IMG/VR virus record: IMGVR_UViG_3300025603_000009 | Coordinates: 1 to 64,000 of that record | Reading direction: 5' to 3' (one strand) | DNA from: a virus | Length of the DNA: 64,000 nt | Shown here: positions 1-64,000 of the stretch, piece after piece | Layout: each line of letters starts with the position of its first letter | Numbering within the stretch: the stretch's first letter is position 1 | Notes under the pieces: generated by a model | The model's database searches: none | Told to the model about the DNA's origin: nothing | The model's input: the letters and a program-made list of their open reading frames with translations, nothing else | Made by a program: the position numbers and the translations under genes

Positions 1-12
1 TTAGAATAAAAA

Positions 13-150
13 GGTGGGTGTTTAATTACCTACAACGGTGGTAATATGAGCCGTTTTTTCTATGGCTTATATTTAGTGTTAGCAGTAGTACGGTAATTAA
101 CCACAAATGCTCAATCGAAGAACTGAATTAAGCACTTGTAGGTAACACCC
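13..150 (+). ncRNA. Structured leader RNA upstream of the first gene
   Basis: The stretch folds into a closed multi-branch structure. A long-range stem joins GGGTGTT (16-22) and TACCTACAA (27-35) to TTGTAGGTAACACCC (136-150), about 15 bp with a TAAT bulge. Inside it, GTGGTAAT (38-45) pairs with ATTAACCAC (96-104; one bulge), ATGAGCC (46-52) pairs with GGCTTAT (64-70), and TGCT (108-111) can pair with AGCA (131-134). No open reading frame covers it, and it ends 32 bases before the ATG at 183. A second C-rich run (TCACCCCC, 157-164) could compete for the GGGTG strand, which would allow a switch. It could be a leader/riboswitch-like element or a separate small RNA. I do not recognise the class; the pairing is seen, the role is inferred. 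Confidence 0.5.
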
Positions 151-182
151 GAATAAATCACCCCCAACAAACAACTAAGAAA

Positions 183-428
183 ATGAACAGACAAGATAAA
201 ATAACAATATTTGTTAAGAGGCTACAAAAGCTAAATGTAGAAATAAAACTGTCTGCGAATTATCCTTGGATTTACATATCTCATATAAACGGAAAACAAG
301 TTACTGAAAAGTTCCAAGCCAATCACGGATTTACTGTAGCATTTACCCCGATTAAAAAAGGTCAAGAACTAGAGTTCACAGATATAAGAGAAATTTTTAA
401 ACTAGTAAGAAAGTATTGTGATAAATAA
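183..428 (+). CDS. Small conserved phage protein, unknown function (81 aa)
   Basis: An 81-residue basic protein beginning at the first ATG after the structured leader. Its centre reads YPWIYISHINGKQVTEKF followed by NHGFTVAFTP, a pattern I recall from small unannotated proteins of Bacteroidota phages; no function is known to me. There is no membrane segment, cysteine cluster or catalytic motif. It is the first gene of the left + strand block and the only one directly downstream of the leader RNA, so that RNA could control it. A 58-base gap without clear signals separates it from the next gene. I am confident it is a gene, and ignorant of its role. Confidence 0.7.
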   Translation: MNRQDKITIFVKRLQKLNVEIKLSANYPWIYISHINGKQVTEKFQANHGFTVAFTPIKKGQELEFTDIREIFKLVRKYCDK

Positions 429-486
429 TCTTCTTAGCGAATACTAGTACGTTGGCAAAATAGATACATTTTTTAATATTACAATT

Positions 487-801
487 ATGGAGTTTACACC
501 TAAAGATCCTGTTGGACATACAAGAGTAATTAAATGGTGTGTAGCAAGAGGAAATCGTGCCGCTTATAAATATAAATTTATGAGTTATTTTATTAATAAA
601 AATAAAATAAAATATGAATTGTACAAAAACGGTAAATATAGAGTTTATATTGTGTATTCAGATGATGAAAACATTAAAAATAAATTTTTAGAAATGACAG
701 TTTTAATATTCAATGAATGTTTCATTGATTTTCACATGAAAAAATTACTTTTAGCTGATAATAAATCTATTGAAAATATTAGTGATGCTAGAAAACGTTA
801 A
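487..801 (+). CDS. Hypothetical protein (104 aa)
   Basis: A 104-residue lysine- and tyrosine-rich protein with start context ATTACAATTATG, typical of this genome. The N-terminal half is basic and aromatic (YKYKFMSYFINKNKIKYEL) and is followed by a predicted beta-rich stretch and a short helix. I see no known motif. It lies in the same direction as its neighbours, 30 bases before the next gene, and has the same A/T-ending codon use as the rest of the left block. It is probably an early-expressed small phage protein. Confidence 0.6.
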   Translation: MEFTPKDPVGHTRVIKWCVARGNRAAYKYKFMSYFINKNKIKYELYKNGKYRVYIVYSDDENIKNKFLEMTVLIFNECFIDFHMKKLLLADNKSIENISDARKR

Positions 802-831
802 AATTTTATAACACATATAAAAAATTTAAAA

Positions 832-1104
832 ATGGAACAATTACGTATAAAAAACATTTCTGTTAAAAAAAAAGAACAGTATTTAGATACAAGTTTACCT
901 TTTGATTTAAAAGCTAAATTACTATTACATTATAAAGATAAAAACGGTTCACACATTGAACATTTTGATTCAAGTTATAATGCAATAAGGATTAATCATG
1001 CTTTAGATAACTTTAATAAAACATTACGTCCTGGAGAATCGGCACGTAAAGTAGTAGCAATATACGAAATAATGACAGCCGTTAAACTTACAAAATTATG
1101 TTAA
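832..1104 (+). CDS. Hypothetical protein (90 aa)
   Basis: A 90-residue protein with a basic N-terminus and a C-terminal helix (RPGESARKVVAIYEIMTAV). No recognised domain. Its last 7 bases overlap the start of the dNMP kinase gene in another frame, so the two are probably translationally coupled and expressed together. That overlap and the shared codon use are the main support that it is a real gene. Confidence 0.6.
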   Translation: MEQLRIKNISVKKKEQYLDTSLPFDLKAKLLLHYKDKNGSHIEHFDSSYNAIRINHALDNFNKTLRPGESARKVVAIYEIMTAVKLTKLC

Positions 1105-1955
1105 TAGGTGTATCTGGAAAAATAGGAAGTGGTAAAGACACTTTTGGTAAAATGCTTGAGTATTTACATCATAAACATCTTAATAAAATTCCTCTTATAT
1201 CAGTAACAGAATTTTTAGATTCTTATGATGACGTATATACTAACGAAGATTATAACAATACTAACGGACTTTTTACAATAAAAAAGTTTGCAGACAAGTT
1301 AAAAGATGTAGTTTGTTTATTAATTAATTGTTCAAGAAAAGAATTAGAAAATCATGAATTTAAAAATAAACCTTTAGGTGAAGATTGGATACATTATAGG
1401 TATGCTGATGGTTTTACAAAAGATCATAATGGTAATACTTCAATGCTTAGTAAATCTTGTAGTAAAGATAAATATGAAGAAGAATTTAAAATAAATTGGT
1501 CTACTGCTTATAAAACTGTACTTACTCCTAGAATATTACTTCAATTATTAGGTACTGAATGTGGTAGACAAATTATTCATCCCAATATTTGGATTAATTC
1601 TTTAATGTCTACATATAAAGAATCATATAAAAATAATCGATATTATGCTAATAAGAATGTTTTTAATGTATCTGAAGAAGACGAAGTAAATAATCCAGCT
1701 ATGTATCCTAATTGGATCGTAACAGATTTAAGATTTCCTAACGAGTATGATGCTATTAAAGATAACGGGGGTATAACTGTTAGAATAACTCGTAATAATT
1801 CAGCTGAAAGTCAATCTACTCATGAATCTGAAACTGCTTTAGATAATTATAAAACCCACGATTACGAAATTACAAATGATGGTTCTTTACATGACCTTTA
1901 TTTAAGCGCAAACACTTTTTATGTAACTTTTATAAACACTAAATATAATGACTGA
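1098..1955 (+). CDS. Deoxynucleoside monophosphate kinase (T4 gp1-like)
   Basis: The product (285 aa) would phosphorylate dNMPs to dNDPs with ATP in the host cytoplasm, feeding phage DNA synthesis. Sequence evidence is an N-terminal P-loop, GKIGSGKDT at residues 7-15, and the family's late motif VTDLRFPNEYDAI followed by GITVRITRN near residues 210-230. A central insertion rich in charged and aromatic residues (about 90-170) makes it somewhat longer than the T4 enzyme. It overlaps the genes on both sides by 7-8 bases, indicating one operon. The MazG-like gene downstream supports a nucleotide-metabolism role for this block. The family call is firm; substrate range cannot be read from sequence. 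Confidence 0.85.
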   Translation: MLIGVSGKIGSGKDTFGKMLEYLHHKHLNKIPLISVTEFLDSYDDVYTNEDYNNTNGLFTIKKFADKLKDVVCLLINCSRKELENHEFKNKPLGEDWIHYRYADGFTKDHNGNTSMLSKSCSKDKYEEEFKINWSTAYKTVLTPRILLQLLGTECGRQIIHPNIWINSLMSTYKESYKNNRYYANKNVFNVSEEDEVNNPAMYPNWIVTDLRFPNEYDAIKDNGGITVRITRNNSAESQSTHESETALDNYKTHDYEITNDGSLHDLYLSANTFYVTFINTKYND

Positions 1956-2496
1956 AAAATTATTAGACCTAAATAATACTCCAAATGCGGAAGTATTAGT
2001 CAAGAAATTTACTAATAAAATTTTAGAAGGTACTATAGATTCTGTAAAAGCTGGTGTCATTTTAAAAATAATGGCTAAAGTATCTGAAGAAGTATTAGCT
2101 AATCCCGAAGTTAAAGCTACAATTAGCGTAGCTACTGTAAATGCTATTACAGGTCTTGCAAAAGGTGAAAGATTGTACGGAGCAAAAATTAGTTATCGTG
2201 CAACAAGTACACGATATGATTATAGTGATTGCGGTCACACAGAATATAATTCGTTAGTTGCAATTGAACAAATAATTAAAGAGCGTAAAAAAGCTATTGA
2301 AGATAAACTTAAACTTGTTCTTAAAGATTCAGAAGCATCGTATTCTAATTCTAAATCTTTAGGTATATCTACATTTACTGAAGATATTATTATAGCTGAT
2401 TTACCAAAATTAACTTTTGAACCAAATGGTGAAATTGTTTCAGTTAAAGCACCCATTAAATACCAATCAAAAGGTTGTGTATATTCTTTTAAATAA
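1948..2496 (+). CDS. Conserved phage protein, unknown function (182 aa)
   Basis: Starts inside the last codons of the kinase gene (8-base overlap). The N-terminal half is helical, with alanine/valine-rich stretches (VKAGVILKIMAKVSEEVL). The middle carries a Tyr/Asp-rich segment (SYRATSTRYDYSDCGHTEYNS) and then a long charged helix (IEQIIKERKKAIEDKLKLVL), probably a coiled coil. I recall similar proteins in phages of Bacteroidota but no assigned function. Co-transcribed with the kinase and probably early. Tail-chaperone- or host-modifying-type roles are possible but unsupported. Confidence 0.65.
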   Translation: MTEKLLDLNNTPNAEVLVKKFTNKILEGTIDSVKAGVILKIMAKVSEEVLANPEVKATISVATVNAITGLAKGERLYGAKISYRATSTRYDYSDCGHTEYNSLVAIEQIIKERKKAIEDKLKLVLKDSEASYSNSKSLGISTFTEDIIIADLPKLTFEPNGEIVSVKAPIKYQSKGCVYSFK

Positions 2497-2526
2497 TAAT
2501 TAATTAACAATTAAAAATTTATTGTA

Positions 2527-3018
2527 ATGTCAGATTTAAAAATTACACCTAACAACGATATTATACCTTTTGCCAAACTTCATGGAAAAGCTAAAAATAT
2601 TGCTATACGTACACCTAAAATAACTGTTGAAAAATACATAGAATTATTTTCTTGGTTACAGTGTTCAAAAAATGCATACATTACTGCAATGCCTACGCAT
2701 AGTAAAGTTACAGAATCAGGTATATTTATTAATGAAGAATCTGCTAAAGAAGACTGGGCAGAAAGTGCTCGATTTGGTTATCCAATTATTAGTATAGGTG
2801 CAAATTGTAAAGAATACGAGCCACTTATAAAACTACATTTGTTAGCTTCAATGTCTGGACAACCGTTAAAAACTTTTGAAGTTGTTGTTGCATCTCCTGA
2901 TTATCCTGATGAAAGGGCTTGTGACCGAGTTTATTTAGTGGCTGTTCACCGTGTTGAAAGTATAGTTTCTTTAGTTAATCCCGATGATGTAAAGTTAGAT
3001 AAAAATTATAAATTTTAA
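2527..3018 (+). CDS. Hypothetical protein (163 aa)
   Basis: A 163-residue protein of mixed alpha/beta character with no clear catalytic signature. Visible features are a lysine-rich N-terminus, an acidic centre (EESAKEDWAESARFGYP), and a C-terminal beta-rich part (KTFEVVVASPDYPDERACDRVYLVAVHRVE). Five bases separate its stop from the DUF932 gene, so the two are probably expressed together. No function can be assigned. Confidence 0.6.
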   Translation: MSDLKITPNNDIIPFAKLHGKAKNIAIRTPKITVEKYIELFSWLQCSKNAYITAMPTHSKVTESGIFINEESAKEDWAESARFGYPIISIGANCKEYEPLIKLHLLASMSGQPLKTFEVVVASPDYPDERACDRVYLVAVHRVESIVSLVNPDDVKLDKNYKF

Positions 3019-3023
3019 GAGAT

Positions 3024-4040
3024 ATGGCTGATAATATAAATTACGCAAAGGGTAAACACTCTTTTGCCAGTGCTGTTTTACCAGCATGGCATAATCTAGG
3101 TCAAATTGTTGACCATGCTATGACTTCTGAAGAAGCTATAGTTGCATCTGGATTAGATTTTACTGTTAAACTTACACCTGTTGTAGGTGAAGTTTATAAT
3201 AAGTCTATAGGAAGGAACATACCTTTAGAAACAAATAAATTTATTACATATCGTGATGATATATATGAATCTTTAGGTGTTGTTGGTGCAAGATATGAAC
3301 CACTTCAAAATGTTAACGCATTTGATTTTTTCGATGAAATTGTAGGTTCTAAAGAAGCTATATACGAAACTGCTGGTGCGTTAGGTAATGGAGAAATAAT
3401 TTTTATTACTGCTAAATTACCTAATCAAATTAGAATTGGAAATTCTGATGATGTTACTGATATGTATTTGTTATTAACAACAAGTCATGATGGTTCAGGT
3501 GCTACAAAAGTAATGTTTACACCAACAAGAGTTGTTTGTGCTAATACTTTAGCAAGTGGTATAAATAACGCAAAACGTAAGTTTTCTGTTAGGCACACAG
3601 TTAACGCTAAAAATAGACTTGAAGAAGGTAAAAAAATTCTTCAAGTAAGTCATGTATTAAGTGACGAATTAAATGAAATTTTTAATGCTATGTCTAAAAC
3701 TCGTGTTTCAGACAATGTAGTAGAAAAGTACATTACTAATGTTTTTTATGATTCTAAAGAACTACAATCTATAGTAGATGGTAATAGTAATGAAGTAATT
3801 TCTACTCGTAAAAGAAACACTGTTAAAGACACTATTAATTATTATCATACGGGAGTAGGTCAAGATATGATTACTACTAAAGGTACTTTGTGGGGGGCAT
3901 ATAATGCTGTTACAGGTTACTTTCAAAATAATAAATCTTATACTACAAACGAAAAAAAGTTTAATTCTATTTTAACTGATCAAGGTACATCTAAAAAATT
4001 AACTGAACGTGCTTTTGATTTAACTAGTAAATATCTTTAA
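3024..4040 (+). CDS. DUF932 family phage/plasmid-like protein
   Basis: A 338-residue protein with the hallmarks of the DUF932 family: the N-terminal KGKHSFASAVLPAWHNLGQ with the invariant tryptophan and glycine, the central YLLLTTSHDGSGATKVMFTP followed by TRVVCANTLA, and the C-terminal WGAYNAVTGYFQN. The family is common in phages and plasmids and its biochemical role is unknown. The gene is followed directly by a strong intrinsic terminator (4043-4073), so it ends a transcription unit, while the next gene starts 12 bases beyond the terminator. Confidence in the family is high; function is open. Confidence 0.85.
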   Translation: MADNINYAKGKHSFASAVLPAWHNLGQIVDHAMTSEEAIVASGLDFTVKLTPVVGEVYNKSIGRNIPLETNKFITYRDDIYESLGVVGARYEPLQNVNAFDFFDEIVGSKEAIYETAGALGNGEIIFITAKLPNQIRIGNSDDVTDMYLLLTTSHDGSGATKVMFTPTRVVCANTLASGINNAKRKFSVRHTVNAKNRLEEGKKILQVSHVLSDELNEIFNAMSKTRVSDNVVEKYITNVFYDSKELQSIVDGNSNEVISTRKRNTVKDTINYYHTGVGQDMITTKGTLWGAYNAVTGYFQNNKSYTTNEKKFNSILTDQGTSKKLTERAFDLTSKYL

Positions 4041-4042
4041 TC

Positions 4043-4073
4043 AAAAAAGGAGGTAGAAATACCTCCTTTTTTT
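4043..4073 (+). terminator. Intrinsic terminator after the DUF932 gene
   Basis: A 13-bp perfect stem (4043-4055 with 4060-4072) capped by a GAAA tetraloop and ending in a run of seven T. The stem includes GGAGGTA/TACCTCC plus an A/T extension. It lies 3 bases after the stop codon and 12 bases before the next start, so readthrough would be needed to co-express the genes downstream. Confidence 0.85.
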
Positions 4074-4084
4074 AATATTTTGAC

Positions 4085-4756
4085 ATGAACGAAATTGATT
4101 TATACGAAAAGTTAGAAACTCTTGTAGATGGTATTAATTTAACACAAGAGGGACTTGAACAAGTCGTGCAAACACTGACTACTGAAGAATCACATAAATT
4201 TCAAACTACAGTTGATGTAGAAGAATTTATGAATACAATGGAACAACGTATTGCAAAATATCCAGAAATTCCTAAAACTAATACTGTAATATTGCGTATT
4301 AAATTACTTCTTGAAGAAGTTGTAGAATTTGCTGTTGCGGCTTTAGGTAAAAAAACTGGAATTGAAGCTTTAAATGCAATTGTAGACGGGCAACATAAAA
4401 ATAAATTTTTAGATCCTAAATGGGAAAATCCAAATATTGTTGAAATAGCTGATGCATTTGCTGATATTGAATATGTACTACATGGAGCAATTGCTGCTTT
4501 TGGTATGCAAGATATATTTAAAGAATGTTTTGATGCAGTTCATGCTAATAATATGACTAAATCTGTAGAAAATAGAACTACTGCAGAAGCAACTGTAAAT
4601 ATTCTTTCTAATCAAAATATAAAAGCTAGCGTAAAAGAAACTAAAACTGGCAGATATTTAATTACAAGAGATGGAGATAATAAAATTCTTAAACCTTCTA
4701 ATTATAAATCCGTCGATTTAACAATTATTGTTAACCAAAACATAAGGAAAAAATGA
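4085..4756 (+). CDS. MazG-like / phosphoribosyl-ATP pyrophosphohydrolase-type NTPase
   Basis: The product (223 aa) belongs to the all-alpha NTP pyrophosphohydrolases, which split NTPs or dNTPs to the monophosphate and pyrophosphate. Visible are the metal-binding helix with EExxE spacing (LLEEVVEFAV, about residues 80-90), the second acidic helix EIADAFADIEYVLHG, and the phage-type tail FDAVHANNMTKS. The N-terminal 45 residues are an acidic extension without recognised fold. Known roles of phage MazG proteins include control of nucleotide pools and of the alarmone ppGpp; which applies here is inference. Its last four bases overlap the next start (ATGA). Confidence 0.8.
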   Translation: MNEIDLYEKLETLVDGINLTQEGLEQVVQTLTTEESHKFQTTVDVEEFMNTMEQRIAKYPEIPKTNTVILRIKLLLEEVVEFAVAALGKKTGIEALNAIVDGQHKNKFLDPKWENPNIVEIADAFADIEYVLHGAIAAFGMQDIFKECFDAVHANNMTKSVENRTTAEATVNILSNQNIKASVKETKTGRYLITRDGDNKILKPSNYKSVDLTIIVNQNIRKK

Positions 4757-5424
4757 TAGATAAGCAACTAGAAAAAGAAGCTCAAAATTTATTTTCACTG
4801 TTTCATATATGTATGAGATACATGGATACTATGCTTGATAACAAATATTTTGTTAAAGAAGAGAAGCAAAGAGCTAATAATCTTATGGCATTTTTAACTA
4901 AACGTTGTGATACTTATTGGAACACTATAAAAAATAATGTAGACAATGAAGAACTTACTATTTACAGTAATCTTATAGAAGATTTTGAAAGTATTATAGT
5001 AAGTATGAGAACAATGTCGCCATTTGAAGTAAAGTGTGTATATGAAACTGCGAAAGTTATACCTTCTTATATTACTACAGAAAAAACTATTATTGATATT
5101 AATGAAATAGTAAAAACTCATGTACATCCTCAAGCTGTTGTATCTTTAAGTCAATTATTAGCTAAAAGTAGTAAAAAAGATATAGATGTACTTGTTATAA
5201 ATGTCAATGGTATCAATTGTAAAATTTCTAGTACTCACGGTAATGTAATAGTGTTTGAATATGACACTAGTGAAGGAAAACGCAATTTTGCATACACGAT
5301 TAATAACTTAGATACTGAAACTTTGTGTAGTATAAATAATTTTTTGTATACTAGGTTACAAATTAGTGAAAAAACTAAACTACCCTCGTTAGAATCAGCT
5401 ACAGAACACACAACTGTACAATAG
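4753..5424 (+). CDS. Hypothetical protein (223 aa)
   Basis: The last gene of the left + strand block, coupled to the MazG-like gene by an ATGA overlap. The first half is helical and charged, with cysteine-containing segments (FSLFHICMRYMD and LTKRCDTYW). The second half looks beta-rich (DIDVLVINVNGINCKISS and NVIVFEYDTS). I do not recognise the family. It ends in TAG, and a strong terminator follows 68 bases downstream. Confidence 0.6.
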   Translation: MIDKQLEKEAQNLFSLFHICMRYMDTMLDNKYFVKEEKQRANNLMAFLTKRCDTYWNTIKNNVDNEELTIYSNLIEDFESIIVSMRTMSPFEVKCVYETAKVIPSYITTEKTIIDINEIVKTHVHPQAVVSLSQLLAKSSKKDIDVLVINVNGINCKISSTHGNVIVFEYDTSEGKRNFAYTINNLDTETLCSINNFLYTRLQISEKTKLPSLESATEHTTVQ

Positions 5425-5491
5425 CACAGTATAGACCACTACAGCAAATTTAACGTAAATAGCGTGTAACTTGTTGATTATCAGACAGTTA

Positions 5492-5530
5492 GAAGCCATG
5501 ATTACTTATTGTAGTCATGGCTTCATTTTT
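5492..5530 (+). terminator. Terminator of the left + strand block
   Basis: A 14-bp stem with one G-U pair (5492-5505 with 5511-5524), loop TTATT, then ATTTTT. It lies in the convergent gap between the + strand block ending at 5424 and the - strand block ending at 5619. Its T-run is on the + strand only, so it stops rightward transcription before it enters the late genes. Confidence 0.8.
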
Positions 5531-5589
5531 CCCCCTTTTATTTAACTTAATCAACAATTATACACCTATCATATCTAAAAACAGCTTCT

Positions 5590-5610
5590 AAAAAAAATTT
5601 ACGTCCGTAA
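5590..5610 (-). terminator. Possible terminator of the late block
   Basis: Read on the - strand, a short palindrome TTACGGACGTAA (5599-5610) is followed by an A-T rich base and eight T (5590-5597), immediately after the stop of the giant polymerase gene. The stem is only 4-5 bp, so efficiency is doubtful, but position and T-run fit the end of the leftward late transcript. Confidence 0.45.
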
Positions 5611-5618
5611 GTGGATAA

Positions 5619-8600
5619 TTATTTGCGATAAACTCCTTGACCTGTACTATATAGTCTATATGCTTGTGTTCCAAGTGGCATTAATTGTAATGTTTCACGT
5701 AGTAATCTACTATCACCTGAATAAATACCCGTTGCAATAGTATCATCATTTTGTATAAATCTACCACCAGCAATAATAAACTCATATAAATCTGTAACTA
5801 ATGTACTTACAGGAATAAGATTTTTCATAAGTGCTTGTTGCTCTTGTGGATTTACATAAAATGTTATATCTGTTTGCATACGAGTTAACATATTTATTAA
5901 ATAGTTTGAATAAAGTTTTTGATCTTCATCATCATCATCTAATGACGCTTTAATTAAAACGTGAATTGCAATAAGTCCTGCATATATAACTAACTCTTGT
6001 AAATTAGCTCGCATATTAGCAGCATCTACTTCATTAAATCTATCATCAAATTTAGTATCTCTAAAAGTAGCTTTTCTAAATAATTGATTTAATGTAAATA
6101 CAACATTAGATATACCACTTGTTTCTATATTAGATACTTTAGGTGTAAAATATAAACTACTTATAGTTCTATATCTACCTTTACGAGTATATTCTAAGTG
6201 TGAATCATACTTTTCACTTTCAATACGTGAAGCCCAACCTTCAAACATCCAAGTTCTAAACTGTGCTAACGCTCTACCTAAAAACTTACGTTTAATAGCT
6301 AAAGGTGACAAGTGGTCATAATTACCATGATTCTTTTTAATAACTTGATCTAAGTTATTTTTAAATCTATTAGAAGATTTATTATGTGCATAATCAGCAG
6401 GATTACCACTCCATTCATTATTTTCAGCAAACTCTTGTGTATTCCAATTACCTTCATTATCATATGCTTCCCATAAAGTACGTTCTTCTCCATTAAGATC
6501 AGTAATTTTTTTGTTTAACATCATAGCAATCATTACAGGAGCTTGATTTAAATACTCACTACGCTTCTGTAAATTATATGCTTCTAAAAACTTTAATCTT
6601 GTATTTAATGTTGTTTCTTTAGAAGTTTTATAAAGTTCATTTGACGCATCTTTTAATACATCAAATTTATCCATAATCGCTCTAATTTTAAGAGCCAACA
6701 TTGCAACATTTGATTGATCAAATTTATCTAATTGGTGTGCAGTTAAATTTCTACCTATACTACTCCAAGTCATTCTATACGCTTTACGTAATTGACCTTG
6801 TGTATAATCTCTACCATCAGCAGCAGTAATTAAATTAGAAATATAACCAAATCCCATGTTAGCTACAGCAGAAAATGTATTCCAACCCATACCTTTAAGT
6901 TGCATCCACTGTAAAAGATTATCTCCTACACGTGAAGCAGCAATATATCCACCTACATTTTCTGCTTTAAGTTCTAATTCAGCCCTAAGTGATGTATATT
7001 CTTCATCTTCAATATCATTATTAACTTTTAATAATTCTAATTCTTTTAATAAATCTTCATACTTTTTCTTTTCAGCTTTTTCAATAGGCGTAAGAAATTT
7101 GATATTACTTACACCTTCTACTTCACGGGCGTACCCATAAAATACTTTAAAATAATTTTCGTAAGCAGTACGTAAATTTTTAAAACTATCAATTTCTGAC
7201 TTCTGTACAACGTTATCATACGGATCAGTAATTTTTTCATTTTTAGGAGTAAATCTACTTTCTCTTGATTCGTTAATAATGTTTCTAGCAATTTGAACAT
7301 AATCTTCAATAGCTGATTTGTGTTTATAACTTAACACTGCCATTGAATACGCTTTAATAACTTTACCTAAATCAAATGATTTAGTTTCTGCAACTTCATT
7401 AGTAGCTTTTCTACGTAAATTTTGAACATAAACTAAATCAGGTTCAGAATTAGTTTTAATACGAAATTCTAAAACACCTTTTTCAACTATTTGATCAATT
7501 GCACGTTTTTGATCGGGTAACATTTTTACTTCAAGTTGTGCATCAACTTCTCCTGTTATAGGGTCAATATCTCCATACATTGTATCTTTAATACTACCTT
7601 CTGTTGTACTAGCAATAAGTTTATCATATACAGAAGCTAACCCAGTTTTAAGTCCACCTTCATCAAACTGTTCTATTACAGCTTTTAAAATAGTTGGAAG
7701 TGTATTTACTTGTACGTTTTTACGACTATTGTAAGGTAAATATTTATGTAATGATGAAAAAGTATCAATCATAAATTCATAAAATTCACTTAATGTTTCA
7801 TCATTAGCAATAGTATCAAATCTTGAATCATTCCATATAGTAGCTTCACCAGTTTCTAAATTAGTTTTACGTGGTGTTTCATATGTAAAACGATGACCCA
7901 TAGGTTTAATAAAATTACCATCAATTTTAATACTTTTACCTTTATTAACAGCGTTACTATAATAATAAGGAGAATTTTCAATTTCCCATATTTTCATACG
8001 TTTCTGACGCTCTGACAAGCTACCAAATCCATTATCTACAATCTCACTGTACATGACGTCGAACTCTTCAAAGAACGTCGCCATACGTGCTTCCATACGC
8101 TTTGACAGAACGTTGTAGCGATATTCCCCCATATTGTTTTTTAACTCTGCAATATGTTTTGCTTTAGCTTTTTCATCAAATTTTCCAACATACGTTAATC
8201 TATCATCTGCAACAACAGGTGGAGCTAATAATCTAGCATCCATTAAAATTTCATTATTATGTTTCCAATCAAAATAATTATCCCACATAGCAGGATTATC
8301 AGATTCATTAGCACGATTAAATAATGCTTTTTTAGTCTCAAAAAATTCTTGTGTATAAGGATATATAATATTACCAGTTTTTTCACCCGTATTATATTTT
8401 TGCATAAACGGTTCATACAATGCTGTACCATTTGTTGTTTGTTGTATAGCTTTTAATTTTGCTTGAACTTCAGGAAGTAAACTATCTAGTTTAGCGTAAA
8501 TTTTATTTGCTTCATCAAATGCTCTTGAATTTGCATTTTTAACAGCATCAGATACTAAATCTAACATTACAAAACCGTATCTACTAATATCTAATACATT

Positions 8601-11600
8601 AGCAGATGCAACACTAATATCAGCTTTATTTGATAATTCTTCAGTAACGTCAGAATCAGGACTTCGTTCTCTTACAAAATCATTCATACTTTCAATATTC
8701 AATATAGAAAGTTTAGTATCAAATTGATTTATTTTTCCTTCAATTGAAGAAAACATATTAGAAATAGTTTCACTAAGTTTTTCTGCATCATTTAAGAAAA
8801 TTTCACTAGCATTTTTCCACAAGTGAATTAACTTTTTAGCATAAAGAAGATCACCAGTTGTCATATCATTACTAAAGATAACTTCTAATTCATCTATATC
8901 TTTTTTAGCAAAAATTGCAATTTCTTCAACAGTTAAAGCATCAGTTAATTCATCTATTTCTATATTTAAATCAGCAATTGTATCTTCTAATACATTTACA
9001 CGATAAAAATCTTTGTTATTATTTGCTGTAGCTATTTGTTGATACAACATTTTTTTACGTGAACGTAAATTTCCTATTAGTTTATTAAAACGATTAGAAT
9101 TTACATCAGTTGAATCTCCACTACTTAATGCAAAATCTGTAGTATCTTCTTCAACTACAATAACATAACCATAGCCATCTGCACGAGCAGTAGCTTTAAT
9201 ACCACTGTATTGCTTATTAATGTGACTAGCAATACCAGGGTCAGTTTTTAAAGTCCAACCACCTTTACGATTTTTAAGTTTAAATCTTTTTATAATATCC
9301 TGTACAGTGCTACGTTGTTTTGCGCCCGTGATAGAAAGATCACGATCTTTAAATTGATTAAGTAGTGTATTATATAATTTAGTATCAGAAGCATTTCCAA
9401 ATTCAACATATATTAAATTATCTTTAGCATTTTTTAACGCGGTTACAAATTCAGGATTTGTAGCGTGTAAATAAGTAAAAAATAATTTCATTGATTCTTT
9501 AAGTTGTACATTAGTAATATTACTATTACCTTTAAATGCTAAATAGGCTTCTTCTAAATTAGCATAATTATACATACCTAATGATATACCCCCACTATTT
9601 TTAGGATTTAATACAGAATCTTTAGTTACTTTGACAACATTTTTAGCGGGTTTACCAGTTTTTGTTTCAAGTAAAGATAACACATAAGTCATAGCTGCTT
9701 CAAGTTCGCTATTTTCATTAATGTTAGTACCTGTAAATAGTTGTGAAATGTATTCAACTATTTTTTTCCAAAAACTAATATCATCATTATAATTAGTTTC
9801 ATTTAACAGTGCTTGAAAATCTGGTGAAGTTAAAGCTAATGCAACGTATTCTTTAATATTATAACCAGCATAAATTACTTCAGCTTCTTCTTCAGTAATT
9901 ACAACGTCTTTCTTTTGTTTTAATCGTTCAATTTTTTGTACAAGTGCTTGCAATTTTTTACTATCTACTCTATTTCTAAAATTAATAAACAAACCATTAA
10001 TTTTAGCTACAAGTTGTATTTCTTCAGCCGTTTTAGGATTTATAAGTGTACTATTTAAAGCAGAGTGTACTAATTCGTGCAACATTACCTTCTCTAATTC
10101 AGCAGAATCTTGTAAAGCATCAGGATTAAACGTTAAAACTTTAGTTGCATTATTAAATTGTGCAGGATTACCTTTAGATAATCTTACATCTATTTGTAAT
10201 GCAGCTAATTCAAGTTTTGAACTATTTGCAAGAAGTGCTTCGGCTACTAATTTATTTCTTGAATTAGTAGATTTTTCTATAACCGTCTTTAAAAAATCTT
10301 TTGTTCTTTCAACAGCATTTTTTTTACTTATAAGACCATAACTTTCAGCAGTACTTTGTTTAAGTACATTTTTAACTTTTTTATTGTCAATAGGTGTTGT
10401 TTCTAATGTAGGATTATTAGCGGGTAATTCATAAGTAGTAGTTTTATTACCGACCATCATTGATTTTGCAACTTCTGCTCCAGCATCATATTCAGAATGA
10501 CCGTGTGCATCACCCAATCTATCAAGAATAACATACGTATTACCAACTCTAAGATAAGGATAAAACTTTTTATTTGTAGGATTTCTATATTTAATCATTG
10601 AAGGTACCGAGTTCATATCTAACCCTTCAATATAAATATTAAGACTATCATTATTTATTGTACCATCTTCATTTACTAAAGGGTCAATAAAATCTAATTC
10701 TTCTCCATTTTGCAATTCGTTAACATTATGTTGAAAATATTGCATAGCCATAAAACTAACTCTTTCTCTTACTCCTGTAGATAGTCCAAATAAAGAGGCG
10801 TTATTTAATGAAGCATTTTCAGTAAGTTGTTTTGCTATACCAGAACGAATAAGATATTGTGGTGGAATATATTTAACATATTGAACAGCACTTTGAACAC
10901 CACCATTTAAATACATTAACTGTATTAATGATTCCATTAATCGTGTTGTTGTCCACTCTTCACCATTGTACGTACCTATAACTTCATTAGAAGTTAATAA
11001 ATCAGCAACAGCACTATATATTGCAGTTTCATCTGAATTTTCAGCTGTACTTGCATACATCATAATATCAGCAGGTAACGAACTATTTTTACTTGGCGTA
11101 GCTTGTAATCTACTTAAAAAAGCATTTTGTCCAATAGGTTTATTTCTTAAATCTAATAATATTGAAGCAACAGACATATGAATATGTTCTGTATTTATAC
11201 CATCAAATGTATATTTATCATACATTAATTGTGAACGTGATTCAAATGCGTCATCAGTAATTGTATCAAGCGAAGTATATACAAAAGACTTCATAGCATT
11301 AAAAACTTTTATTCGTCTTTCAATGCTAGTATTTAAATTAAACTCTGCGCCAGCAAGTCTTTCAATTTCATCTACAACTCTACTTGGTACTGCATTTGTA
11401 TAAGGAAAGAATTTTGACCAAGATGCTACAGTTGTATTTAAAGCATAAACTGTAGCCATACCATTAATAGTACGTGGTCTTATATAGGTTGTAGCATTAA
11501 TTTTAACATAACCTAATTTTAAAAAAGTTTCTGAATCAAGATCTTGTCCTATAGGTACTTTTTTATAATCTCCAATAATAGCTTCAACATTCATAATGTT

Positions 11601-14600
11601 GGTACTATATGGAAGATTAGAAACACCGTCAAGTTTTGTTTGTGCGGCAATTAAAGAAGAACCTTTAGTTGATCTACCAATACTTACACTATCACTATTT
11701 ACTAATGCTTGTACTTTTCTTAAATCTCTACCTTGGTCTTCTAACATCATATTCTTTTTAAGAATAGCAAGTTGTGAAAAACGATAAGATTCTGATTCTT
11801 TATTTTCAGTAGCTAATAATTCAATAAGTTTAGTTCCTGAAACATCTGCATTTTCATCATATTTAGATGTATATTTATTACCACTATCATACTTTTCAAA
11901 AAGTGTAATATAAGCTAATTCTTTAGCTTTAACATAAGGCATTTCTTTACTTAACTTAGAAATTAATTTATGATATTCACTAATAATAGGTTGACTAATA
12001 AACGGTATAATTGTAGCTTCGTCAAATCCTTGACCTACTAATGTACGTATAGTATTAAAATTATCACCTACAACACTTAAAGGGTCCATTAGTAGATTAT
12101 TTTCATTATCTACTGAGATATTTTGAAAAGCCGAAAATACATCAATTTTTGTACGTACACCCTTATCATTAGTTTTTGGTTCATTTAAATTATTACTAAC
12201 TAAATCGCCAAATCTAATTTGTTGTACAACAGGTTTACCTGTTTCATCGGTAGTATAAAAATATACAGGAGATTCAGATTGTTGCAATGCAGCAAAATAT
12301 ACACTGTCCATACTAAAGCTACCAATACCATCTTTACCTTCACGTGCGCCTAAATAACGTTCTGTTTGATACTGTTCACTTAGTCCCGAAACAAAATCTT
12401 TTTCACCTTTTGCTTTAACTACAGCTTTATACAGTTCACCATCTTTACTCATAAGACCAAAACTTAATGGTCTTTTAATTCGCGCTTGAACTTCTTTATT
12501 AGAATTACTCATAACAGCAATATGAATATCCAAAAGCCTATTATGAAGATTTTTAATTTCTAATTTTCTACGAATAACTTTAGCATCTGCAGAATCAAAT
12601 TCTGTAGAACCTAAAATATCTCTAATTACTTGATCATTAAGAGCTTCAATTTCTTCTTTTGTATCGTAACTTACTGCACGTAAACTTTTACGAATTATTT
12701 TATCTGCAAATGTACCATCATTACGAACAAAATAATTGTTAGCTTTAGCAAATTCTTTACGACCTCTTGAGTCATCAAATTTGTCTATATTTTTACGAAT
12801 AATATCTCTTTTTGCCTTTGGAGAGTAATTATCAGTCGATATGAACTTTTGATATTCTTCTTCAATTTCATTAGGTTTTTTATTATTATTTGCGTATTCA
12901 GCTTCAACATATGTTGCACGTGACATAGCATATAAACTATCTACATCAAAATCTGAACCCATTCTAACAATAAAATCTCTAGGTGCAATAATAATATCTC
13001 CCATAGCTTCAGGAAGAAATCCTACAACTTCAATATAAGACATACTATTTTGAGCAGAAGTAGGAATACGATAACCAAACATATCTAATATTTCCGTAGG
13101 TAATTTAGATACATCAAGCATATTTCCAACCATAAAATCTGCAATATTTAATGTATTACCATAGTTATCTTTAAATTTAAACGGAACTAATACTTGATCA
13201 GGAGTTACTTTACCATCTTTATCATAAGAAGATGGTTGTAATCCTTTAGCAGCATCATAATTTTTTGTATAAATTATACCGTTTTTATCTTTATTAGTAA
13301 TTTCATCTTCAGTAAAAGTAGTTTTTTTCCAACCTTCTTGAGGTGCAAGAACATAAGAACTACCTGTTACAAGAATTTTTCTAATCTTATTTTCAACTAA
13401 TGAATTTAATAATGCTTCAAATTTAGAAGCAGAAGGAGAAAAGAAAATGGGAATTATAAAATTATTGTTATCAAGTTTTAACCCTTCAATTTCATTAATA
13501 TTATAGTTACGTTCTCGCGCTTCTTTTAAAATTATTTCATTAATTTTATTATTATTAACTGTACCATCTTCATTAAGAAGTTCATCTTTAAAATCTGCAT
13601 AATGAAGTTTATACAAATTATTATAAGTATCTAAAAATGTTTTGTTTAATTGCTTACCATTAATTTTTTTACCTTTATATGTAAAGTCTTGAACGTGTAG
13701 AATATCAGCAAACAATAATTTTCTTTGTTGAGAACCATCATTAATTACACCTTTTTCTTTAAATGGAACTTCATTTTGAATACCAAAATCTCTTCTATCA
13801 AGTTGTTTAGTATAAAGTGTAGAATCAATATCTTTTAAATCTTTAATACTACCATCTGAATTCCATATATTTAAAGGTTGTTCTAAATTACCTTGTTTAA
13901 TACCTGAACCATAAACACTTCTATCAATATCGTTAGCTTCCATAAACTCACGTAATTTATCAATATCGTGACCTTCTGTAAACTGTTTAAGTAAAGTTAT
14001 TTCTGCTAATTTAACATAAGTTTTAATATCAACATCAAATTCTTCAGATATTTCATTACCGTTAAAAACAGGTTTTTCAGCACCTAATACAATTTTTAAT
14101 TCTTTTTTAGAAAGTTTATCTCCTCTATCATGTTTTACAATTAATTCATTACCACGTTTTTGTGTAATAATACCTTTACCTACAAGGATTCTTACTTTTT
14201 CTTTTAGTGTAGTAACACCGTGTGCATCTGTAGTTTCAATTGCTTTATATTGTGCAGAATCTTTACCTAATATTTCTTCATAATGTGCAAGAATAGCAGA
14301 ATCCATTTTTAAATCCTGTAAATACAACATAGTAAATTGTTCATCTTTACTATTAGCTAATTCTTGTCTTGGCGCAGCTTCTCCAGCAAGACGTTTACTA
14401 ATATTTTCAAATGTATCTTTTATTTGTTGTTGAACACTGCTATTAGGATTACCTTTATACGATAAAGCAGGATCTCCTGCAAACATCATATACATATTTG
14501 CATTAGCAACAAGATAATTAATTTCCATGTCTGCGGCTGCTACACGTGCAGTATCAATATTAGCATCTTCTGCTACATCTGTAGCTTGTAAATTTAATGT

Positions 14601-16961
14601 AGCGGTGTAACGTGGATCTAAAAATTGAGATGCAACTTTACCACCATCAGTAATAATTTCAGCATCTTGCCACAATTTAATACGATTGTTTATTAAAGTA
14701 TTTACGTGTGTATTTAAAATTTTATAAAAAGTAGGTTTAAATTCTTCTAACAACACATCAGGAGAAACAGTTTTCTCACTCATTTTAATACTGTCATTAC
14801 CTATCTCAATATTGTTATCTTCAAGAAAAATTTCATACGCATCATTTAATTCAGGTATAAAATAAAATATGTTTGCACCTTCATTATAACCTTTAAGATT
14901 AACTTGTTTAACACGCTTTTGATGATTTATTGTACGTAATAATTCTGGAAGTACAAGAGTATCATACAACATATCTAAAGTAGGTTTACTTAACGATCCA
15001 GTAGATGTTAATGAAATAGGATAACGAGGTGCTGTAATTTGGTGTACAGTCTTTTTATCTGATGTATTTAAAAAATTATAAATGACATAATCTTTTCCTT
15101 GATTTTGAAACATATGTAATTTATACTTTAGTAAATCATCAGAACTTAATCGTTCAATAGGAATTGGACGACCATCTGTATCTCTATAAGTATCTGCATA
15201 AGTGATTTTTAATTTATCTTTTAAAACAGAATCATCTTTAGCTAATTCTCGTAGCCATTGTGAACCCGAATTAAAAGACAATTTTAATAACCCTTCAACC
15301 AAATTTGGTTCTGTTTTTAGACGGTTTAAACGGTTAATCATGTGTTTATTGTTGCTGTAAAACCATCTAGTTTTACCTTCACCATCTCTACCAGAATTAG
15401 AATATAAGTTATTACTAAAACGAACAGTGTGTTTTGCTAATGAAACAACAGCAGTATCAGAAAATAAGTCATTTTGTGTTAATGATGTTTTACCACGATT
15501 TCTAAAGTTTTTAGCAATTTGATCAAAAACATTATTTTTACCTAATAGTGTATCAAAACTAACTAAATCTCCTTGATAATAAATACCGTAATCAATTAAA
15601 GATTTAACAGCAGCGTCTGACATATCCATACCTACACTAGACAACCAACTTTGTACCATTTCAATTGTAGGTGTAGTTTTTTGTAATACATCAAAAGCAT
15701 CTAATATATCTTTAACTTGTTGTGTGTCTGTATTAACAAATACATCTACATCGCTACCTGATTCATCTGATTGTACAAAATCTTTTGCAATGTAATTACT
15801 ACGCCATTGTTTAAGTATACGCTTTTCTGCACTTGCACTATTTACATCACCCACATTTAATTGAATTGTACCATCTTCTCTAACAACACGTCGAGCATAA
15901 TTCATTTCAACGTAATGTTTAATCATATTATACTGAATAGCATTTTGTATAGAACTATCTGCTTCTTCAATACGCTCTGCAACTTGAGATAAAAATGGTT
16001 TATCATTTGCTGCATCATCTAAACGTGCAATTAATGAATCTATATCAGTATCACTACCAGCTAAAATTTCAATAACACTATCGTATACTTGATCAAATGG
16101 TACACGTTCTTTAAGTGCTAAGAAATTTGCTTTAGGTTTTTGATCTGCTTTTACATCTATAATATTAGCAAAAAATCTACGTAATTGTGTACTAGCTCCA
16201 GATTTAGGGTCTATAGATAAACTTCTTTTATCATTATAATTATTATTAGCAACACCTCCTGAAGTTTCTAAATCTTCGTCATATGTATTATCGTCAGACA
16301 AAACAAAACCTTGTTGATTTTCAATACGATTTGTAGCATAAGTTGTAAAACTTTCCCAATCATCTAATACTCTTTGAATATTATTAGCAACTACATTAGA
16401 TATTTTAGTGTCTTTTGCTCTAAGTTCCCTTTGATGTTTTTCAAGATTGGTTCTTGCAACTTTATACGCCTTTGATAGAGTGATAGGATTACTATCTTCT
16501 GCTTCATTTTGTTCTAATAATTGCCCTTGTACTGAACCTACAATTACATTAATAACAGATTCAGCTTGTGTAGGAGTAAATCCATCAATAATATATTTGG
16601 AACCAAAATCATCTTTTAATTCTGAAATAGCAGAAGCACTTAAAGCCATATCTTCTACACTACGAACGTGTTCAAGTAAAACTTCCAATTTAGGTTCTTC
16701 ATCTAGTCTACCATTCTCCTGTTCAAAGGCGGGTGTATACATATAAGCCTTATACCTAAAAGCTAAAGCGCGATCATTATCTACGTCATCTAATTTAAGT
16801 ATTTTATTAAAAAGTGGAGAACTAACACCTTCGCTAGTTTTGTCAATATTATGACCTTTATTAGCAACCCACAATAAATCAGCGGTATTTGTATTACCAT
16901 TAAAAGCGTTTAATAATTCTTTATATTCAGAATTATTACGGTTTGGACAAAATGTACTCAT
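5619..16961 (-). CDS. Giant virion RNA polymerase, crAss-like (DFDxD) with zincin motif
   Basis: At 3780 aa this is the largest gene here. Residues 1280-1345 contain a beta-prime-like double-psi barrel signature: YRIPTSAQNSMSYIEVVGF, then GDIIIAP, then GSDFDVDSLYAMSR with Asp1337, Asp1339 and Asp1341. This matches the DFDxD active site of crAss-like virion RNA polymerases, which are carried in the particle, injected with the genome, and transcribe early genes. A metallopeptidase-type HELVH motif (His2295, Glu2296, His2299) lies about 960 residues further on, so the protein is probably multidomain and perhaps self-processed. Hydrophobic stretches near residues 3360 and 3655 could contact membrane during ejection. 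It is coupled to the upstream gene by TAATG and is the last gene of the late block. It is much longer than the roughly 2200-aa phi14:2 enzyme. The polymerase call is strong; other domains are unresolved. Confidence 0.88.
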   Translation of the reverse strand: MSTFCPNRNNSEYKELLNAFNGNTNTADLLWVANKGHNIDKTSEGVSSPLFNKILKLDDVDNDRALAFRYKAYMYTPAFEQENGRLDEEPKLEVLLEHVRSVEDMALSASAISELKDDFGSKYIIDGFTPTQAESVINVIVGSVQGQLLEQNEAEDSNPITLSKAYKVARTNLEKHQRELRAKDTKISNVVANNIQRVLDDWESFTTYATNRIENQQGFVLSDDNTYDEDLETSGGVANNNYNDKRSLSIDPKSGASTQLRRFFANIIDVKADQKPKANFLALKERVPFDQVYDSVIEILAGSDTDIDSLIARLDDAANDKPFLSQVAERIEEADSSIQNAIQYNMIKHYVEMNYARRVVREDGTIQLNVGDVNSASAEKRILKQWRSNYIAKDFVQSDESGSDVDVFVNTDTQQVKDILDAFDVLQKTTPTIEMVQSWLSSVGMDMSDAAVKSLIDYGIYYQGDLVSFDTLLGKNNVFDQIAKNFRNRGKTSLTQNDLFSDTAVVSLAKHTVRFSNNLYSNSGRDGEGKTRWFYSNNKHMINRLNRLKTEPNLVEGLLKLSFNSGSQWLRELAKDDSVLKDKLKITYADTYRDTDGRPIPIERLSSDDLLKYKLHMFQNQGKDYVIYNFLNTSDKKTVHQITAPRYPISLTSTGSLSKPTLDMLYDTLVLPELLRTINHQKRVKQVNLKGYNEGANIFYFIPELNDAYEIFLEDNNIEIGNDSIKMSEKTVSPDVLLEEFKPTFYKILNTHVNTLINNRIKLWQDAEIITDGGKVASQFLDPRYTATLNLQATDVAEDANIDTARVAAADMEINYLVANANMYMMFAGDPALSYKGNPNSSVQQQIKDTFENISKRLAGEAAPRQELANSKDEQFTMLYLQDLKMDSAILAHYEEILGKDSAQYKAIETTDAHGVTTLKEKVRILVGKGIITQKRGNELIVKHDRGDKLSKKELKIVLGAEKPVFNGNEISEEFDVDIKTYVKLAEITLLKQFTEGHDIDKLREFMEANDIDRSVYGSGIKQGNLEQPLNIWNSDGSIKDLKDIDSTLYTKQLDRRDFGIQNEVPFKEKGVINDGSQQRKLLFADILHVQDFTYKGKKINGKQLNKTFLDTYNNLYKLHYADFKDELLNEDGTVNNNKINEIILKEARERNYNINEIEGLKLDNNNFIIPIFFSPSASKFEALLNSLVENKIRKILVTGSSYVLAPQEGWKKTTFTEDEITNKDKNGIIYTKNYDAAKGLQPSSYDKDGKVTPDQVLVPFKFKDNYGNTLNIADFMVGNMLDVSKLPTEILDMFGYRIPTSAQNSMSYIEVVGFLPEAMGDIIIAPRDFIVRMGSDFDVDSLYAMSRATYVEAEYANNNKKPNEIEEEYQKFISTDNYSPKAKRDIIRKNIDKFDDSRGRKEFAKANNYFVRNDGTFADKIIRKSLRAVSYDTKEEIEALNDQVIRDILGSTEFDSADAKVIRRKLEIKNLHNRLLDIHIAVMSNSNKEVQARIKRPLSFGLMSKDGELYKAVVKAKGEKDFVSGLSEQYQTERYLGAREGKDGIGSFSMDSVYFAALQQSESPVYFYTTDETGKPVVQQIRFGDLVSNNLNEPKTNDKGVRTKIDVFSAFQNISVDNENNLLMDPLSVVGDNFNTIRTLVGQGFDEATIIPFISQPIISEYHKLISKLSKEMPYVKAKELAYITLFEKYDSGNKYTSKYDENADVSGTKLIELLATENKESESYRFSQLAILKKNMMLEDQGRDLRKVQALVNSDSVSIGRSTKGSSLIAAQTKLDGVSNLPYSTNIMNVEAIIGDYKKVPIGQDLDSETFLKLGYVKINATTYIRPRTINGMATVYALNTTVASWSKFFPYTNAVPSRVVDEIERLAGAEFNLNTSIERRIKVFNAMKSFVYTSLDTITDDAFESRSQLMYDKYTFDGINTEHIHMSVASILLDLRNKPIGQNAFLSRLQATPSKNSSLPADIMMYASTAENSDETAIYSAVADLLTSNEVIGTYNGEEWTTTRLMESLIQLMYLNGGVQSAVQYVKYIPPQYLIRSGIAKQLTENASLNNASLFGLSTGVRERVSFMAMQYFQHNVNELQNGEELDFIDPLVNEDGTINNDSLNIYIEGLDMNSVPSMIKYRNPTNKKFYPYLRVGNTYVILDRLGDAHGHSEYDAGAEVAKSMMVGNKTTTYELPANNPTLETTPIDNKKVKNVLKQSTAESYGLISKKNAVERTKDFLKTVIEKSTNSRNKLVAEALLANSSKLELAALQIDVRLSKGNPAQFNNATKVLTFNPDALQDSAELEKVMLHELVHSALNSTLINPKTAEEIQLVAKINGLFINFRNRVDSKKLQALVQKIERLKQKKDVVITEEEAEVIYAGYNIKEYVALALTSPDFQALLNETNYNDDISFWKKIVEYISQLFTGTNINENSELEAAMTYVLSLLETKTGKPAKNVVKVTKDSVLNPKNSGGISLGMYNYANLEEAYLAFKGNSNITNVQLKESMKLFFTYLHATNPEFVTALKNAKDNLIYVEFGNASDTKLYNTLLNQFKDRDLSITGAKQRSTVQDIIKRFKLKNRKGGWTLKTDPGIASHINKQYSGIKATARADGYGYVIVVEEDTTDFALSSGDSTDVNSNRFNKLIGNLRSRKKMLYQQIATANNNKDFYRVNVLEDTIADLNIEIDELTDALTVEEIAIFAKKDIDELEVIFSNDMTTGDLLYAKKLIHLWKNASEIFLNDAEKLSETISNMFSSIEGKINQFDTKLSILNIESMNDFVRERSPDSDVTEELSNKADISVASANVLDISRYGFVMLDLVSDAVKNANSRAFDEANKIYAKLDSLLPEVQAKLKAIQQTTNGTALYEPFMQKYNTGEKTGNIIYPYTQEFFETKKALFNRANESDNPAMWDNYFDWKHNNEILMDARLLAPPVVADDRLTYVGKFDEKAKAKHIAELKNNMGEYRYNVLSKRMEARMATFFEEFDVMYSEIVDNGFGSLSERQKRMKIWEIENSPYYYSNAVNKGKSIKIDGNFIKPMGHRFTYETPRKTNLETGEATIWNDSRFDTIANDETLSEFYEFMIDTFSSLHKYLPYNSRKNVQVNTLPTILKAVIEQFDEGGLKTGLASVYDKLIASTTEGSIKDTMYGDIDPITGEVDAQLEVKMLPDQKRAIDQIVEKGVLEFRIKTNSEPDLVYVQNLRRKATNEVAETKSFDLGKVIKAYSMAVLSYKHKSAIEDYVQIARNIINESRESRFTPKNEKITDPYDNVVQKSEIDSFKNLRTAYENYFKVFYGYAREVEGVSNIKFLTPIEKAEKKKYEDLLKELELLKVNNDIEDEEYTSLRAELELKAENVGGYIAASRVGDNLLQWMQLKGMGWNTFSAVANMGFGYISNLITAADGRDYTQGQLRKAYRMTWSSIGRNLTAHQLDKFDQSNVAMLALKIRAIMDKFDVLKDASNELYKTSKETTLNTRLKFLEAYNLQKRSEYLNQAPVMIAMMLNKKITDLNGEERTLWEAYDNEGNWNTQEFAENNEWSGNPADYAHNKSSNRFKNNLDQVIKKNHGNYDHLSPLAIKRKFLGRALAQFRTWMFEGWASRIESEKYDSHLEYTRKGRYRTISSLYFTPKVSNIETSGISNVVFTLNQLFRKATFRDTKFDDRFNEVDAANMRANLQELVIYAGLIAIHVLIKASLDDDDEDQKLYSNYLINMLTRMQTDITFYVNPQEQQALMKNLIPVSTLVTDLYEFIIAGGRFIQNDDTIATGIYSGDSRLLRETLQLMPLGTQAYRLYSTGQGVYRK

Positions 16962-19900
16962 TACTTACAAGGATTTTCTTTACGTTCAAAAGTATCGTTA
17001 ATTACAGATATACTCATATCTGACACTAAATCATCAATATCACCTAAATCTTCATCTATAAAATTATCTGATATAGAGTTTTCAGTAGCTTCAACAATTT
17101 CTTTTTTAATATTTGCTATTTCAGTTTCTATACTTTTAATAGCAGTTTTTAATTTTTTTATATCATTAGGAGTAATGCGTTTATTACTATTTTTCTTTTT
17201 TCTAAGAGCTAATAATAATGCTGTTAAACCACCACCTAATTCTACGGGATTAGGACCATCTGCAGGATTAGGATCAGTATTTGGAATAATTAATGCACCA
17301 GCAGAATTAGGGTGAATGTCATTATACCCACTATACTGATCAGTTTCTAATACACCATCTTTTGCAAGAGGTTTAGCTGTATAAGAACCTGCATCATATA
17401 CACCTATTGTTAAATTATTTGGTAATACACCAAATTGTTTCATAATATCATTAGCTTCTGTTTGAAGCCTCGCAATTGAACCTGTAACATCTCTTACAAT
17501 AGTGTTACCTTTTGCGTCTTTAAATATAAATACAGCAGATGCGCCAGAAAATCTTGAATATGCTTTTGGACCAGCCGCTGTTTTAACAAAATTAGGTACA
17601 GTTTTACCATCAACAGTTGTTATACCCCAAGCACCTGAAAAACCAATATCAGATTTACCTTGCCAATTTAATTCACCGTATTTATATTGATGTAATCTTG
17701 TTATTGTTATATCACTTTCTTCAACTTCACTAGCTAATTTATATTTAACAATAATTCTATAACCATCACGTTTAAATACAGGTACATAATCGGTTGAATC
17801 AATATCTTTACCAATTCTATTTCTTTTAAAATCTTTAGATGCTTGTTCTAATTCTGCATCGGATGTTTTAAATGTTAAATCTACACCATTATCATCAAAT
17901 ATCATAAAGTGTGCTACACCTTTAACACCCCCTTGTATACCGCCTTTTGTATCTTCTCCAATGGTTTCACCTGCTTCCATTCTAGATTTAATAGGTCCAG
18001 CTACATACACAAAACCATTTTCATTAAAAAACTGGTTTCTAATCATTAATAATGAATCATTAGCACCTTTTCTTGCCTTATAATGCGAATCTTTTATTCT
18101 ACCTAATTCTTTAAAATACGTATTATCTTTTATATACTGTTCTTTTTCAACTTTTGTAGCTTCAGCTTTAAGTTCAACTACTGTAGGTGCTGCTACAATA
18201 GCTTCTTCATTTACAACTTCTTCTGTTTTAGTATAATTGTATACCCCGTATTTAGATAAACCTCTAATAGCAGTTTGTTGCAATGTTTGACCTAACACAG
18301 AAGTTGTTATTTCAACCATTTGATTTAAATCTCCAGTAGCAGCAACAGAAGCAACAGTAGTTGTACTTCCTAAAATAGCAATAACTAATATAGCCTTTTT
18401 AATAGCTTGAAAAATTCTATTAACAAGTGCTTTAAATCCGTTTGTACCAGTTACTTCTACTTCAGGGTCTTTAAGTTTTTCTTTTACTTTTTCAACGATT
18501 TTTACTTTAGTTTCTTCTACAGTATCATCTTCTTCTGCAGCTTCTTCTACTTCGTCATCTGTAACTTCATTTTCAAGAACTTCTTCAACAGCTTCTGTAG
18601 TATTAGTTCCTAATTTTTCTACAGTTTTTTCCGCTTTTTGTCGTTTTTCTTCTGTAGTATTGATTTTATTATCTGTACTTGAATCTTGTTCAAGTTCTTC
18701 TAATAATTCATTAGCTTCTTTTAATTCTTTTTCTTTTTGTGTTAAATTATCATTTAACGTTTTAAGTTTTTCTTTAGAATCAGCTGCAATCTTTTCTTCT
18801 TCTTTCTCTTTCTTTTCTTCTTCTTTTCTCTTTTTTTCTTCTTCTTTTTCTACAGTTTCCTCTACAACTTCTTCTTCTACAACCACTTCTTTTACAGTTT
18901 CTTCTTCTACTACCTTTTCTACAACTTCTTCTACAGTTTTTTCTGCAGTTTCTTCTTCAAAATTTAATTCAGTTTGATTATCATCTTTTTCTTTATTAGG
19001 TGGTTTAACAGGAGTTGTTTTTGCTTTTTCAACTTCTTTTGTAGTTTCTTGAACAGCTTCAACTACAACTTCTTCGGCAACTGGTGTAGGTATTGTAGTT
19101 AAATCTAAAGTAATAGACATAGGATCAGCAACATCTTCTTGTTTTATTCCCGGTACACCTTTAACATCAAATTTAATTACAGGTTGTAATGTATAAGCAT
19201 AATTACCATTAGGTAATTTTATAGACATTAAATTAGTTACTGTATTAAGTTTAATGTGGTCTGTGTATGTATTTTGTACACTTGATACTTTACCGTCTGA
19301 ACTAATATAAGGTACAACATATTTAGTTGTACCTAATTTAGCTATATCAAATCTTGTATAATGTTCTTTAATATGAGCTTTAAAAACAGCCATAGTTGTT
19401 TCTGCCGCTTTAGTAGTCATACCTTTATAAAAACCAAGTTTACCTCCAGCACCTTTACCACGTGTAAAATCAAGACTGTTTGTTTTTGTATTAACATCTA
19501 AAAGATGAATAATACTATCAACTTTTTCTGCGATTTCATTAATATCAGAACCTACACTATGAACAAATAAACCAATATAAGATTTAAGTCCGTTTGTAGT
19601 AAGTATATTGTATCCATAATTATCTAATTCTTTAGTTAAATCAGAAGGAACACCATCTATCCACGCCTGAACTGCTTGAACTATACTTTCAGATGCTTGT
19701 TCACTAATTTTTTCTTTCTGTAATGGAACAGGCAAGTACATAGTTTCTCCATCTTTTTTACCTACAGGTAAAAGAGCATAAGTATAACCTTCTCTTCTAT
19801 TAGATGCTTTACCAATTACTTTACCTTTAAATTTACGACCTTTTCCAGTCATTAAAAAACCTTGTTTAGATATAGCAAATCCAAGATTTTCATCAGGAAA

Positions 19901-22900
19901 TCTTTTAGCAACACTTTCAATTTTATTTTTTGATGCTTGTATTAATTGTCCGTAACTTTTTTGAGTAACTTCTGTTTCAAAAGAACCTTTATCCATTACA
20001 TGATTACGAATACGTTGTAAAATTTCTTTTTGTTTACTAACTTCACCTAATACATTTTCTGTTTTTATCCAAGCTACATCATGCACATATGCTACAAGTT
20101 GTCCATCAGCCCAAATACCGATAGGTACTAAACTATTTTCTCGTAAATTTTCATCTTTTTCACGTTGACGCAAACTATCATAAGATACAATATCTCCATT
20201 ATCATACGTTTTAAGAAAACTTGTAGCAGGTCTTAATGTAATTTTAGTACCAGGTTGATATTTATTAATATCAAGTATAGTTGGATCAATTAAACCATCA
20301 TTAAGAAAATCATCAATATCTTGTTTTTTAACATATACACTATCTTGAACTGCACTTATAACTTTTTCATACGCCCGTGAAAGATACGCAAAGTTATTAA
20401 ACCCTTGTCTAGTTCTTAATCCATCATATACAACACCACCATTATCTCCCATATCAAGTGCATGAACAATTGCATGAGTTAATAAATCAGCAGCCATTTT
20501 AGTTTCTTCTCGCACTAATCGTTCGTCACCTTTAGAATAAAATTCATCACCAACAGGACGACGATTAATTTTAGCTTGTAATGATGCTACTTTTTCTTGT
20601 TCGCCATCATTAAGAAACACATCTTCAAAAGTTAATTCAGTTTGTACTGTAGTATCAGCAAGAGCATTAAATAAATTTTTAAATCTTGGAAAGATATTAA
20701 TCATTTTATCTGTACCTACAACACTTGAAATATATTTACTAATAGCTGCAAAATCATTTATATCATAACCAATCTTTTCAAGATTATCTACCATTTCTGC
20801 CATTTTACTTAAAGCAGCAGCATTTTTAGTCCAGTTATTAGCTTTTGATTTTGCACTATTATCTCCACTAGAAATAGCAAGATCGACTTTACTGCCATCA
20901 TCTTCGCTTTCATCATCAGAAAGAATATTACCTAATTCTTCAGCAGCTTTTCTTGCAGTTTCTTCTGCTTGATTATTATTTTTAAGTATTTTATTTTTTT
21001 CTTTTTTAGCCCAATTAACAACTTGCTGTTCAGTTTTAGTTAATTTTTTACCAGACCTAGATTGAGTATTAATAATATGATTTAAAAATTGTAATTTTGT
21101 ATCTAAATCTGTATACTTATTATACTCAGCTTTAATTTTTGCTAATACTTGACCTGTAACATCAGAAGCAGCTTGAGCCGCATCTTTTTCTTTTTTGGCT
21201 TTTTCACGTTTTTTACGATTAGTATCTTCTTGTGCTTTACGTTCTTCTTCTGCTTTCTTTATATCTTTATCAGAAGGGGGTTTAGCATTTGGGTCATTTG
21301 CTTCAGCAGCAGCTTTTTTAGCATTTTTATCAGCTTCTCTTTTTGCTGCTTCGTCTGCATTTTTATTTTTATTTGCAGCGTTTTTACTTTTATTTTTAAC
21401 TTTTTCTTCTGCTGCTTTTTTCTTTTTATCTGCGGCAACTTGTCTTTTATCTTTTTTAAGTTTCTTTTTAGCGTCTTTTAACTCTTGTTTAAGTTCATCT
21501 TGTTTTTCATCTGAAATAAGAGTAGCGTAATCTTTATCAATTTCGGTTACTTTTTCAGTTGATGATGTAACAAACGTATTAAGTGCTTTATAATCTTCTA
21601 CAGCAGCCGCAGAAGTTTCAGTCATTTTATCTTGAAGTATTTTAATTCTAGTTTTTCCTTCTTCATTAACACCTGTTAAATCAGGATTTAACAAAGATTG
21701 CAAACTTGTATCAATAGTTTCTCTACGAACAACTTCACCATCAGGACCAACAACATCATAAAAAGTTTTTAATTCTGGTTTACCCTGAAGAATAGCTTGA
21801 AATCTTTTATTAATTTTTGCTTCAACTTCTGTACGTTCTGTTGTAGCTTCATCTATATATTTTTCTGCTTGTGTAATTTTTGCACGATTAAAATATACTT
21901 CTCTACTATTTACAAACTCTTGTGCATTTATATATGCAGACTCTAATTGTTCAATACGTTGAATTGCAGCATCTGCACGTTTTGTATGTGAAAGTTTAGC
22001 AGGACCGTTTTCACCTTTAGTATAACCTTTTGCCGTAGCTTCTTCTTCAGTCATTGATTTAAATGCTGTATAAGCCTCAATAAGTTGCTCTGTTGTACCG
22101 TTTTCAAAGGCAGTTAAAGATTGAGCTTCAAGTAATTTTTCAGTTAACGCTTCAGCTTTAGAATCATCACCGTTTACTCTAGCTTCTTCTATTTGACTAT
22201 ATAACAACATTGCATCTCTTGTAGAAAGAAATGCGTCAGTAGCATTAGGAATATTTTCAGTTTCACTAAATTCTTTTAATTTTTTAAGTTCTTCTTGTTG
22301 TCTAGTATAACGTTCTTTATCTTTTTTAGCTAAAGAAACTCTTTGCCCATTTTCATCTTTTTTACCAGAAATTTTACTATTACGATAAGCAGCAGACAAC
22401 ATAGTTTGTCCACCTCCACCCATAGCACCAAGTAAACCAGCTTCAAACCCTTCAAGAGAAGCCATATCATCAAAAGCATTACTTAATCCATAATCTTCAC
22501 CATATGAATCAGCAAGTGCAGCATTTTCTGCAATCATATTAATATCTTCTTCTAAATACTCTTGTGCTGATTCGTAACCTACTTTTTTAAGTGTATTTTT
22601 TTTAGTTATATCTTTTAGTACCTGACGTGTCATATGAGGTACTTTCATAAACATTCCTGCACTAGTCATATTAAGTGCAATGTTTAATCTGTTTATATTA
22701 ACTGATTGTGATGCGTGTAAAGCAGCTTTTTGTTTAGCATATTCAACTTGCGGCATACCCATTTCAGGATTCCATTCTTCAAAAGCATTAGAATAAACTT
22801 GATTGTATACACCCGTTGCAACACCTATACTTTCTGCTTGATTTAATATAGCAGAATTTAAAAATCGGCTTGTAATTTGTTCTGCTTTTAAAGCGGCATT

Positions 22901-23545
22901 ACTACTACCTCTTGCACCTTTTTCTAAACCTCTTATCCATTTAAGAGCATTAACGCCTTTACCAACTTCGGCAAGTGTTAAAGGTCCAGTTATAGCACCC
23001 GTAAGAACAAATGCACCTGCACTTTCTACAATAGAACTACCATTTTCTGCCCACCATGCAAAATCTCCTACATCTAAAGTTTTACCAGGATTATCACGAT
23101 AAATATTAAATGTTTTATCTAAACCACGTTTTTTATAATCAAGCCAATTTGTTAACGCATTTCCTACTTCATCATCTTGATTAAAATAATCTTCTATATC
23201 TAACATAGAAGCTAAATTACCAACAGTTGTTAATCCAACTTTACTTACTATACGACCTAAAGCATTACCAGCTTGTTGCCAATTACTTTGATTAGCTGCT
23301 CTTAAACTATTTAATTTAGTTTTGCCATGTTCAGGACGAAATGATACCATATAATCTTCATAGTTATCACGACCATGATTATAATTAACAGGGTCAGGAA
23401 TACTTGAATTTCTACTAGCATTATTAAATACGTCCATAATACTTCCACCACTTTTAAAAGGTGATGAATTTTTCATACCTCTATTGTTATTAACAACATC
23501 ACTAGGTGAAACAGTACGATTAAATAAATCTATTGGATTAGCCAT
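16961..23545 (-). CDS. Giant cargo/ejection-type virion protein (2194 aa)
   Basis: I recognise no catalytic domain. Visible parts: an N-terminal region with hydrophobic glycine-rich helices (about residues 175-200 and 365-390), a long Lys/Glu/Ala-rich coiled-coil region (about 690-800), a very acidic Glu/Val repeat tract (about 1520-1700), one predicted membrane helix (AILVIAILGSTTTVASVAATG, about 1715), and a C-terminal beta-rich domain (about 1750-2150). Its position between the M15-peptidase gene and the virion polymerase, and its size, match the cargo or ejection proteins that crAss-like phages store in the capsid. It is joined to both neighbours by 1-nt TAATG overlaps. The cargo role is inferred from context. 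Confidence 0.65.
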   Translation of the reverse strand: MANPIDLFNRTVSPSDVVNNNRGMKNSSPFKSGGSIMDVFNNASRNSSIPDPVNYNHGRDNYEDYMVSFRPEHGKTKLNSLRAANQSNWQQAGNALGRIVSKVGLTTVGNLASMLDIEDYFNQDDEVGNALTNWLDYKKRGLDKTFNIYRDNPGKTLDVGDFAWWAENGSSIVESAGAFVLTGAITGPLTLAEVGKGVNALKWIRGLEKGARGSSNAALKAEQITSRFLNSAILNQAESIGVATGVYNQVYSNAFEEWNPEMGMPQVEYAKQKAALHASQSVNINRLNIALNMTSAGMFMKVPHMTRQVLKDITKKNTLKKVGYESAQEYLEEDINMIAENAALADSYGEDYGLSNAFDDMASLEGFEAGLLGAMGGGGQTMLSAAYRNSKISGKKDENGQRVSLAKKDKERYTRQQEELKKLKEFSETENIPNATDAFLSTRDAMLLYSQIEEARVNGDDSKAEALTEKLLEAQSLTAFENGTTEQLIEAYTAFKSMTEEEATAKGYTKGENGPAKLSHTKRADAAIQRIEQLESAYINAQEFVNSREVYFNRAKITQAEKYIDEATTERTEVEAKINKRFQAILQGKPELKTFYDVVGPDGEVVRRETIDTSLQSLLNPDLTGVNEEGKTRIKILQDKMTETSAAAVEDYKALNTFVTSSTEKVTEIDKDYATLISDEKQDELKQELKDAKKKLKKDKRQVAADKKKKAAEEKVKNKSKNAANKNKNADEAAKREADKNAKKAAAEANDPNAKPPSDKDIKKAEEERKAQEDTNRKKREKAKKEKDAAQAASDVTGQVLAKIKAEYNKYTDLDTKLQFLNHIINTQSRSGKKLTKTEQQVVNWAKKEKNKILKNNNQAEETARKAAEELGNILSDDESEDDGSKVDLAISSGDNSAKSKANNWTKNAAALSKMAEMVDNLEKIGYDINDFAAISKYISSVVGTDKMINIFPRFKNLFNALADTTVQTELTFEDVFLNDGEQEKVASLQAKINRRPVGDEFYSKGDERLVREETKMAADLLTHAIVHALDMGDNGGVVYDGLRTRQGFNNFAYLSRAYEKVISAVQDSVYVKKQDIDDFLNDGLIDPTILDINKYQPGTKITLRPATSFLKTYDNGDIVSYDSLRQREKDENLRENSLVPIGIWADGQLVAYVHDVAWIKTENVLGEVSKQKEILQRIRNHVMDKGSFETEVTQKSYGQLIQASKNKIESVAKRFPDENLGFAISKQGFLMTGKGRKFKGKVIGKASNRREGYTYALLPVGKKDGETMYLPVPLQKEKISEQASESIVQAVQAWIDGVPSDLTKELDNYGYNILTTNGLKSYIGLFVHSVGSDINEIAEKVDSIIHLLDVNTKTNSLDFTRGKGAGGKLGFYKGMTTKAAETTMAVFKAHIKEHYTRFDIAKLGTTKYVVPYISSDGKVSSVQNTYTDHIKLNTVTNLMSIKLPNGNYAYTLQPVIKFDVKGVPGIKQEDVADPMSITLDLTTIPTPVAEEVVVEAVQETTKEVEKAKTTPVKPPNKEKDDNQTELNFEEETAEKTVEEVVEKVVEEETVKEVVVEEEVVEETVEKEEEKKRKEEEKKEKEEEKIAADSKEKLKTLNDNLTQKEKELKEANELLEELEQDSSTDNKINTTEEKRQKAEKTVEKLGTNTTEAVEEVLENEVTDDEVEEAAEEDDTVEETKVKIVEKVKEKLKDPEVEVTGTNGFKALVNRIFQAIKKAILVIAILGSTTTVASVAATGDLNQMVEITTSVLGQTLQQTAIRGLSKYGVYNYTKTEEVVNEEAIVAAPTVVELKAEATKVEKEQYIKDNTYFKELGRIKDSHYKARKGANDSLLMIRNQFFNENGFVYVAGPIKSRMEAGETIGEDTKGGIQGGVKGVAHFMIFDDNGVDLTFKTSDAELEQASKDFKRNRIGKDIDSTDYVPVFKRDGYRIIVKYKLASEVEESDITITRLHQYKYGELNWQGKSDIGFSGAWGITTVDGKTVPNFVKTAAGPKAYSRFSGASAVFIFKDAKGNTIVRDVTGSIARLQTEANDIMKQFGVLPNNLTIGVYDAGSYTAKPLAKDGVLETDQYSGYNDIHPNSAGALIIPNTDPNPADGPNPVELGGGLTALLLALRKKKNSNKRITPNDIKKLKTAIKSIETEIANIKKEIVEATENSISDNFIDEDLGDIDDLVSDMSISVINDTFERKENPCK

Positions 23546-26352
23546 TATTTATTGTAATTTTCTACGTGTACGTGTTTATGAGGGGCATTAACACTATCAT
23601 GTATTAAATAACGCAAGCCCATTAATTGTGTATTATCACCACCCACTGTTAAAATTCTCCATCCAGGTGCATTAACATCTTCTATAGAATTAGCTTCTAA
23701 ATTAGTTTGTAAATCAGGCGTTAATTTTAAATCCATAGCATTTCCTATACTATGTTCACCACCACTATAAGCAAGATTGCCCATACTCCGTGATAAAGAT
23801 ACCGCTGATGTATTAACAGGAAGTATATTATTTAACACATATAATTTTCTAGCAAAATCGGCTTTAAATTTAAAACCAGTTAATAAACTTTCACTAATTT
23901 GAGTTTCATCTATATTTATATTACTAAACGTATCGTCAGTCATAGGTACAAATACCGCATCTCTAGCAAGAGCTTCTAAACCATTTTGAAAAGATAATAA
24001 ACTGCTATTAGGCACAGATTTTTCTCCAGTTTGTTTATCAATTATACTATAAGATGTTTCACCACGTTCATTAGTTTCTCTATATGCATCTACAGATGTA
24101 ACACCACCAAAACCATCATCTCCAACTATAAATTCAGTTGTTAAATTAGTATTTGGTTTTTGTTTAGTGTAATAAAAAGGGGCTAATTGTTGTTCTGTAT
24201 TATCATCTACAATTTGATACGCATAATCAACAACATTACCATATTTTTCAATTGCAACATTTCCTTTATCTGTATAATAATTAGAAAGTAATTCATTAAA
24301 GATTTTTCCTGAAACACCAGAATTTACTGTACCAAATTTTGTAGGTACAACATAAACATTACCTTCTTTACCTTTATCATTACTGTTTGTTCTATCTTTT
24401 ACATTAAATTTTCCTGCTAGTAAAAAACCTTTACCGCCAGGAACCCATGTAGTAGAACCGTGTACACTAAAACTTGCATTAGCTGCTTCAGGTGTAGTAC
24501 CCGAAACTTTTAAAAATTCATCATATGTTAAACTGTTACCTTCGTAAATATATGTGTATTCTTGAGGTTTATTATTTACCCATGCACTTAAAGTTTTACT
24601 AATAGTGCTTTCTTTACCTTCTTTATCTACACTAAAATCTATTACAGTTGGTTGATGTTCATATTGACTCCTAGTAGCAAAATATTCATCACTGTATTCT
24701 TCATTATTAACTTTATGATATGCACTTACTATAGGTTTTAAATCTTCTAGTGTTTCTCTAAGTCGGGCTAATTTATCACCATCAAAATCTCCACTAAACG
24801 CTCCTTTAAGATAACTAGGTCCAAACACACCATGATTTTTTAAATGGTGATTAGTGCTAATTATTCTACCTAAAAAAACCTGATCACGCGAGTCACGAAG
24901 TTTTCTTTTTGCTACTTCACTTAATACAGGTGCATAATTTAAATTATCAAGTGTTATTTGTGCGTTAGCGGGGTCAGAATTTGCTAAAGCAGGATTTGTA
25001 TCAACATTAAGTAAATCATCAGCCATGTTTATACTAACATCGTCGTACCTGTTAAGAGTTTCATTAAATATATCTTTTTTATACACAGAATCATCAGAAC
25101 TCACAATTTCATGTTCTAAATTAGTCAATTGCATATCTTGTATTAGATATGGGTCTATAGGGTCACCATTTTTATCTGTAGGATTTCTTAAATAATCATA
25201 ATAATCTTGACCACGAATTTTAGTCATATTATTTAATTTAGCTTGTTCAAGAAGTATACTAGAAGCATATTTTTGAGCTTCTATTTCTGCATCTGCTCTT
25301 TCACGATCTGTTGCATTTGGGTCTACAGAAGTTGTATATGCTTCATTATGTGACTTAGTATATGAACCTATTAAATCTTCTTGTGTAGAATACATTTCAT
25401 CATATTCTACACTAGTAGGTGGAAGTCCAGCAGGATTAGTAATAGCTTCTCCAATTGTATAACCTAAATAAGCAGATTTTGTTGATAGTTCTTGTTCAGA
25501 CGTTTTTCGTGCTTTAGTAGCTTCCGCTCGATTTAAACGTTCTAAATCACTAATATATGCTGCATCTTCTACTTTAAAAACCTTCATTAAACCAACATCC
25601 ATTAAACTTTGTTTAATGTTAGCTTCAGCCCATACAATAGGTTCGCCTTTGGAAGTATACGTACCGTCTAATTCAACTATTTTTTTGCGCTCTTGTTGAC
25701 CTTCAGGAGTTTGCATATAACGTTTATACGCATAATCATTTAAATTTTTAATTTTAGTTGCACTTATTTGAGTAATTTGATTGTTTTTAATTAAAGCAAA
25801 TTCTTCTTCAGTAATTAAACCTTGTGCAACTGCATCTTCTTGAATAATTCCCCAAATATCTTGTTTACGTTTGTCGTAATCTAATCTAGGTTGAACATCA
25901 GATTGGTAAGTTTGTATATTACCTTCATCATTATATGTAGCAAATTTATCAGGATCGTTAAATACTAAAGTATCTAAACCTTGAGATTTCATTTCACGAA
26001 TAAGTTCACGATCTTTATTAATAGCGGCTTTATTTTTTACTGCGGCATTTAATCCCTCATTTGTAGCTAAATTTTTACTAGCAAATCTAATTTCTGGTGT
26101 TAAACTTTCGTAATCTCCAGTTTTAGACATTTTGTTAATTTGTTCATTTAGAACATGAATAGCCTCGTCTTTAAGATTTTGATCATTTTCGCTTACATCT
26201 AAATTTGCAGCTAATACTTCTATAGTATCTATAGCTTGTAAATTATCGTCATAACGATTTTGAAGAACTCCCATTGTTTCATCAATTTGTTCAGTAGGCA
26301 TACCAGCGTATGTACTTTTAGGAGTTGCGTATGATAGTTTACTATAAGGCAT
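23545..26352 (-). CDS. Virion protein with C-terminal M15-like peptidase domain
   Basis: A 935-residue protein. Residues 1-750 are largely helical and unrecognised (many Asn/Asp/Lys, no hydrophobic segment). The last 100 residues carry the zinc peptidase M15/VanY-type signature: GGEHSIGNAMDL with His867 and Asp874, and PHKHVHVE with His925, His927 and His929 near the C-terminus. M15 enzymes cut peptidoglycan peptide bridges, so the protein may be a virion-associated lysin that opens the wall during entry, consistent with its place among cargo-type genes. It could instead act in lysis. It is preceded by a terminator hairpin, so it starts a subunit of the late block, and coupled by TAATG to the 2194-aa gene downstream. 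Confidence 0.75.
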   Translation of the reverse strand: MPYSKLSYATPKSTYAGMPTEQIDETMGVLQNRYDDNLQAIDTIEVLAANLDVSENDQNLKDEAIHVLNEQINKMSKTGDYESLTPEIRFASKNLATNEGLNAAVKNKAAINKDRELIREMKSQGLDTLVFNDPDKFATYNDEGNIQTYQSDVQPRLDYDKRKQDIWGIIQEDAVAQGLITEEEFALIKNNQITQISATKIKNLNDYAYKRYMQTPEGQQERKKIVELDGTYTSKGEPIVWAEANIKQSLMDVGLMKVFKVEDAAYISDLERLNRAEATKARKTSEQELSTKSAYLGYTIGEAITNPAGLPPTSVEYDEMYSTQEDLIGSYTKSHNEAYTTSVDPNATDRERADAEIEAQKYASSILLEQAKLNNMTKIRGQDYYDYLRNPTDKNGDPIDPYLIQDMQLTNLEHEIVSSDDSVYKKDIFNETLNRYDDVSINMADDLLNVDTNPALANSDPANAQITLDNLNYAPVLSEVAKRKLRDSRDQVFLGRIISTNHHLKNHGVFGPSYLKGAFSGDFDGDKLARLRETLEDLKPIVSAYHKVNNEEYSDEYFATRSQYEHQPTVIDFSVDKEGKESTISKTLSAWVNNKPQEYTYIYEGNSLTYDEFLKVSGTTPEAANASFSVHGSTTWVPGGKGFLLAGKFNVKDRTNSNDKGKEGNVYVVPTKFGTVNSGVSGKIFNELLSNYYTDKGNVAIEKYGNVVDYAYQIVDDNTEQQLAPFYYTKQKPNTNLTTEFIVGDDGFGGVTSVDAYRETNERGETSYSIIDKQTGEKSVPNSSLLSFQNGLEALARDAVFVPMTDDTFSNINIDETQISESLLTGFKFKADFARKLYVLNNILPVNTSAVSLSRSMGNLAYSGGEHSIGNAMDLKLTPDLQTNLEANSIEDVNAPGWRILTVGGDNTQLMGLRYLIHDSVNAPHKHVHVENYNK

Positions 26353-26372
26353 ATTAATGTTTTTATAACGAG

Positions 26373-26400
26373 AAAAGCCCTACACTGTATAGTGTAGAGC
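26373..26400 (-). terminator. Late-block internal terminator
   Basis: On the - strand, GCTCTACACT (26400-26391), loop ATAC, and AGTGTAGGGC (26386-26377) form a 10-bp stem with one G-U pair, followed by TTTTCTC. It lies in the 80-base gap between the 721-aa gene and the M15-peptidase gene and could reduce expression of the giant cargo and polymerase genes relative to structural genes. Confidence 0.7.
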
Positions 26401-26432
26401 ATTAATATTTTTTACGTAAATAGCAATAGTAT

Positions 26433-28598
26433 TTACGTAGATTGTTCTTGATTTTTTATAAATTCTTTTAACCACGGTGTAGCTTTTCTATCCCAAACAC
26501 CGCTATCACGGTATTTAATCATTATCATTTCAATAGTTTGCCTATCAAGAATACGTTGATTATTATCAATACGCGCAGCAGTTAAATCTTCTGACATATT
26601 AGCATAATTCTCCGATTTTCTTCCTTGTATAGCATCGGGTCTTACAACCAAACTATTAGTTCTAAAATCGTTTATTGTATCTGTATTCTTATTTATAACA
26701 GTCTGAGCATTTATCATATTACGCTCTTTTTGTTGTTGTTCAGCTCTATTTACTTGACCTTCAAGATCAGTTTGTCCTTTTATTGTGGCAGCAAGGTTAG
26801 CGGCAATTCTATTAGATTGCGCACTAGAAGACCCACCTGCATTTCTAGTAGCTTTATTAGCCGACTTTTGTGCAGATAGCATATTATTTCTAATATCTGA
26901 TGTATTAATATCACCAGATGTAGGAACAACTTTTGCTAATTCAGGAGTAGGAAATTTTGGAGTATTATTTGTAAGCGTTCTATTAAGAATATTATCACTA
27001 AATCTACCAGCCATTTCAGAAATACGATCAAAATTTATATTTTTTGCTGCATTCTCTGTAGGTGTAGTAGTTTTAGTTGTAGGTAATTTTAAGCTTTTAT
27101 CTAAGTTATTATCTAAAATTGTAGGTCCAATTTTTTCCATCTTTTTCATGGATTCTTCAGGTTTTTTACCAGGAACTAATCCACTAGTTTTAGCAAAATC
27201 TTTTCGTAGTATCTCTAAAACTTCGTCTGAAATAATACCATCTTCAGACACTGCATACGGTACATTATCTTGTTTTGCTTTATATGGAGCATTTGTAGAA
27301 GCATCAGTATTATACTCCTTTTTAAATCTACGCATAGATGGACTCATTGACAATCCACTAATTTTAGCAAGATCTTCACGAGTTCTTGTTAATGATTCTG
27401 CAGACATAATACTATTATCTTGTGTAGCAGTAGGACCAGCCGTAGATGTTTTATAAGGTGCAGGGTCTTTAGTTTTTGTTTTATTTGGTAATTTTCCTAA
27501 ACCACTTATTTTATTATACGCCCTACTTATCTCTTTAAAATCAAAATCACTATATATACTATCATCAGAAGAAGCGGGCGCACCTCTTGCTACATCAATA
27601 TTATCTTGTCTAAATGGTATTCCATTGTCATTAGGCGAATCAAAACCTTCTAATCCACGAAGTAAACCATAAACAATATCGTCTTTTCCATCTTTATTAT
27701 TTCCGTAAGCATACTTAGGTACACGTGTACCATAAGCACCCATAGGTGTAGCCATTTGTCCTTGTTGCGGTTGTTGTTCATTAGCACCCATAGGTGCTTG
27801 TTGAGGTGCTTGTGGACTTTGTTGACCTTGTTGTTCTCCAGGATTACTTACACCTTCTTGCTGTTTAACCATTTCTTGCATCTGAAAAAGTTCCTCCATA
27901 GGATTTTTCATATTCTCTGCAATATGCTTACCAGAATTTATTTTATGTACATCACCTGAAGTCATATATTCTTTAGACTCCTTTTCTTCTTTTTTAAACT
28001 TAATATAAGCTGGAGATTTAGCTACTTCTGCAGCTGCATCAGCAAATGTTACACCATTAGGTAAAGTAAGTCTTGTACTAAATACTTTATCTTCAACTAC
28101 TACTTCTTTATCTTCAACTTCTACAGCAGGATTACCACTAGGATCGGATAATGTAACACCTGATCTACCATCATTATTTGTATCTTGTTCATGAGTATCT
28201 CCCACAATACGTTGCGCACCATTACCTTCAGGCACCATTTTACCACCCATAGCACCACCCATCCCCATAGTAGGAATTTTAGCACCGTATTTAGCATAAT
28301 AAGACGCACCATTAAACCCTCTTGTAGGATAATTATTTATGATTTGCCTAGACATCATTTCTTCATTTTCTAAACGCATACGTTCAGCTTCAGCTTCAAC
28401 ACGCATACGTTCTTGTTCTTGAGCTTTCGCATCAAAAATACTACCAATACCACCCGCTAAAAAACCAATACCTGCACCAATAGCGGCACCTTTTTTTCCA
28501 GGGGCTATAGCATTACCAACTTCAGCACCTGTACCTACACCACCCATAGCACCACTAAAGAAACTACCACCATAACTACGTTTAGGAACTGCATACAT
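26433..28598 (-). CDS. Glycine-rich cargo/ejection-type structural protein (721 aa)
   Basis: The N-terminus is rich in Gly and Ala with two hydrophobic stretches (GGSFFSGAMGGVGTGAEVG and GAAIGAGIGFLAGGIGS), then a charged coiled coil (EQERMRVEAEAERMRLENEE). Residues about 135-200 hold a domain with an NNDGRSGVTLSDPSG segment and paired valine/glutamate strands (AVEVEDKEVVVEDKVF) that I recall from proteins next to the nozzle gene in crAss-like phages. A Gln/Pro/Gly-rich linker (about 245-290) leads to a low-complexity Asn/Lys/Thr C-terminus. Amphipathic glycine-rich N-termini are typical of ejected pilot proteins; that role is inferred. It lies 3 bases after the nozzle gene and is followed by a terminator. 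Confidence 0.6.
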   Translation of the reverse strand: MYAVPKRSYGGSFFSGAMGGVGTGAEVGNAIAPGKKGAAIGAGIGFLAGGIGSIFDAKAQEQERMRVEAEAERMRLENEEMMSRQIINNYPTRGFNGASYYAKYGAKIPTMGMGGAMGGKMVPEGNGAQRIVGDTHEQDTNNDGRSGVTLSDPSGNPAVEVEDKEVVVEDKVFSTRLTLPNGVTFADAAAEVAKSPAYIKFKKEEKESKEYMTSGDVHKINSGKHIAENMKNPMEELFQMQEMVKQQEGVSNPGEQQGQQSPQAPQQAPMGANEQQPQQGQMATPMGAYGTRVPKYAYGNNKDGKDDIVYGLLRGLEGFDSPNDNGIPFRQDNIDVARGAPASSDDSIYSDFDFKEISRAYNKISGLGKLPNKTKTKDPAPYKTSTAGPTATQDNSIMSAESLTRTREDLAKISGLSMSPSMRRFKKEYNTDASTNAPYKAKQDNVPYAVSEDGIISDEVLEILRKDFAKTSGLVPGKKPEESMKKMEKIGPTILDNNLDKSLKLPTTKTTTPTENAAKNINFDRISEMAGRFSDNILNRTLTNNTPKFPTPELAKVVPTSGDINTSDIRNNMLSAQKSANKATRNAGGSSSAQSNRIAANLAATIKGQTDLEGQVNRAEQQQKERNMINAQTVINKNTDTINDFRTNSLVVRPDAIQGRKSENYANMSEDLTAARIDNNQRILDRQTIEMIMIKYRDSGVWDRKATPWLKEFIKNQEQST

Positions 28599-28601
28599 AT
28601 T

Positions 28602-31600
28602 TTAAAGAGTTTTTATTGCAATTGGTTTTACATCAAGTAAACGAAATGTTCTAGGAGTATTTGTTGTATACTCCAATCTAACTATTATGAATTTACTAAT
28701 AATTTCTGACAAATCAAACCAATTCTTCAACAAATTTATATTAGTAGTATTAACTTCACCATCATCATTAATTAAAAATACAGTAGGATCAATAACAAAA
28801 TCACGTATTTCATTAAACCGCCACTCACCTTTATCAAAAGCAACGTTATTATCAAACCAAGGAACATAATCTCCATCTATAGGAATACGTCCAGTACATT
28901 GCGTATCAGTATAAATAGTAATATGTGTAATAGTATCTTGTGGACTTGCACCTCTAGCACTATTATACACTTCTGAAATCCATTGAATAGCTTGTAATAC
29001 AAATGTACCCGCATCAGGAGAATTAAACAACAAATCTATATAACTTCCAAATCTTTCGTCTTCATAAAATTGTCCTCGTTTTAATTCAGTTTTTGAATTA
29101 TGACCATAAATTTTATATTCATTACCATTAATATTATTTCTAACAGAATATAAACGTTGAGATGTTCTAAAATATAGATTAGGAATATAGTCATGTTCAC
29201 ACACCCACATTTTTCTTCCAAAGTCATATGAAACAGTAAATTCACGTTCTGGTTCAGATGTTTTATTTTTAGTAACAAGAAGTCTATTATAAACTGTATC
29301 AAAACCTACAGTAAACCCACCAACACCCATAGGATTATCAGAAGTTGAATTAGCTTTAGGTAGATTATCTTTAAAAAATACTCTACGTCCTTCATTACTA
29401 AGAATTTTAACAGCACCATCATATTGTACTATAAAACCTTCATTAGATGATACAAACAAATAACCATGTCTACACAATACAAAACCAAACTTATCAGCTA
29501 GTCCTAATTCCCCAATAGCATCGTTAAGAACTTCTTTTGGTTCATATTCAAAAATTTCACCGTAACCAATATTAGCATTTTCTGCACCAACATTAATAGT
29601 AGCTCTTGCAGCAGTTACATACAACCCGTGTTCAAGATGTATCATTAACCTATCTCCAAAGGCGCATACGGCAACAATGTTACCACGTTTTTTAGGCATT
29701 TCATAATAATCATTAATAAGAAACACACGCCATGTTAATTCATATTCTTCTCTAGTGCTAGGTATAGATAATGCAATTTTACTTGGAAATATATCTTGAA
29801 TTGCTACACAATCTGTAGAAGGATTATATGGAAAAGCACTTTTTAAATAATTTAATTGTGAATAATCTTCATTATATAAATAAAGACTATCATCAACTAA
29901 TGCTAAATCATCTTCTTTAGGGTAAGATTGAATATTATTATTAACGTCATCAAATCTTAAACCAATATTTGCTGCACTTTCTACAGGTATATATGTAAAA
30001 TACGTATTTCCTGCAGACCTACGTTCAAATCCATGACCGTTTATAAAAATATCACCACCATTTTCATTTTTAACTTCGTATGTATCATTATCGTTAATAA
30101 AATAAATTTTTCCTGTACGAACTAATTGTTGATTATAAAAATCTTTATAAATATCATTTTTGTAATACATAAGATTACCAATAGTACCATAAGGATTTAA
30201 TATTACATTTACTAACAAATTATTATCTCCTCTAGACCAAGCAAATCTATGTGAATATACGGGTTTAAATCGCATATTTTCATTAAATTTTCCCCATAAT
30301 ATTTCTTCACTATTAGCATTATTAATATAACCTGTAGTATTTCTAGGTACATATAAAAGTTCATCAAGAATACGCAATTGAAAAGCCCCTTTATAGCCAT
30401 TTCCAAAAGTTTCATTAGATGTTAAAAAATTATAATTGTTATTTACTAACAAATCAGTTTCATCTAATGCAAAACCATATAGTTGTTGCTTAAAATATGC
30501 AGGAAAATTTCCAGGTTTAGTTTTAAGAGAATCAAAACCGTGAAATCTAAAATCATCTTCTCCTGTATTTATAATACTATTACTATCAATTCTATTATCA
30601 GTAAATGTAGTAAGAATAGATTGATCAAAAATTAATCTATTGTTAGCATCTCTTTTAGCATACAGTATTTCAAATCCTTGTATTTCTGCTTTAATTTCAG
30701 GGGGGAAATATATATCTTCTAATGCAATACCTAATACAGTTGTATCTATTTCACTCTGACTAAAATCATATGTGTTAGTAACAGCACTAGGTACAATTTT
30801 AATAACAGGGTTCGCCCTTGAAGATGATGGTGGAACTAATTCTCCATCAGTACCATTATGATCACTTGTAAATTCGACTGTAGGTGCAGTGTGAGCAAAT
30901 CTAATTTTAAAATAATCATATACACTTACGTCAATATCATTAATTCCTACACTAACATTTAAAGCAGAAGGTACTACACCACCAACATTTTCTGCTGCGT
31001 GTGTAGCTAATAAAACACCATCTTGACTATACTGCTCTAACCGAAATACACTAATAACATTAATTGCACCACTAATAATATTAAAATCAAAATCTATAAT
31101 TAAATCTACAGTCTGTGTTGCCATACTACGACAATAAAATACTAATTCATCATCATCAAAAGACAATACCCAATTAGCATTATGACCGTTAAGAGCTTTA
31201 TCTGTAATAAGAGATGGAACACAATATGCAGTATCAAAATATCTAAATTTAATATTACGACAACTATCTACTTCAGAAGGTTGTGAAACATGATCGTCTA
31301 CAAGAATATGAAATTCTCTACTTAAATTAGTACTTACAGTATTTCTTGTAACGTGCGGTATACCCCAATCACTAAGTTTTTTTAAGCTAGGCATTTTATG
31401 ATGTCTAACTTTTGCACTACGAATATTACCAATTACACCACCTGAATCTACAACATCAAAATCGTCTGTATCAGGATAAATTTCAGTTTGATTTTCCCAA
31501 TATCCCATACGTCTATCAATACGTGCAGTATCATAAATTTCATGTGCTTTTGCAGTATCACTTAATTCTTGTGCATATAGTCTATTAATATAATTATAAT

Positions 31601-32840
31601 TATCTGGACCAAGTTCAGTTAATAAAGCATTTTCTAAATAATTATTATCTGTATATGGTAATGCTATTGCAGACCTACCAGGGATATGATAAGCTTTAGT
31701 ACGTTCACCATTTTTTAAAACTAGTGCAATATACAATGCGTATACTTCGTCACCTTGAAATCCTTTTTTATTATAAACTACTGTACCTTCTTTAAATGTC
31801 TTATTTATAGTATTTAAACTTACAACAGTTTGTTTTCGCCATTTTACTTTAATATTATTGGCGTATTTTTGATAGTCTAAATCTCTTATTTCTTTAACGT
31901 GCGCTAAAACTAATCTGTCATTTATAACGTCTATAGCTTCCGCACCGTCGTATATTGCATTTGAAACTAATACACTACCTAAATCAATTAATTCAGCGTC
32001 TAAAAGCGTAGTTAAGACGTATTCAACGCTATCAGCTTGCTGTATAGCGATTTTAGTGACCCTATAGGTTTGAATTTCTTGCGCTATAGACGTACTAATA
32101 CCAATAATGATAAATTCATAGGAATTGTCGAGGTTTGAAAAATCAATTACAATAGATTTTGTACTAAATTGATCGGCAGGATCACCATCATATTCAACAA
32201 AAGTATCACCATCATTACTTAAAACAATAGGTACAGGATTAGATAATGCAGACCAGCTTGTAATACTACCATCAGATAATTCATATGCTGTAAATATAGA
32301 ATATGAACCTGTAGCTAAGTTACCACCCGTATCTCTAATTTCTCTTACATTAATTACAGGAACAGTATAATTAGGAAAAATGTTTAATAAATTAATATCA
32401 TCAGCATTAACAAAATCATTATTAATATCTAATTCAAAAGGTAAACAATCTACATTTAAAATTCTAGGTTTATTATGTCCAGTTTGAACACCATCTACCC
32501 ACGCTATAACTAAATTACCATTAAACATATAACGAAAAGACCCTCGAATAGGGTTATCTGTGTTTAAAGACAATAATTGACTATTAATTATAACAGTATA
32601 AACACCACCTCTTACAACAGCAATTTCGTTATCTGTATTATTAGTAGAATAAATAATGTATTCTTTAGGCGTACCAAGAACCCCGCAAATAGGATAAGGG
32701 GCGTCTTCTAAACCGTCAAAACCAGGTTCATTTTCTACATCATTACTTTCTCCACTAAGAACAATATTCTTAGCTTTTCTCCAACTAAGTGTTTCAGAAC
32801 TTAAAGGAGAAAAATCGTCTTTATTACCTTTTAACTGCAT
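28602..32840 (-). CDS. Tail nozzle / muzzle-like protein (1412 aa)
   Basis: The N-terminus (LSWRKAKNIVLSGESNDVEN followed by EPGFDGL) and the beta-rich body with repeated blade-like segments resemble tail nozzle proteins of short-tailed phages (P22 gp10, T7 gp12 type) and the large muzzle protein at the tail tip of crAss-like phages. No membrane segment, no catalytic motif. A virion closure and DNA exit role at the distal tail is therefore likely. The gene follows the small tail-region gene 32840-33232 with a TAATG overlap and precedes the cargo genes, the usual place for this protein in the group. The family-level inference rests on sequence style, length and order; no structure search was possible. 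Confidence 0.7.
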   Translation of the reverse strand: MQLKGNKDDFSPLSSETLSWRKAKNIVLSGESNDVENEPGFDGLEDAPYPICGVLGTPKEYIIYSTNNTDNEIAVVRGGVYTVIINSQLLSLNTDNPIRGSFRYMFNGNLVIAWVDGVQTGHNKPRILNVDCLPFELDINNDFVNADDINLLNIFPNYTVPVINVREIRDTGGNLATGSYSIFTAYELSDGSITSWSALSNPVPIVLSNDGDTFVEYDGDPADQFSTKSIVIDFSNLDNSYEFIIIGISTSIAQEIQTYRVTKIAIQQADSVEYVLTTLLDAELIDLGSVLVSNAIYDGAEAIDVINDRLVLAHVKEIRDLDYQKYANNIKVKWRKQTVVSLNTINKTFKEGTVVYNKKGFQGDEVYALYIALVLKNGERTKAYHIPGRSAIALPYTDNNYLENALLTELGPDNYNYINRLYAQELSDTAKAHEIYDTARIDRRMGYWENQTEIYPDTDDFDVVDSGGVIGNIRSAKVRHHKMPSLKKLSDWGIPHVTRNTVSTNLSREFHILVDDHVSQPSEVDSCRNIKFRYFDTAYCVPSLITDKALNGHNANWVLSFDDDELVFYCRSMATQTVDLIIDFDFNIISGAINVISVFRLEQYSQDGVLLATHAAENVGGVVPSALNVSVGINDIDVSVYDYFKIRFAHTAPTVEFTSDHNGTDGELVPPSSSRANPVIKIVPSAVTNTYDFSQSEIDTTVLGIALEDIYFPPEIKAEIQGFEILYAKRDANNRLIFDQSILTTFTDNRIDSNSIINTGEDDFRFHGFDSLKTKPGNFPAYFKQQLYGFALDETDLLVNNNYNFLTSNETFGNGYKGAFQLRILDELLYVPRNTTGYINNANSEEILWGKFNENMRFKPVYSHRFAWSRGDNNLLVNVILNPYGTIGNLMYYKNDIYKDFYNQQLVRTGKIYFINDNDTYEVKNENGGDIFINGHGFERRSAGNTYFTYIPVESAANIGLRFDDVNNNIQSYPKEDDLALVDDSLYLYNEDYSQLNYLKSAFPYNPSTDCVAIQDIFPSKIALSIPSTREEYELTWRVFLINDYYEMPKKRGNIVAVCAFGDRLMIHLEHGLYVTAARATINVGAENANIGYGEIFEYEPKEVLNDAIGELGLADKFGFVLCRHGYLFVSSNEGFIVQYDGAVKILSNEGRRVFFKDNLPKANSTSDNPMGVGGFTVGFDTVYNRLLVTKNKTSEPEREFTVSYDFGRKMWVCEHDYIPNLYFRTSQRLYSVRNNINGNEYKIYGHNSKTELKRGQFYEDERFGSYIDLLFNSPDAGTFVLQAIQWISEVYNSARGASPQDTITHITIYTDTQCTGRIPIDGDYVPWFDNNVAFDKGEWRFNEIRDFVIDPTVFLINDDGEVNTTNINLLKNWFDLSEIISKFIIVRLEYTTNTPRTFRLLDVKPIAIKTL

Positions 32841-33232
32841 TATCGTTCTTTATATGGTAAATTTACAAGTAATATAGCATTTTTTGGAAATTGTTTTACT
32901 ATATCACTATTTGATGTATTTTTAGACATTGTAATATTTAATTCTTCTGCTAAATTTACAACGTCTACAGGGTCTACAATAAAAGATAATAAACTTACAA
33001 GTGTTTGAGAATTTACTAAATCAACATATTTATAAGTTACTTCTGGCATATTACCATCTTTTATTAAAAAATTATTATCAATTTCTTTTTCAACTCTATA
33101 TTTTTTAGTGTCAGGATACGAAAAAATAGGTAGTTTAAAAGCTATACTGGCTTTGTTAATTTCAACAACAAGCCACCCTTTTGATAACCTATTTTGGTTA
33201 TTATTAATTGTACCTATATATAAACTAACCAT
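32840..33232 (-). CDS. Small tail-region protein (130 aa), unknown
   Basis: A longer frame begins at a TTG at 33253, but the ATG at 33232 overlaps the stop of the upstream gene as TAATG, the coupling used across this block, so I place the start there (MVSLYIGTINNNQNRL). The protein is beta-rich at the N-terminus (KASIAFKLPIF and KYRVEKEIDNNFLIKDG) with a short C-terminal hydrophobic strand (NAILLVNLPY). No known family. Position between the leucine-rich protein and the nozzle suggests a small tail or fibre-associated component. Confidence 0.6.
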   Translation of the reverse strand: MVSLYIGTINNNQNRLSKGWLVVEINKASIAFKLPIFSYPDTKKYRVEKEIDNNFLIKDGNMPEVTYKYVDLVNSQTLVSLLSFIVDPVDVVNLAEELNITMSKNTSNSDIVKQFPKNAILLVNLPYKER

Positions 33233-34812
33233 TATGAATGTGTTATTGAACAACCATTATTATTTAAATAGGTAGCATCTGCAATACCTGTAGAAGAGGG
33301 TGCAGAATTTCCTGCTAAATCAATATCAATAGCTCTATTAACGGCATCATAACTAGTACGTGCTTGAGCAATAATTTGATCAACTTCTGATTCAGGTAAA
33401 TTACAATTTAATATTTTAAATGTAACAAATGTATTTTCAACTGTATTTGTCCATGTTACTAAAGTAGCATTTGAACTAAAATATAACGTAATTGCATTAG
33501 AAAAATCTGCACTACTGGATACATCTTCAATTTTATTGTTATCAAGTCTTATATTAGTTGCGTTTTCATAATTTAATACAGGTACACTTACTAATTCATT
33601 AGCACTTAATAATATGTCAGTCCAAGATGTAGATGTTGATAATGGAAAAGATATTAAATCGTTAAATTCAGCACTAACTCTTTGAATATTGGCAAGTGTT
33701 ACTGAAGGTAATGAAACAATACTATTGTTTCTAAAATATAAATCTTCAATACTATCTGTTAACCAATTAGCAGGTATAGAAGTTAATGCACAATATTGTA
33801 TATATAAATCTTTAACAGTATCTAAATCCCATGTTGAATTAAGTACAATATTATTATTATAATCTAATCTTACACGACCTATTCCACAGTTAACATTATC
33901 AGGACAAGTTTGTAAATCACAATTCCAAAAATCATAATCTACACAAGAAGGCATTGAAGCATCAGGTGGGGCAGTAAGTAAAGATGAAGATGTAACTCTA
34001 AATTGTAAAACACTAGCACCATTAAATGCACCTATACTAGTTATAGATTGTGTAAACATTCTTACTTGCCTTATTAAAACACCATCAACAATATATATTT
34101 TAATAGTTTTACTAGTTGAGTCAGAATATGATTTTGTTAATGCAGGTGTTGATACACCCATACTTGAAACTTGAGATGTATCATCACCCCACAAAACTAT
34201 AACAAAATCTGTACTTGTTGTATTTATGGTATTAGTATGTGTACCAGATTTAGTTGTAGTATATTCAAATAAATTATAATTATACTCGAAAGTATCATTC
34301 ACCTCTGAAGAAAGACTTGAAGCCCCATTAGACGCTTGAATAACCATTTCTAAATTACGAGAAGGATGTGTCTCAATAGTACCACTAGCAATAAGCCAAT
34401 CAGTCATAGCAAAATTAAGTACCATACCGTTCGTTATTGTCAAAGGCGTAGTTATATTAGACTCAACATCATCTACCCAGTTAGATTCAGCAGATGGTGC
34501 ATTAGTACCTATTACATCACCTATAGCATATTCAGCAGAAGCTATTATAGTTGAATCATCTGCATCTCTAATACTAATTAAAAATCTAGAACCATTACTT
34601 AAAGGAGCACCTTCAGCATTTTCTAAAGTAATTGTAAAATCTTGTTGATTTGTAATTCCTCCAGTAATACTAGCTACAATATTTATTGTACCAGTAAAAT
34701 CAGCTGCTCCCGTATCTGGTAATATAATATGTTTAATAGACGTAAATATACTATTTGCACTAATTTTTAGTCCATTAATAAAATTAATACTTCGAGTAAT
34801 TAAATTATCCAA
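33232..34812 (-). CDS. Leucine-rich-repeat virion protein, receptor-binding candidate
   Basis: A 526-residue protein. The first part (to about 290) is beta-rich and Ser/Thr/Asn-rich with short Cys-containing motifs (MPSCVDYDFWNC and LQTCPDNVNCG). Residues about 330-430 carry successive leucine-rich repeats of roughly 20-24 residues (DLYIQYCALTSIPANW, DLYFRNNSIVSLPSV, DILLSANELVSVPVL, NIRLDNNKIEDVSS). LRR domains bind proteins or glycans and are seen in some phage adhesins. With its position in the tail region next to a fibre-like gene, host-surface binding is the best inference. The start is a TTG at 34812, just upstream of the preceding gene's stop (34805); I see no better ATG. Confidence 0.65.
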   Translation of the reverse strand: MDNLITRSINFINGLKISANSIFTSIKHIILPDTGAADFTGTINIVASITGGITNQQDFTITLENAEGAPLSNGSRFLISIRDADDSTIIASAEYAIGDVIGTNAPSAESNWVDDVESNITTPLTITNGMVLNFAMTDWLIASGTIETHPSRNLEMVIQASNGASSLSSEVNDTFEYNYNLFEYTTTKSGTHTNTINTTSTDFVIVLWGDDTSQVSSMGVSTPALTKSYSDSTSKTIKIYIVDGVLIRQVRMFTQSITSIGAFNGASVLQFRVTSSSLLTAPPDASMPSCVDYDFWNCDLQTCPDNVNCGIGRVRLDYNNNIVLNSTWDLDTVKDLYIQYCALTSIPANWLTDSIEDLYFRNNSIVSLPSVTLANIQRVSAEFNDLISFPLSTSTSWTDILLSANELVSVPVLNYENATNIRLDNNKIEDVSSSADFSNAITLYFSSNATLVTWTNTVENTFVTFKILNCNLPESEVDQIIAQARTSYDAVNRAIDIDLAGNSAPSSTGIADATYLNNNGCSITHS

Positions 34813-35707
34813 TTGATTTAATTCTATGTACTAGTGATACTTCAATATAACAAGTACCAGTTGCTACAATTTGAAAATTACTAAGTTCAGCAACATCTCC
34901 ACCAGGTCTATCAGGATGATCTCCTAAAATAATTATTGTTGCATCTCCGACAGTTTTAAAACCTAAACCCGTTGTAGTATTTGGAGTTGACCCGTCTATA
35001 GTCCATCTAACAACTTCTGAACCATTATATACAACAATCATAGCACCTGTTGCATTATTTTCTGTTAACAAATCAACAACTGTAGTAACAGTTTCAGCTA
35101 CTTGACAAGTATTAAGTTTACTTGCAGTTGTAGTTAATCTTTTAGATGCTCTACTTTTTGCAGCTCTTATATATTCGTGATCTAATATTTTAACTCTTGA
35201 CATTACTAAAGTCATAGTATTAGTAGTAAATTGTTTACTAGTTATACTATAAACAAACGCTAGTGTAGTAGCATCTTGAGCAGGTGTTTCTGATAACCCT
35301 GTTTTAATACCATATACAATAACATATTCATCAGCATTAATACTACCTAAAGTACCAGTTACTTGAAACCACCCTATTTTAAACGTAGTAAACCCTTTTT
35401 TACTATATACTTGTTGCTGAAGATTAGTTATAGCAGTTATTAAACCCGTTGTATTTGTATTAATACTTTCTACAGCAGCAACAACATCATCTAAAAGCCC
35501 CATAGAGGTACTAGTATTTGATTCTATTCCTGTAGTATTTGTTTCTATTAGTGTATTAATATCTTCTAAATTAGAAAGACTTGCAAGTAAAGTAGTTAAA
35601 TCTGCTTCAATAGCGGTGGTATCACAAGAACCACCTCCAGCTGACATATTATTAATAGCAATTTCAATTCTTTTTAATTCAAGAAATATAGTTTTTAAAT
35701 CAGACAT
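34805..35707 (-). CDS. Fibre-like structural protein with N-terminal coiled coil (300 aa)
   Basis: A longer frame begins at 35785, but the first 26 residues would overlap the upstream gene. The ATG at 35707 lies one base after that gene's stop and gives MSDLKTIFLELKRIEIAINN, a natural start. Residues 1-110 form heptad-like helices (SLSNLEDINTLIETN, LLDDVVAAVESINTNTTGL), as in trimeric fibres. The remainder is beta-rich and ends in EVSLVHRIKSIG. No enzymatic motif. It may be a head or tail fibre or a fibre adaptor carrying the adjacent leucine-rich protein; this is inference from shape and neighbours. Confidence 0.6.
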   Translation of the reverse strand: MSDLKTIFLELKRIEIAINNMSAGGGSCDTTAIEADLTTLLASLSNLEDINTLIETNTTGIESNTSTSMGLLDDVVAAVESINTNTTGLITAITNLQQQVYSKKGFTTFKIGWFQVTGTLGSINADEYVIVYGIKTGLSETPAQDATTLAFVYSITSKQFTTNTMTLVMSRVKILDHEYIRAAKSRASKRLTTTASKLNTCQVAETVTTVVDLLTENNATGAMIVVYNGSEVVRWTIDGSTPNTTTGLGFKTVGDATIIILGDHPDRPGGDVAELSNFQIVATGTCYIEVSLVHRIKSIG

Positions 35708-35708
35708 T

Positions 35709-36458
35709 TTATGTAGATATTGTAAAAGGATTAGTAATACGAGTTCCAGGAGTAATGCCAGTAGAACCTGCACCAGCTTCTCCATAAAATTGTCTAAACA
35801 TATCTCCGCTATATGTAGGATCTAACCACCTATCCATAAAAGCATTCATATCATCAAGACTATTCCAATCTATTTCATTTCTTGCTCTTGTAGCAAAATT
35901 TTCATAAATAGAATTAACTTTTTCCCAATTTCTATTAAAAACAGGGTGATTATAACCACCTAATATCATACGACCTATAACATAAAAACCTAACGCATCA
36001 GCATAAGATTTGTTATCAGGTATCATAGGCATATTACACTTATCTAAAGGTATCCCTTGATAAAACAATTCTAATTCTCCAGTTTCAAATGTAACAGTAA
36101 ACCAAGGGTCTTTAAAATTGTAATAATGATTAGGATGGTGAGAAAGTGTTTGATTATCAGGAAAACTATTCCAGTTTGTAATATCTTCTAAAGAACTAAT
36201 ATTAGGATTTTTATCAAGTTTCATTCCTTGATACCGCAATCCAATAAAATTATCAACTGCACAAGGCAATACAAATTTATAATTTTCTACAGTTATTTTA
36301 ACACTACAAATTTCTCTTGAATAATATGCACCTATATCTTGAATAGCTTCACCTATCCATTCATAAGCATCACCTATCCACTCTGTACTTTTAGGTTTAA
36401 AATCACGTTCTATTTTAGCAATAACAGAACTAATTGAACGTTTAGTAACTTGAAACAT
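35709..36458 (-). CDS. Tail tubular/ring (adaptor) protein candidate (249 aa)
   Basis: A helical protein with the pattern VIAKIERDFKPKSTEWIGDA followed by YEWIGEAIQDIG, aromatic beta strands (DPWFTVTFETGELELFYQGIP) and a C-terminal helix ending FMDRWL. This style is typical of the conserved head-tail ring or tail tubular proteins (T7 gp11/P22 gp4-like role) of crAss-like phages, which bind below the portal. It overlaps the upstream gene by 17 bases and ends two bases before the next ATG, so it is tightly coupled in the late operon. The structural role is well supported by context; the exact ring is not determined. Confidence 0.65.
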   Translation of the reverse strand: MFQVTKRSISSVIAKIERDFKPKSTEWIGDAYEWIGEAIQDIGAYYSREICSVKITVENYKFVLPCAVDNFIGLRYQGMKLDKNPNISSLEDITNWNSFPDNQTLSHHPNHYYNFKDPWFTVTFETGELELFYQGIPLDKCNMPMIPDNKSYADALGFYVIGRMILGGYNHPVFNRNWEKVNSIYENFATRARNEIDWNSLDDMNAFMDRWLDPTYSGDMFRQFYGEAGAGSTGITPGTRITNPFTIST

Positions 36459-37239
36459 AATCTAACATTTTATAACGCAAATCAACATTATTTTTTGATT
36501 TACGTTCAACATTTAATTCAGTAATAAATGGGGCAGACGGTTTAAATGAAAAAAAAGCTTTATTTGCAACAAACGACGTTTTTTTAACCCAAGAAATCCA
36601 ACAGTTAATATTGTCAGCATATACAAACCATTTTTCTCCACCATTATCTTTAATAGGATTTCCTAATTCACATCTTTCAGTAACTTTATACGGAAGTCTA
36701 TCTTGTTTAATTAGTTGACGTTTAAGAATATTTGAAGCGTTCCAATCAATTCTTTGTTTATCAGATTTTTTTCTAATAATTTCTAAACACCCTAATCTAG
36801 CGGTTAAAGCAATACGTTGTCCGTCTATTAAATTTCTACGTATAATATAATTATTAGTAAAAATAATAGTTTTAAAAACTTCAAGTGTAGGTAATACACT
36901 ATTTAATTTATCAATTTCAAATTTAATAGCATTAACAGCTTTAATTTCTTTAATAAGTTTACTAAGTTTTTTTGTTACATCAGTAATAAATGCAACATTT
37001 GTATCTAAAGAATACACTATCTTAATTTCTTTTTCAAGTTTAATAGATTTTTTTATAAACGCAAAATCAAGATTTGCTTTTTTATTAAAGTAAATCTTGT
37101 TAGGTTCAAGTTTATTCCACATAATATCAAGAGATGTATTAATGCGTATATAATAAGATTTTAAAGATTTTAATTTCTTTATATCTTCATTATATATACG
37201 GTCATACAACATTCTTGTATTAATCATTTGTCGTTTCAT
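36442..37239 (-). CDS. Lysine-rich conserved late protein, unknown (265 aa)
   Basis: Strongly basic. The N-terminal 150 residues are helical and Lys/Ile/Asn-rich. The C-terminal part has the Trp-rich segment IDWNASNILKRQLIKQD, then GGEKWFVYADNINCWISW, a pattern I recall from unannotated proteins of related Bacteroidota phages. No catalytic motif. It overlaps the genes on both sides by about 20 bases, and its stop is TAG, evidence that TAG is a true stop in the late genes. It is probably a virion or assembly protein. A second ATG at 37227 is also possible. Confidence 0.6.
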   Translation of the reverse strand: MKRQMINTRMLYDRIYNEDIKKLKSLKSYYIRINTSLDIMWNKLEPNKIYFNKKANLDFAFIKKSIKLEKEIKIVYSLDTNVAFITDVTKKLSKLIKEIKAVNAIKFEIDKLNSVLPTLEVFKTIIFTNNYIIRRNLIDGQRIALTARLGCLEIIRKKSDKQRIDWNASNILKRQLIKQDRLPYKVTERCELGNPIKDNGGEKWFVYADNINCWISWVKKTSFVANKAFFSFKPSAPFITELNVERKSKNNVDLRYKMLDYVSSY

Positions 37240-37846
37240 CTACTTCTATTTCTGTATTTTGTGTACTAGTACTAAACTTTTTAAGAAGCATATCTTTAAT
37301 TAAAAAAACCATATCTGCGGGTATACCAACAAAAGCGTGTTGATCTAAACAATCGTTAGCTTTACATACATCTTCTACATCTATAAAAGGAGCTTTTATA
37401 TGTGCATATCTTATTTTACAATTATTATATACATATAAATAACCATTTACATAATCATAACGTATAAAGTTTTGTGTATATTTATTGTGTTTAGTGTGGC
37501 ATAAAACCTCAACGGGTGTATGTATAAATGCACCCTTGCGATTTCTAGTGCTTACACTTATAAAAGGAGCGCGACCATGCAACCTTACAGGTTCAGGCAA
37601 CTGTTCAATACTTCTTAACCCATCAAGTCCTGCAATATTACATAGATCGTTAGCTTGAATAGGTGCTAATTCAACAGTAATAGTAGTCATATAAATATCA
37701 GAACCGTTATTACGTTCTGAATCACGACGTAATAACAAAGCAAAAGCCTCTTTTATTTCAACAATTAAAGTTTGTTTAAGAGTATAATTTCCTATTTGAT
37801 TAAGAGCTACTAAAGTAGTATCTGCTATGTCGCTGTAAGTAGTCAT
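37220..37846 (-). CDS. Conserved structural (ring-type) protein, crAss-like (208 aa)
   Basis: The N-terminal helix TTYSDIADTTLVALNQIGNY and LLLRRDSERN are followed by a beta-rich core (YMTTITVELAPIQ, NGYLYVYNNCKIRYAHIKAPF) and an acidic, Thr-rich C-terminal tail. Length, fold style and position between the cupin-like gene and the tubular protein match ring or connector proteins of Crassvirales. I infer a structural role at the head-tail junction. No enzyme motif is visible. Confidence 0.55.
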   Translation of the reverse strand: MTTYSDIADTTLVALNQIGNYTLKQTLIVEIKEAFALLLRRDSERNNGSDIYMTTITVELAPIQANDLCNIAGLDGLRSIEQLPEPVRLHGRAPFISVSTRNRKGAFIHTPVEVLCHTKHNKYTQNFIRYDYVNGYLYVYNNCKIRYAHIKAPFIDVEDVCKANDCLDQHAFVGIPADMVFLIKDMLLKKFSTSTQNTEIEVDETTND

Positions 37847-37849
37847 ATT

Positions 37850-38314
37850 TTAATTATCTTTATTGTTACCTAAAATATGTATTTTCTTTGTTGTAGGTAA
37901 TGTAAGGAATTTTTTTTCAGTAGCAAAGTCAATGTAAAAAGAACTGTTTTTTATATTTACAAGAATATGGTGCGTTACATATGGAGGAATTAATAAATAT
38001 TCATTTTCATGAATTTTTATATCTCTAACATTTTCAACAATTGTACCTTTAATAACATATATTAATTCCCAATGATTGTGTTTACACAACTCTAATTCGC
38101 CTTTGGAAGTAAAAAGTAAAAGATAACGTTTAAAATTACCATTAACTTTTATATATGTAGACTTAATAAAATCTTTGCTAAGATTAGAAAAATGTTTTAC
38201 GTTATTAATAATGTCTATTATAGGTATATCTATATCAACATATCTTAGCCTATTACGTGTTATTCGTAATGATTCTCTAGCTTCAATTATCGGTTTAATT
38301 ATTTTTGTTTGCAT
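37850..38314 (-). CDS. Cupin-like small protein in the late block (154 aa)
   Basis: Residues 60-125 have a cupin-like pattern: CKHNHWELIYVIKGT with His79, His81 and Glu83 spaced as in cupin motif 1, then YLLIPPYVTHHI with His115/His116 as in motif 2. Cupins are beta barrels that bind a metal or sugar and serve as enzymes, sugar binders or structural modules. The N-terminal 50 residues are basic and helical. The gene overlaps the holin-like gene by 20 bases and lies 3 bases before the ring-type gene, so it is part of the late operon. Metal binding is predicted from residues only. Confidence 0.55.
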   Translation of the reverse strand: MQTKIIKPIIEARESLRITRNRLRYVDIDIPIIDIINNVKHFSNLSKDFIKSTYIKVNGNFKRYLLLFTSKGELELCKHNHWELIYVIKGTIVENVRDIKIHENEYLLIPPYVTHHILVNIKNSSFYIDFATEKKFLTLPTTKKIHILGNNKDN

Positions 38315-38618
38315 TAATAGTAGCTTTTACTTCTGTTAAAACGGTATTTATATCAATAAGTGTAAGATTAATATCTTTACTAATTGAAGATTGAGCTTCC
38401 ATTTTTGTTACAATTGTACTAGTAACTAATGTAACTTCAGCAGTTAAACTAATAAGTTGTTGTACAAGTTCAGACTTTTCAGTTTCATATTTATTACGTA
38501 AAATTATACCTTCTGTTTTTTCTTGTCTATACATACGTACTGTATATATAAGTATTAAACCCAGTACAACTATAATAGGAGCTTGTTCTATTAACCAGTC
38601 TAATATTAATGATTCCAT
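38295..38618 (-). CDS. Holin- or spanin-like single-pass membrane protein (107 aa)
   Basis: One membrane segment near the N-terminus (IIVVLGLILIYTVRMY, residues 15-30) is followed by a positively charged turn and a long amphipathic helix (residues 35-105) rich in Ser/Thr/Leu. This architecture is shared by BhlA-type holins and some small spanin-like proteins, which help the endolysin reach the wall. It could also be a structural membrane protein. It is preceded by a hairpin terminator, so it starts a transcription subunit unless read through. Function is inferred from shape alone. Confidence 0.45.
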   Translation of the reverse strand: MESLILDWLIEQAPIIVVLGLILIYTVRMYRQEKTEGIILRNKYETEKSELVQQLISLTAEVTLVTSTIVTKMEAQSSISKDINLTLIDINTVLTEVKATINANKNN

Positions 38619-38644
38619 TTCTTAAATTAGTATTATTAGATATG

Positions 38645-38677
38645 TAAAAACATCTACAATATAAAATTGTAGATGTT
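38645..38677 (-). terminator. Late-block internal terminator
   Basis: On the - strand, a 12-bp perfect stem (38677-38666 with 38660-38649, AACATCTACAAT/ATTGTAGATGTT) with a 5-base loop is followed by a T-run (38650-38646). It lies between the 148-aa gene ending at 38707 and the holin-like gene. Confidence 0.75.
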
Positions 38678-38706
38678 AGTATTTTCTTTATGTTTATAGT
38701 AAAAAA

Positions 38707-39153
38707 CTATACTGGACAATCAAGAGGTTCGTAAATAGCTTCATCTTCATTAGGTGTAGTGTTTGTAAAACAAGTAACAATACCACTATTTTCATACAAA
38801 CTAGAAATATCTTCAGTTATTACAGCAGCAGGTAAATTATATGCAACATCCATGATAGGTTGTATATTAAATTTACAATTAGTAAAAAGACACTTTATTA
38901 CATCATAACTTAAAATTGTATTTAATTCTACGTCCGAAGTAATATAACCATCTTTAACAGAACGATAGACATTTAATCCATACATAACAGCAAGAAGTCT
39001 AATTAAAGCCCCTTTATTTATGCACGAACTTCCATTATATCCTTCATCAATATGGTGTTCTTTTAAATAATTTGCAACATCATTACGAACAATAGAAAAT
39101 AATTCAATCGCTTTGTTATCAATAGGTGTTAATAAACCGTAGTCAAAAAACAT
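38707..39153 (-). CDS. Hypothetical late protein (148 aa)
   Basis: A longer frame starts at a TTG (39162), but ATG at 39153 lies just after the stop of the upstream gene and gives MFFDYGLLTPIDNKAIELF, so I use it. The protein is mixed alpha/beta with several cysteines (NGSSCINKG and CLFTNCKFN) and an acidic C-terminus. It ends in TAG. No family recognised. It probably assists assembly or forms a minor part of the particle, given the flanking structural genes and the terminator downstream. Confidence 0.55.
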   Translation of the reverse strand: MFFDYGLLTPIDNKAIELFSIVRNDVANYLKEHHIDEGYNGSSCINKGALIRLLAVMYGLNVYRSVKDGYITSDVELNTILSYDVIKCLFTNCKFNIQPIMDVAYNLPAAVITEDISSLYENSGIVTCFTNTTPNEDEAIYEPLDCPV

Positions 39154-39155
39154 AA

Positions 39156-40739
39156 TTAACAATCTTTACATGGGTCAGTACAACAATAATTTTGTAATCC
39201 ACTAATTATACAAGCTAAATCTAAAATTTTGTTTAGAGTTACTGAATCAATATTTTGAAGTGCTTGTGAAAATATTTCATTGTCGTGCATAGTTAACAGA
39301 AAATAACCAGCACCACTTATAGCTAATGAACCTATATCATACATAGAATCACAACCAGAACAACCATCAGAACAGCCACAATCTCCTTGACCTATTGTTA
39401 TAGTTTTAGCTAAAAGACATTTTTGAAAATTACAATCTGCAACAAAATAATAATATTTAATAACTTCACCATTTGTCCATTTAATACGGTATACACCATC
39501 AGTTGGAGCAGTAAAAATAACAGTATCGTTAATATCATTAACAGTGTCAACAAGAACTTCAGCTATATTATTACTACTTAAATGTTGTTCTACTTTCCAT
39601 GTTGCACCATCTAAAGCATAATTTGTAATATTAAATGTATTACATTCACTACGTGTAATATTAAAGTTAGGGCAGATAACAATTGTTTTTGATGTTTGAC
39701 ATTTCATCATTGTTTGACCACTAAGTTTAAAATAAATTTCAGCTAAAACAACTACAGTACCATATTCAGTAGGCTCATAATTAAACAGTGTATTAGCATC
39801 ATTCCAAGCCCCAGGAGTACACGCTATATCTTCCATATCTTGAACTAATAACACTTCTCCAAAAGGCGAATAGATAGTATATACTACTTGAATAGCAGTA
39901 AACAAATATGCAGGAAGTGAAATACCTTCACCAGCATTAGTAATACGAACTTTCATTACTTTATCAAAATCCATAACCATACGGATTTTTAAATTTTCTC
40001 CAACTATTGCCCCACAATTTTCACTACAATTTGCACAAATTGAAAGAATACTTAATTCAGGAACTTGTGTTTCTTCAGGTACAGCAATATCAAGAATACA
40101 AGGTGTAGTTACTAAAGCGTTATTATCTTGTACGCTAAATTCGTAATTAGACTCACCTTTATCACATATAAGAAATTGATCACCATTTGTTTCAACAGCG
40201 TCAACATCAATTAATTTTTTATTCGCAGCTCCAGTAGAAGACGAGTTACAAATACGTAAATTATTTGTAAATGGTATACGGTATTTAACTACAGAAGCAT
40301 ACGCTTCAACAGAACTATTACCTTCAATATAAGGTGATTCAACTAATACAAGTTCAAATACAGGATGTTCTGCATGATTGTTAGCATCTTTACCTAAGTC
40401 ATAACCAGATATAGTAAATGTTTTTTCATAACTTACAACACCTAATTGTATCATTTCAATTTTAAATGTATGTTCATTTTGTAGTACCCAATTAGGTAAA
40501 ACAACCTGACAATAACCATTAACAAAACTGTGTACAAAAGCAGCAACAGTTGATATAGGGTCTGTTACAGCGGCAGTAGGAAAAGTGTCAGTATCGACAT
40601 CATCATTATTATAGATGACAGTATTATTTAATGTCATTCTACAAAAAAGATCCTGTATTGATACAGCATTAATAGTGCCTCCGCATAAATCGGAGGCACT
40701 ATCTTCAGCTGTTCTTTTAATACTAATATTTAAAACCAT
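39156..40739 (-). CDS. Beta-rich structural protein with Cys-rich C-terminus (527 aa)
   Basis: Nearly the whole protein is beta-rich with Ig-like strand patterns (VSYEKTFTISGYD, TVVVLAEIYFKLSGQ), typical of capsid-decorating or fibre proteins. The C-terminal 90 residues are unusual for an intracellularly made virion protein: they hold clustered cysteines (DCGCSDGCSGCDS and YCCTDPCKDC) that could bind metal or form disulfides after release. It lies between the 330-aa abundant structural protein and small late genes. A head-fibre or decoration role is inferred, not shown. Confidence 0.55.
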   Translation of the reverse strand: MVLNISIKRTAEDSASDLCGGTINAVSIQDLFCRMTLNNTVIYNNDDVDTDTFPTAAVTDPISTVAAFVHSFVNGYCQVVLPNWVLQNEHTFKIEMIQLGVVSYEKTFTISGYDLGKDANNHAEHPVFELVLVESPYIEGNSSVEAYASVVKYRIPFTNNLRICNSSSTGAANKKLIDVDAVETNGDQFLICDKGESNYEFSVQDNNALVTTPCILDIAVPEETQVPELSILSICANCSENCGAIVGENLKIRMVMDFDKVMKVRITNAGEGISLPAYLFTAIQVVYTIYSPFGEVLLVQDMEDIACTPGAWNDANTLFNYEPTEYGTVVVLAEIYFKLSGQTMMKCQTSKTIVICPNFNITRSECNTFNITNYALDGATWKVEQHLSSNNIAEVLVDTVNDINDTVIFTAPTDGVYRIKWTNGEVIKYYYFVADCNFQKCLLAKTITIGQGDCGCSDGCSGCDSMYDIGSLAISGAGYFLLTMHDNEIFSQALQNIDSVTLNKILDLACIISGLQNYCCTDPCKDC

Positions 40740-40748
40740 GACGGTAGA

Positions 40749-41741
40749 TTATGCAGCAGTTTCACTACCAGATTCCGGCTGTGCAGCAGAATCAGTTGCG
40801 AAAACAACAGCCATTAATGATTCAAAATTGGCTTGCGAAATAGTTGAAGCACCATTTGGCATAGCTACAACATATTCATTAAGAGCACCTGGTTGGTTAT
40901 TAATACCATTAAAATTAACAGTATTCCAACGAATCATATACAAATCATAAGTTCCAGTTAAACTTAAATTAGTCTCACGACTAAAATAAAATTCAGCTAG
41001 ATGTGTACGATTTCCTTGACCAAATTCAGGATTTGCGTAATTAATAAAATCTTTTACTTGTGCAACAGTACCAACACCAACAGTTCCTGCAACAGAGTTG
41101 CCTGCACCATCTTTAACAATATCTGCACTTTCAAGAATACCACCAAATCCAACATCAAAAGCAACACCTACGGCATTACCTGTAAATGAAATACCATCAG
41201 CAGCTACAACAGCCGCAGTTACAGTAATGTCAATGAGTGCATTAATCTTTGCTACCAAAGCAGCAAGAATAACAGCAGCATCATCGCCAGTTTTTACAGT
41301 GTAACTTGCGTTCCATTTACGTCTACCACCTTGACCAGGAGATAAAAGACCCGTACTACGATCAATAACTCTAATATATGCTTCATCACCTGCTACAAGA
41401 GTAGGTAAATTTAATGAAGGTGTTCCTGTACCATCGTCACCAAGAAAATCTACTTGAGCAAGCCCAGCAACATAAGTCTTAGCATTATAATTAGCACCAA
41501 TACGTACAATTGGATCAGAAAGAGAGGCACCACCACCAGGTTTACCTACAGCAAACTGAATCGCTTTTACGTCATTAAGACTTGTAGAGGGTGTTTCCAA
41601 CGCTGGAACAACCACACCTTTATCATTAATGATAGCTAATGCACCAGGTGCTAAAAGATCAATTTCATTAATACCTGAAATTACACCTCCACCTGTTTTA
41701 GCTAAATACGCCACATTGTTTAAAACGTGAATTTTGTTCAT
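40749..41741 (-). CDS. Putative auxiliary capsid / abundant virion protein (330 aa)
   Basis: An Ala/Gly/Val-rich protein with low lysine content and more G+C in its codons than neighbouring genes, as expected for a highly expressed structural protein. It begins with MNKIHVLNNVAYLAKTGGGV and has a beta-rich body (VLAALVAKINALIDITVTAA, ADGISFTGNAVGVAFDVGFG). No transmembrane or catalytic motif. Its place shortly downstream of the major capsid gene fits the auxiliary capsid proteins found in crAss-like virions; another virion role is possible. Mass spectrometry of virions would settle abundance. Confidence 0.5.
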   Translation of the reverse strand: MNKIHVLNNVAYLAKTGGGVISGINEIDLLAPGALAIINDKGVVVPALETPSTSLNDVKAIQFAVGKPGGGASLSDPIVRIGANYNAKTYVAGLAQVDFLGDDGTGTPSLNLPTLVAGDEAYIRVIDRSTGLLSPGQGGRRKWNASYTVKTGDDAAVILAALVAKINALIDITVTAAVVAADGISFTGNAVGVAFDVGFGGILESADIVKDGAGNSVAGTVGVGTVAQVKDFINYANPEFGQGNRTHLAEFYFSRETNLSLTGTYDLYMIRWNTVNFNGINNQPGALNEYVVAMPNGASTISQANFESLMAVVFATDSAAQPESGSETAA

Positions 41742-41761
41742 AATAAAATAATTTTATACTG

Positions 41762-42844
41762 TTAAGAGTTAAATACATTTTCTTGAACAAACGCTTCATA
41801 ACCACTACCTTTTTTTAAAGCAATGATTTTTTGAGCGACATTTTCAACTATCTTTCTAGATACATTTGTAGATAACTCAGGGTTCAAACCTAAAGATAAC
41901 GAAATAGGCATCGGTTTCCTAATATAATCTATCGTAGCTTCTCTAACTACGAAATCAGGTGTGTGATGAACACTAAGTTGATTAATATTTAAATTAGACA
42001 CGGGTGAAGACCAAATTGTTTTTGTAAGACTAAATTTAAGTGTACCTCTTATATCATTTATTTCAGTTAATCTATTAAGAGATTCTAATTTTTTTTCAGT
42101 AATAGTATCTTTATATTGAGACAATATAAGCGATCTACTAGCTGTAGTAACTATTTCTTGATCATCACCAGTACCAGAAGTAGCACTAAATGAACCTTGA
42201 TCGGGACCAATTATAATAAAAGTATTAGGATAATGTGTACCCCTCCAATATTCCCAATGCGCTTCATAACCATCTAATAAATTTATATCGTTAAGAATTA
42301 AATCTATTAATACAAATTTTTGTTTATTATCTCCAAAGCCTCCACTTAAATTAGTATAATTATCAATTGAAAATAAAATATCTTGTGATTCACCTTGTGG
42401 AGTATATGCGAGGGTATAACCATCAAATTTAGCAACATTATCTTCAAACACTAAAGAAGAATAATGTAGTTCAACATTATTTCTATTAGTGGCAACGTTT
42501 AATGTACTACCACATTTATACTGAAGATCACTAGATATATCTTCTAACAAGTGTAAATAATTAGAGGGTAGCTGACCAGCCACCCTCTTATCATTTATAT
42601 AGTATAAACTAATTGGATAATCTAATACGTACAAAGTCTGTAAATCATCTAATCTTTTTTGAGAACTATCTATAGTAGTTTTATCAGGCGTATTAGCAGG
42701 TGCAAGACGTTGACGAATAAAATCTAATTGACCTTGTGTAAAAAACCAATCTTTTTCTTCAGGTCTTATATTACCTACAGATTTAGACATTACCTCTTGA
42801 ATTTTAAGGTCTAAATCAACGTGCATTTCAAAAACAGTATACAT
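41762..42844 (-). CDS. Conserved crAss-like structural protein (360 aa)
   Basis: Mixed alpha/beta. The N-terminal part (VDLDLKIQEVMSKSVGNIRP followed by EEKDWFFTQGQLDFIRQRL) and the C-terminal signature DYIRKPMPISLSLGLNPELS, followed by IVENVAQKIIALKKG, recur in proteins encoded just after the major capsid genes of crAss-like phages. A ring, connector or portal-vertex role is likely from position; I cannot say which. It is 10 bases from the 367-aa gene upstream, which suggests one complex. Confidence 0.6.
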   Translation of the reverse strand: MYTVFEMHVDLDLKIQEVMSKSVGNIRPEEKDWFFTQGQLDFIRQRLAPANTPDKTTIDSSQKRLDDLQTLYVLDYPISLYYINDKRVAGQLPSNYLHLLEDISSDLQYKCGSTLNVATNRNNVELHYSSLVFEDNVAKFDGYTLAYTPQGESQDILFSIDNYTNLSGGFGDNKQKFVLIDLILNDINLLDGYEAHWEYWRGTHYPNTFIIIGPDQGSFSATSGTGDDQEIVTTASRSLILSQYKDTITEKKLESLNRLTEINDIRGTLKFSLTKTIWSSPVSNLNINQLSVHHTPDFVVREATIDYIRKPMPISLSLGLNPELSTNVSRKIVENVAQKIIALKKGSGYEAFVQENVFNS

Positions 42845-42854
42845 AGTATTTTAA

Positions 42855-43958
42855 TTACTCAGGATTAAAAGATTTTTTAGCAGTTTTATTAGAGTGTTTA
42901 GTAGTATCAGTGCCGTCAAAAATTATTTCTTTAACAACGGGTAAATCATTAACTACATCCTCTTTTATTTTATCAAGTACTTCATTACCTGTAGTAGATT
43001 TAACCTTTACTGCTTTAATATTTCCATCATCTGTTAAAGATAATTGTGCAGGAACTGTAGGTGGATTACTAGATAATTCATCATTAAGTTTTAATCTAGT
43101 TAAAACAATAGATATAATTGGATCGTCTGCTTGTGTTTTAAACTTAGCAATTAACTCAGCAATAGAAGTTGATATAGTTTCAGTACCATACTGTATAATT
43201 TCAGTATTCGGAACTTGAGTAATAATTTTAGCGTCTACAGCATTTTGAATTGCAGCTTTATAAATCAAATCTTTGTCATTAGCAATAATAACAAAGTTTT
43301 TTGATTTTGTAATAGCTAAATCTTGACACAAAACAGTTAGATTTTCTTCTAATACATTCTTATATTTAGCATTATCAGGTGCAAGTAATCGCATACCGAT
43401 AACAATATTTCTAAGCATTTTATTATCATTTGCTATTTCAAGATACTTTGCCATCGCCTGTGAACGGAGTTCAGTAATCTTTCTAGCGGCAGCATTTTTG
43501 GCGTCAATAGAATCCATATAAAAACGAATTTTTTCAGACTTGTGCTGTTCTTGTGGTGTGTTAGCTACACGACCATACACTAAACAATATCTCCAAAGTA
43601 CATAATCTGCAATATTTAAAGGTTTGCCAAATTCATGCTTATTTTCTTCATTTGCACTTTCTCCTAGAGAAGCATTTTTAGTGTCTGTATAACTGAACCC
43701 AGTTTCAAGAAGTAATCCTTCAACTGGTACAATTTTACCAATATTTGCCCAATAATCAGAAACAGCTTTTTCCCACCTATCACTAGAAGGGCGTGTATCA
43801 ATTATCTTTACAAGATATTTATTCTCTTCTTCGTATGTAAGAGGACGTGTTTTTGTAAAAGATGCACCTATTTTTTGAACAGGTTCAATATGTTCTTGTC
43901 CAGGAAGAAAAGAACGACGACGTAAAAGTATATTAACTTTTTTAGACTTATTAATCAT
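42855..43958 (-). CDS. Conserved late protein near capsid genes (367 aa)
   Basis: Basic N-terminus (NKSKKVNILLRRRSFLPGQE), a helical middle with many charged residues (NAAARKITELRSQAMAKYLE), a segment with beta strands (KNFVIIANDKDLIYKAA), and a basic C-terminal tail. No known enzymatic motif. It follows the major capsid protein after a terminator hairpin and lies directly before the 360-aa structural gene. It is most likely a virion or assembly protein of Crassvirales; family assignment is by position and style. Confidence 0.55.
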   Translation of the reverse strand: MINKSKKVNILLRRRSFLPGQEHIEPVQKIGASFTKTRPLTYEEENKYLVKIIDTRPSSDRWEKAVSDYWANIGKIVPVEGLLLETGFSYTDTKNASLGESANEENKHEFGKPLNIADYVLWRYCLVYGRVANTPQEQHKSEKIRFYMDSIDAKNAAARKITELRSQAMAKYLEIANDNKMLRNIVIGMRLLAPDNAKYKNVLEENLTVLCQDLAITKSKNFVIIANDKDLIYKAAIQNAVDAKIITQVPNTEIIQYGTETISTSIAELIAKFKTQADDPIISIVLTRLKLNDELSSNPPTVPAQLSLTDDGNIKAVKVKSTTGNEVLDKIKEDVVNDLPVVKEIIFDGTDTTKHSNKTAKKSFNPE

Positions 43959-43976
43959 TGTCTTTATATTAAAAGT

Positions 43977-44007
43977 AAAAAATAGAGGCGTATTTCTACG
44001 CCTCTAT
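43977..44007 (-). terminator. Terminator after the major capsid protein gene
   Basis: On the - strand, an 11-bp perfect stem (44007-43997 with 43992-43982, ATAGAGGCGTA/TACGCCTCTAT) with a GAAA tetraloop is followed by T6. It lies 22 bases after the capsid stop codon. It would leave the capsid gene overexpressed relative to downstream genes, which matches its stoichiometry. Confidence 0.85.
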
Positions 44008-44028
44008 AATGAATAATTAAACTATAAA

Positions 44029-45501
44029 TTAGAATGTTTCAATGTCACACTCTAAGTTGAAACAGTGAGTTGCACGATTAATGCAAATACCCTTAGAACT
44101 TAAAAAGTGTACACTTGACATATCTTGATCGGTTGCTATGTTATTAACAGCATTACCACCAAAATCATATGGCGTATCAGCCATACCGTGAAGAACACCA
44201 GTCTTCATTGAACGTCCACGTTCTGTAGCCATTTGAACATTACGAACACCGTCGTAATTACTCATATCTAAGAACACCATACGATAAGACTCAAGAGGCT
44301 TACCCGATTCAGGGTGTAAATTAGATTTTTGAGCACGTCCACCTTGATCAAAAAGAGGAATTTTCTTAACAGTAATGGTATGACCATCTACGTGACGGTA
44401 CGTACTAAAGTAAGCACCATACACCATATCATAGCCTTGTCCTGTAACAAACTTATCACCGACATTAGACTGCTTAACCATTTCAAATCCACTACCATCT
44501 TCTTTAATAGCACGATCAAATTCTTCAGCACCACCTTCTCCAGTAAACAAAACAACATTCATTTGACCTGTATCAGTCGCTCCGTACATAACGTCTGTAA
44601 CAGTATTTTTCAGCTTACGTAAAGTAAGACGAGAATATGTATCGTTATTAGGAATTTGATCTAGTACACCTGCACCAATTGGAATAGGCTTACCAGTCTT
44701 TTTATCTCTTTGCGGAATAGTACCATCTGCAAGTCTGTTATAACGAGAATACCAATAATGTTCTTCACACGCTTGTTTCCAGTTTAACATATGTTGCCAC
44801 CGTTCAAAATCAATCCACTTACTAGTCTTTTTACCGTTAATATTAAATTCAACAGTTACATACTTGTTGTTAATATTACCAGCAATACCATAAGACTTAC
44901 GTAGAATTGATATTTGGTTCTTCATTTTTCCAGGAGTAACTACATTACTCTCATTTCCAAACGATAGAGATTGTGCTACAGGAGCACCACCAACCATACC
45001 CCAAGTATTCCCAGAAGCAAGTTCAGAAGGATTACAATAAGCACTAGCATCACCATTGGCAAGAATCAGTGTGTATTGCCACCCACCAGGAACTTGTTCA
45101 CGATTACGAATAAGTGCTTGAGTATTTTCAGGAGACTCAATCATATGTTGATCACGAAGCCAATTTGTCTTAAACACAACAAAAAATTCTGTGTGATTAA
45201 GTCCAGGTTTATCACTAGCACCATATGAATTAGAAACTACAATATCTGTAGTTTTAAGACGGTTAAAAGTATCCCATTCGTACTCAATATCATTAAGTTC
45301 AACGGGTTTTATACCACCTTTTTGACCTTCTGTTAGGAAAGACAATGGAAATCTTTTATCTTCACGACCTGCAAGGTGTGTGATTACAGGATTTATCTTA
45401 TCGGGCTTTGTTAACAATGCACGTGTAAGTGTATCCTGATCTGTAAAAGACGAACCATCATAACCATCGCTATAAAGGACACGAGCTGTATTACTAGACA
45501 T
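44029..45501 (-). CDS. Major capsid protein (HK97 fold, crAss-like)
   Basis: A 490-residue protein with the sequence style of crAss-like major capsid proteins: DKINPVITHLAGREDKRFPL, SFGNESNVVTPGKMKNQISI, and the C-terminal HGMADTPYDFGGNAVNN followed by HFLSSKGICINRATHCFNL. The HK97-fold shell protein forms the icosahedral head. Codons are richer in C-ending triplets than in the neighbouring genes, as expected for very high expression. It lies 28 bases after the scaffold-like gene and is followed by a strong terminator. Order portal, scaffold, capsid is as in the group. Confidence 0.9.
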   Translation of the reverse strand: MSSNTARVLYSDGYDGSSFTDQDTLTRALLTKPDKINPVITHLAGREDKRFPLSFLTEGQKGGIKPVELNDIEYEWDTFNRLKTTDIVVSNSYGASDKPGLNHTEFFVVFKTNWLRDQHMIESPENTQALIRNREQVPGGWQYTLILANGDASAYCNPSELASGNTWGMVGGAPVAQSLSFGNESNVVTPGKMKNQISILRKSYGIAGNINNKYVTVEFNINGKKTSKWIDFERWQHMLNWKQACEEHYWYSRYNRLADGTIPQRDKKTGKPIPIGAGVLDQIPNNDTYSRLTLRKLKNTVTDVMYGATDTGQMNVVLFTGEGGAEEFDRAIKEDGSGFEMVKQSNVGDKFVTGQGYDMVYGAYFSTYRHVDGHTITVKKIPLFDQGGRAQKSNLHPESGKPLESYRMVFLDMSNYDGVRNVQMATERGRSMKTGVLHGMADTPYDFGGNAVNNIATDQDMSSVHFLSSKGICINRATHCFNLECDIETF

Positions 45502-45528
45502 TTTTTAAGTTTTAAAATTAATATTCAA

Positions 45529-46761
45529 TTATAAAAATTTGCCAAGATCGACATCATCTAGGCTTAACAAGCCTTCAGGATTTTGACGTGATTGACTTTG
45601 AGTAGAAGTAGATTTACTTAGAAGTTCTCTAAGAGATTTTACTTTTTCTTTTTGAGCTAAATCTTTTGCTAAATCTGCAACACTCAATTTTTTAAACAAT
45701 AGATAATCCATCATAATAGCATCTTCATCACTAAGATTTTGATAGTCAAGTCTAGCTTGACTATTACCGTTAGCATCAACAGAAGAAGCACGATACTTAT
45801 GAAACGTATCAGCAGTAGTTTTATCTAATTTTATAGTACCCGCAGTAGTAACAATTTGACCACTTTTAACTTTAGCTTCTTGAGCTAACCAGTAATCTTT
45901 AATTTGTTTTGTTTCTGCTTGTTGACTTAATGCAATCTGACTTTCTTGAGCAGCCATCTTTTGTGCATCTATACCAACTAATTCTTTTTTAGCATTTGTA
46001 GCTTCAATAAAGGAATCTTTAGTTTCTACAATATTTGTAGCTACTGTACTAGCAAGTTCTTTAGGAATACCTCTAGCAACTAAAGAATCAACAATAATAG
46101 ATTTATGTTGAGCAGTATCTTCTTTTGCAATATTTACACTATTCCAATCTTTACTTCCTGATAAATCTTCAAGTTTTCCACCTGTAGCAAGTGTAGTATA
46201 AATTCTACGAAATTGCGGATGTGAATCTAAAAGAGAATCTATACCACTTTGTCTTTGTGATATAGAATAATCTGATAAGTAATCTTTTACACTAGTGTAT
46301 TTTTTAGGTGCATTATTTTCATCTAAAGGACTAAAACCAAGATTGCTGCTAAGAGCTTTAAGTGTTTTATCAAGACCAGTACTATCGCTAGTATCAACAT
46401 CCTTACCAAACTCTTTTTCCAGTGTGTCAATGTCTGCCAAAACAGTACCATTTGCATCAACAGCGTTTCCTTTATCATCAAATTTAATAGCTTTGTATTT
46501 CTTTAAAATACTATCACGAAATTTATCTTCTGCAGATTTATTATCGTCACTATCATCATCGTTGTTACTGTCACCATCATCGTTAGACGCTGTATATTCA
46601 GTACCATCAATGTTTACGCGTTGACCTTCTACATTTTTATATGTACCATCATCGTTTTTACTAACACCTTCACCAAGTGAAGAATCATCTTCATTACCTG
46701 TATCAAGTGTATCTATAAGACCGTCAAGGTCTAAACCATCCAAATCTATTTCTTCTGACAT
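45529..46761 (-). CDS. Scaffold-like acidic protein (410 aa)
   Basis: A longer frame begins at a TTG (46767), but the ATG at 46761 gives MSEEIDLDGLDLDGLIDTLD and is the likely start. The N-terminal 110 residues are extremely acidic with Asp/Asn runs. The centre and C-terminus are helical and Gln/Ala/Lys-rich, ending SLDDVDLGKFL, resembling the capsid-binding tail of scaffolding proteins. Position between portal and major capsid genes and the lack of any catalytic motif support a head-assembly scaffold. Known family behaviour: scaffolds are removed before DNA packaging. Confidence 0.7.
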   Translation of the reverse strand: MSEEIDLDGLDLDGLIDTLDTGNEDDSSLGEGVSKNDDGTYKNVEGQRVNIDGTEYTASNDDGDSNNDDDSDDNKSAEDKFRDSILKKYKAIKFDDKGNAVDANGTVLADIDTLEKEFGKDVDTSDSTGLDKTLKALSSNLGFSPLDENNAPKKYTSVKDYLSDYSISQRQSGIDSLLDSHPQFRRIYTTLATGGKLEDLSGSKDWNSVNIAKEDTAQHKSIIVDSLVARGIPKELASTVATNIVETKDSFIEATNAKKELVGIDAQKMAAQESQIALSQQAETKQIKDYWLAQEAKVKSGQIVTTAGTIKLDKTTADTFHKYRASSVDANGNSQARLDYQNLSDEDAIMMDYLLFKKLSVADLAKDLAQKEKVKSLRELLSKSTSTQSQSRQNPEGLLSLDDVDLGKFL

Positions 46762-46832
46762 AATCAAATATATTACTTTATGTTTTTATATGAAACTTAT
46801 AGTGTATTAAACTCCTAGTATATAAATCATGC

Positions 46833-49118
46833 TTACTTATTAGTAGCCTGATTAGCTTTATTTCTTTCAATTGCCATTTTATCATTATGTTGTTGACGTT
46901 TAAAGGCTAATTCTTCATCTTTTGTAGCATTTTCATTTGCAATACCATCGTTATCTGCATCATTATCTGCGCCTTGTAAGGAACGAATATTTGCAACTTC
47001 AATTGCTTCTCTGTATTGACTATCAGCAACATATTGACTAGTTTCAGATTGTTTATCAATTTTATATTTATCGCTTTCAGATTTAATTTTTGCTGTATTT
47101 TCGTCCATTTTCTTAAGACTCATATTATACTGACGCTCAATTTTATCTGCTTTATCAACAATAACTTTTATTTTAGCAAAATTATCTTCATCAATTAATT
47201 CAACTAATGTATTAGCTTTTAACCCATTTTGTAATAGTGGGTGTAATGCTGCTTTCAGCATCTCAATTTTTTCTTTTTCTTTTTTACTTACTTTATGAAA
47301 TACATCATAATTATTTAAAGCATATACTTCAGGTTCAATATTTAAATAAACAGTATCTTGTAAGCTATTAACATATTTAGCTTTTTTACCATCTATCCAA
47401 GCAACACGAGAAGCATCTATTAAACCGGTTTTATCTTCTTCTTGAAATACAGTAAATTTACGAGATAATTCAGCAGTAATCATACCACTACGATGAAGAG
47501 CTTCTTGAGTAACAGCTTTACCATCTGAAGCTTTAGCTTCACCTAAACGTTGACGATTAAATCCTACAGTATCCCACCACTCATTTTTAATGTACTCTAA
47601 TAGCTTAGTAATATCGGCTATATATTGACCTGTACTTAAATCAACGTCTTTTATAGCTTGTATAATTTGTTGAAATCTATCATGTGTTTCATCCCACCAT
47701 AGCATACGAGTTGAATCAGCAGTATATAACCACTTATCATAACTCCAACCTTTAGGTTTAAGTCCTTTAGGCATTAACAATAGCTTACCTTTATTAGCAG
47801 CCATCATTAACTCTAAACGATAATGATAAATATTAAACAATACTTGAAACGGTAAACCCATTTTACCGTATGACACAATTTCAGATGAATATGTACTTTC
47901 AACAATACCTGAATAAGGCAATCTACATTTACTTGTATTATTAATATCTTGACGCTGTAAAGGAATAAGTTTCCAACAATTAGGACGTTTTACTTTACCT
48001 TTATCTGTTTCTTCTTGAACGTCACTACCTATACCAGGATATATATTTTCATCTAAACGATAACCTTCAGCAACTGCATTAATATATTCTGTATCAAGTT
48101 TAATATCACCTCTTGTTTTATCTAATTTATATGTTTCATCAACTTCTTTTTCACTTTCTTCACCTAACGCTGTAGTATAAGTTAAAATTTTAATCTTTTT
48201 TTGAGTTTTCCAAACAATATGAAACTCATAAATATAACTATCAAAAGATAAAGGATCTTGAGCCGTACTTATAAAAGTACCTGTTAAATCTCCAGGAATA
48301 ACACTTTCATACTTTTTATTAAGTGCCTCTAAATCTTTAGTACTTAAATGTTTTCTATGTTTGTCTATAGCTTCACTAAAAGTTAATCTTTTTCTACGTA
48401 CAGCAACATCTTTAAGTTCAACTGAACGTGTATTAGGGTCACCCGCAACCCACAATTCATCGGGTCTAACATATTCATAATGTACATCGTTAAAGCGTAC
48501 ATCTTTATATGAATAACAACGTCCTGTAATTATATAATCTTTCCAGCACTCTTGATGTTTATCATTTATACGGTTCGCATAAATTAAATACTCCAAAGCA
48601 TTTTGACCTTGAATTGTAGCACTATCTTTAAAAGATTTTTTACGTTCATCCATAACTTGCGCTATAGGTGGAAGTTCTTCTTTTTCAGAACCTGTATCTA
48701 TACCCAGTTCTTTTAATGTATTAGCAACACGAAGTTGAATTTCATTACGTAAGGTACTTGATAGAAATGTTAAATATTCATTTTCTGTTTCAGGATTGGT
48801 ACTAATTACATTAGCACTACTAGGTTCAAATATCTTTTCTCCTGTCATTGCATCAATAACAGGTTTTAAAATATTTATACTTCGCATTTTTGCAGGTAAA
48901 TTTCTAGGTACATTTTCCTCACTGTTATAAGGATTTGTCACATACTTGTACATATCAGCATCAATCTCCCCTTCATACGCTCTATAAATATCCGTTATTT
49001 GTGACAACGAATAATTAGAAAGTCCAGATTGTTCAACATAATAATCTATATTAGCTTTGCCCCATTCAAAACTTTTTTCTTTAAACGGAACAGCTTGTTT
49101 TGGAAGTGTACTACCCAT
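46833..49118 (-). CDS. Portal protein (761 aa)
   Basis: The dodecameric ring at the head vertex through which DNA is packaged and ejected. Evidence is length, order directly after TerL (the ATG overlaps the TerL stop as TAATG), the helical/aromatic core (GYRLDENIYPGIGS, WWDTVGFNRQRLGEAKASD with the portal-type tunnel region), and a long charged C-terminal coiled coil (AFKRQQHNDKMAIERNKANQ) as in large podovirus-type portals. I see a conserved crAss-style N-terminus (TLPKQAVPFKEKSFEWGKAN). Residue-level placement of portal domains would need a structure model. Confidence 0.85.
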   Translation of the reverse strand: MGSTLPKQAVPFKEKSFEWGKANIDYYVEQSGLSNYSLSQITDIYRAYEGEIDADMYKYVTNPYNSEENVPRNLPAKMRSINILKPVIDAMTGEKIFEPSSANVISTNPETENEYLTFLSSTLRNEIQLRVANTLKELGIDTGSEKEELPPIAQVMDERKKSFKDSATIQGQNALEYLIYANRINDKHQECWKDYIITGRCYSYKDVRFNDVHYEYVRPDELWVAGDPNTRSVELKDVAVRRKRLTFSEAIDKHRKHLSTKDLEALNKKYESVIPGDLTGTFISTAQDPLSFDSYIYEFHIVWKTQKKIKILTYTTALGEESEKEVDETYKLDKTRGDIKLDTEYINAVAEGYRLDENIYPGIGSDVQEETDKGKVKRPNCWKLIPLQRQDINNTSKCRLPYSGIVESTYSSEIVSYGKMGLPFQVLFNIYHYRLELMMAANKGKLLLMPKGLKPKGWSYDKWLYTADSTRMLWWDETHDRFQQIIQAIKDVDLSTGQYIADITKLLEYIKNEWWDTVGFNRQRLGEAKASDGKAVTQEALHRSGMITAELSRKFTVFQEEDKTGLIDASRVAWIDGKKAKYVNSLQDTVYLNIEPEVYALNNYDVFHKVSKKEKEKIEMLKAALHPLLQNGLKANTLVELIDEDNFAKIKVIVDKADKIERQYNMSLKKMDENTAKIKSESDKYKIDKQSETSQYVADSQYREAIEVANIRSLQGADNDADNDGIANENATKDEELAFKRQQHNDKMAIERNKANQATNK

Positions 49119-51280
49119 TATATATATATTTCACGTTCAAAAAATTCATCATCATTATTATATTCACTTGCTTCAGCTTTATACATAATGTTATACATTT
49201 GTTCTTTTAAATCAAACATACCAACTAATAAAGCTGAAACCCTATCAAAGTTACCTTTTAAATTCCATGATAGCAATTCTTCTAAGGTAGGAATGTCCGT
49301 AAAATAATGATAGTTATATACGTCATTACCATAAGCATCTTTACTTCTAACAGTGTACAACCATTCTTTTAATGCTTTTGCCGCAACAGGTTTACGTTGA
49401 GCATTTTTACCAATAGACACACCAAATTTTCTACCTGTTTTTCCAGCTATTTCTTGATTCCATGCAATTTCTGGTTCAAGAGCTAACCTATCAGTATGTT
49501 TAAATCGTTTTGCATAAGGATATACTTCACCACGATCATTTTCATACTGAATTTTTCCATTTACATAGTTTGCAAGACTAAATAAATTTTCATTATAATC
49601 ATCAACTTTAAATGGACGACCAACATATGCACCAACAATTACATCTCCTTTTGTTTTAGTAAATGTATTAGGTAGTTCATAAACAAAAGTAGCACCTAAT
49701 GAATCTTTTAAACTACGATTATCTTCATCTTTGTCTGTAGCATATGGATCATGCCATAATCTATACAAGTCTTTAGGCGGTTTTCCATCTGCGCCTTTGA
49801 ACATAGGATGGTATTCTACATAACAACCCTCTAAATCTTCACCAGTACGTGTAGGAAAATTAACAATAGGCTTATGCCTATCTGTTTCAACAAAGTTATA
49901 ACCTTTATCTGTAGATATAATTTCACCATAACGGTTAGCATTTTTAAGAGTATCGTTATGCTTTATATTATCAAGATGTTCTTTAAGACCTGGGCTATAA
50001 AAGTAATTTTCTTCACTCTTAGTAAATGCTTCACTTGGACTGTTAGCACGTTGACCACACCAAATTAAATAATCTCCAGGAGTTTTAGATAGTTCTTTTT
50101 GTCGTTCTTTTGTTTTATTAAATACCTCATCAGCTTTATTAATTAAGCTGTTACCGTGTGCATCCATATAAGGAATCATATTCCTACGTTGTGGATGAAA
50201 AAATCCACAACCTGTATTACTTGCATTTTTATCCCATACGTTAGAAAAAATTAACATATTAAACAACTCGGGAGCATAAAACACTTTTTCAAAATCAACC
50301 CAGTTAGCACCTTTAGTACCACCCGTACCAAATATTGTAATAAGACCAGTAATTAAATCTCCATCTTCCAGTGTAGGTAACGTAACATCTAATGCTTCAA
50401 TAAGATTTGGAAACTTACCAGCCTCCTCAAAGAAAATTTCTTCAGCATCTTTACCAATAGCTGCATCAGGATTATCTTGAAATGATACACCAATAATAGA
50501 ACTTTTAAAACCATGTTCTTCTTGTGTACCTTTATATTTAAACCCTGAACGATAGAAATCTTTACTATCATTTAAACGATGTTTTTTCCAAGCAGTGTGA
50601 GTATTAATCCAATCAAGATATTTACGTACCATTGTCATAGTACCATCACCTTGTGTTAAATACTTCATATCAAAGGCGCCAATAACCGTTGTTCTATTAG
50701 GGAACATATCATACGTATTAGCAGCAACCCAAGCATTTTTATAACTATAACCCTTACGACGGGCTTTAGCTACAGTCATATGTTTACCTAATTCTTTACT
50801 CTTTTGTCTAGCATGAAAATAATAATAATCGCCATCCCAAAAATCAGGAAACGATAAATCTTTTTTACCAACTTTACGTGCATGAACTATATCTTTCAAT
50901 GCTTCTTTAAGAACAGCTTCATCTGTACTAACTGTACGAATAATAGGCGCGTAATTTAAATAACCGTAATGTTCTCCAGTAATATGAACTTGTTGAAGAT
51001 AATAACCTTCTTTATTATTGTGCATTAACTTACCAGGAAGAGTAACACCGTACATACGTTTACGTTCTTCCCTATCCCAAAATTCTTTATAATCTCTTTT
51101 ATTATACACAGAATCAGCCTTTGTATATACTCCGTACTTTTTATAATAGTTACCTGCGGCACTAAGTTCGGAAGTATTTACAAAGGCTATTTCATCAAAA
51201 GTACAATGTCCTCTATCGTTAATTTTAACAGGACTTTTGTAAATTGTATTATCTATGTGACTTATTGCTATAGTTGACAA
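49118..51280 (-). CDS. Terminase large subunit
   Basis: The 720-aa motor ATPase and nuclease that packages phage DNA into the prohead. Residues 171-186 carry the Walker A-type segment AKARRKGYSYKNAWVA of the crAss-like terminases. Residues 281-288 carry the Walker B stretch EIFFEEAG. The C-terminal half has acidic nuclease-type segments, including LWHDPYATDKDEDNRSL. The start is a TTG 32 bases inside the end of the amidase gene; no in-frame ATG occurs until about residue 77, so a TTG start is likely. It is followed immediately by the portal gene, the standard order. The family call is firm. Confidence 0.9.
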   Translation of the reverse strand: MSTIAISHIDNTIYKSPVKINDRGHCTFDEIAFVNTSELSAAGNYYKKYGVYTKADSVYNKRDYKEFWDREERKRMYGVTLPGKLMHNNKEGYYLQQVHITGEHYGYLNYAPIIRTVSTDEAVLKEALKDIVHARKVGKKDLSFPDFWDGDYYYFHARQKSKELGKHMTVAKARRKGYSYKNAWVAANTYDMFPNRTTVIGAFDMKYLTQGDGTMTMVRKYLDWINTHTAWKKHRLNDSKDFYRSGFKYKGTQEEHGFKSSIIGVSFQDNPDAAIGKDAEEIFFEEAGKFPNLIEALDVTLPTLEDGDLITGLITIFGTGGTKGANWVDFEKVFYAPELFNMLIFSNVWDKNASNTGCGFFHPQRRNMIPYMDAHGNSLINKADEVFNKTKERQKELSKTPGDYLIWCGQRANSPSEAFTKSEENYFYSPGLKEHLDNIKHNDTLKNANRYGEIISTDKGYNFVETDRHKPIVNFPTRTGEDLEGCYVEYHPMFKGADGKPPKDLYRLWHDPYATDKDEDNRSLKDSLGATFVYELPNTFTKTKGDVIVGAYVGRPFKVDDYNENLFSLANYVNGKIQYENDRGEVYPYAKRFKHTDRLALEPEIAWNQEIAGKTGRKFGVSIGKNAQRKPVAAKALKEWLYTVRSKDAYGNDVYNYHYFTDIPTLEELLSWNLKGNFDRVSALLVGMFDLKEQMYNIMYKAEASEYNNDDEFFEREIYI

Positions 51281-51854
51281 ATCCTTCTACAATTGATAAT
51301 GCTAATTCATTTCTATACGAATCTCGTAATAGATAATTTAAATCTCTTACGTTAGTCATAAAACCACTTTCTAAAAGAATCCAAATACCTTTTGTTCTTT
51401 TAAGCATAGCAAAATTTTGCTGACGTACACCCCTATTTTTTACAATGGTTTTATTTTCAATATTACGGTGCATAATTTTATCATGAATTGAAATACCCAA
51501 TTCTTTACCAGACTTACTATAATAAAAAGTAGTAATACCATGTGCAGTAGGTTCTGTAAACGCGTCTGCATGAATACTAATACCTAATACAGTTTTTCCA
51601 GTTTCAGAAAATATACGATGTTCTTCATTAACTCGATCATTAAGATTTTCATCTTTCCAACCATTTGCTAACATAGTATAACTTACACCAGACACACCTA
51701 ACATAAAACCTACTTTGTCTTGAACAGCACTATTAAATTCATTTTCTCTTAATGAATCATCAGTGCTACGTTTTCCAGCAGTATCCCAACCATGTCCAGC
51801 ATCAACAATAATATGATAATTATGTAATGCTTCTCTTATAGCTAATTTATCCAT
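51249..51854 (-). CDS. N-acetylmuramoyl-L-alanine amidase (Amidase_3 type endolysin)
   Basis: The enzyme cleaves the bond between N-acetylmuramic acid and the L-alanine of the peptide stem and would free progeny by wall lysis. Sequence evidence: IIVDAGHGWDTAGK with zinc-ligand His21, an acidic ligand near Glu37-39 (LRENEFN), GISIHADAF with His95, and the catalytic glutamate region WILLESGFMTN with Glu162. It has no signal peptide, so it needs a holin or leaves with the cell. Its 3' end overlaps the terminase gene by 32 bases, an unusual lysis-packaging pairing. A terminator lies upstream between it and the exported protein. Confidence 0.9.
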   Translation of the reverse strand: MDKLAIREALHNYHIIVDAGHGWDTAGKRSTDDSLRENEFNSAVQDKVGFMLGVSGVSYTMLANGWKDENLNDRVNEEHRIFSETGKTVLGISIHADAFTEPTAHGITTFYYSKSGKELGISIHDKIMHRNIENKTIVKNRGVRQQNFAMLKRTKGIWILLESGFMTNVRDLNYLLRDSYRNELALSIVEGFVNYSNKSHR

Positions 51855-51866
51855 ATTCTAAGGTAT

Positions 51867-51896
51867 AAAAAAAGGCTAGAATAAACTAGCCTTTTT
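51867..51896 (-). terminator. Terminator upstream of the amidase-TerL-portal cluster
   Basis: On the - strand, an 11-bp perfect stem (51896-51886 with 51879-51869, AAAAAGGCTAG/CTAGCCTTTTT), a 6-base loop, and a run of seven T. It lies between the 298-aa exported protein and the amidase, so the packaging/capsid cluster can be transcribed separately. Confidence 0.85.
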
Positions 51897-51925
51897 AAAA
51901 TTATTATGTAAATATTATTTAAATA

Positions 51926-52822
51926 CTATTCGCGAATAATATTCATTAAAGATGTAGTGCTAAACACAGCTTTGTTATAAACAAAAGACAACTCTAATTT
52001 ACCAACATTGGTTCCAACATTTAATGGAATATTATATGAAACAGCCCCAGGATACCCAAAAGTAACATAGTTTACATTTTTCTGAACTAAGCTACCATTC
52101 CATTTCCACTCAATTCTTGACATATGTTCACGTGGGATGATTTGCCCATTTATTGTGCTCATATTCTTAACATTGCTGGTTTTATAATCTTTAGCAATTA
52201 ACGTTTGAGAAGGCTTAAACTTTACATCAACTTTTCCGGCAACAGGTTCTAAATCAACCGCTATAGGTAAAATAGTATACACAATAACTAAATTGTATGC
52301 TGGTAATACAATAAACATTTCTCTTTTATTGGTATCAAGATAAACATCAGCAGCAGGTAAATGGTTTAAACCAAAAGTAACGTAATTTTTAGTTGAACCT
52401 TCATTAACAAATACGTTTGCAATTCTGCTTAAATAATTTACAGGTAAATCAAATGAGCTTACAATAGTACCAACTTGTAAAACTTCATTTACTATACCCC
52501 CGTTATATCTAGTCATTTTACTAATGAAGTATTCATTAGGGTCTAAATAATCAAGTAAAGTTAAATTAGTTTTAGGTTCTATATTAATATTTATATTATT
52601 ACGTGAAGGTATAGCACTTCTAGCTGCACCAGCAGGTATAGGGAGTTCATTTACAGAGATCATATTATCTGTATCTTTGCTACCCCCTAAACTTAAAAAT
52701 ACAGTATTAAATACGTCTTCAAGAGGGTCATTATAATCAACATTATTTTTTGTAAGTAATTGTTTAATTTCCTCTGCAAAAAATAAAATAGTTGCAACAA
52801 CAAGTAAAATAAGAATTTTCAT
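51926..52822 (-). CDS. Predicted exported/membrane-anchored protein (298 aa)
   Basis: The N-terminus MKILILLVVATILFFAEE is a signal peptide or signal anchor. The rest is beta-rich (FIVLPAYNLVIVYTILPIAV, NVGKLELSFVYNKAVFSTTS) with no cysteines and no recognised family. It shares its MKIL hydrophobic start with the 272-aa gene just upstream (13-base gap), so the two probably form a pair exported to the envelope or periplasm. In a phage such proteins can modify the host surface, block superinfection or help lysis; none of these can be chosen from sequence. Confidence 0.6.
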   Translation of the reverse strand: MKILILLVVATILFFAEEIKQLLTKNNVDYNDPLEDVFNTVFLSLGGSKDTDNMISVNELPIPAGAARSAIPSRNNININIEPKTNLTLLDYLDPNEYFISKMTRYNGGIVNEVLQVGTIVSSFDLPVNYLSRIANVFVNEGSTKNYVTFGLNHLPAADVYLDTNKREMFIVLPAYNLVIVYTILPIAVDLEPVAGKVDVKFKPSQTLIAKDYKTSNVKNMSTINGQIIPREHMSRIEWKWNGSLVQKNVNYVTFGYPGAVSYNIPLNVGTNVGKLELSFVYNKAVFSTTSLMNIIRE

Positions 52823-52834
52823 AGTAGTTTTTAA

Positions 52835-53653
52835 TTAAATATTAGATTTAGAATAAAAATAAATTTTGTAAAATTGACCTTCTTTATAACCTTCAAAGAA
52901 AAATGTATTAATAGGACTAGGAACATTTGAATTATCTATTTCATCAATAGGTGTAACCTTAATAAAACTTGCTTCCCAATCATCCATGTCAAGAAACCAT
53001 CCAGAACTAAATTTACCTAATACACAAGCATTTTCTAAATTAGGTAATTGGTATTCAGGTGGTGCAGTATCTCCAAAAGAATTTATTGCAATTAATAAAT
53101 CAGCCGTGTTAACAATTGTGTCATCATTATAACTATATACAGGACCTTGATTTATTTCGCCATATGAAGCCATAAAATCCATGAACGCTGCTACATCAGG
53201 TACATATACATCTTCAAATACAACATTATTATCTACATCTGTAACTTTTACGCGACCTATATAATAATTATCTAAACTATTACCTACAAGGTCTTCTGCA
53301 ACAATTGAACAATTTTCATTAAATTTAATATCAAGACCATTAATTTGTAAAGCCCCATTTATATTTCTAATGGTTTCAGAAGGTGCTTGACGTATTTTTT
53401 TTTCTTTATTAGTAGTTACTTTTGAAGAGTTTATCGACATATTGTCAAAATCACCTGACATAGCTTTATTATTATCTGACATAGCTTTATTATTATCAAG
53501 GAGGGCGTGTAAAGAATTAGCCGCCATAGTTATATTGATGTTATTAAATGTACTTTCTATATACGGTTTACCGTCTATATCTACTTTTTTATAAATCATA
53601 GCATTAGAATTAAAAAGAAAAAAAGTAATAACAGTAATCAATAAAATTTTCAT
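52835..53653 (-). CDS. Exported protein with dockerin-like repeat (272 aa)
   Basis: The signal peptide is MKILLITVITFFLFNSNA (1-18). Residues 50-66 contain a duplicated DNNKAMS element, matched by a 21-bp tandem repeat in the DNA (53462-53497). Residues 176-194 read NDDTIVNTADLLIAINSFG, like one calcium-binding dockerin repeat or EF-hand-type loop with its following helix, but only one copy is seen whereas dockerins have two. The C-terminal part is beta-rich with aromatic residues. Together with its 298-aa neighbour it suggests an envelope-located function. Identity as a true dockerin is weak. Confidence 0.5.
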   Translation of the reverse strand: MKILLITVITFFLFNSNAMIYKKVDIDGKPYIESTFNNINITMAANSLHALLDNNKAMSDNNKAMSGDFDNMSINSSKVTTNKEKKIRQAPSETIRNINGALQINGLDIKFNENCSIVAEDLVGNSLDNYYIGRVKVTDVDNNVVFEDVYVPDVAAFMDFMASYGEINQGPVYSYNDDTIVNTADLLIAINSFGDTAPPEYQLPNLENACVLGKFSSGWFLDMDDWEASFIKVTPIDEIDNSNVPSPINTFFFEGYKEGQFYKIYFYSKSNI

Positions 53654-53724
53654 AACTTTAGTATTTAGAGTGAAAGTTTCAGCACTATTAAAAAGTTAGT
53701 CCGTCTTATTAATTACTGTATTTT

Positions 53725-54189
53725 TTACAGGTAAATAGTTGATTTTGTGTCTTTAATTGCTCTTAATGCAAAACCAAGCATAAATCTAGCTTCAACTAAA
53801 TTAGAATAAATATTATTAAAACAAACTTTTTGTAAAGGTGTAACTTTAACAGCCGTATATTGATCAGTAAATTCTGCAATTAATTCAGCTATTCCTTGTT
53901 TAGTATCATCAATAAACTTAACACCATCTCCTACTTCAACACCTAAAGGATAAGTTTTAGCATCTGCATCTTCAATATCTTTTACAGTTTGACGTTTACC
54001 GTCATTTGCATACGGGGATGTACCACCGTAATAACTACACATATTACCAGTCCATGCTTTTGCTACAAACATACAACGTATAGCAGAAGTAAGTTCTTGC
54101 GTACATGATGGTAATGATTCTCTTGCAGAAACAAGTATTCTACCTTGCGCATCTAAACTTTTACGATAGTTTTCTAAAAACTCTTTCAT
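53725..54189 (-). CDS. Helical protein resembling the Acb2/Tad1-type hairpin family
   Basis: A 154-residue protein with two helical segments. The first is ESLPSCTQELTSAIRCMFVA followed by WTGNMCSYYG and TSPYAND. The second ends with FNNIYSNLVEARFMLGFALR and then AIKD. The second resembles the hairpin of phage Acb2/Tad1-type proteins, which sponge cyclic nucleotide signals of the CBASS and Thoeris defences. The first resembles an N-terminal part seen in small phage proteins with the same hairpin. The likeness is from memory of the pattern, without a database search; a structural role is also possible. It lies 7 bases before the nuclease gene's end and after an exported-protein pair. Confidence 0.4.
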   Translation of the reverse strand: MKEFLENYRKSLDAQGRILVSARESLPSCTQELTSAIRCMFVAKAWTGNMCSYYGGTSPYANDGKRQTVKDIEDADAKTYPLGVEVGDGVKFIDDTKQGIAELIAEFTDQYTAVKVTPLQKVCFNNIYSNLVEARFMLGFALRAIKDTKSTIYL

Positions 54190-54195
54190 AGTAAT

Positions 54196-55227
54196 TTATT
54201 TTATTGTGTTTAAATATTTAACTCCTTCAGTATTACAATTTTTTTCACAAAAGTCAACTAACATATTTTTAACCTCTTCTTTTAAATATGGTATTTGATA
54301 AAACAAAGGAGAAAATTCTACATCTTCATTTCTTCTAATATGACATAGTTGTAAATCTAACTGTACCATACCCCAACATTCACATAGAAAAGCATACAAA
54401 CTTAATTGCATACTATAAACTGAACCTTTACATTCATCTAAATGACCAATAGGATATAACAATCTATTCTCATTTTTAATCCAATGTTCAGTACGTACCT
54501 TACGACGAACACCATTAACATCTTTCCACGCTTTTTTATAGTACCCAGATTCAAAACGAAGTAAATCTTTATTAGTTTTCCAATCAAGTATTATAAAGTG
54601 TTTTCCTTTAGCCAAGAATACATCAATCATACCCGCAAGTCCTAAAATAGGGTTGTATACACGTTTTTCAGCGTATAGGGTGAAGCCTTGCATAATAGCG
54701 TTATATATATACTCGTATACAGTAGGGTACTTTAATTGCATAGGAGAATTTTCAAGTTCTTCTATATTAGTGATTTTAAGAGCATACCCGTCAGTATTTA
54801 TACCGGGTTTTGACACATTCAAATCTTTTATATCTGCAATATTATAAGACCCACTATTACTAAACATATTTATACTATCTTCAAGATAGTCATGAGTTTC
54901 ATTTCCACGGGCGCAAGCATCGGCAGTAATTTTAGCCCACTCTGCTTTTAATTCTTCAACAGTATATTTAAAAGATAATACGCTAGATGTTATAACTTCT
55001 TCTAGTGTATAATGCTTATTATTAATTATAATTTCACGGGTTTCAGGAGAAGGCTTACATGGTAAACCACTATCTCTAACCATACTCCATGCAGCCCAAT
55101 ATTCACTGTCAAAAGCTTTTTTATAAAAACCTATTACAGTTGTTACTGAAGTATATACAGTATTTTTTTCGTCTGAATATTTATGTTCTTTTGCATTAAA
55201 AGAAATTGTCCGTTTTTCTAATTGCAT
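54196..55227 (-). CDS. PD-(D/E)XK exonuclease (RecB/Cas4-like)
   Basis: A 343-aa nuclease. Core motifs in order: GNETHDYLED with His112, GLAGMIDVFLAKG with Asp202, ILDWKTNKD with Asp215 and Lys217, and YSMQLSLYAFL with the Gln-(x)n-Tyr motif IV. A tyrosine/tryptophan-rich N-terminus (KYSDEKNTVYTSVTTVIGFY) is typical of this phage subgroup. Such enzymes degrade or resect DNA in recombination, packaging or host-DNA breakdown. It is encoded next to the IHF-like gene at the start of the late block with TAATG coupling to the 245-aa gene, so a packaging or replication-linked role is likely. Confidence 0.85.
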   Translation of the reverse strand: MQLEKRTISFNAKEHKYSDEKNTVYTSVTTVIGFYKKAFDSEYWAAWSMVRDSGLPCKPSPETREIIINNKHYTLEEVITSSVLSFKYTVEELKAEWAKITADACARGNETHDYLEDSINMFSNSGSYNIADIKDLNVSKPGINTDGYALKITNIEELENSPMQLKYPTVYEYIYNAIMQGFTLYAEKRVYNPILGLAGMIDVFLAKGKHFIILDWKTNKDLLRFESGYYKKAWKDVNGVRRKVRTEHWIKNENRLLYPIGHLDECKGSVYSMQLSLYAFLCECWGMVQLDLQLCHIRRNEDVEFSPLFYQIPYLKEEVKNMLVDFCEKNCNTEGVKYLNTIK

Positions 55228-55964
55228 TAATCCATTTTTATTACTATTTTTTGATCTAGTTTTTCTAGTCCAATATCTACTATTCCTTCATTTTCTTTTA
55301 ATCTTTTTCTATATCCTGGAAGTTCTCTATCACTTATAGCACCACCTCCAGCTTTTTCACGTTTTTCAGATGCTTCAAGTCTTACTTTCTTTCTAACATT
55401 TTCTAAGCTATCAACTAACTTAGGGATGTCAGCACTAATAGATTGTATTTTTCCAATATTGCCCATCAATGTTCCCATTTTTGTAGCAATTAAATCTTTG
55501 TCTACTGCATTTTCAGTATTAGGATCAATTTGTCTAAGTTCATCTAAAGTTTTTTGCATAACTTCAGTAAGGTACTCAATAGTATCATTACTTAAAGCTA
55601 ATCCTTTTAGTGAACTTTTAAGTAGACGTAAAGAAGACACATTTTGTAATTCTGTATACTTTTCAATCGCCGTTTGAAGGGTGTCTGTAATCGAGAACTT
55701 ATCCTTACTTTGAAAGCCAGCTTCTTTAGCACATTTTTGAATAAGTACGTTGTATGTAAAACCAGCTTCAAAATAAGGAGACTGGTAATCACACATAAAG
55801 TATATAAAACGTATAGCTTTTCTATTATACAATTTCTTTCTACCGTATGCATCGTCTTTACTCTTTTTTACAACGCGCCACAAAGCATCAAATTCTTTAT
55901 GTAAAAGAACTTCATCTCTATTGAATGTAACTTCATCATCTTTAAGTACAAAAAGCTTAACCAT
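55227..55964 (-). CDS. Conserved protein between IHF-like gene and nuclease (245 aa)
   Basis: Predicted mostly helical, with a coiled-coil C-terminal part (LEASEKREKAGGGAISD followed by YRKRLKENE). The N-terminal half holds aromatic-rich segments (IRFIYFMCDYQSPYFEAGF and TYNVLIQKCA). No enzymatic motif. It overlaps the IHF-like gene by 8 bases and the nuclease by 1 base. This position upstream of the terminase module makes it a candidate for a DNA-recognition partner, such as a small terminase analogue, but this is speculative. Confidence 0.5.
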   Translation of the reverse strand: MVKLFVLKDDEVTFNRDEVLLHKEFDALWRVVKKSKDDAYGRKKLYNRKAIRFIYFMCDYQSPYFEAGFTYNVLIQKCAKEAGFQSKDKFSITDTLQTAIEKYTELQNVSSLRLLKSSLKGLALSNDTIEYLTEVMQKTLDELRQIDPNTENAVDKDLIATKMGTLMGNIGKIQSISADIPKLVDSLENVRKKVRLEASEKREKAGGGAISDRELPGYRKRLKENEGIVDIGLEKLDQKIVIKMD

Positions 55965-56283
55965 AGTATTCTCTAAATATATTTAAATGATGCTTTCTTA
56001 AATATGTAATGTGAGTATTATGTTTAATATTATAATCAATTTCATCAGGAGTTAATTTATTCTCCATTAATTCCTTATACTTATAAATTAAATAACCATC
56101 ACTATTAAATTGGAATCTTCCCAACTTAGCTAAATCAACAGACTCTTTACATTTTAAACATTTAGCAACTTCATTATAATATTTAATTAAAGTAGCTTTA
56201 ATTACAACAGTAGATACGTCAACATCATGTTCACGTTTCACATCTCTATTTATTGCATTAAGTATATCTACTTCATTATTCAT
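55957..56283 (-). CDS. IHF/HU-like small DNA-binding protein candidate (108 aa)
   Basis: First gene of the late block. The N-terminal charged helix (KREHDVDVSTVVIKATLIKY) and the central VDLAKLGRFQFNSDG resemble the dimerisation helix and beta hairpin start (family pattern VxLxxFGxF) of HU/IHF proteins; crAss-like genomes encode IHF subunits near the terminase. The C-terminus is not typical of HU, having a basic aromatic tail (ITYLRKHHLNIFREYYG). If correct, it bends DNA during packaging, replication or late transcription. It diverges from the + strand gene at 56358 by a 74-base gap that must hold promoters for both directions. Confidence 0.45.
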   Translation of the reverse strand: MNNEVDILNAINRDVKREHDVDVSTVVIKATLIKYYNEVAKCLKCKESVDLAKLGRFQFNSDGYLIYKYKELMENKLTPDEIDYNIKHNTHITYLRKHHLNIFREYYG

Positions 56284-56357
56284 ACTATAAATATACGATT
56301 TATATTTGCTAATTACAAATATTATATGTATCTTAAAGTAGATAAAATCTCAATGTT

Positions 56358-56657
56358 ATGGAGAATTTTGATCATATTGTAGAACAAATTAGTTATAATA
56401 CTAATTGGATAAAAACACTTATAGTTCCTAAAGATGAACTAATAAACTTTCATGCTGTATTTTATAATTTTAATATAAATATAGTAGCATCTAGTAGACT
56501 TACTAATATGAATCAATTTGCACCTATTATAATGTCTGCTAAAACTATAATTAAAGAAGATGTTGATTTTGCCGCTACTCGCGCTTTATTAACTACTGCA
56601 TATCATAGTCAAATGTCTGAAGGTAATCTTTTATATAAACAAGTTTTATTTAATTAA
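56358..56657 (+). CDS. Hypothetical protein (99 aa), first gene of right + block
   Basis: Divergent from the late block. The sequence is unremarkable alpha/beta (YNTNWIKTLIVPKDELINFH, NFNINIVASSRLTNMNQFAP). The gap upstream carries TATATTTG (56301-56308), which matches the -7 box TAnnTTTG of Bacteroidota promoters, but no matching -33 element, so promoter assignment is weak. The gene is followed at once by a long structured non-coding region. Function unknown. Confidence 0.55.
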   Translation: MENFDHIVEQISYNTNWIKTLIVPKDELINFHAVFYNFNINIVASSRLTNMNQFAPIIMSAKTIIKEDVDFAATRALLTTAYHSQMSEGNLLYKQVLFN

Positions 56658-56700
56658 AAATACTAGTTTCATAGCTGGTGATTTGTGTTTTAAGTTGTCT

Positions 56701-56843
56701 AAGTTAGAGGGGGAAGTAGTGACTCCCCCTTATACTTAACTCACTACTATGAATTATGAGTATCTCATATATGAGGGTATATGAGGGTATATGAGTGGTT
56801 TTGGTTAACAAGAAAAGATGGTGGAAACGTTCACCATCTTTTT
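56701..56843 (+). ncRNA. Pseudoknot RNA ending in an intrinsic terminator
   Basis: The stem GGGGGA (56709-56714) / TCCCCC (56724-56729) has loop AGTAGTGA (56715-56722) that is the exact 8-nt complement of TCACTACT (56741-56748), an H-type pseudoknot. Three near-copies of ATATGAGGGT (56769-56798) and the palindrome CTCATATATGAG (56764-56775) follow. A strong terminator (56814-56843) ends it: stem GATGGTG with CACCATC and A/T extensions, then TTTTTC. No ORF covers it. It could be a separate small RNA or the 3' region of the 56358 gene's mRNA. The fold is seen; the function is unknown. Confidence 0.5.
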
Positions 56844-56937
56844 CTTTTACATACTTATTCAAAGGCGCAACTAAATAATAATGTAATATAAATTAGGTAT
56901 TTTAATAAATATAACTTAACTTGTATATCTAGTTTAA

Positions 56938-57087
56938 AGAGTATGTCCGTACTCTATAAGTGCTGTCTAACACGAATACTATTAAACGTAGTAGTATTTT
57001 GTTTACTATTTATTATGTGGTTTTGTCATGATTTTTCCACATACATGAAAAAGGTTATAAAGTTTAATACTTTGTAGCCTTTTTTTG
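56938..57087 (+). ncRNA. Three-hairpin RNA ending in a strong terminator
   Basis: Successive hairpins are AGAGTA/TACTCT (56938-56955), GTG/CAC at 56960-56973, and AATACTA/TAGTATT (56975-56998). They are followed by a 16-bp stem with two G-U pairs (57048-57063 with 57069-57084), loop TTAAT and T8. No plausible ORF lies between the previous terminator and this one, so a non-coding transcript is the simplest reading. Promoter not located. Confidence 0.45.
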
Positions 57088-57338
57088 TGTCTTATATATT
57101 TATATAAATACTAATATGGATGGGACTTAAAAAAATTATATAAATTATATTATAAATGTTGTTAGTTCGCTTTATGTTTGTAGTCGCATTGTTTGTATAC
57201 CCCCGTATGTACATATGATTACTAAGTGTACTACCCACCTTGATTCAACCCCCCTTACTTATTTTTGACATGAAAGTACCCGTGGGTATTCGAGCGTCAT
57301 CACTATTTATTCACATTATCTTAATACACACAAATCTT
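57088..57338 (+). promoter_or_regulatory. Leader of the codon-biased 201-aa gene
   Basis: A 251-base A/T-rich leader with short palindromes, TATGTACATA (57206-57215) and TACCC-GT-GGGTA (57277-57288), and a TATGTTTG (57173-57180) that matches the Bacteroidota -7 box TAnnTTTG. A frame opens upstream at a TTG (57240), but its first 33 residues look unlike the rest of the protein. I therefore treat this as untranslated leader. Promoter placement is tentative. Confidence 0.35.
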
Positions 57339-57944
57339 ATGAATACTTTTACCATTACTAACGTGCGTCTGTTACCTCAGATTGGAACTAACGCGCCTGC
57401 TATGATTATTGATGTTGCTAACCATACTACTGGTATTTACCGTAGTGAGAAGGTGGCACTGATTGACCTTCGTGATGCAGGCATCACTGCTACTAGATTA
57501 GCTGACGTTGAACTCGTTGAACTACGTGAACGCTTCATTGGCGGTAGAGTTAGTGGAGACATTATCTTCCACAATGCTGGTAGCACATACATTGCTGATG
57601 CAAACTCTACTGCTGTCGTTAGCGGTGCTGTCGAAGTTGGTGCTACACTCAAACGTAAGGCTGACCAATTTCGTGTTGAACGCTTTCTTACCATCTCCCG
57701 TAGTGATAACGCGATGCTGCGTTCTGCTATTGCAAAGGAAGCTGGTCAGGCAATGGCACAGCTATGCGGAGGGTTTGTTCCTTCTGCTAACGTTGGTGCT
57801 AGTGCGCAACCAGCATTAGAGGTTGGCGGTAATCATCCTGATGAAGATGATACTGTTGATGGTGACGCTGAAGAAGCTACTGAAGAAGCTACTGAAGAAG
57901 CTACTGCTCCTGTTGGACGTAGAAGCCGTCGCAAGACAGCATAA
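57339..57944 (+). CDS. Codon-biased 201-aa protein with acidic repeat tail, unknown
   Basis: I chose ATG at 57339 (MNTFTITNVRLLPQIGTN) over an upstream TTG because the extra N-terminus has different composition and would extend into the leader. G+C and C-ending codons (CGT for Arg, GCT, GAC) are far higher than in adjacent genes, as in a strongly expressed or transferred gene. The N-terminal 150 residues look like a mixed beta/alpha domain (RFIGGRVSGDIIFHNAGSTY). The C-terminus has an acidic tract with three exact copies of the 12-bp unit GAAGAAGCTACT (57870-57905, giving EEATEEATEEAT), then basic RRSRRKTA. Acidic tails occur in single-strand DNA-binding proteins, but I see no proof. A ribozyme follows the stop at once. 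Confidence 0.6.
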   Translation: MNTFTITNVRLLPQIGTNAPAMIIDVANHTTGIYRSEKVALIDLRDAGITATRLADVELVELRERFIGGRVSGDIIFHNAGSTYIADANSTAVVSGAVEVGATLKRKADQFRVERFLTISRSDNAMLRSAIAKEAGQAMAQLCGGFVPSANVGASAQPALEVGGNHPDEDDTVDGDAEEATEEATEEATAPVGRRSRRKTA

Positions 57945-57946
57945 TA

Positions 57947-58018
57947 TGCGAAACGACGATAGTAGCGATACTATCGTCGTCTATCACACGTGATGGTGTG
58001 GTACTGATGAGCAGTCAC
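57947..58018 (+). ncRNA. Type II hammerhead self-cleaving ribozyme
   Basis: All conserved core bases are present in type II order. Stem II strand TGC (57947-57949) is followed by GAAA (57950-57953); stem III is a 12-bp perfect hairpin 57953-57964/57969-57980 with GNRA loop GCGA. Then comes cleavage triplet GUC ending at C57981, stem I TATCACAC/GTGTGGTA (57982-57989/57996-58003, one G-U), core CTGATGA (58004-58010), and GCA (58011-58013) closing stem II. Loop I GTGA (57990-57993) can pair with TCAC (58015-58018) as a pseudoknot, as in type II ribozymes. Predicted cut is after 57981. It starts 3 bases after the TAA of the 201-aa gene and would separate its mRNA from the next. Stem II is only 3 bp, the one weak point. 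Confidence 0.85.
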
Positions 58019-58158
58019 TAATGTACGCATACGTAGTTATTACGTGTGTGTACGTAAGCATAGTCTAATCATACTTACAGCGCGAACACTGTAATGTCTC
58101 AGACTTGTCTCTTTATTAATGTCTTAGAATTAACAACACAAATAATACCACAGAAATT

Positions 58159-58530
58159 ATGATTAAGTTTTCTAAAGTGATTAGAACTATACTACTATCA
58201 ATAGTATTAATAATATTATTCATACAATTGTATGGTGATGTATTCAGTACTACTATGCCAGTATTACTTATGGCTCAATTGATGGCTTGTATTGGTATTG
58301 CATTCATATTCTTTACAGATCATAACGAATATGATGATTGGACTCAAGTAAAACCTAAAGACTGTGATGAATCTCGTAGATATTGCAATGATATAAAATG
58401 TATTAGTGGCAATACTACATTTCTTGGTAGTAGATATGATTCCAGTGATGCAGTTGTATACAAGTATAGGTGTTATGATTGCAATACTACATATGAAATT
58501 GCAGAAGTACGTTTAAGAAAGAGGTTGTAG
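58159..58530 (+). CDS. Two-pass membrane protein with Cys-rich tail (123 aa)
   Basis: Two membrane helices (about residues 8-26 and 33-52) are followed by a cytoplasmic tail with cysteines spaced C-x6-C, C-x4-C and C-x2-C (KDCDESRRYCNDIKC; YRCYDCN), suggestive of a small zinc ribbon. Ends in a basic RLRKRL. Not recognised. The 214-base leader between the upstream stop and this ATG contains the hammerhead ribozyme and further hairpins (ACGTA/TACGT at 58031-58045), so its mRNA may begin at a ribozyme-made 5' end. Confidence 0.55.
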   Translation: MIKFSKVIRTILLSIVLIILFIQLYGDVFSTTMPVLLMAQLMACIGIAFIFFTDHNEYDDWTQVKPKDCDESRRYCNDIKCISGNTTFLGSRYDSSDAVVYKYRCYDCNTTYEIAEVRLRKRL

Positions 58531-59139
58531 ATTAACAATGATAGTAGTATTTGCATGATTAATGATATTGTGCAGATACTACTTGATTTAATACTTATAA
58601 TAATACTAGTATCTTAGCATTGACATTGATCGAAAGAAAACGAATGTGTTAGTGTATATTCATACCATACTAATTAGTATATGTCAATATTTAGTGTATA
58701 TTATATATAAGGTATAGATACATTGACAAGTCTACGTACACATACAATACTATATTCAATAGTATTTGCATACACACAATCCCTAATTATAAGTTTATAC
58801 TATACTTGTACACATAATATAGTGACATATACTCACTGTATTTATGCAATTACTCAAGATAAGCGTATAACTAACAGTATTAGAGTAGCTATTTGCATTA
58901 ATAATAATAATGTATTAATACTATTCACACTATTTATTACTACTTCAGATACTTGAACTAATGATAGTATCAGAGTTTATTATGTATTAACTTTCACAAG
59001 CGTTTCCTTATAACTTTGGAATGTTAGTCTTACTCTTATGCTTTAGTCGGCAATAACATTTATTACAATTAGAAGAAATACCTAGTGTATAGAACAGCAC
59101 ACTAATTGTAGTATTTGTATCATCATAAAAATTAGCATT
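58531..59139 (+). repeat. Non-coding region dense in ATACT/AGTAT inverted repeats
   Basis: This 609-base stretch has no credible gene. It contains a 12-bp hairpin (58544-58555 with 58571-58582, GTAGTATTTGCA/TGCAGATACTAC, one G-U), a 14-bp palindrome ATACTAATTAGTAT (58667-58680), an 8-bp perfect hairpin AATACTAT/ATAGTATT (58746-58766) and GATACT/AGTATC (58948-58971). AGTATTTGCAT occurs twice (about 58546 and 58762). Repeats of this type suit a replication origin, a binding array for a phage protein, or a structured RNA. I cannot choose between these from sequence. Confidence 0.45.
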
Positions 59140-59346
59140 ATGAAACTTAGTATGAAAAGATATACTGTAACTATTAATTTCATTTTTAATAAGACAGGTA
59201 ATGTAAAGAGTATTGTTGAGAATGTAAAAACATTAAAAGAAGCATTGTCTTATAAAGATATACTTGATGAAACTGTATCTACAGCACGTATTAAAAATAA
59301 TGTTACAGGTAGAATTAAATGGTTAATACCTCACACAATTAAATAA
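59140..59346 (+). CDS. Hypothetical basic protein (68 aa)
   Basis: A small basic protein (MKLSMKRYTVTINFIFNKTG) with beta-strand-like N-terminus and a helix. The start context (AAAAATTAGCATTATG) is typical. A second ATG at 59152 is possible. No family recognised. It is followed closely by the next two small genes and is probably expressed with them. Confidence 0.5.
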   Translation: MKLSMKRYTVTINFIFNKTGNVKSIVENVKTLKEALSYKDILDETVSTARIKNNVTGRIKWLIPHTIK

Positions 59347-59358
59347 ATAATAAGAATT

Positions 59359-59526
59359 ATGAGCAAGCGAGTAACAGCAAAGTTTTTACCTGAAGAAAAG
59401 AAAATGAAATTCTTAACAGTATCTAAAGAATACATAGTATTGCGAACAGATGCAGGTGATAATGTATTTATTACAGCCGACGATGGTACTGTTCGTCCTT
59501 ATGCACGTAGTATGTTCGAGAATTAG
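59359..59526 (+). CDS. Hypothetical small protein (55 aa)
   Basis: A 55-residue frame with ATG after ATAAGAATT, reading MSKRVTAKFLPEEKKMKFLT and ending ARSMFEN with TAG. The composition (mixed Lys/Glu, beta-like ITADDGTVRPYA) and the spacing, 12 bases after the previous stop, suggest a real short gene. Function unknown. It is short enough that evidence is limited to context and start signal. Confidence 0.45.
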   Translation: MSKRVTAKFLPEEKKMKFLTVSKEYIVLRTDAGDNVFITADDGTVRPYARSMFEN

Positions 59527-59565
59527 TATCATCATTTCAATTCATTGTTTTAATACCTACAACAG

Positions 59566-59730
59566 ATGAAAAAAATATTAGTATTAGTAGTAGTATCTAT
59601 GATGGTAACATCATGTGTAACTAAACACACAACACAGGGATACAAAAATGTGTGGGAAACTAAAGATGGTAAGATGCGCAAAATGCGTACAACTGAACGT
59701 CCGTTATGTATTGATTCTTGGAAGCCATGA
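59566..59730 (+). CDS. Small lipoprotein (54 aa)
   Basis: It reads MKKILVLVVVSMMVTSCVTK, a lipoprotein signal peptide with lipobox VTSC (Cys17), followed by a short polar tail (THTTQGYKNVWETKDGKMRK). Such short lipoproteins in phages are often outer-membrane spanins (o-spanins) or superinfection-exclusion proteins, but I cannot tell which. Its stop TGA overlaps the next gene's ATG (ATGA). Confidence 0.6.
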   Translation: MKKILVLVVVSMMVTSCVTKHTTQGYKNVWETKDGKMRKMRTTERPLCIDSWKP

Positions 59731-59939
59731 GTGACAACACGAGACATATATGGGAGGGTTGGACAGTCCAAAACTTCATTGATGAACTGGAAATAACTTT
59801 CGGTTATCAAAAGCTAAAAGATCTTAATGCACTAAAAAAATGGTGTATGAGTGAGCAACCATACTACAAAAAGCATATACCAGAAGTGTACAATCACTTC
59901 AAACAAAAGTTTGTGCCTGCGGTTGATATGTGGGACTAA
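59727..59939 (+). CDS. Hypothetical protein coupled to the lipoprotein (70 aa)
   Basis: The start at 59727 (ATGA overlapping the lipoprotein's stop) is preferred over a TTG frame at 59718. The protein has aromatic-rich helices (IWEGWTVQNFIDELEITFGY, CMSEQPYYKKHIPEVYNHF). Translational coupling suggests a joint role with the lipoprotein. I recognise no family; its soluble shape does not look like an i-spanin. Confidence 0.5.
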   Translation: MSDNTRHIWEGWTVQNFIDELEITFGYQKLKDLNALKKWCMSEQPYYKKHIPEVYNHFKQKFVPAVDMWD

Positions 59940-59952
59940 TCATTAAACATTT

Positions 59953-60034
59953 AAAATGTCTCTTTTATGGGCGAGGTTAATAATCCACTTTTAAATAAGC
60001 ATTATTAATAGTGGTTCAAGTCCACTGCATTTTT
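59953..60034 (+). ncRNA. tRNA-like cloverleaf, degenerate or atypical
   Basis: An end-pairing stem AAAATGT (59953-59959) / GCATTTT (60027-60033, one wobble) closes three arms: a D-like arm CTC...GAG with GGG in the loop (59960-59975), an 8-bp arm TTAATAAT/ATTATTAA (59977-59984 with 60001-60008) with a 16-base loop, and an exact T-arm, AGTGG-TTCAAGT-CCACT (60010-60026). The T-arm is canonical. The anticodon arm is not, and bases 8-9 are atypical, so this is not a standard tRNA. It could be a decayed tRNA, a tRNA-like processing signal, or another small RNA. No CCA is encoded. Confidence 0.35.
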
Positions 60035-60187
60035 TATAGTAACTTTCATCCAATTGCGGGTGATTAACCATATCAGATAAACATTGTTATTGCTCAATCT
60101 AGTTATAGAGCCTTTGTTTCTTGTCAAGGTGCAACCTTGTGAGAGTTATTATTTATTTAAGTATTTATAATCATTAAAGAAAAAGAA

Positions 60188-60418
60188 ATGGAAAAAATGC
60201 ACGTTCAAATAAACGAAGAACAACCTCTTGCAGCAATAGAAGAAGTATTAAAAGCAGCAGATGTTGCAAAAATAGACCCTTCTTATCCAAACGAAAAACA
60301 AGTTTTATTAGTTATTTATTCAGATGCTTTTTACTGCACTTATAGACATGATGTAAGACTATTTGACGAGGAATTAACTACATTACCACAACTACTAAAC
60401 ATTTTAAAAGATGCTTAA
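60188..60418 (+). CDS. Hypothetical protein (76 aa)
   Basis: Short protein rich in Glu/Ala/Leu with one beta-like strand (KQVLLVIYSDAFYCTY) and a helical end. No motif recognised. The start context (AAGAAAAAGAAATG) is A-rich. It overlaps the next gene by 8 bases in a different frame. Function unknown; expressed in the same direction as its neighbours. Confidence 0.55.
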   Translation: MEKMHVQINEEQPLAAIEEVLKAADVAKIDPSYPNEKQVLLVIYSDAFYCTYRHDVRLFDEELTTLPQLLNILKDA

Positions 60419-60725
60419 TTTAGGAATAGAACAAATACTAGCATTTTTATTGGGTGTTTTATTTATGTTTACTTGCATATTTGTATCAAGTGTAATTAAC
60501 TACAGACGCAAAAAAGATTCAAGTGAATCTACAAGTACATCAATGGTAGACAGTGTAAATGCAGTTAAAGTACAACAACAGAAAGTTAATTCATTACTAA
60601 TTTCGCCTTTGAATGATGAATTAGTGGGAATACATAAAGATGTAAACTCAACTACATTTGTACAAGACCAAATAATAGAATCTGCAATAGAAGATGTGTT
60701 ATCAAACTACTTACAAAAACTATAA
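60411..60725 (+). CDS. N-terminal membrane protein (104 aa)
   Basis: One membrane helix near the N-terminus (IEQILAFLLGVLFMFTCIFV, about residues 6-27), then a basic stop-transfer turn (NYRRKKDSSE) and a Ser/Gln/Val-rich soluble helix. Fits a small inner-membrane anchored protein facing the cytoplasm. No further function can be assigned. Starts within the end of the 60188 gene. Confidence 0.55.
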   Translation: MLNLGIEQILAFLLGVLFMFTCIFVSSVINYRRKKDSSESTSTSMVDSVNAVKVQQQKVNSLLISPLNDELVGIHKDVNSTTFVQDQIIESAIEDVLSNYLQKL

Positions 60726-60730
60726 ACAAA

Positions 60731-60937
60731 ATGGAACAATCAGAAGAATTAAAAAGATTGTTAGTAGATGCAAGTTATATAGGTGACGGTGCATATGTAA
60801 CTTTAGGAGCATCTGCAATTGAAATAATTGTATTTACTTCAAATGGTATTGATGTACAAAATCAAATACATTTAGATTTAGTAAATCTAACATTAATATC
60901 AGATTTTTATCACTTGCATAATAACGATGTCTTATGA
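60731..60937 (+). CDS. Hypothetical protein (68 aa)
   Basis: A 68-residue acidic/aliphatic protein (KRLLVDASYIGDGAYVTLGA) with alternating hydrophobic strands. No family. Its TGA stop overlaps the next gene's ATG (ATGA), so the two are coupled. Confidence 0.5.
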   Translation: MEQSEELKRLLVDASYIGDGAYVTLGASAIEIIVFTSNGIDVQNQIHLDLVNLTLISDFYHLHNNDVL

Positions 60938-61446
60938 AACCAAGAACAGAACTTTCAATAAACGTATTTTTAAAAGCATTAGAAACAGACACTATTGTAA
61001 AAGGTACGTGTTCAGCTTGTGCAGTAGGTAATATGATAGCAGCAGCAAATTCTGTACGTGTACGTAAACATCCAACACAACAATTTGGTAAGGATATGTT
61101 AAATTACGTAACAGACAACTTTATACCAAACTGGGTACGAGTGTTTGTAACAACACACAAGGGTGTACAACGATATTATCCAGAAAAATTAACAGGTGCA
61201 ATAGAAAAAATGTTACTTAAAACAAATTTTACTATTGACGAATTAAGAATAATTGAACACACATTTGAAACAACTGCTAAACATCATTATCTATCTTATC
61301 CTACATTACATCCAAACATTGTACGTCAAGATATACTCAATGGTTTAATTGCTGTAGTAGAAGAAATGTTATTATTTGACAAATCTACAAAAGATGTTAA
61401 AGATGTATTTACATCTAAAGCTCTATTAATTCCAGTTAATTCTTAA
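60934..61446 (+). CDS. Cys/Gly-motif phage protein, member 1 (170 aa)
   Basis: The N-terminal helix ELSINVFLKALETDT is followed by GTCSACAVGNMIAA at about residues 25-38, a motif in which small-spaced cysteines precede a V-G-x turn. I see the same general pattern in two nearby genes (61955 and 62624). Many unannotated Bacteroidota-phage proteins carry such a C-x-x-x-x-C/G element. The rest is mixed alpha with a His/Tyr-rich segment (TTAKHHYLSYPTLHPN). No biochemical function is known to me. Confidence 0.55.
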   Translation: MKPRTELSINVFLKALETDTIVKGTCSACAVGNMIAAANSVRVRKHPTQQFGKDMLNYVTDNFIPNWVRVFVTTHKGVQRYYPEKLTGAIEKMLLKTNFTIDELRIIEHTFETTAKHHYLSYPTLHPNIVRQDILNGLIAVVEEMLLFDKSTKDVKDVFTSKALLIPVNS

Positions 61447-61448
61447 TT

Positions 61449-61745
61449 ATGAAAAAGCAAGATATAGTAGCCTTAATAAGTAGGCATTGTTTAAAAACTA
61501 CTAATACAAAGAAACACGGATTAGTAGGTTCAGAAATATCTATAAACACTTTTGCTGATGCATTACTTGAAGAATTAGACTTTTCTTCTACACCCATGCA
61601 AAAACTTCACAAGCTGATGGCAGAACATGACGGTGTAGCACTACATCTACGTCATTTATTTGAGAACAAACAGTACGACAGAATATGCTATATTACAGGC
61701 ATTGATGTTGCATATATTCATAAACCAATAGTACCAAAAACATAG
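61449..61745 (+). CDS. Hypothetical helical protein (98 aa)
   Basis: Helical small protein (NTFADALLEELDFSSTPMQK followed by LHKLMAEHDGVALHLRHLF). No recognised motif. It is spaced 2 bases after the previous gene's stop and 4 before the next start, so it belongs to the same operon. Predicted to be soluble. Confidence 0.5.
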   Translation: MKKQDIVALISRHCLKTTNTKKHGLVGSEISINTFADALLEELDFSSTPMQKLHKLMAEHDGVALHLRHLFENKQYDRICYITGIDVAYIHKPIVPKT

Positions 61746-61749
61746 TATT

Positions 61750-61944
61750 ATGCAATGGACACCAACAACAGCATGGATAGATGAATGTGTATTTATGTTA
61801 GTATTTGTTCCAATAGGTATTATTCGCTCTATATGGTATAATGTATCAATATGTTATACTAATATGTATCCACTTAAACATACTCATGTATGTTTATTAA
61901 CACTGCTATTAATTTTTATTCTCGTTTTAACTTTAACCATTTAA
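61750..61944 (+). CDS. Small membrane protein (64 aa)
   Basis: Two hydrophobic segments (CVFMLVFVPIGIIRSIWYNV, then CLLTLLLIFILVLTLTI at the C-terminus) and a short polar linker; probably two membrane passes. No known family. Small hydrophobic early phage proteins often act at the host membrane, but the role here is unassigned. Confidence 0.5.
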   Translation: MQWTPTTAWIDECVFMLVFVPIGIIRSIWYNVSICYTNMYPLKHTHVCLLTLLLIFILVLTLTI

Positions 61945-61954
61945 ATTTTTAATT

Positions 61955-62413
61955 ATGAGTAAGTCGTTAGAAAATGCAGTTCAATTAGAAGCGCACGAAA
62001 TATTACTTTTAACTCCATTTCAAAAAGCAACTAATGCTATAATATGGATAAAAGAATTGTTAGCAACAAAAGCTAAACAAGGAAATAGTAAACTTGGAAA
62101 TGCAAAAGTAGGTTTTTGTTGTTTAGGTGTAGGGTGTACAATTTTAAACATAAAAGATTATAGCTTTGTTGCAGGTACAGATGCAAGATTTACAGCAAGC
62201 GTAGGATTAATAACTCACGTTGGTTATCCACACTATCCTGATCATAAAGACCCATTTTTACGGTCATTAACAGAGTTAAATGATAATGAAAAGTACACGT
62301 TTAAACAAATTGCTGTACATCTTTGTAAGCATCATTTATACTATTTTCATAAAGATGTATCTGATCAAATAGGTATATTATTAAAAGAAGAAAATTTAAT
62401 ACAAACCTCTTAA
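61955..62413 (+). CDS. Cys/Gly-motif phage protein, member 2 (DUF6197-like, 152 aa)
   Basis: The N-terminal helices are followed by VGFCCLGVGCTIL near residues 50-62, resembling the CLxG element of the DUF6197-type phage family. The end holds histidine-rich helices (AVHLCKHHLYYFHKDVSD). Same operon and similar size as members 1 and 3. Role unknown; resemblance judged by motif only. Confidence 0.5.
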   Translation: MSKSLENAVQLEAHEILLLTPFQKATNAIIWIKELLATKAKQGNSKLGNAKVGFCCLGVGCTILNIKDYSFVAGTDARFTASVGLITHVGYPHYPDHKDPFLRSLTELNDNEKYTFKQIAVHLCKHHLYYFHKDVSDQIGILLKEENLIQTS

Positions 62414-62423
62414 TTCTATTCTC

Positions 62424-62612
62424 ATGTTTACATTATTTGTTATTTGTTTAATAATTGGAGTAGTTGCATCGGTTGTATTACTTATAGCTGCAGGAAATTC
62501 TTCTGATTCTATACCATCAAGTAAGCATCTTAAAATGTTATTATTTATTGTTGTACTTATGTATGTTATTGGATGCATCGCGTATTCAAATGTATATCCA
62601 CCACTTGATTAA
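62424..62612 (+). CDS. Two-pass small membrane protein (62 aa)
   Basis: Two clear membrane helices (LFVICLIIGVVASVVLLIA and MLLFIVVLMYVIGCIAY) joined by a short Ser/Lys-rich turn. The size and topology are those of small holin-like or other membrane-active phage proteins, but in an early-type block that function is unlikely. Function unassigned. Confidence 0.55.
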   Translation: MFTLFVICLIIGVVASVVLLIAAGNSSDSIPSSKHLKMLLFIVVLMYVIGCIAYSNVYPPLD

Positions 62613-62623
62613 TATTTACAATT

Positions 62624-63106
62624 ATGAATATCCAAAACTTAAAAAGAATACGTAATTACATTCAATCAATACCAGAAGATCGTATTGATATGAGAACATT
62701 TGGAAGTTCTTCTAATATACTTTTAGATTTCAGAACAAAAGAAATTGACCCAGAAGCAGTAAAAGAACTTACAGACTGTAATACAGTAGCCTGTATAATA
62801 GGTCATTCTATAATATTAGATTTAGATTTGTATGCAGAAATAGCAAAAGAAAACGCATACAAATCTACAAATTGTACAGAATGGGCTACAAAATTTTGTG
62901 AACTTGATAATACGTATCAATTTTCATGGTTATTTGGACCAACATGGCACGCCAGTTTTAAAACTGTTGCTGATATAACTGTACGATTGAATTATGCAAT
63001 AGAACATAATTCAATACCAATAAATGCGTTAAAGCAAATAAAAAGCGGAGTTTTTTATAATGTAATGTACATTTTATTTAAGCACAATTTAAAATATATA
63101 CCATAA
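62624..63106 (+). CDS. Cys/Gly-motif phage protein, member 3 (160 aa)
   Basis: DCNTVACIIGHSII at about residues 50-63 is the third copy of the C-x-T-x-x-C/G pattern in this operon. The second half has W-rich segments ending WLFGPTWHAS, and then FKTVADITVRLNYAIEHN, a pattern I recall from unannotated proteins of Bacteroidota phages carrying a CGTxGCAIG-type element. The gene is joined to the next by a TAATG overlap. No function known. Confidence 0.55.
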   Translation: MNIQNLKRIRNYIQSIPEDRIDMRTFGSSSNILLDFRTKEIDPEAVKELTDCNTVACIIGHSIILDLDLYAEIAKENAYKSTNCTEWATKFCELDNTYQFSWLFGPTWHASFKTVADITVRLNYAIEHNSIPINALKQIKSGVFYNVMYILFKHNLKYIP

Positions 63107-63429
63107 TGGAAATTCAATCTTCTATACAAGCAGTGTTAACATTTTTTTTAATACTATTAACAGGTGCTTTTATTTACACATCGGACAAAAGTGTTGAAAA
63201 TGTTACAACAAAACCTGTTATTACTTCTCATGTAATAGTAGCTACAGTGGTTTTAAAAAAAGATACTGTAAAAATACCATTTAAATTACAAGGGAAGCCT
63301 TATTATGATATAAACGATGCTATAACTGTACGTTTTATCAATGATACAGCTATAATTATTAACAATAGACTTACAACTTTAGATGGTATTGCCACTTATA
63401 AAGGAGTAGTCGTAAAAATCGTAGAATAA
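63106..63429 (+). CDS. Membrane-anchored beta-rich protein (107 aa)
   Basis: One N-terminal membrane helix (VLTFFLILLTGAFIYTS, about residues 10-27), then an extracytoplasmic domain of alternating strands (SHVIVATVVLKKDTVKIPFK, DAITVRFINDTAIIINN). Coupled to both neighbours by TAATG. Probably a periplasm-facing small protein. No family recognised. Confidence 0.55.
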   Translation: MEIQSSIQAVLTFFLILLTGAFIYTSDKSVENVTTKPVITSHVIVATVVLKKDTVKIPFKLQGKPYYDINDAITVRFINDTAIIINNRLTTLDGIATYKGVVVKIVE

Positions 63430-63656
63430 TGGCTATTATATTGTTACCTACAACACACGAAAAAATGATGTGTTTGATAAAGGATTTTAAGCACACAAAA
63501 AAACTTCTTATTATAAATGTAAGTGCAGCTAATTATTTTAGAAAAGCATTTATAAATGCAATGGTAGATGGTGATTCACAAACTGTTAAATTGTTATATA
63601 TTGAATATTGTGATCGCAAACACAATGTTAATTATATTAAAACATTGTTAAATTAA
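63429..63656 (+). CDS. Hypothetical protein (75 aa)
   Basis: Short soluble-looking protein with a basic N-terminal half (LIKDFKHTKKLLIINVSAAN) and a C-terminal helix (TVKLLYIEYCDRKHNVNYIK). Joined to the preceding gene by TAATG. Not recognised. Confidence 0.5.
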   Translation: MAIILLPTTHEKMMCLIKDFKHTKKLLIINVSAANYFRKAFINAMVDGDSQTVKLLYIEYCDRKHNVNYIKTLLN

Positions 63657-63687
63657 CAATAAAATAAATACTGAATTACTATAAATT

Positions 63688-63939
63688 ATGGCTTACGATA
63701 TAGAAATAAAAAAAGAAACACCCAACTTAAAAGATGTTAAAGTAGCTGATTTACCTTGTTTAGGTAAAAATAAGATTACTGGGAATATTTCCCAATTAAT
63801 AGGTGTAAATGGTAATCAATTTATTACACATAGCCGTAGATCTAGTGCAGTGTGTGGTGATAGTAGTAAGGGTGTTAGATTGTTATCAAACTACACTTTA
63901 GCACCTCCTAACACCTCAATAACAATCACCCAACCCTAA
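63688..63939 (+). CDS. Hypothetical protein (83 aa), last gene of the window
   Basis: Starts MAYDIEIKKETPNLKDVKVA with an acidic/Lys N-terminus, then a Gly/Asn-rich middle and a Ser/Thr/Pro tail. No motif recognised. The stop is followed by about 60 bases with nothing clear before the window ends. Confidence 0.45.
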   Translation: MAYDIEIKKETPNLKDVKVADLPCLGKNKITGNISQLIGVNGNQFITHSRRSSAVCGDSSKGVRLLSNYTLAPPNTSITITQP

Positions 63940-64000
63940 TACCAATAATAATCTATATACTTACTATAAACAACACAAATAAAATAGTTGGTATTGTAAA

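Follow-up and report, generated by a model that had tools for sequence, protein, structure and literature searches.

The locus and its genes

In the 64,000-nucleotide stretch of viral DNA analysed here (hereafter the window), a gene for a 201-aa protein with an acidic and then basic C-terminal tail occupies positions 57339-57944 on the + strand, beginning with an ATG at 57339 and ending with a TAA stop codon at 57942-57944. Three nucleotides separate this stop codon from G57948, which belongs to a type II hammerhead ribozyme spanning 57946-58020 (+). A second long hairpin (58018-58058, +; 18 pairs with one mismatch) was found by hairpin scan and folding directly 3' of the ribozyme and is not followed by a U tract. 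The next open reading frame (ORF), of 123 aa, lies on the same strand at 58159-58530 and starts 138 nt past the ribozyme. Upstream of the 201-aa gene, at 57047-57085 (+), the hairpin scan detected a terminator-like 17-bp hairpin followed by a T run, and because of this element the 201-aa gene probably has its own promoter.

The encoded protein has no match among PHROG or Pfam families, and an AlphaFold2 model of it reached a mean pLDDT of 51 and a pTM of 0.40. Searches of the gene and its flank against named phages (tblastn, blastn) gave no match, and an alignment scan for further homologs of the protein returned none beyond the strains already known. The ribozyme and the gene together have a GC content of 47% within a genome of 30% GC, and the codon use of the gene is unusual.

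Core and fold of the ribozyme

The Rfam covariance model Hammerhead_II (RF02276) matches 57946-58020 on the + strand over its full length (model positions 1-66) with a score of 53.3 bits, compared with a gathering score of 37 bits, and an E-value of 3.7e-8, and is for these reasons far beyond chance. Nothing else in the window matches Rfam. No second RF02276 match occurs in the 82,585-base (82.6-kb) virus record, so that the ribozyme is single-copy, and no other Rfam ribozyme was found in the window or in the relatives searched.

The initial annotation had described a complete type II core with a short stem II, and both descriptions held when every coordinate was checked base by base. Stem II is formed by TGC at 57947-57949 and GCA at 58011-58013 and comprises 3 bp (T57947-A58013, G57948-C58012 and C57949-G58011). 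It is followed by the core GAAA at 57950-57953 (G12, A13, A14 and A15.1) and by stem III at 57953-57980, in which 12 perfect pairs from A57953-T57980 to A57964-T57969 are closed by a GCGA tetraloop of the GNRA type (57965-57968). The GUC cleavage triplet lies at 57979-57981, stem I at 57982-58003 with 8 pairs from T57982-A58003 to C57989-G57996, including one G-U pair, around the loop GTGATG (57990-57995), and the second core segment, CTGATGA, at 58004-58010. All three conserved elements of the core (CUGANGA, GAAA and NUH, here GUC) are therefore present in type II order, with loops closing stems I and III and with stem II open. The predicted scission point between C57981 and U57982 is backed both by the covariance-model match and by the completeness of the core.

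Folding of the region gave a z-score of -3.5, with none of 200 shuffled sequences as stable, and stems I and III were retained when a context of 321 nt was folded. Covariance match, core and fold together identify the element at 57946-58020 as a genuine type II hammerhead, which lies in the 3' untranslated region of a phage gene. That stem III is merely a terminator or a plain mRNA-stabilising hairpin with a chance resemblance to a ribozyme has hardly any probability: stem III by itself would indeed make a strong hairpin after a stop codon, like those of two relatives of the phage (see below), but the full model matches at an E-value of 3.7e-8 with every core base in place, and stem III is not followed by the U tract of an intrinsic terminator, the terminator scan listing none at the position of the ribozyme. 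Elsewhere in this phage several hairpins are followed by T runs. As an ordinary terminator was thus available, the ribozyme appears to be an alternative rather than a necessity.

Pseudoknot and wider set of type II hammerheads

A pseudoknot between loop I and the 3' flank had also been proposed, and the pairing is possible at the predicted positions. The loop I half GTGA (57990-57993, +) can form 4 bp with the 3' tail half TCAC (58015-58018, +), namely G57990-C58018, T57991-A58017, G57992-C58016 and A57993-T58015. For comparison, viral contigs were scanned for the core together with this 3' tail, which yielded 96 stretches; stems I and III form in 93 of the resulting 97 pattern-selected sequences (the 96 and the window's own). 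A wider scan enlarged the set to at least 190 distinct type II candidates. Across these candidates the third pair of the pseudoknot is G-C in 171, C-G in 7, A-T in 5 and T-A in 2 cases, and the fourth is G-C in 163, T-A in 7, T-G in 6 and A-T in 1, with some candidates unpaired at either position. Only tail positions that were left free count as evidence of covariation, because the first search pattern had fixed part of the tail. The single A-T case at the fourth pair is the ribozyme of the window, where GTGA/TCAC takes the place of the common GTGG/CCAC and the double change keeps the pair. Matched variation across the candidate set is thus consistent with the predicted pseudoknot.

Stem III with its 12 perfect pairs falls into the longest class among the at least 190 candidates listed. 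All other type II loci found have a GC content of at least 40%, and matches in organism-named cellular genomes all belong, by their record titles, to Proteobacteria-type hosts.

Host phage and relatives

The terminase, major head protein and portal of the phage match PHROGs of crAss-like type, and its large terminase subunit (TerL) is 35% identical to that of Crassvirales over 91% of its length. By these markers the host of the ribozyme is a crAss-like phage; the family is left open because TerL also shares 31% identity with its counterpart in Flavobacterium Fipvunavirus, which stands outside Crassvirales. An ORF of 3780 aa at positions 5619-16961 of the window contains the motif DFDVD, which is reminiscent of the catalytic motif found in the giant virion RNA polymerases that crAss-like phages encode. 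ARAGORN detected no tRNA within the window; outside it, a tRNA gene at L003 9110-9193 (genome 71695-71778) scores 35.2 bits, above the Rfam cut-off.

An identical ribozyme is carried by a near-identical strain (L002). Strain conservation was rejected as evidence of selection, as the near-identical overlapping contigs show zero base substitutions when aligned and the copy in L002 therefore says nothing on this point. RF02276 had no match in 15 named crAss-like and related genomes, nor in 11 further contigs whose terminases are related, several of these contigs being fragments. Within the genomes searched, the ribozyme is accordingly not conserved in the crAss-like lineage. It adds a new member to a known kind of element, in a phage lineage that is new for it.

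Two of these 11 relatives (G002 and G006) encode a homolog of the 201-aa protein with about 30% identity. Directly behind the stop codon of the homolog each has a different strong hairpin (z-scores of -5.6 and -4.6), in which neither a hammerhead nor a clear U tract was found, although a loosely T-rich stretch follows the hairpin of one of them (L020), not that of the other (L021). In these diverged relatives the position is thus occupied by a hairpin instead of a hammerhead. With two relatives, it is suggestive only that a 3' hairpin at the homologous spot is older than the ribozyme or independent of it. The homologs in both relatives are also GC-richer than their own loci, and for this reason an import of gene and ribozyme, as the GC content might indicate, was not adopted.

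Position behind stop codons

Of the 64 unique ribozymes in the first set, 48 were positioned between -20 and +40 nt past the stop codon of an ORF on the same strand, counting mechanically called ORFs of 80 aa or more. Random positions, which fall mostly inside genes, gave 8.4 ± 2.9, and the opposite strand gave 6. Among sequences from cellular genome contigs that are absent from the viral set, 10 of 13 were found behind a stop codon versus 1.8 at random. The enlarged set gave a similar picture: among the matches listed, 119 of 179 distinct ribozymes on viral contigs were located in the same bracket past the stop of an ORF of 80 aa or more, whereas random positions gave 22.8 ± 5.1. Of these 119, again among the matches listed, 102 were placed at -1 to +7 nt, whereas an even spread over the bracket would put about 18 there; the probability calculated for this comparison presupposes that the loci are independent and the null is even. 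The upstream genes fall into unrelated protein families, 15 of 18 of which have a median gap of -1 to +7 nt, and they include DUF3164, Mu Gam, an HU-type DNA-binding protein and DUF2786/DUF7168, all of which are genes of Mu-like phages. The 3 nt between stop codon and ribozyme in the window lie within this peak. Downstream start codons were not enriched (96 of 156 versus 92.3 among the matches listed), which is a weak control given the high background.

Proximity to a stop codon is partly expected in dense phage genomes, but the sharp peak at -1 to +7 nt is not. The sharpness of the peak and its spread over families are thus the stronger arguments for anchoring. That most phage type II hammerheads lie behind stop codons suggests that they may trim the 3' ends of phage mRNAs.

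Ribozyme arrays in other contigs

A contig from IMG/VR (G013; L252, IMGVR_UViG_3300017605_000570) carries 24 type II hammerheads at Rfam level within 7.6 kb, all on the - strand at contig positions 9932-17520 (within the contig stretch 8501-19000). In 22 of the 23 intervals between them a single gene of 26-342 aa ends no more than 3 nt from the next ribozyme, and most of these genes begin 9-12 nt past the previous ribozyme, after a purine-rich, GAGGTG-like stretch. Provided that all of these ribozymes cut, every gene would end up on an mRNA of its own, with stem I at the 5' end and stem III at the 3' end. The 24 sequences are all different, with a mean similarity of 0.74, and keep the core and stems, a pattern that speaks for selection on structure. 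A DnaD-like helicase loader gene lies nearby; Pfam models for terminase and portal had no match on the contig. Four more contigs (L022, L101, L096 and L253; G015, G017, G018 and G016, respectively) each carry 8 or 9 type II hammerheads, all on a single strand, and in G016 the genes fit the ribozyme intervals less tightly than in G013.

Possible function in mRNA processing

The probable role of the ribozyme, plausible though unproven, is to give the mRNA of the 201-aa gene a fixed 3' end. The nascent transcript would fold and cut itself between C57981 and U57982, leaving the mRNA of the 201-aa gene with a 12-bp hairpin with a GNRA loop and a 2',3'-cyclic phosphate directly behind its stop codon, and releasing the downstream RNA, which would begin with a 5'-OH and stem I. 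The likeliest purpose would be a 3' end that is compact and protected by a hairpin, with no terminator needed there. A 3'-terminal hairpin with a cyclic phosphate should resist the 3' exonucleases of general bacterial RNA decay. If the ribozyme is indeed bound in position to the preceding stop codon, cleavage would be expected to raise or fix the expression of the upstream gene.

A role at the 3' end fits because hammerheads are anchored to the upstream stop codon, because the relatives have hairpins at the same spot and because G013 shows one gene per interval. The initial annotation had put forward such an mRNA end, which agrees with all three observations, together with a separation of this mRNA from that of the downstream gene, which agrees less well with an ORF that starts 138 nt away. 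A point against a fixed 3' end is the pseudoknot of just 4 bp, as in one tested hammerhead a reduction of the pseudoknot from six pairs to four lowered the rate about 20-fold (PMC3088659).

Alternatively, both ends could matter, with a polycistronic transcript being split into single-gene mRNAs that carry a hairpin at their 5' and 3' ends. The array of G013 has such a geometry, and Perreault et al. propose that long phage transcripts are processed to operon- or gene-length mRNAs (PMC3088659). For the phage studied here this is nevertheless unlikely, with a single copy in the genome and the downstream ORF at its distance of 138 nt. It is distinctly unlikely that the ribozyme rather serves the downstream gene, in which case the cut would set the 5' end (5'-OH and stem I) of the 123-aa mRNA and control its translation or decay. 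A co-directional ORF does follow the ribozyme, the next start codon in G013 is often 9-12 nt past the ribozyme, and in the haloviruses HF1 and HF2 a known hammerhead precedes a helicase gene by 13 nt (PMC3088659), but in the window the ribozyme lies 138 nt from the next start and 3 nt from the stop, and stop codons are enriched beside ribozymes while start codons, by the weak start control, are not. Taken together, roles that involve the downstream RNA have a minority chance.

A ribozyme without any role is improbable. In particular, it is very improbable that the element, though descended from real hammerheads, is a passenger that was acquired recently or is decaying and has no present role in this phage. 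Its absence from the other crAss-like genomes searched would fit such an origin, as would the 47% GC of ribozyme and gene in a 30% GC genome when other type II loci have at least 40% GC. However, the core and the 12-bp stem III are perfect, the pseudoknot has been kept through a double change, and the homologs in relatives are also GC-rich with respect to their loci, so that composition is no proof of import.

Beyond this locus, and more tentatively than the role of a fixed 3' end proposed here, type II hammerheads might be used by phages in general to make mRNA 3' ends, standing in catalytically at the stop codon for a terminator or a stabilising hairpin. In the lineage of this phage the ribozyme would then have replaced the ordinary 3' hairpin kept by its relatives.

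Relation to known elements

Type II hammerheads, with their pseudoknot, short stem II and prophage clusters, and the idea of transcript processing were described by Perreault et al. in 2011 (PMC3088659), a paper in which the words 'stop codon' and 'terminator' are absent. A 2017 review regards the role of hammerheads in prokaryotes as open and notes the link to phages (PMC6155905). The absence of an earlier description, as the initial annotation had assumed for this ribozyme, is in line with a search of part of the literature, in which nothing relevant on hammerheads in crAss-like phages was found. Within the same partial coverage, the stop-codon rule and the long array go further than published descriptions. 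The ribozyme adds a crAss-like phage to the hosts of type II hammerheads. From the comparison comes a testable rule, by which the position of the ribozyme is linked to the stop codon of the preceding gene.

With Hammerhead_II (RF02276) the ribozyme shares closed stems I and III, an open and short stem II, the core, the GUC triplet, the pseudoknot and the association with phages. It differs in its host, a 30% GC crAss-like phage, in a pseudoknot pair that is A-U where most have G-C, and in the 12 perfect pairs of stem III. The HDV-like theta ribozymes of gut phages (PMC10879173) are also a class of self-cleaving RNA in phages of gut-type communities, but they are of another class, which has no Rfam match in the window and which their authors link to tRNA-based recoding. 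An intrinsic terminator or 3' stabilising hairpin would equally place a strong hairpin right behind the stop codon, but here the hairpin lacks a U tract and is part of a complete ribozyme with a predicted cut at its 3' foot. The hammerhead clusters in prophages of Agrobacterium, Azorhizobium and Clostridium scindens (PMC3088659) also lie on the sense strand beside phage genes and are thought to process transcripts, whereas the phage studied here has one copy behind one gene.
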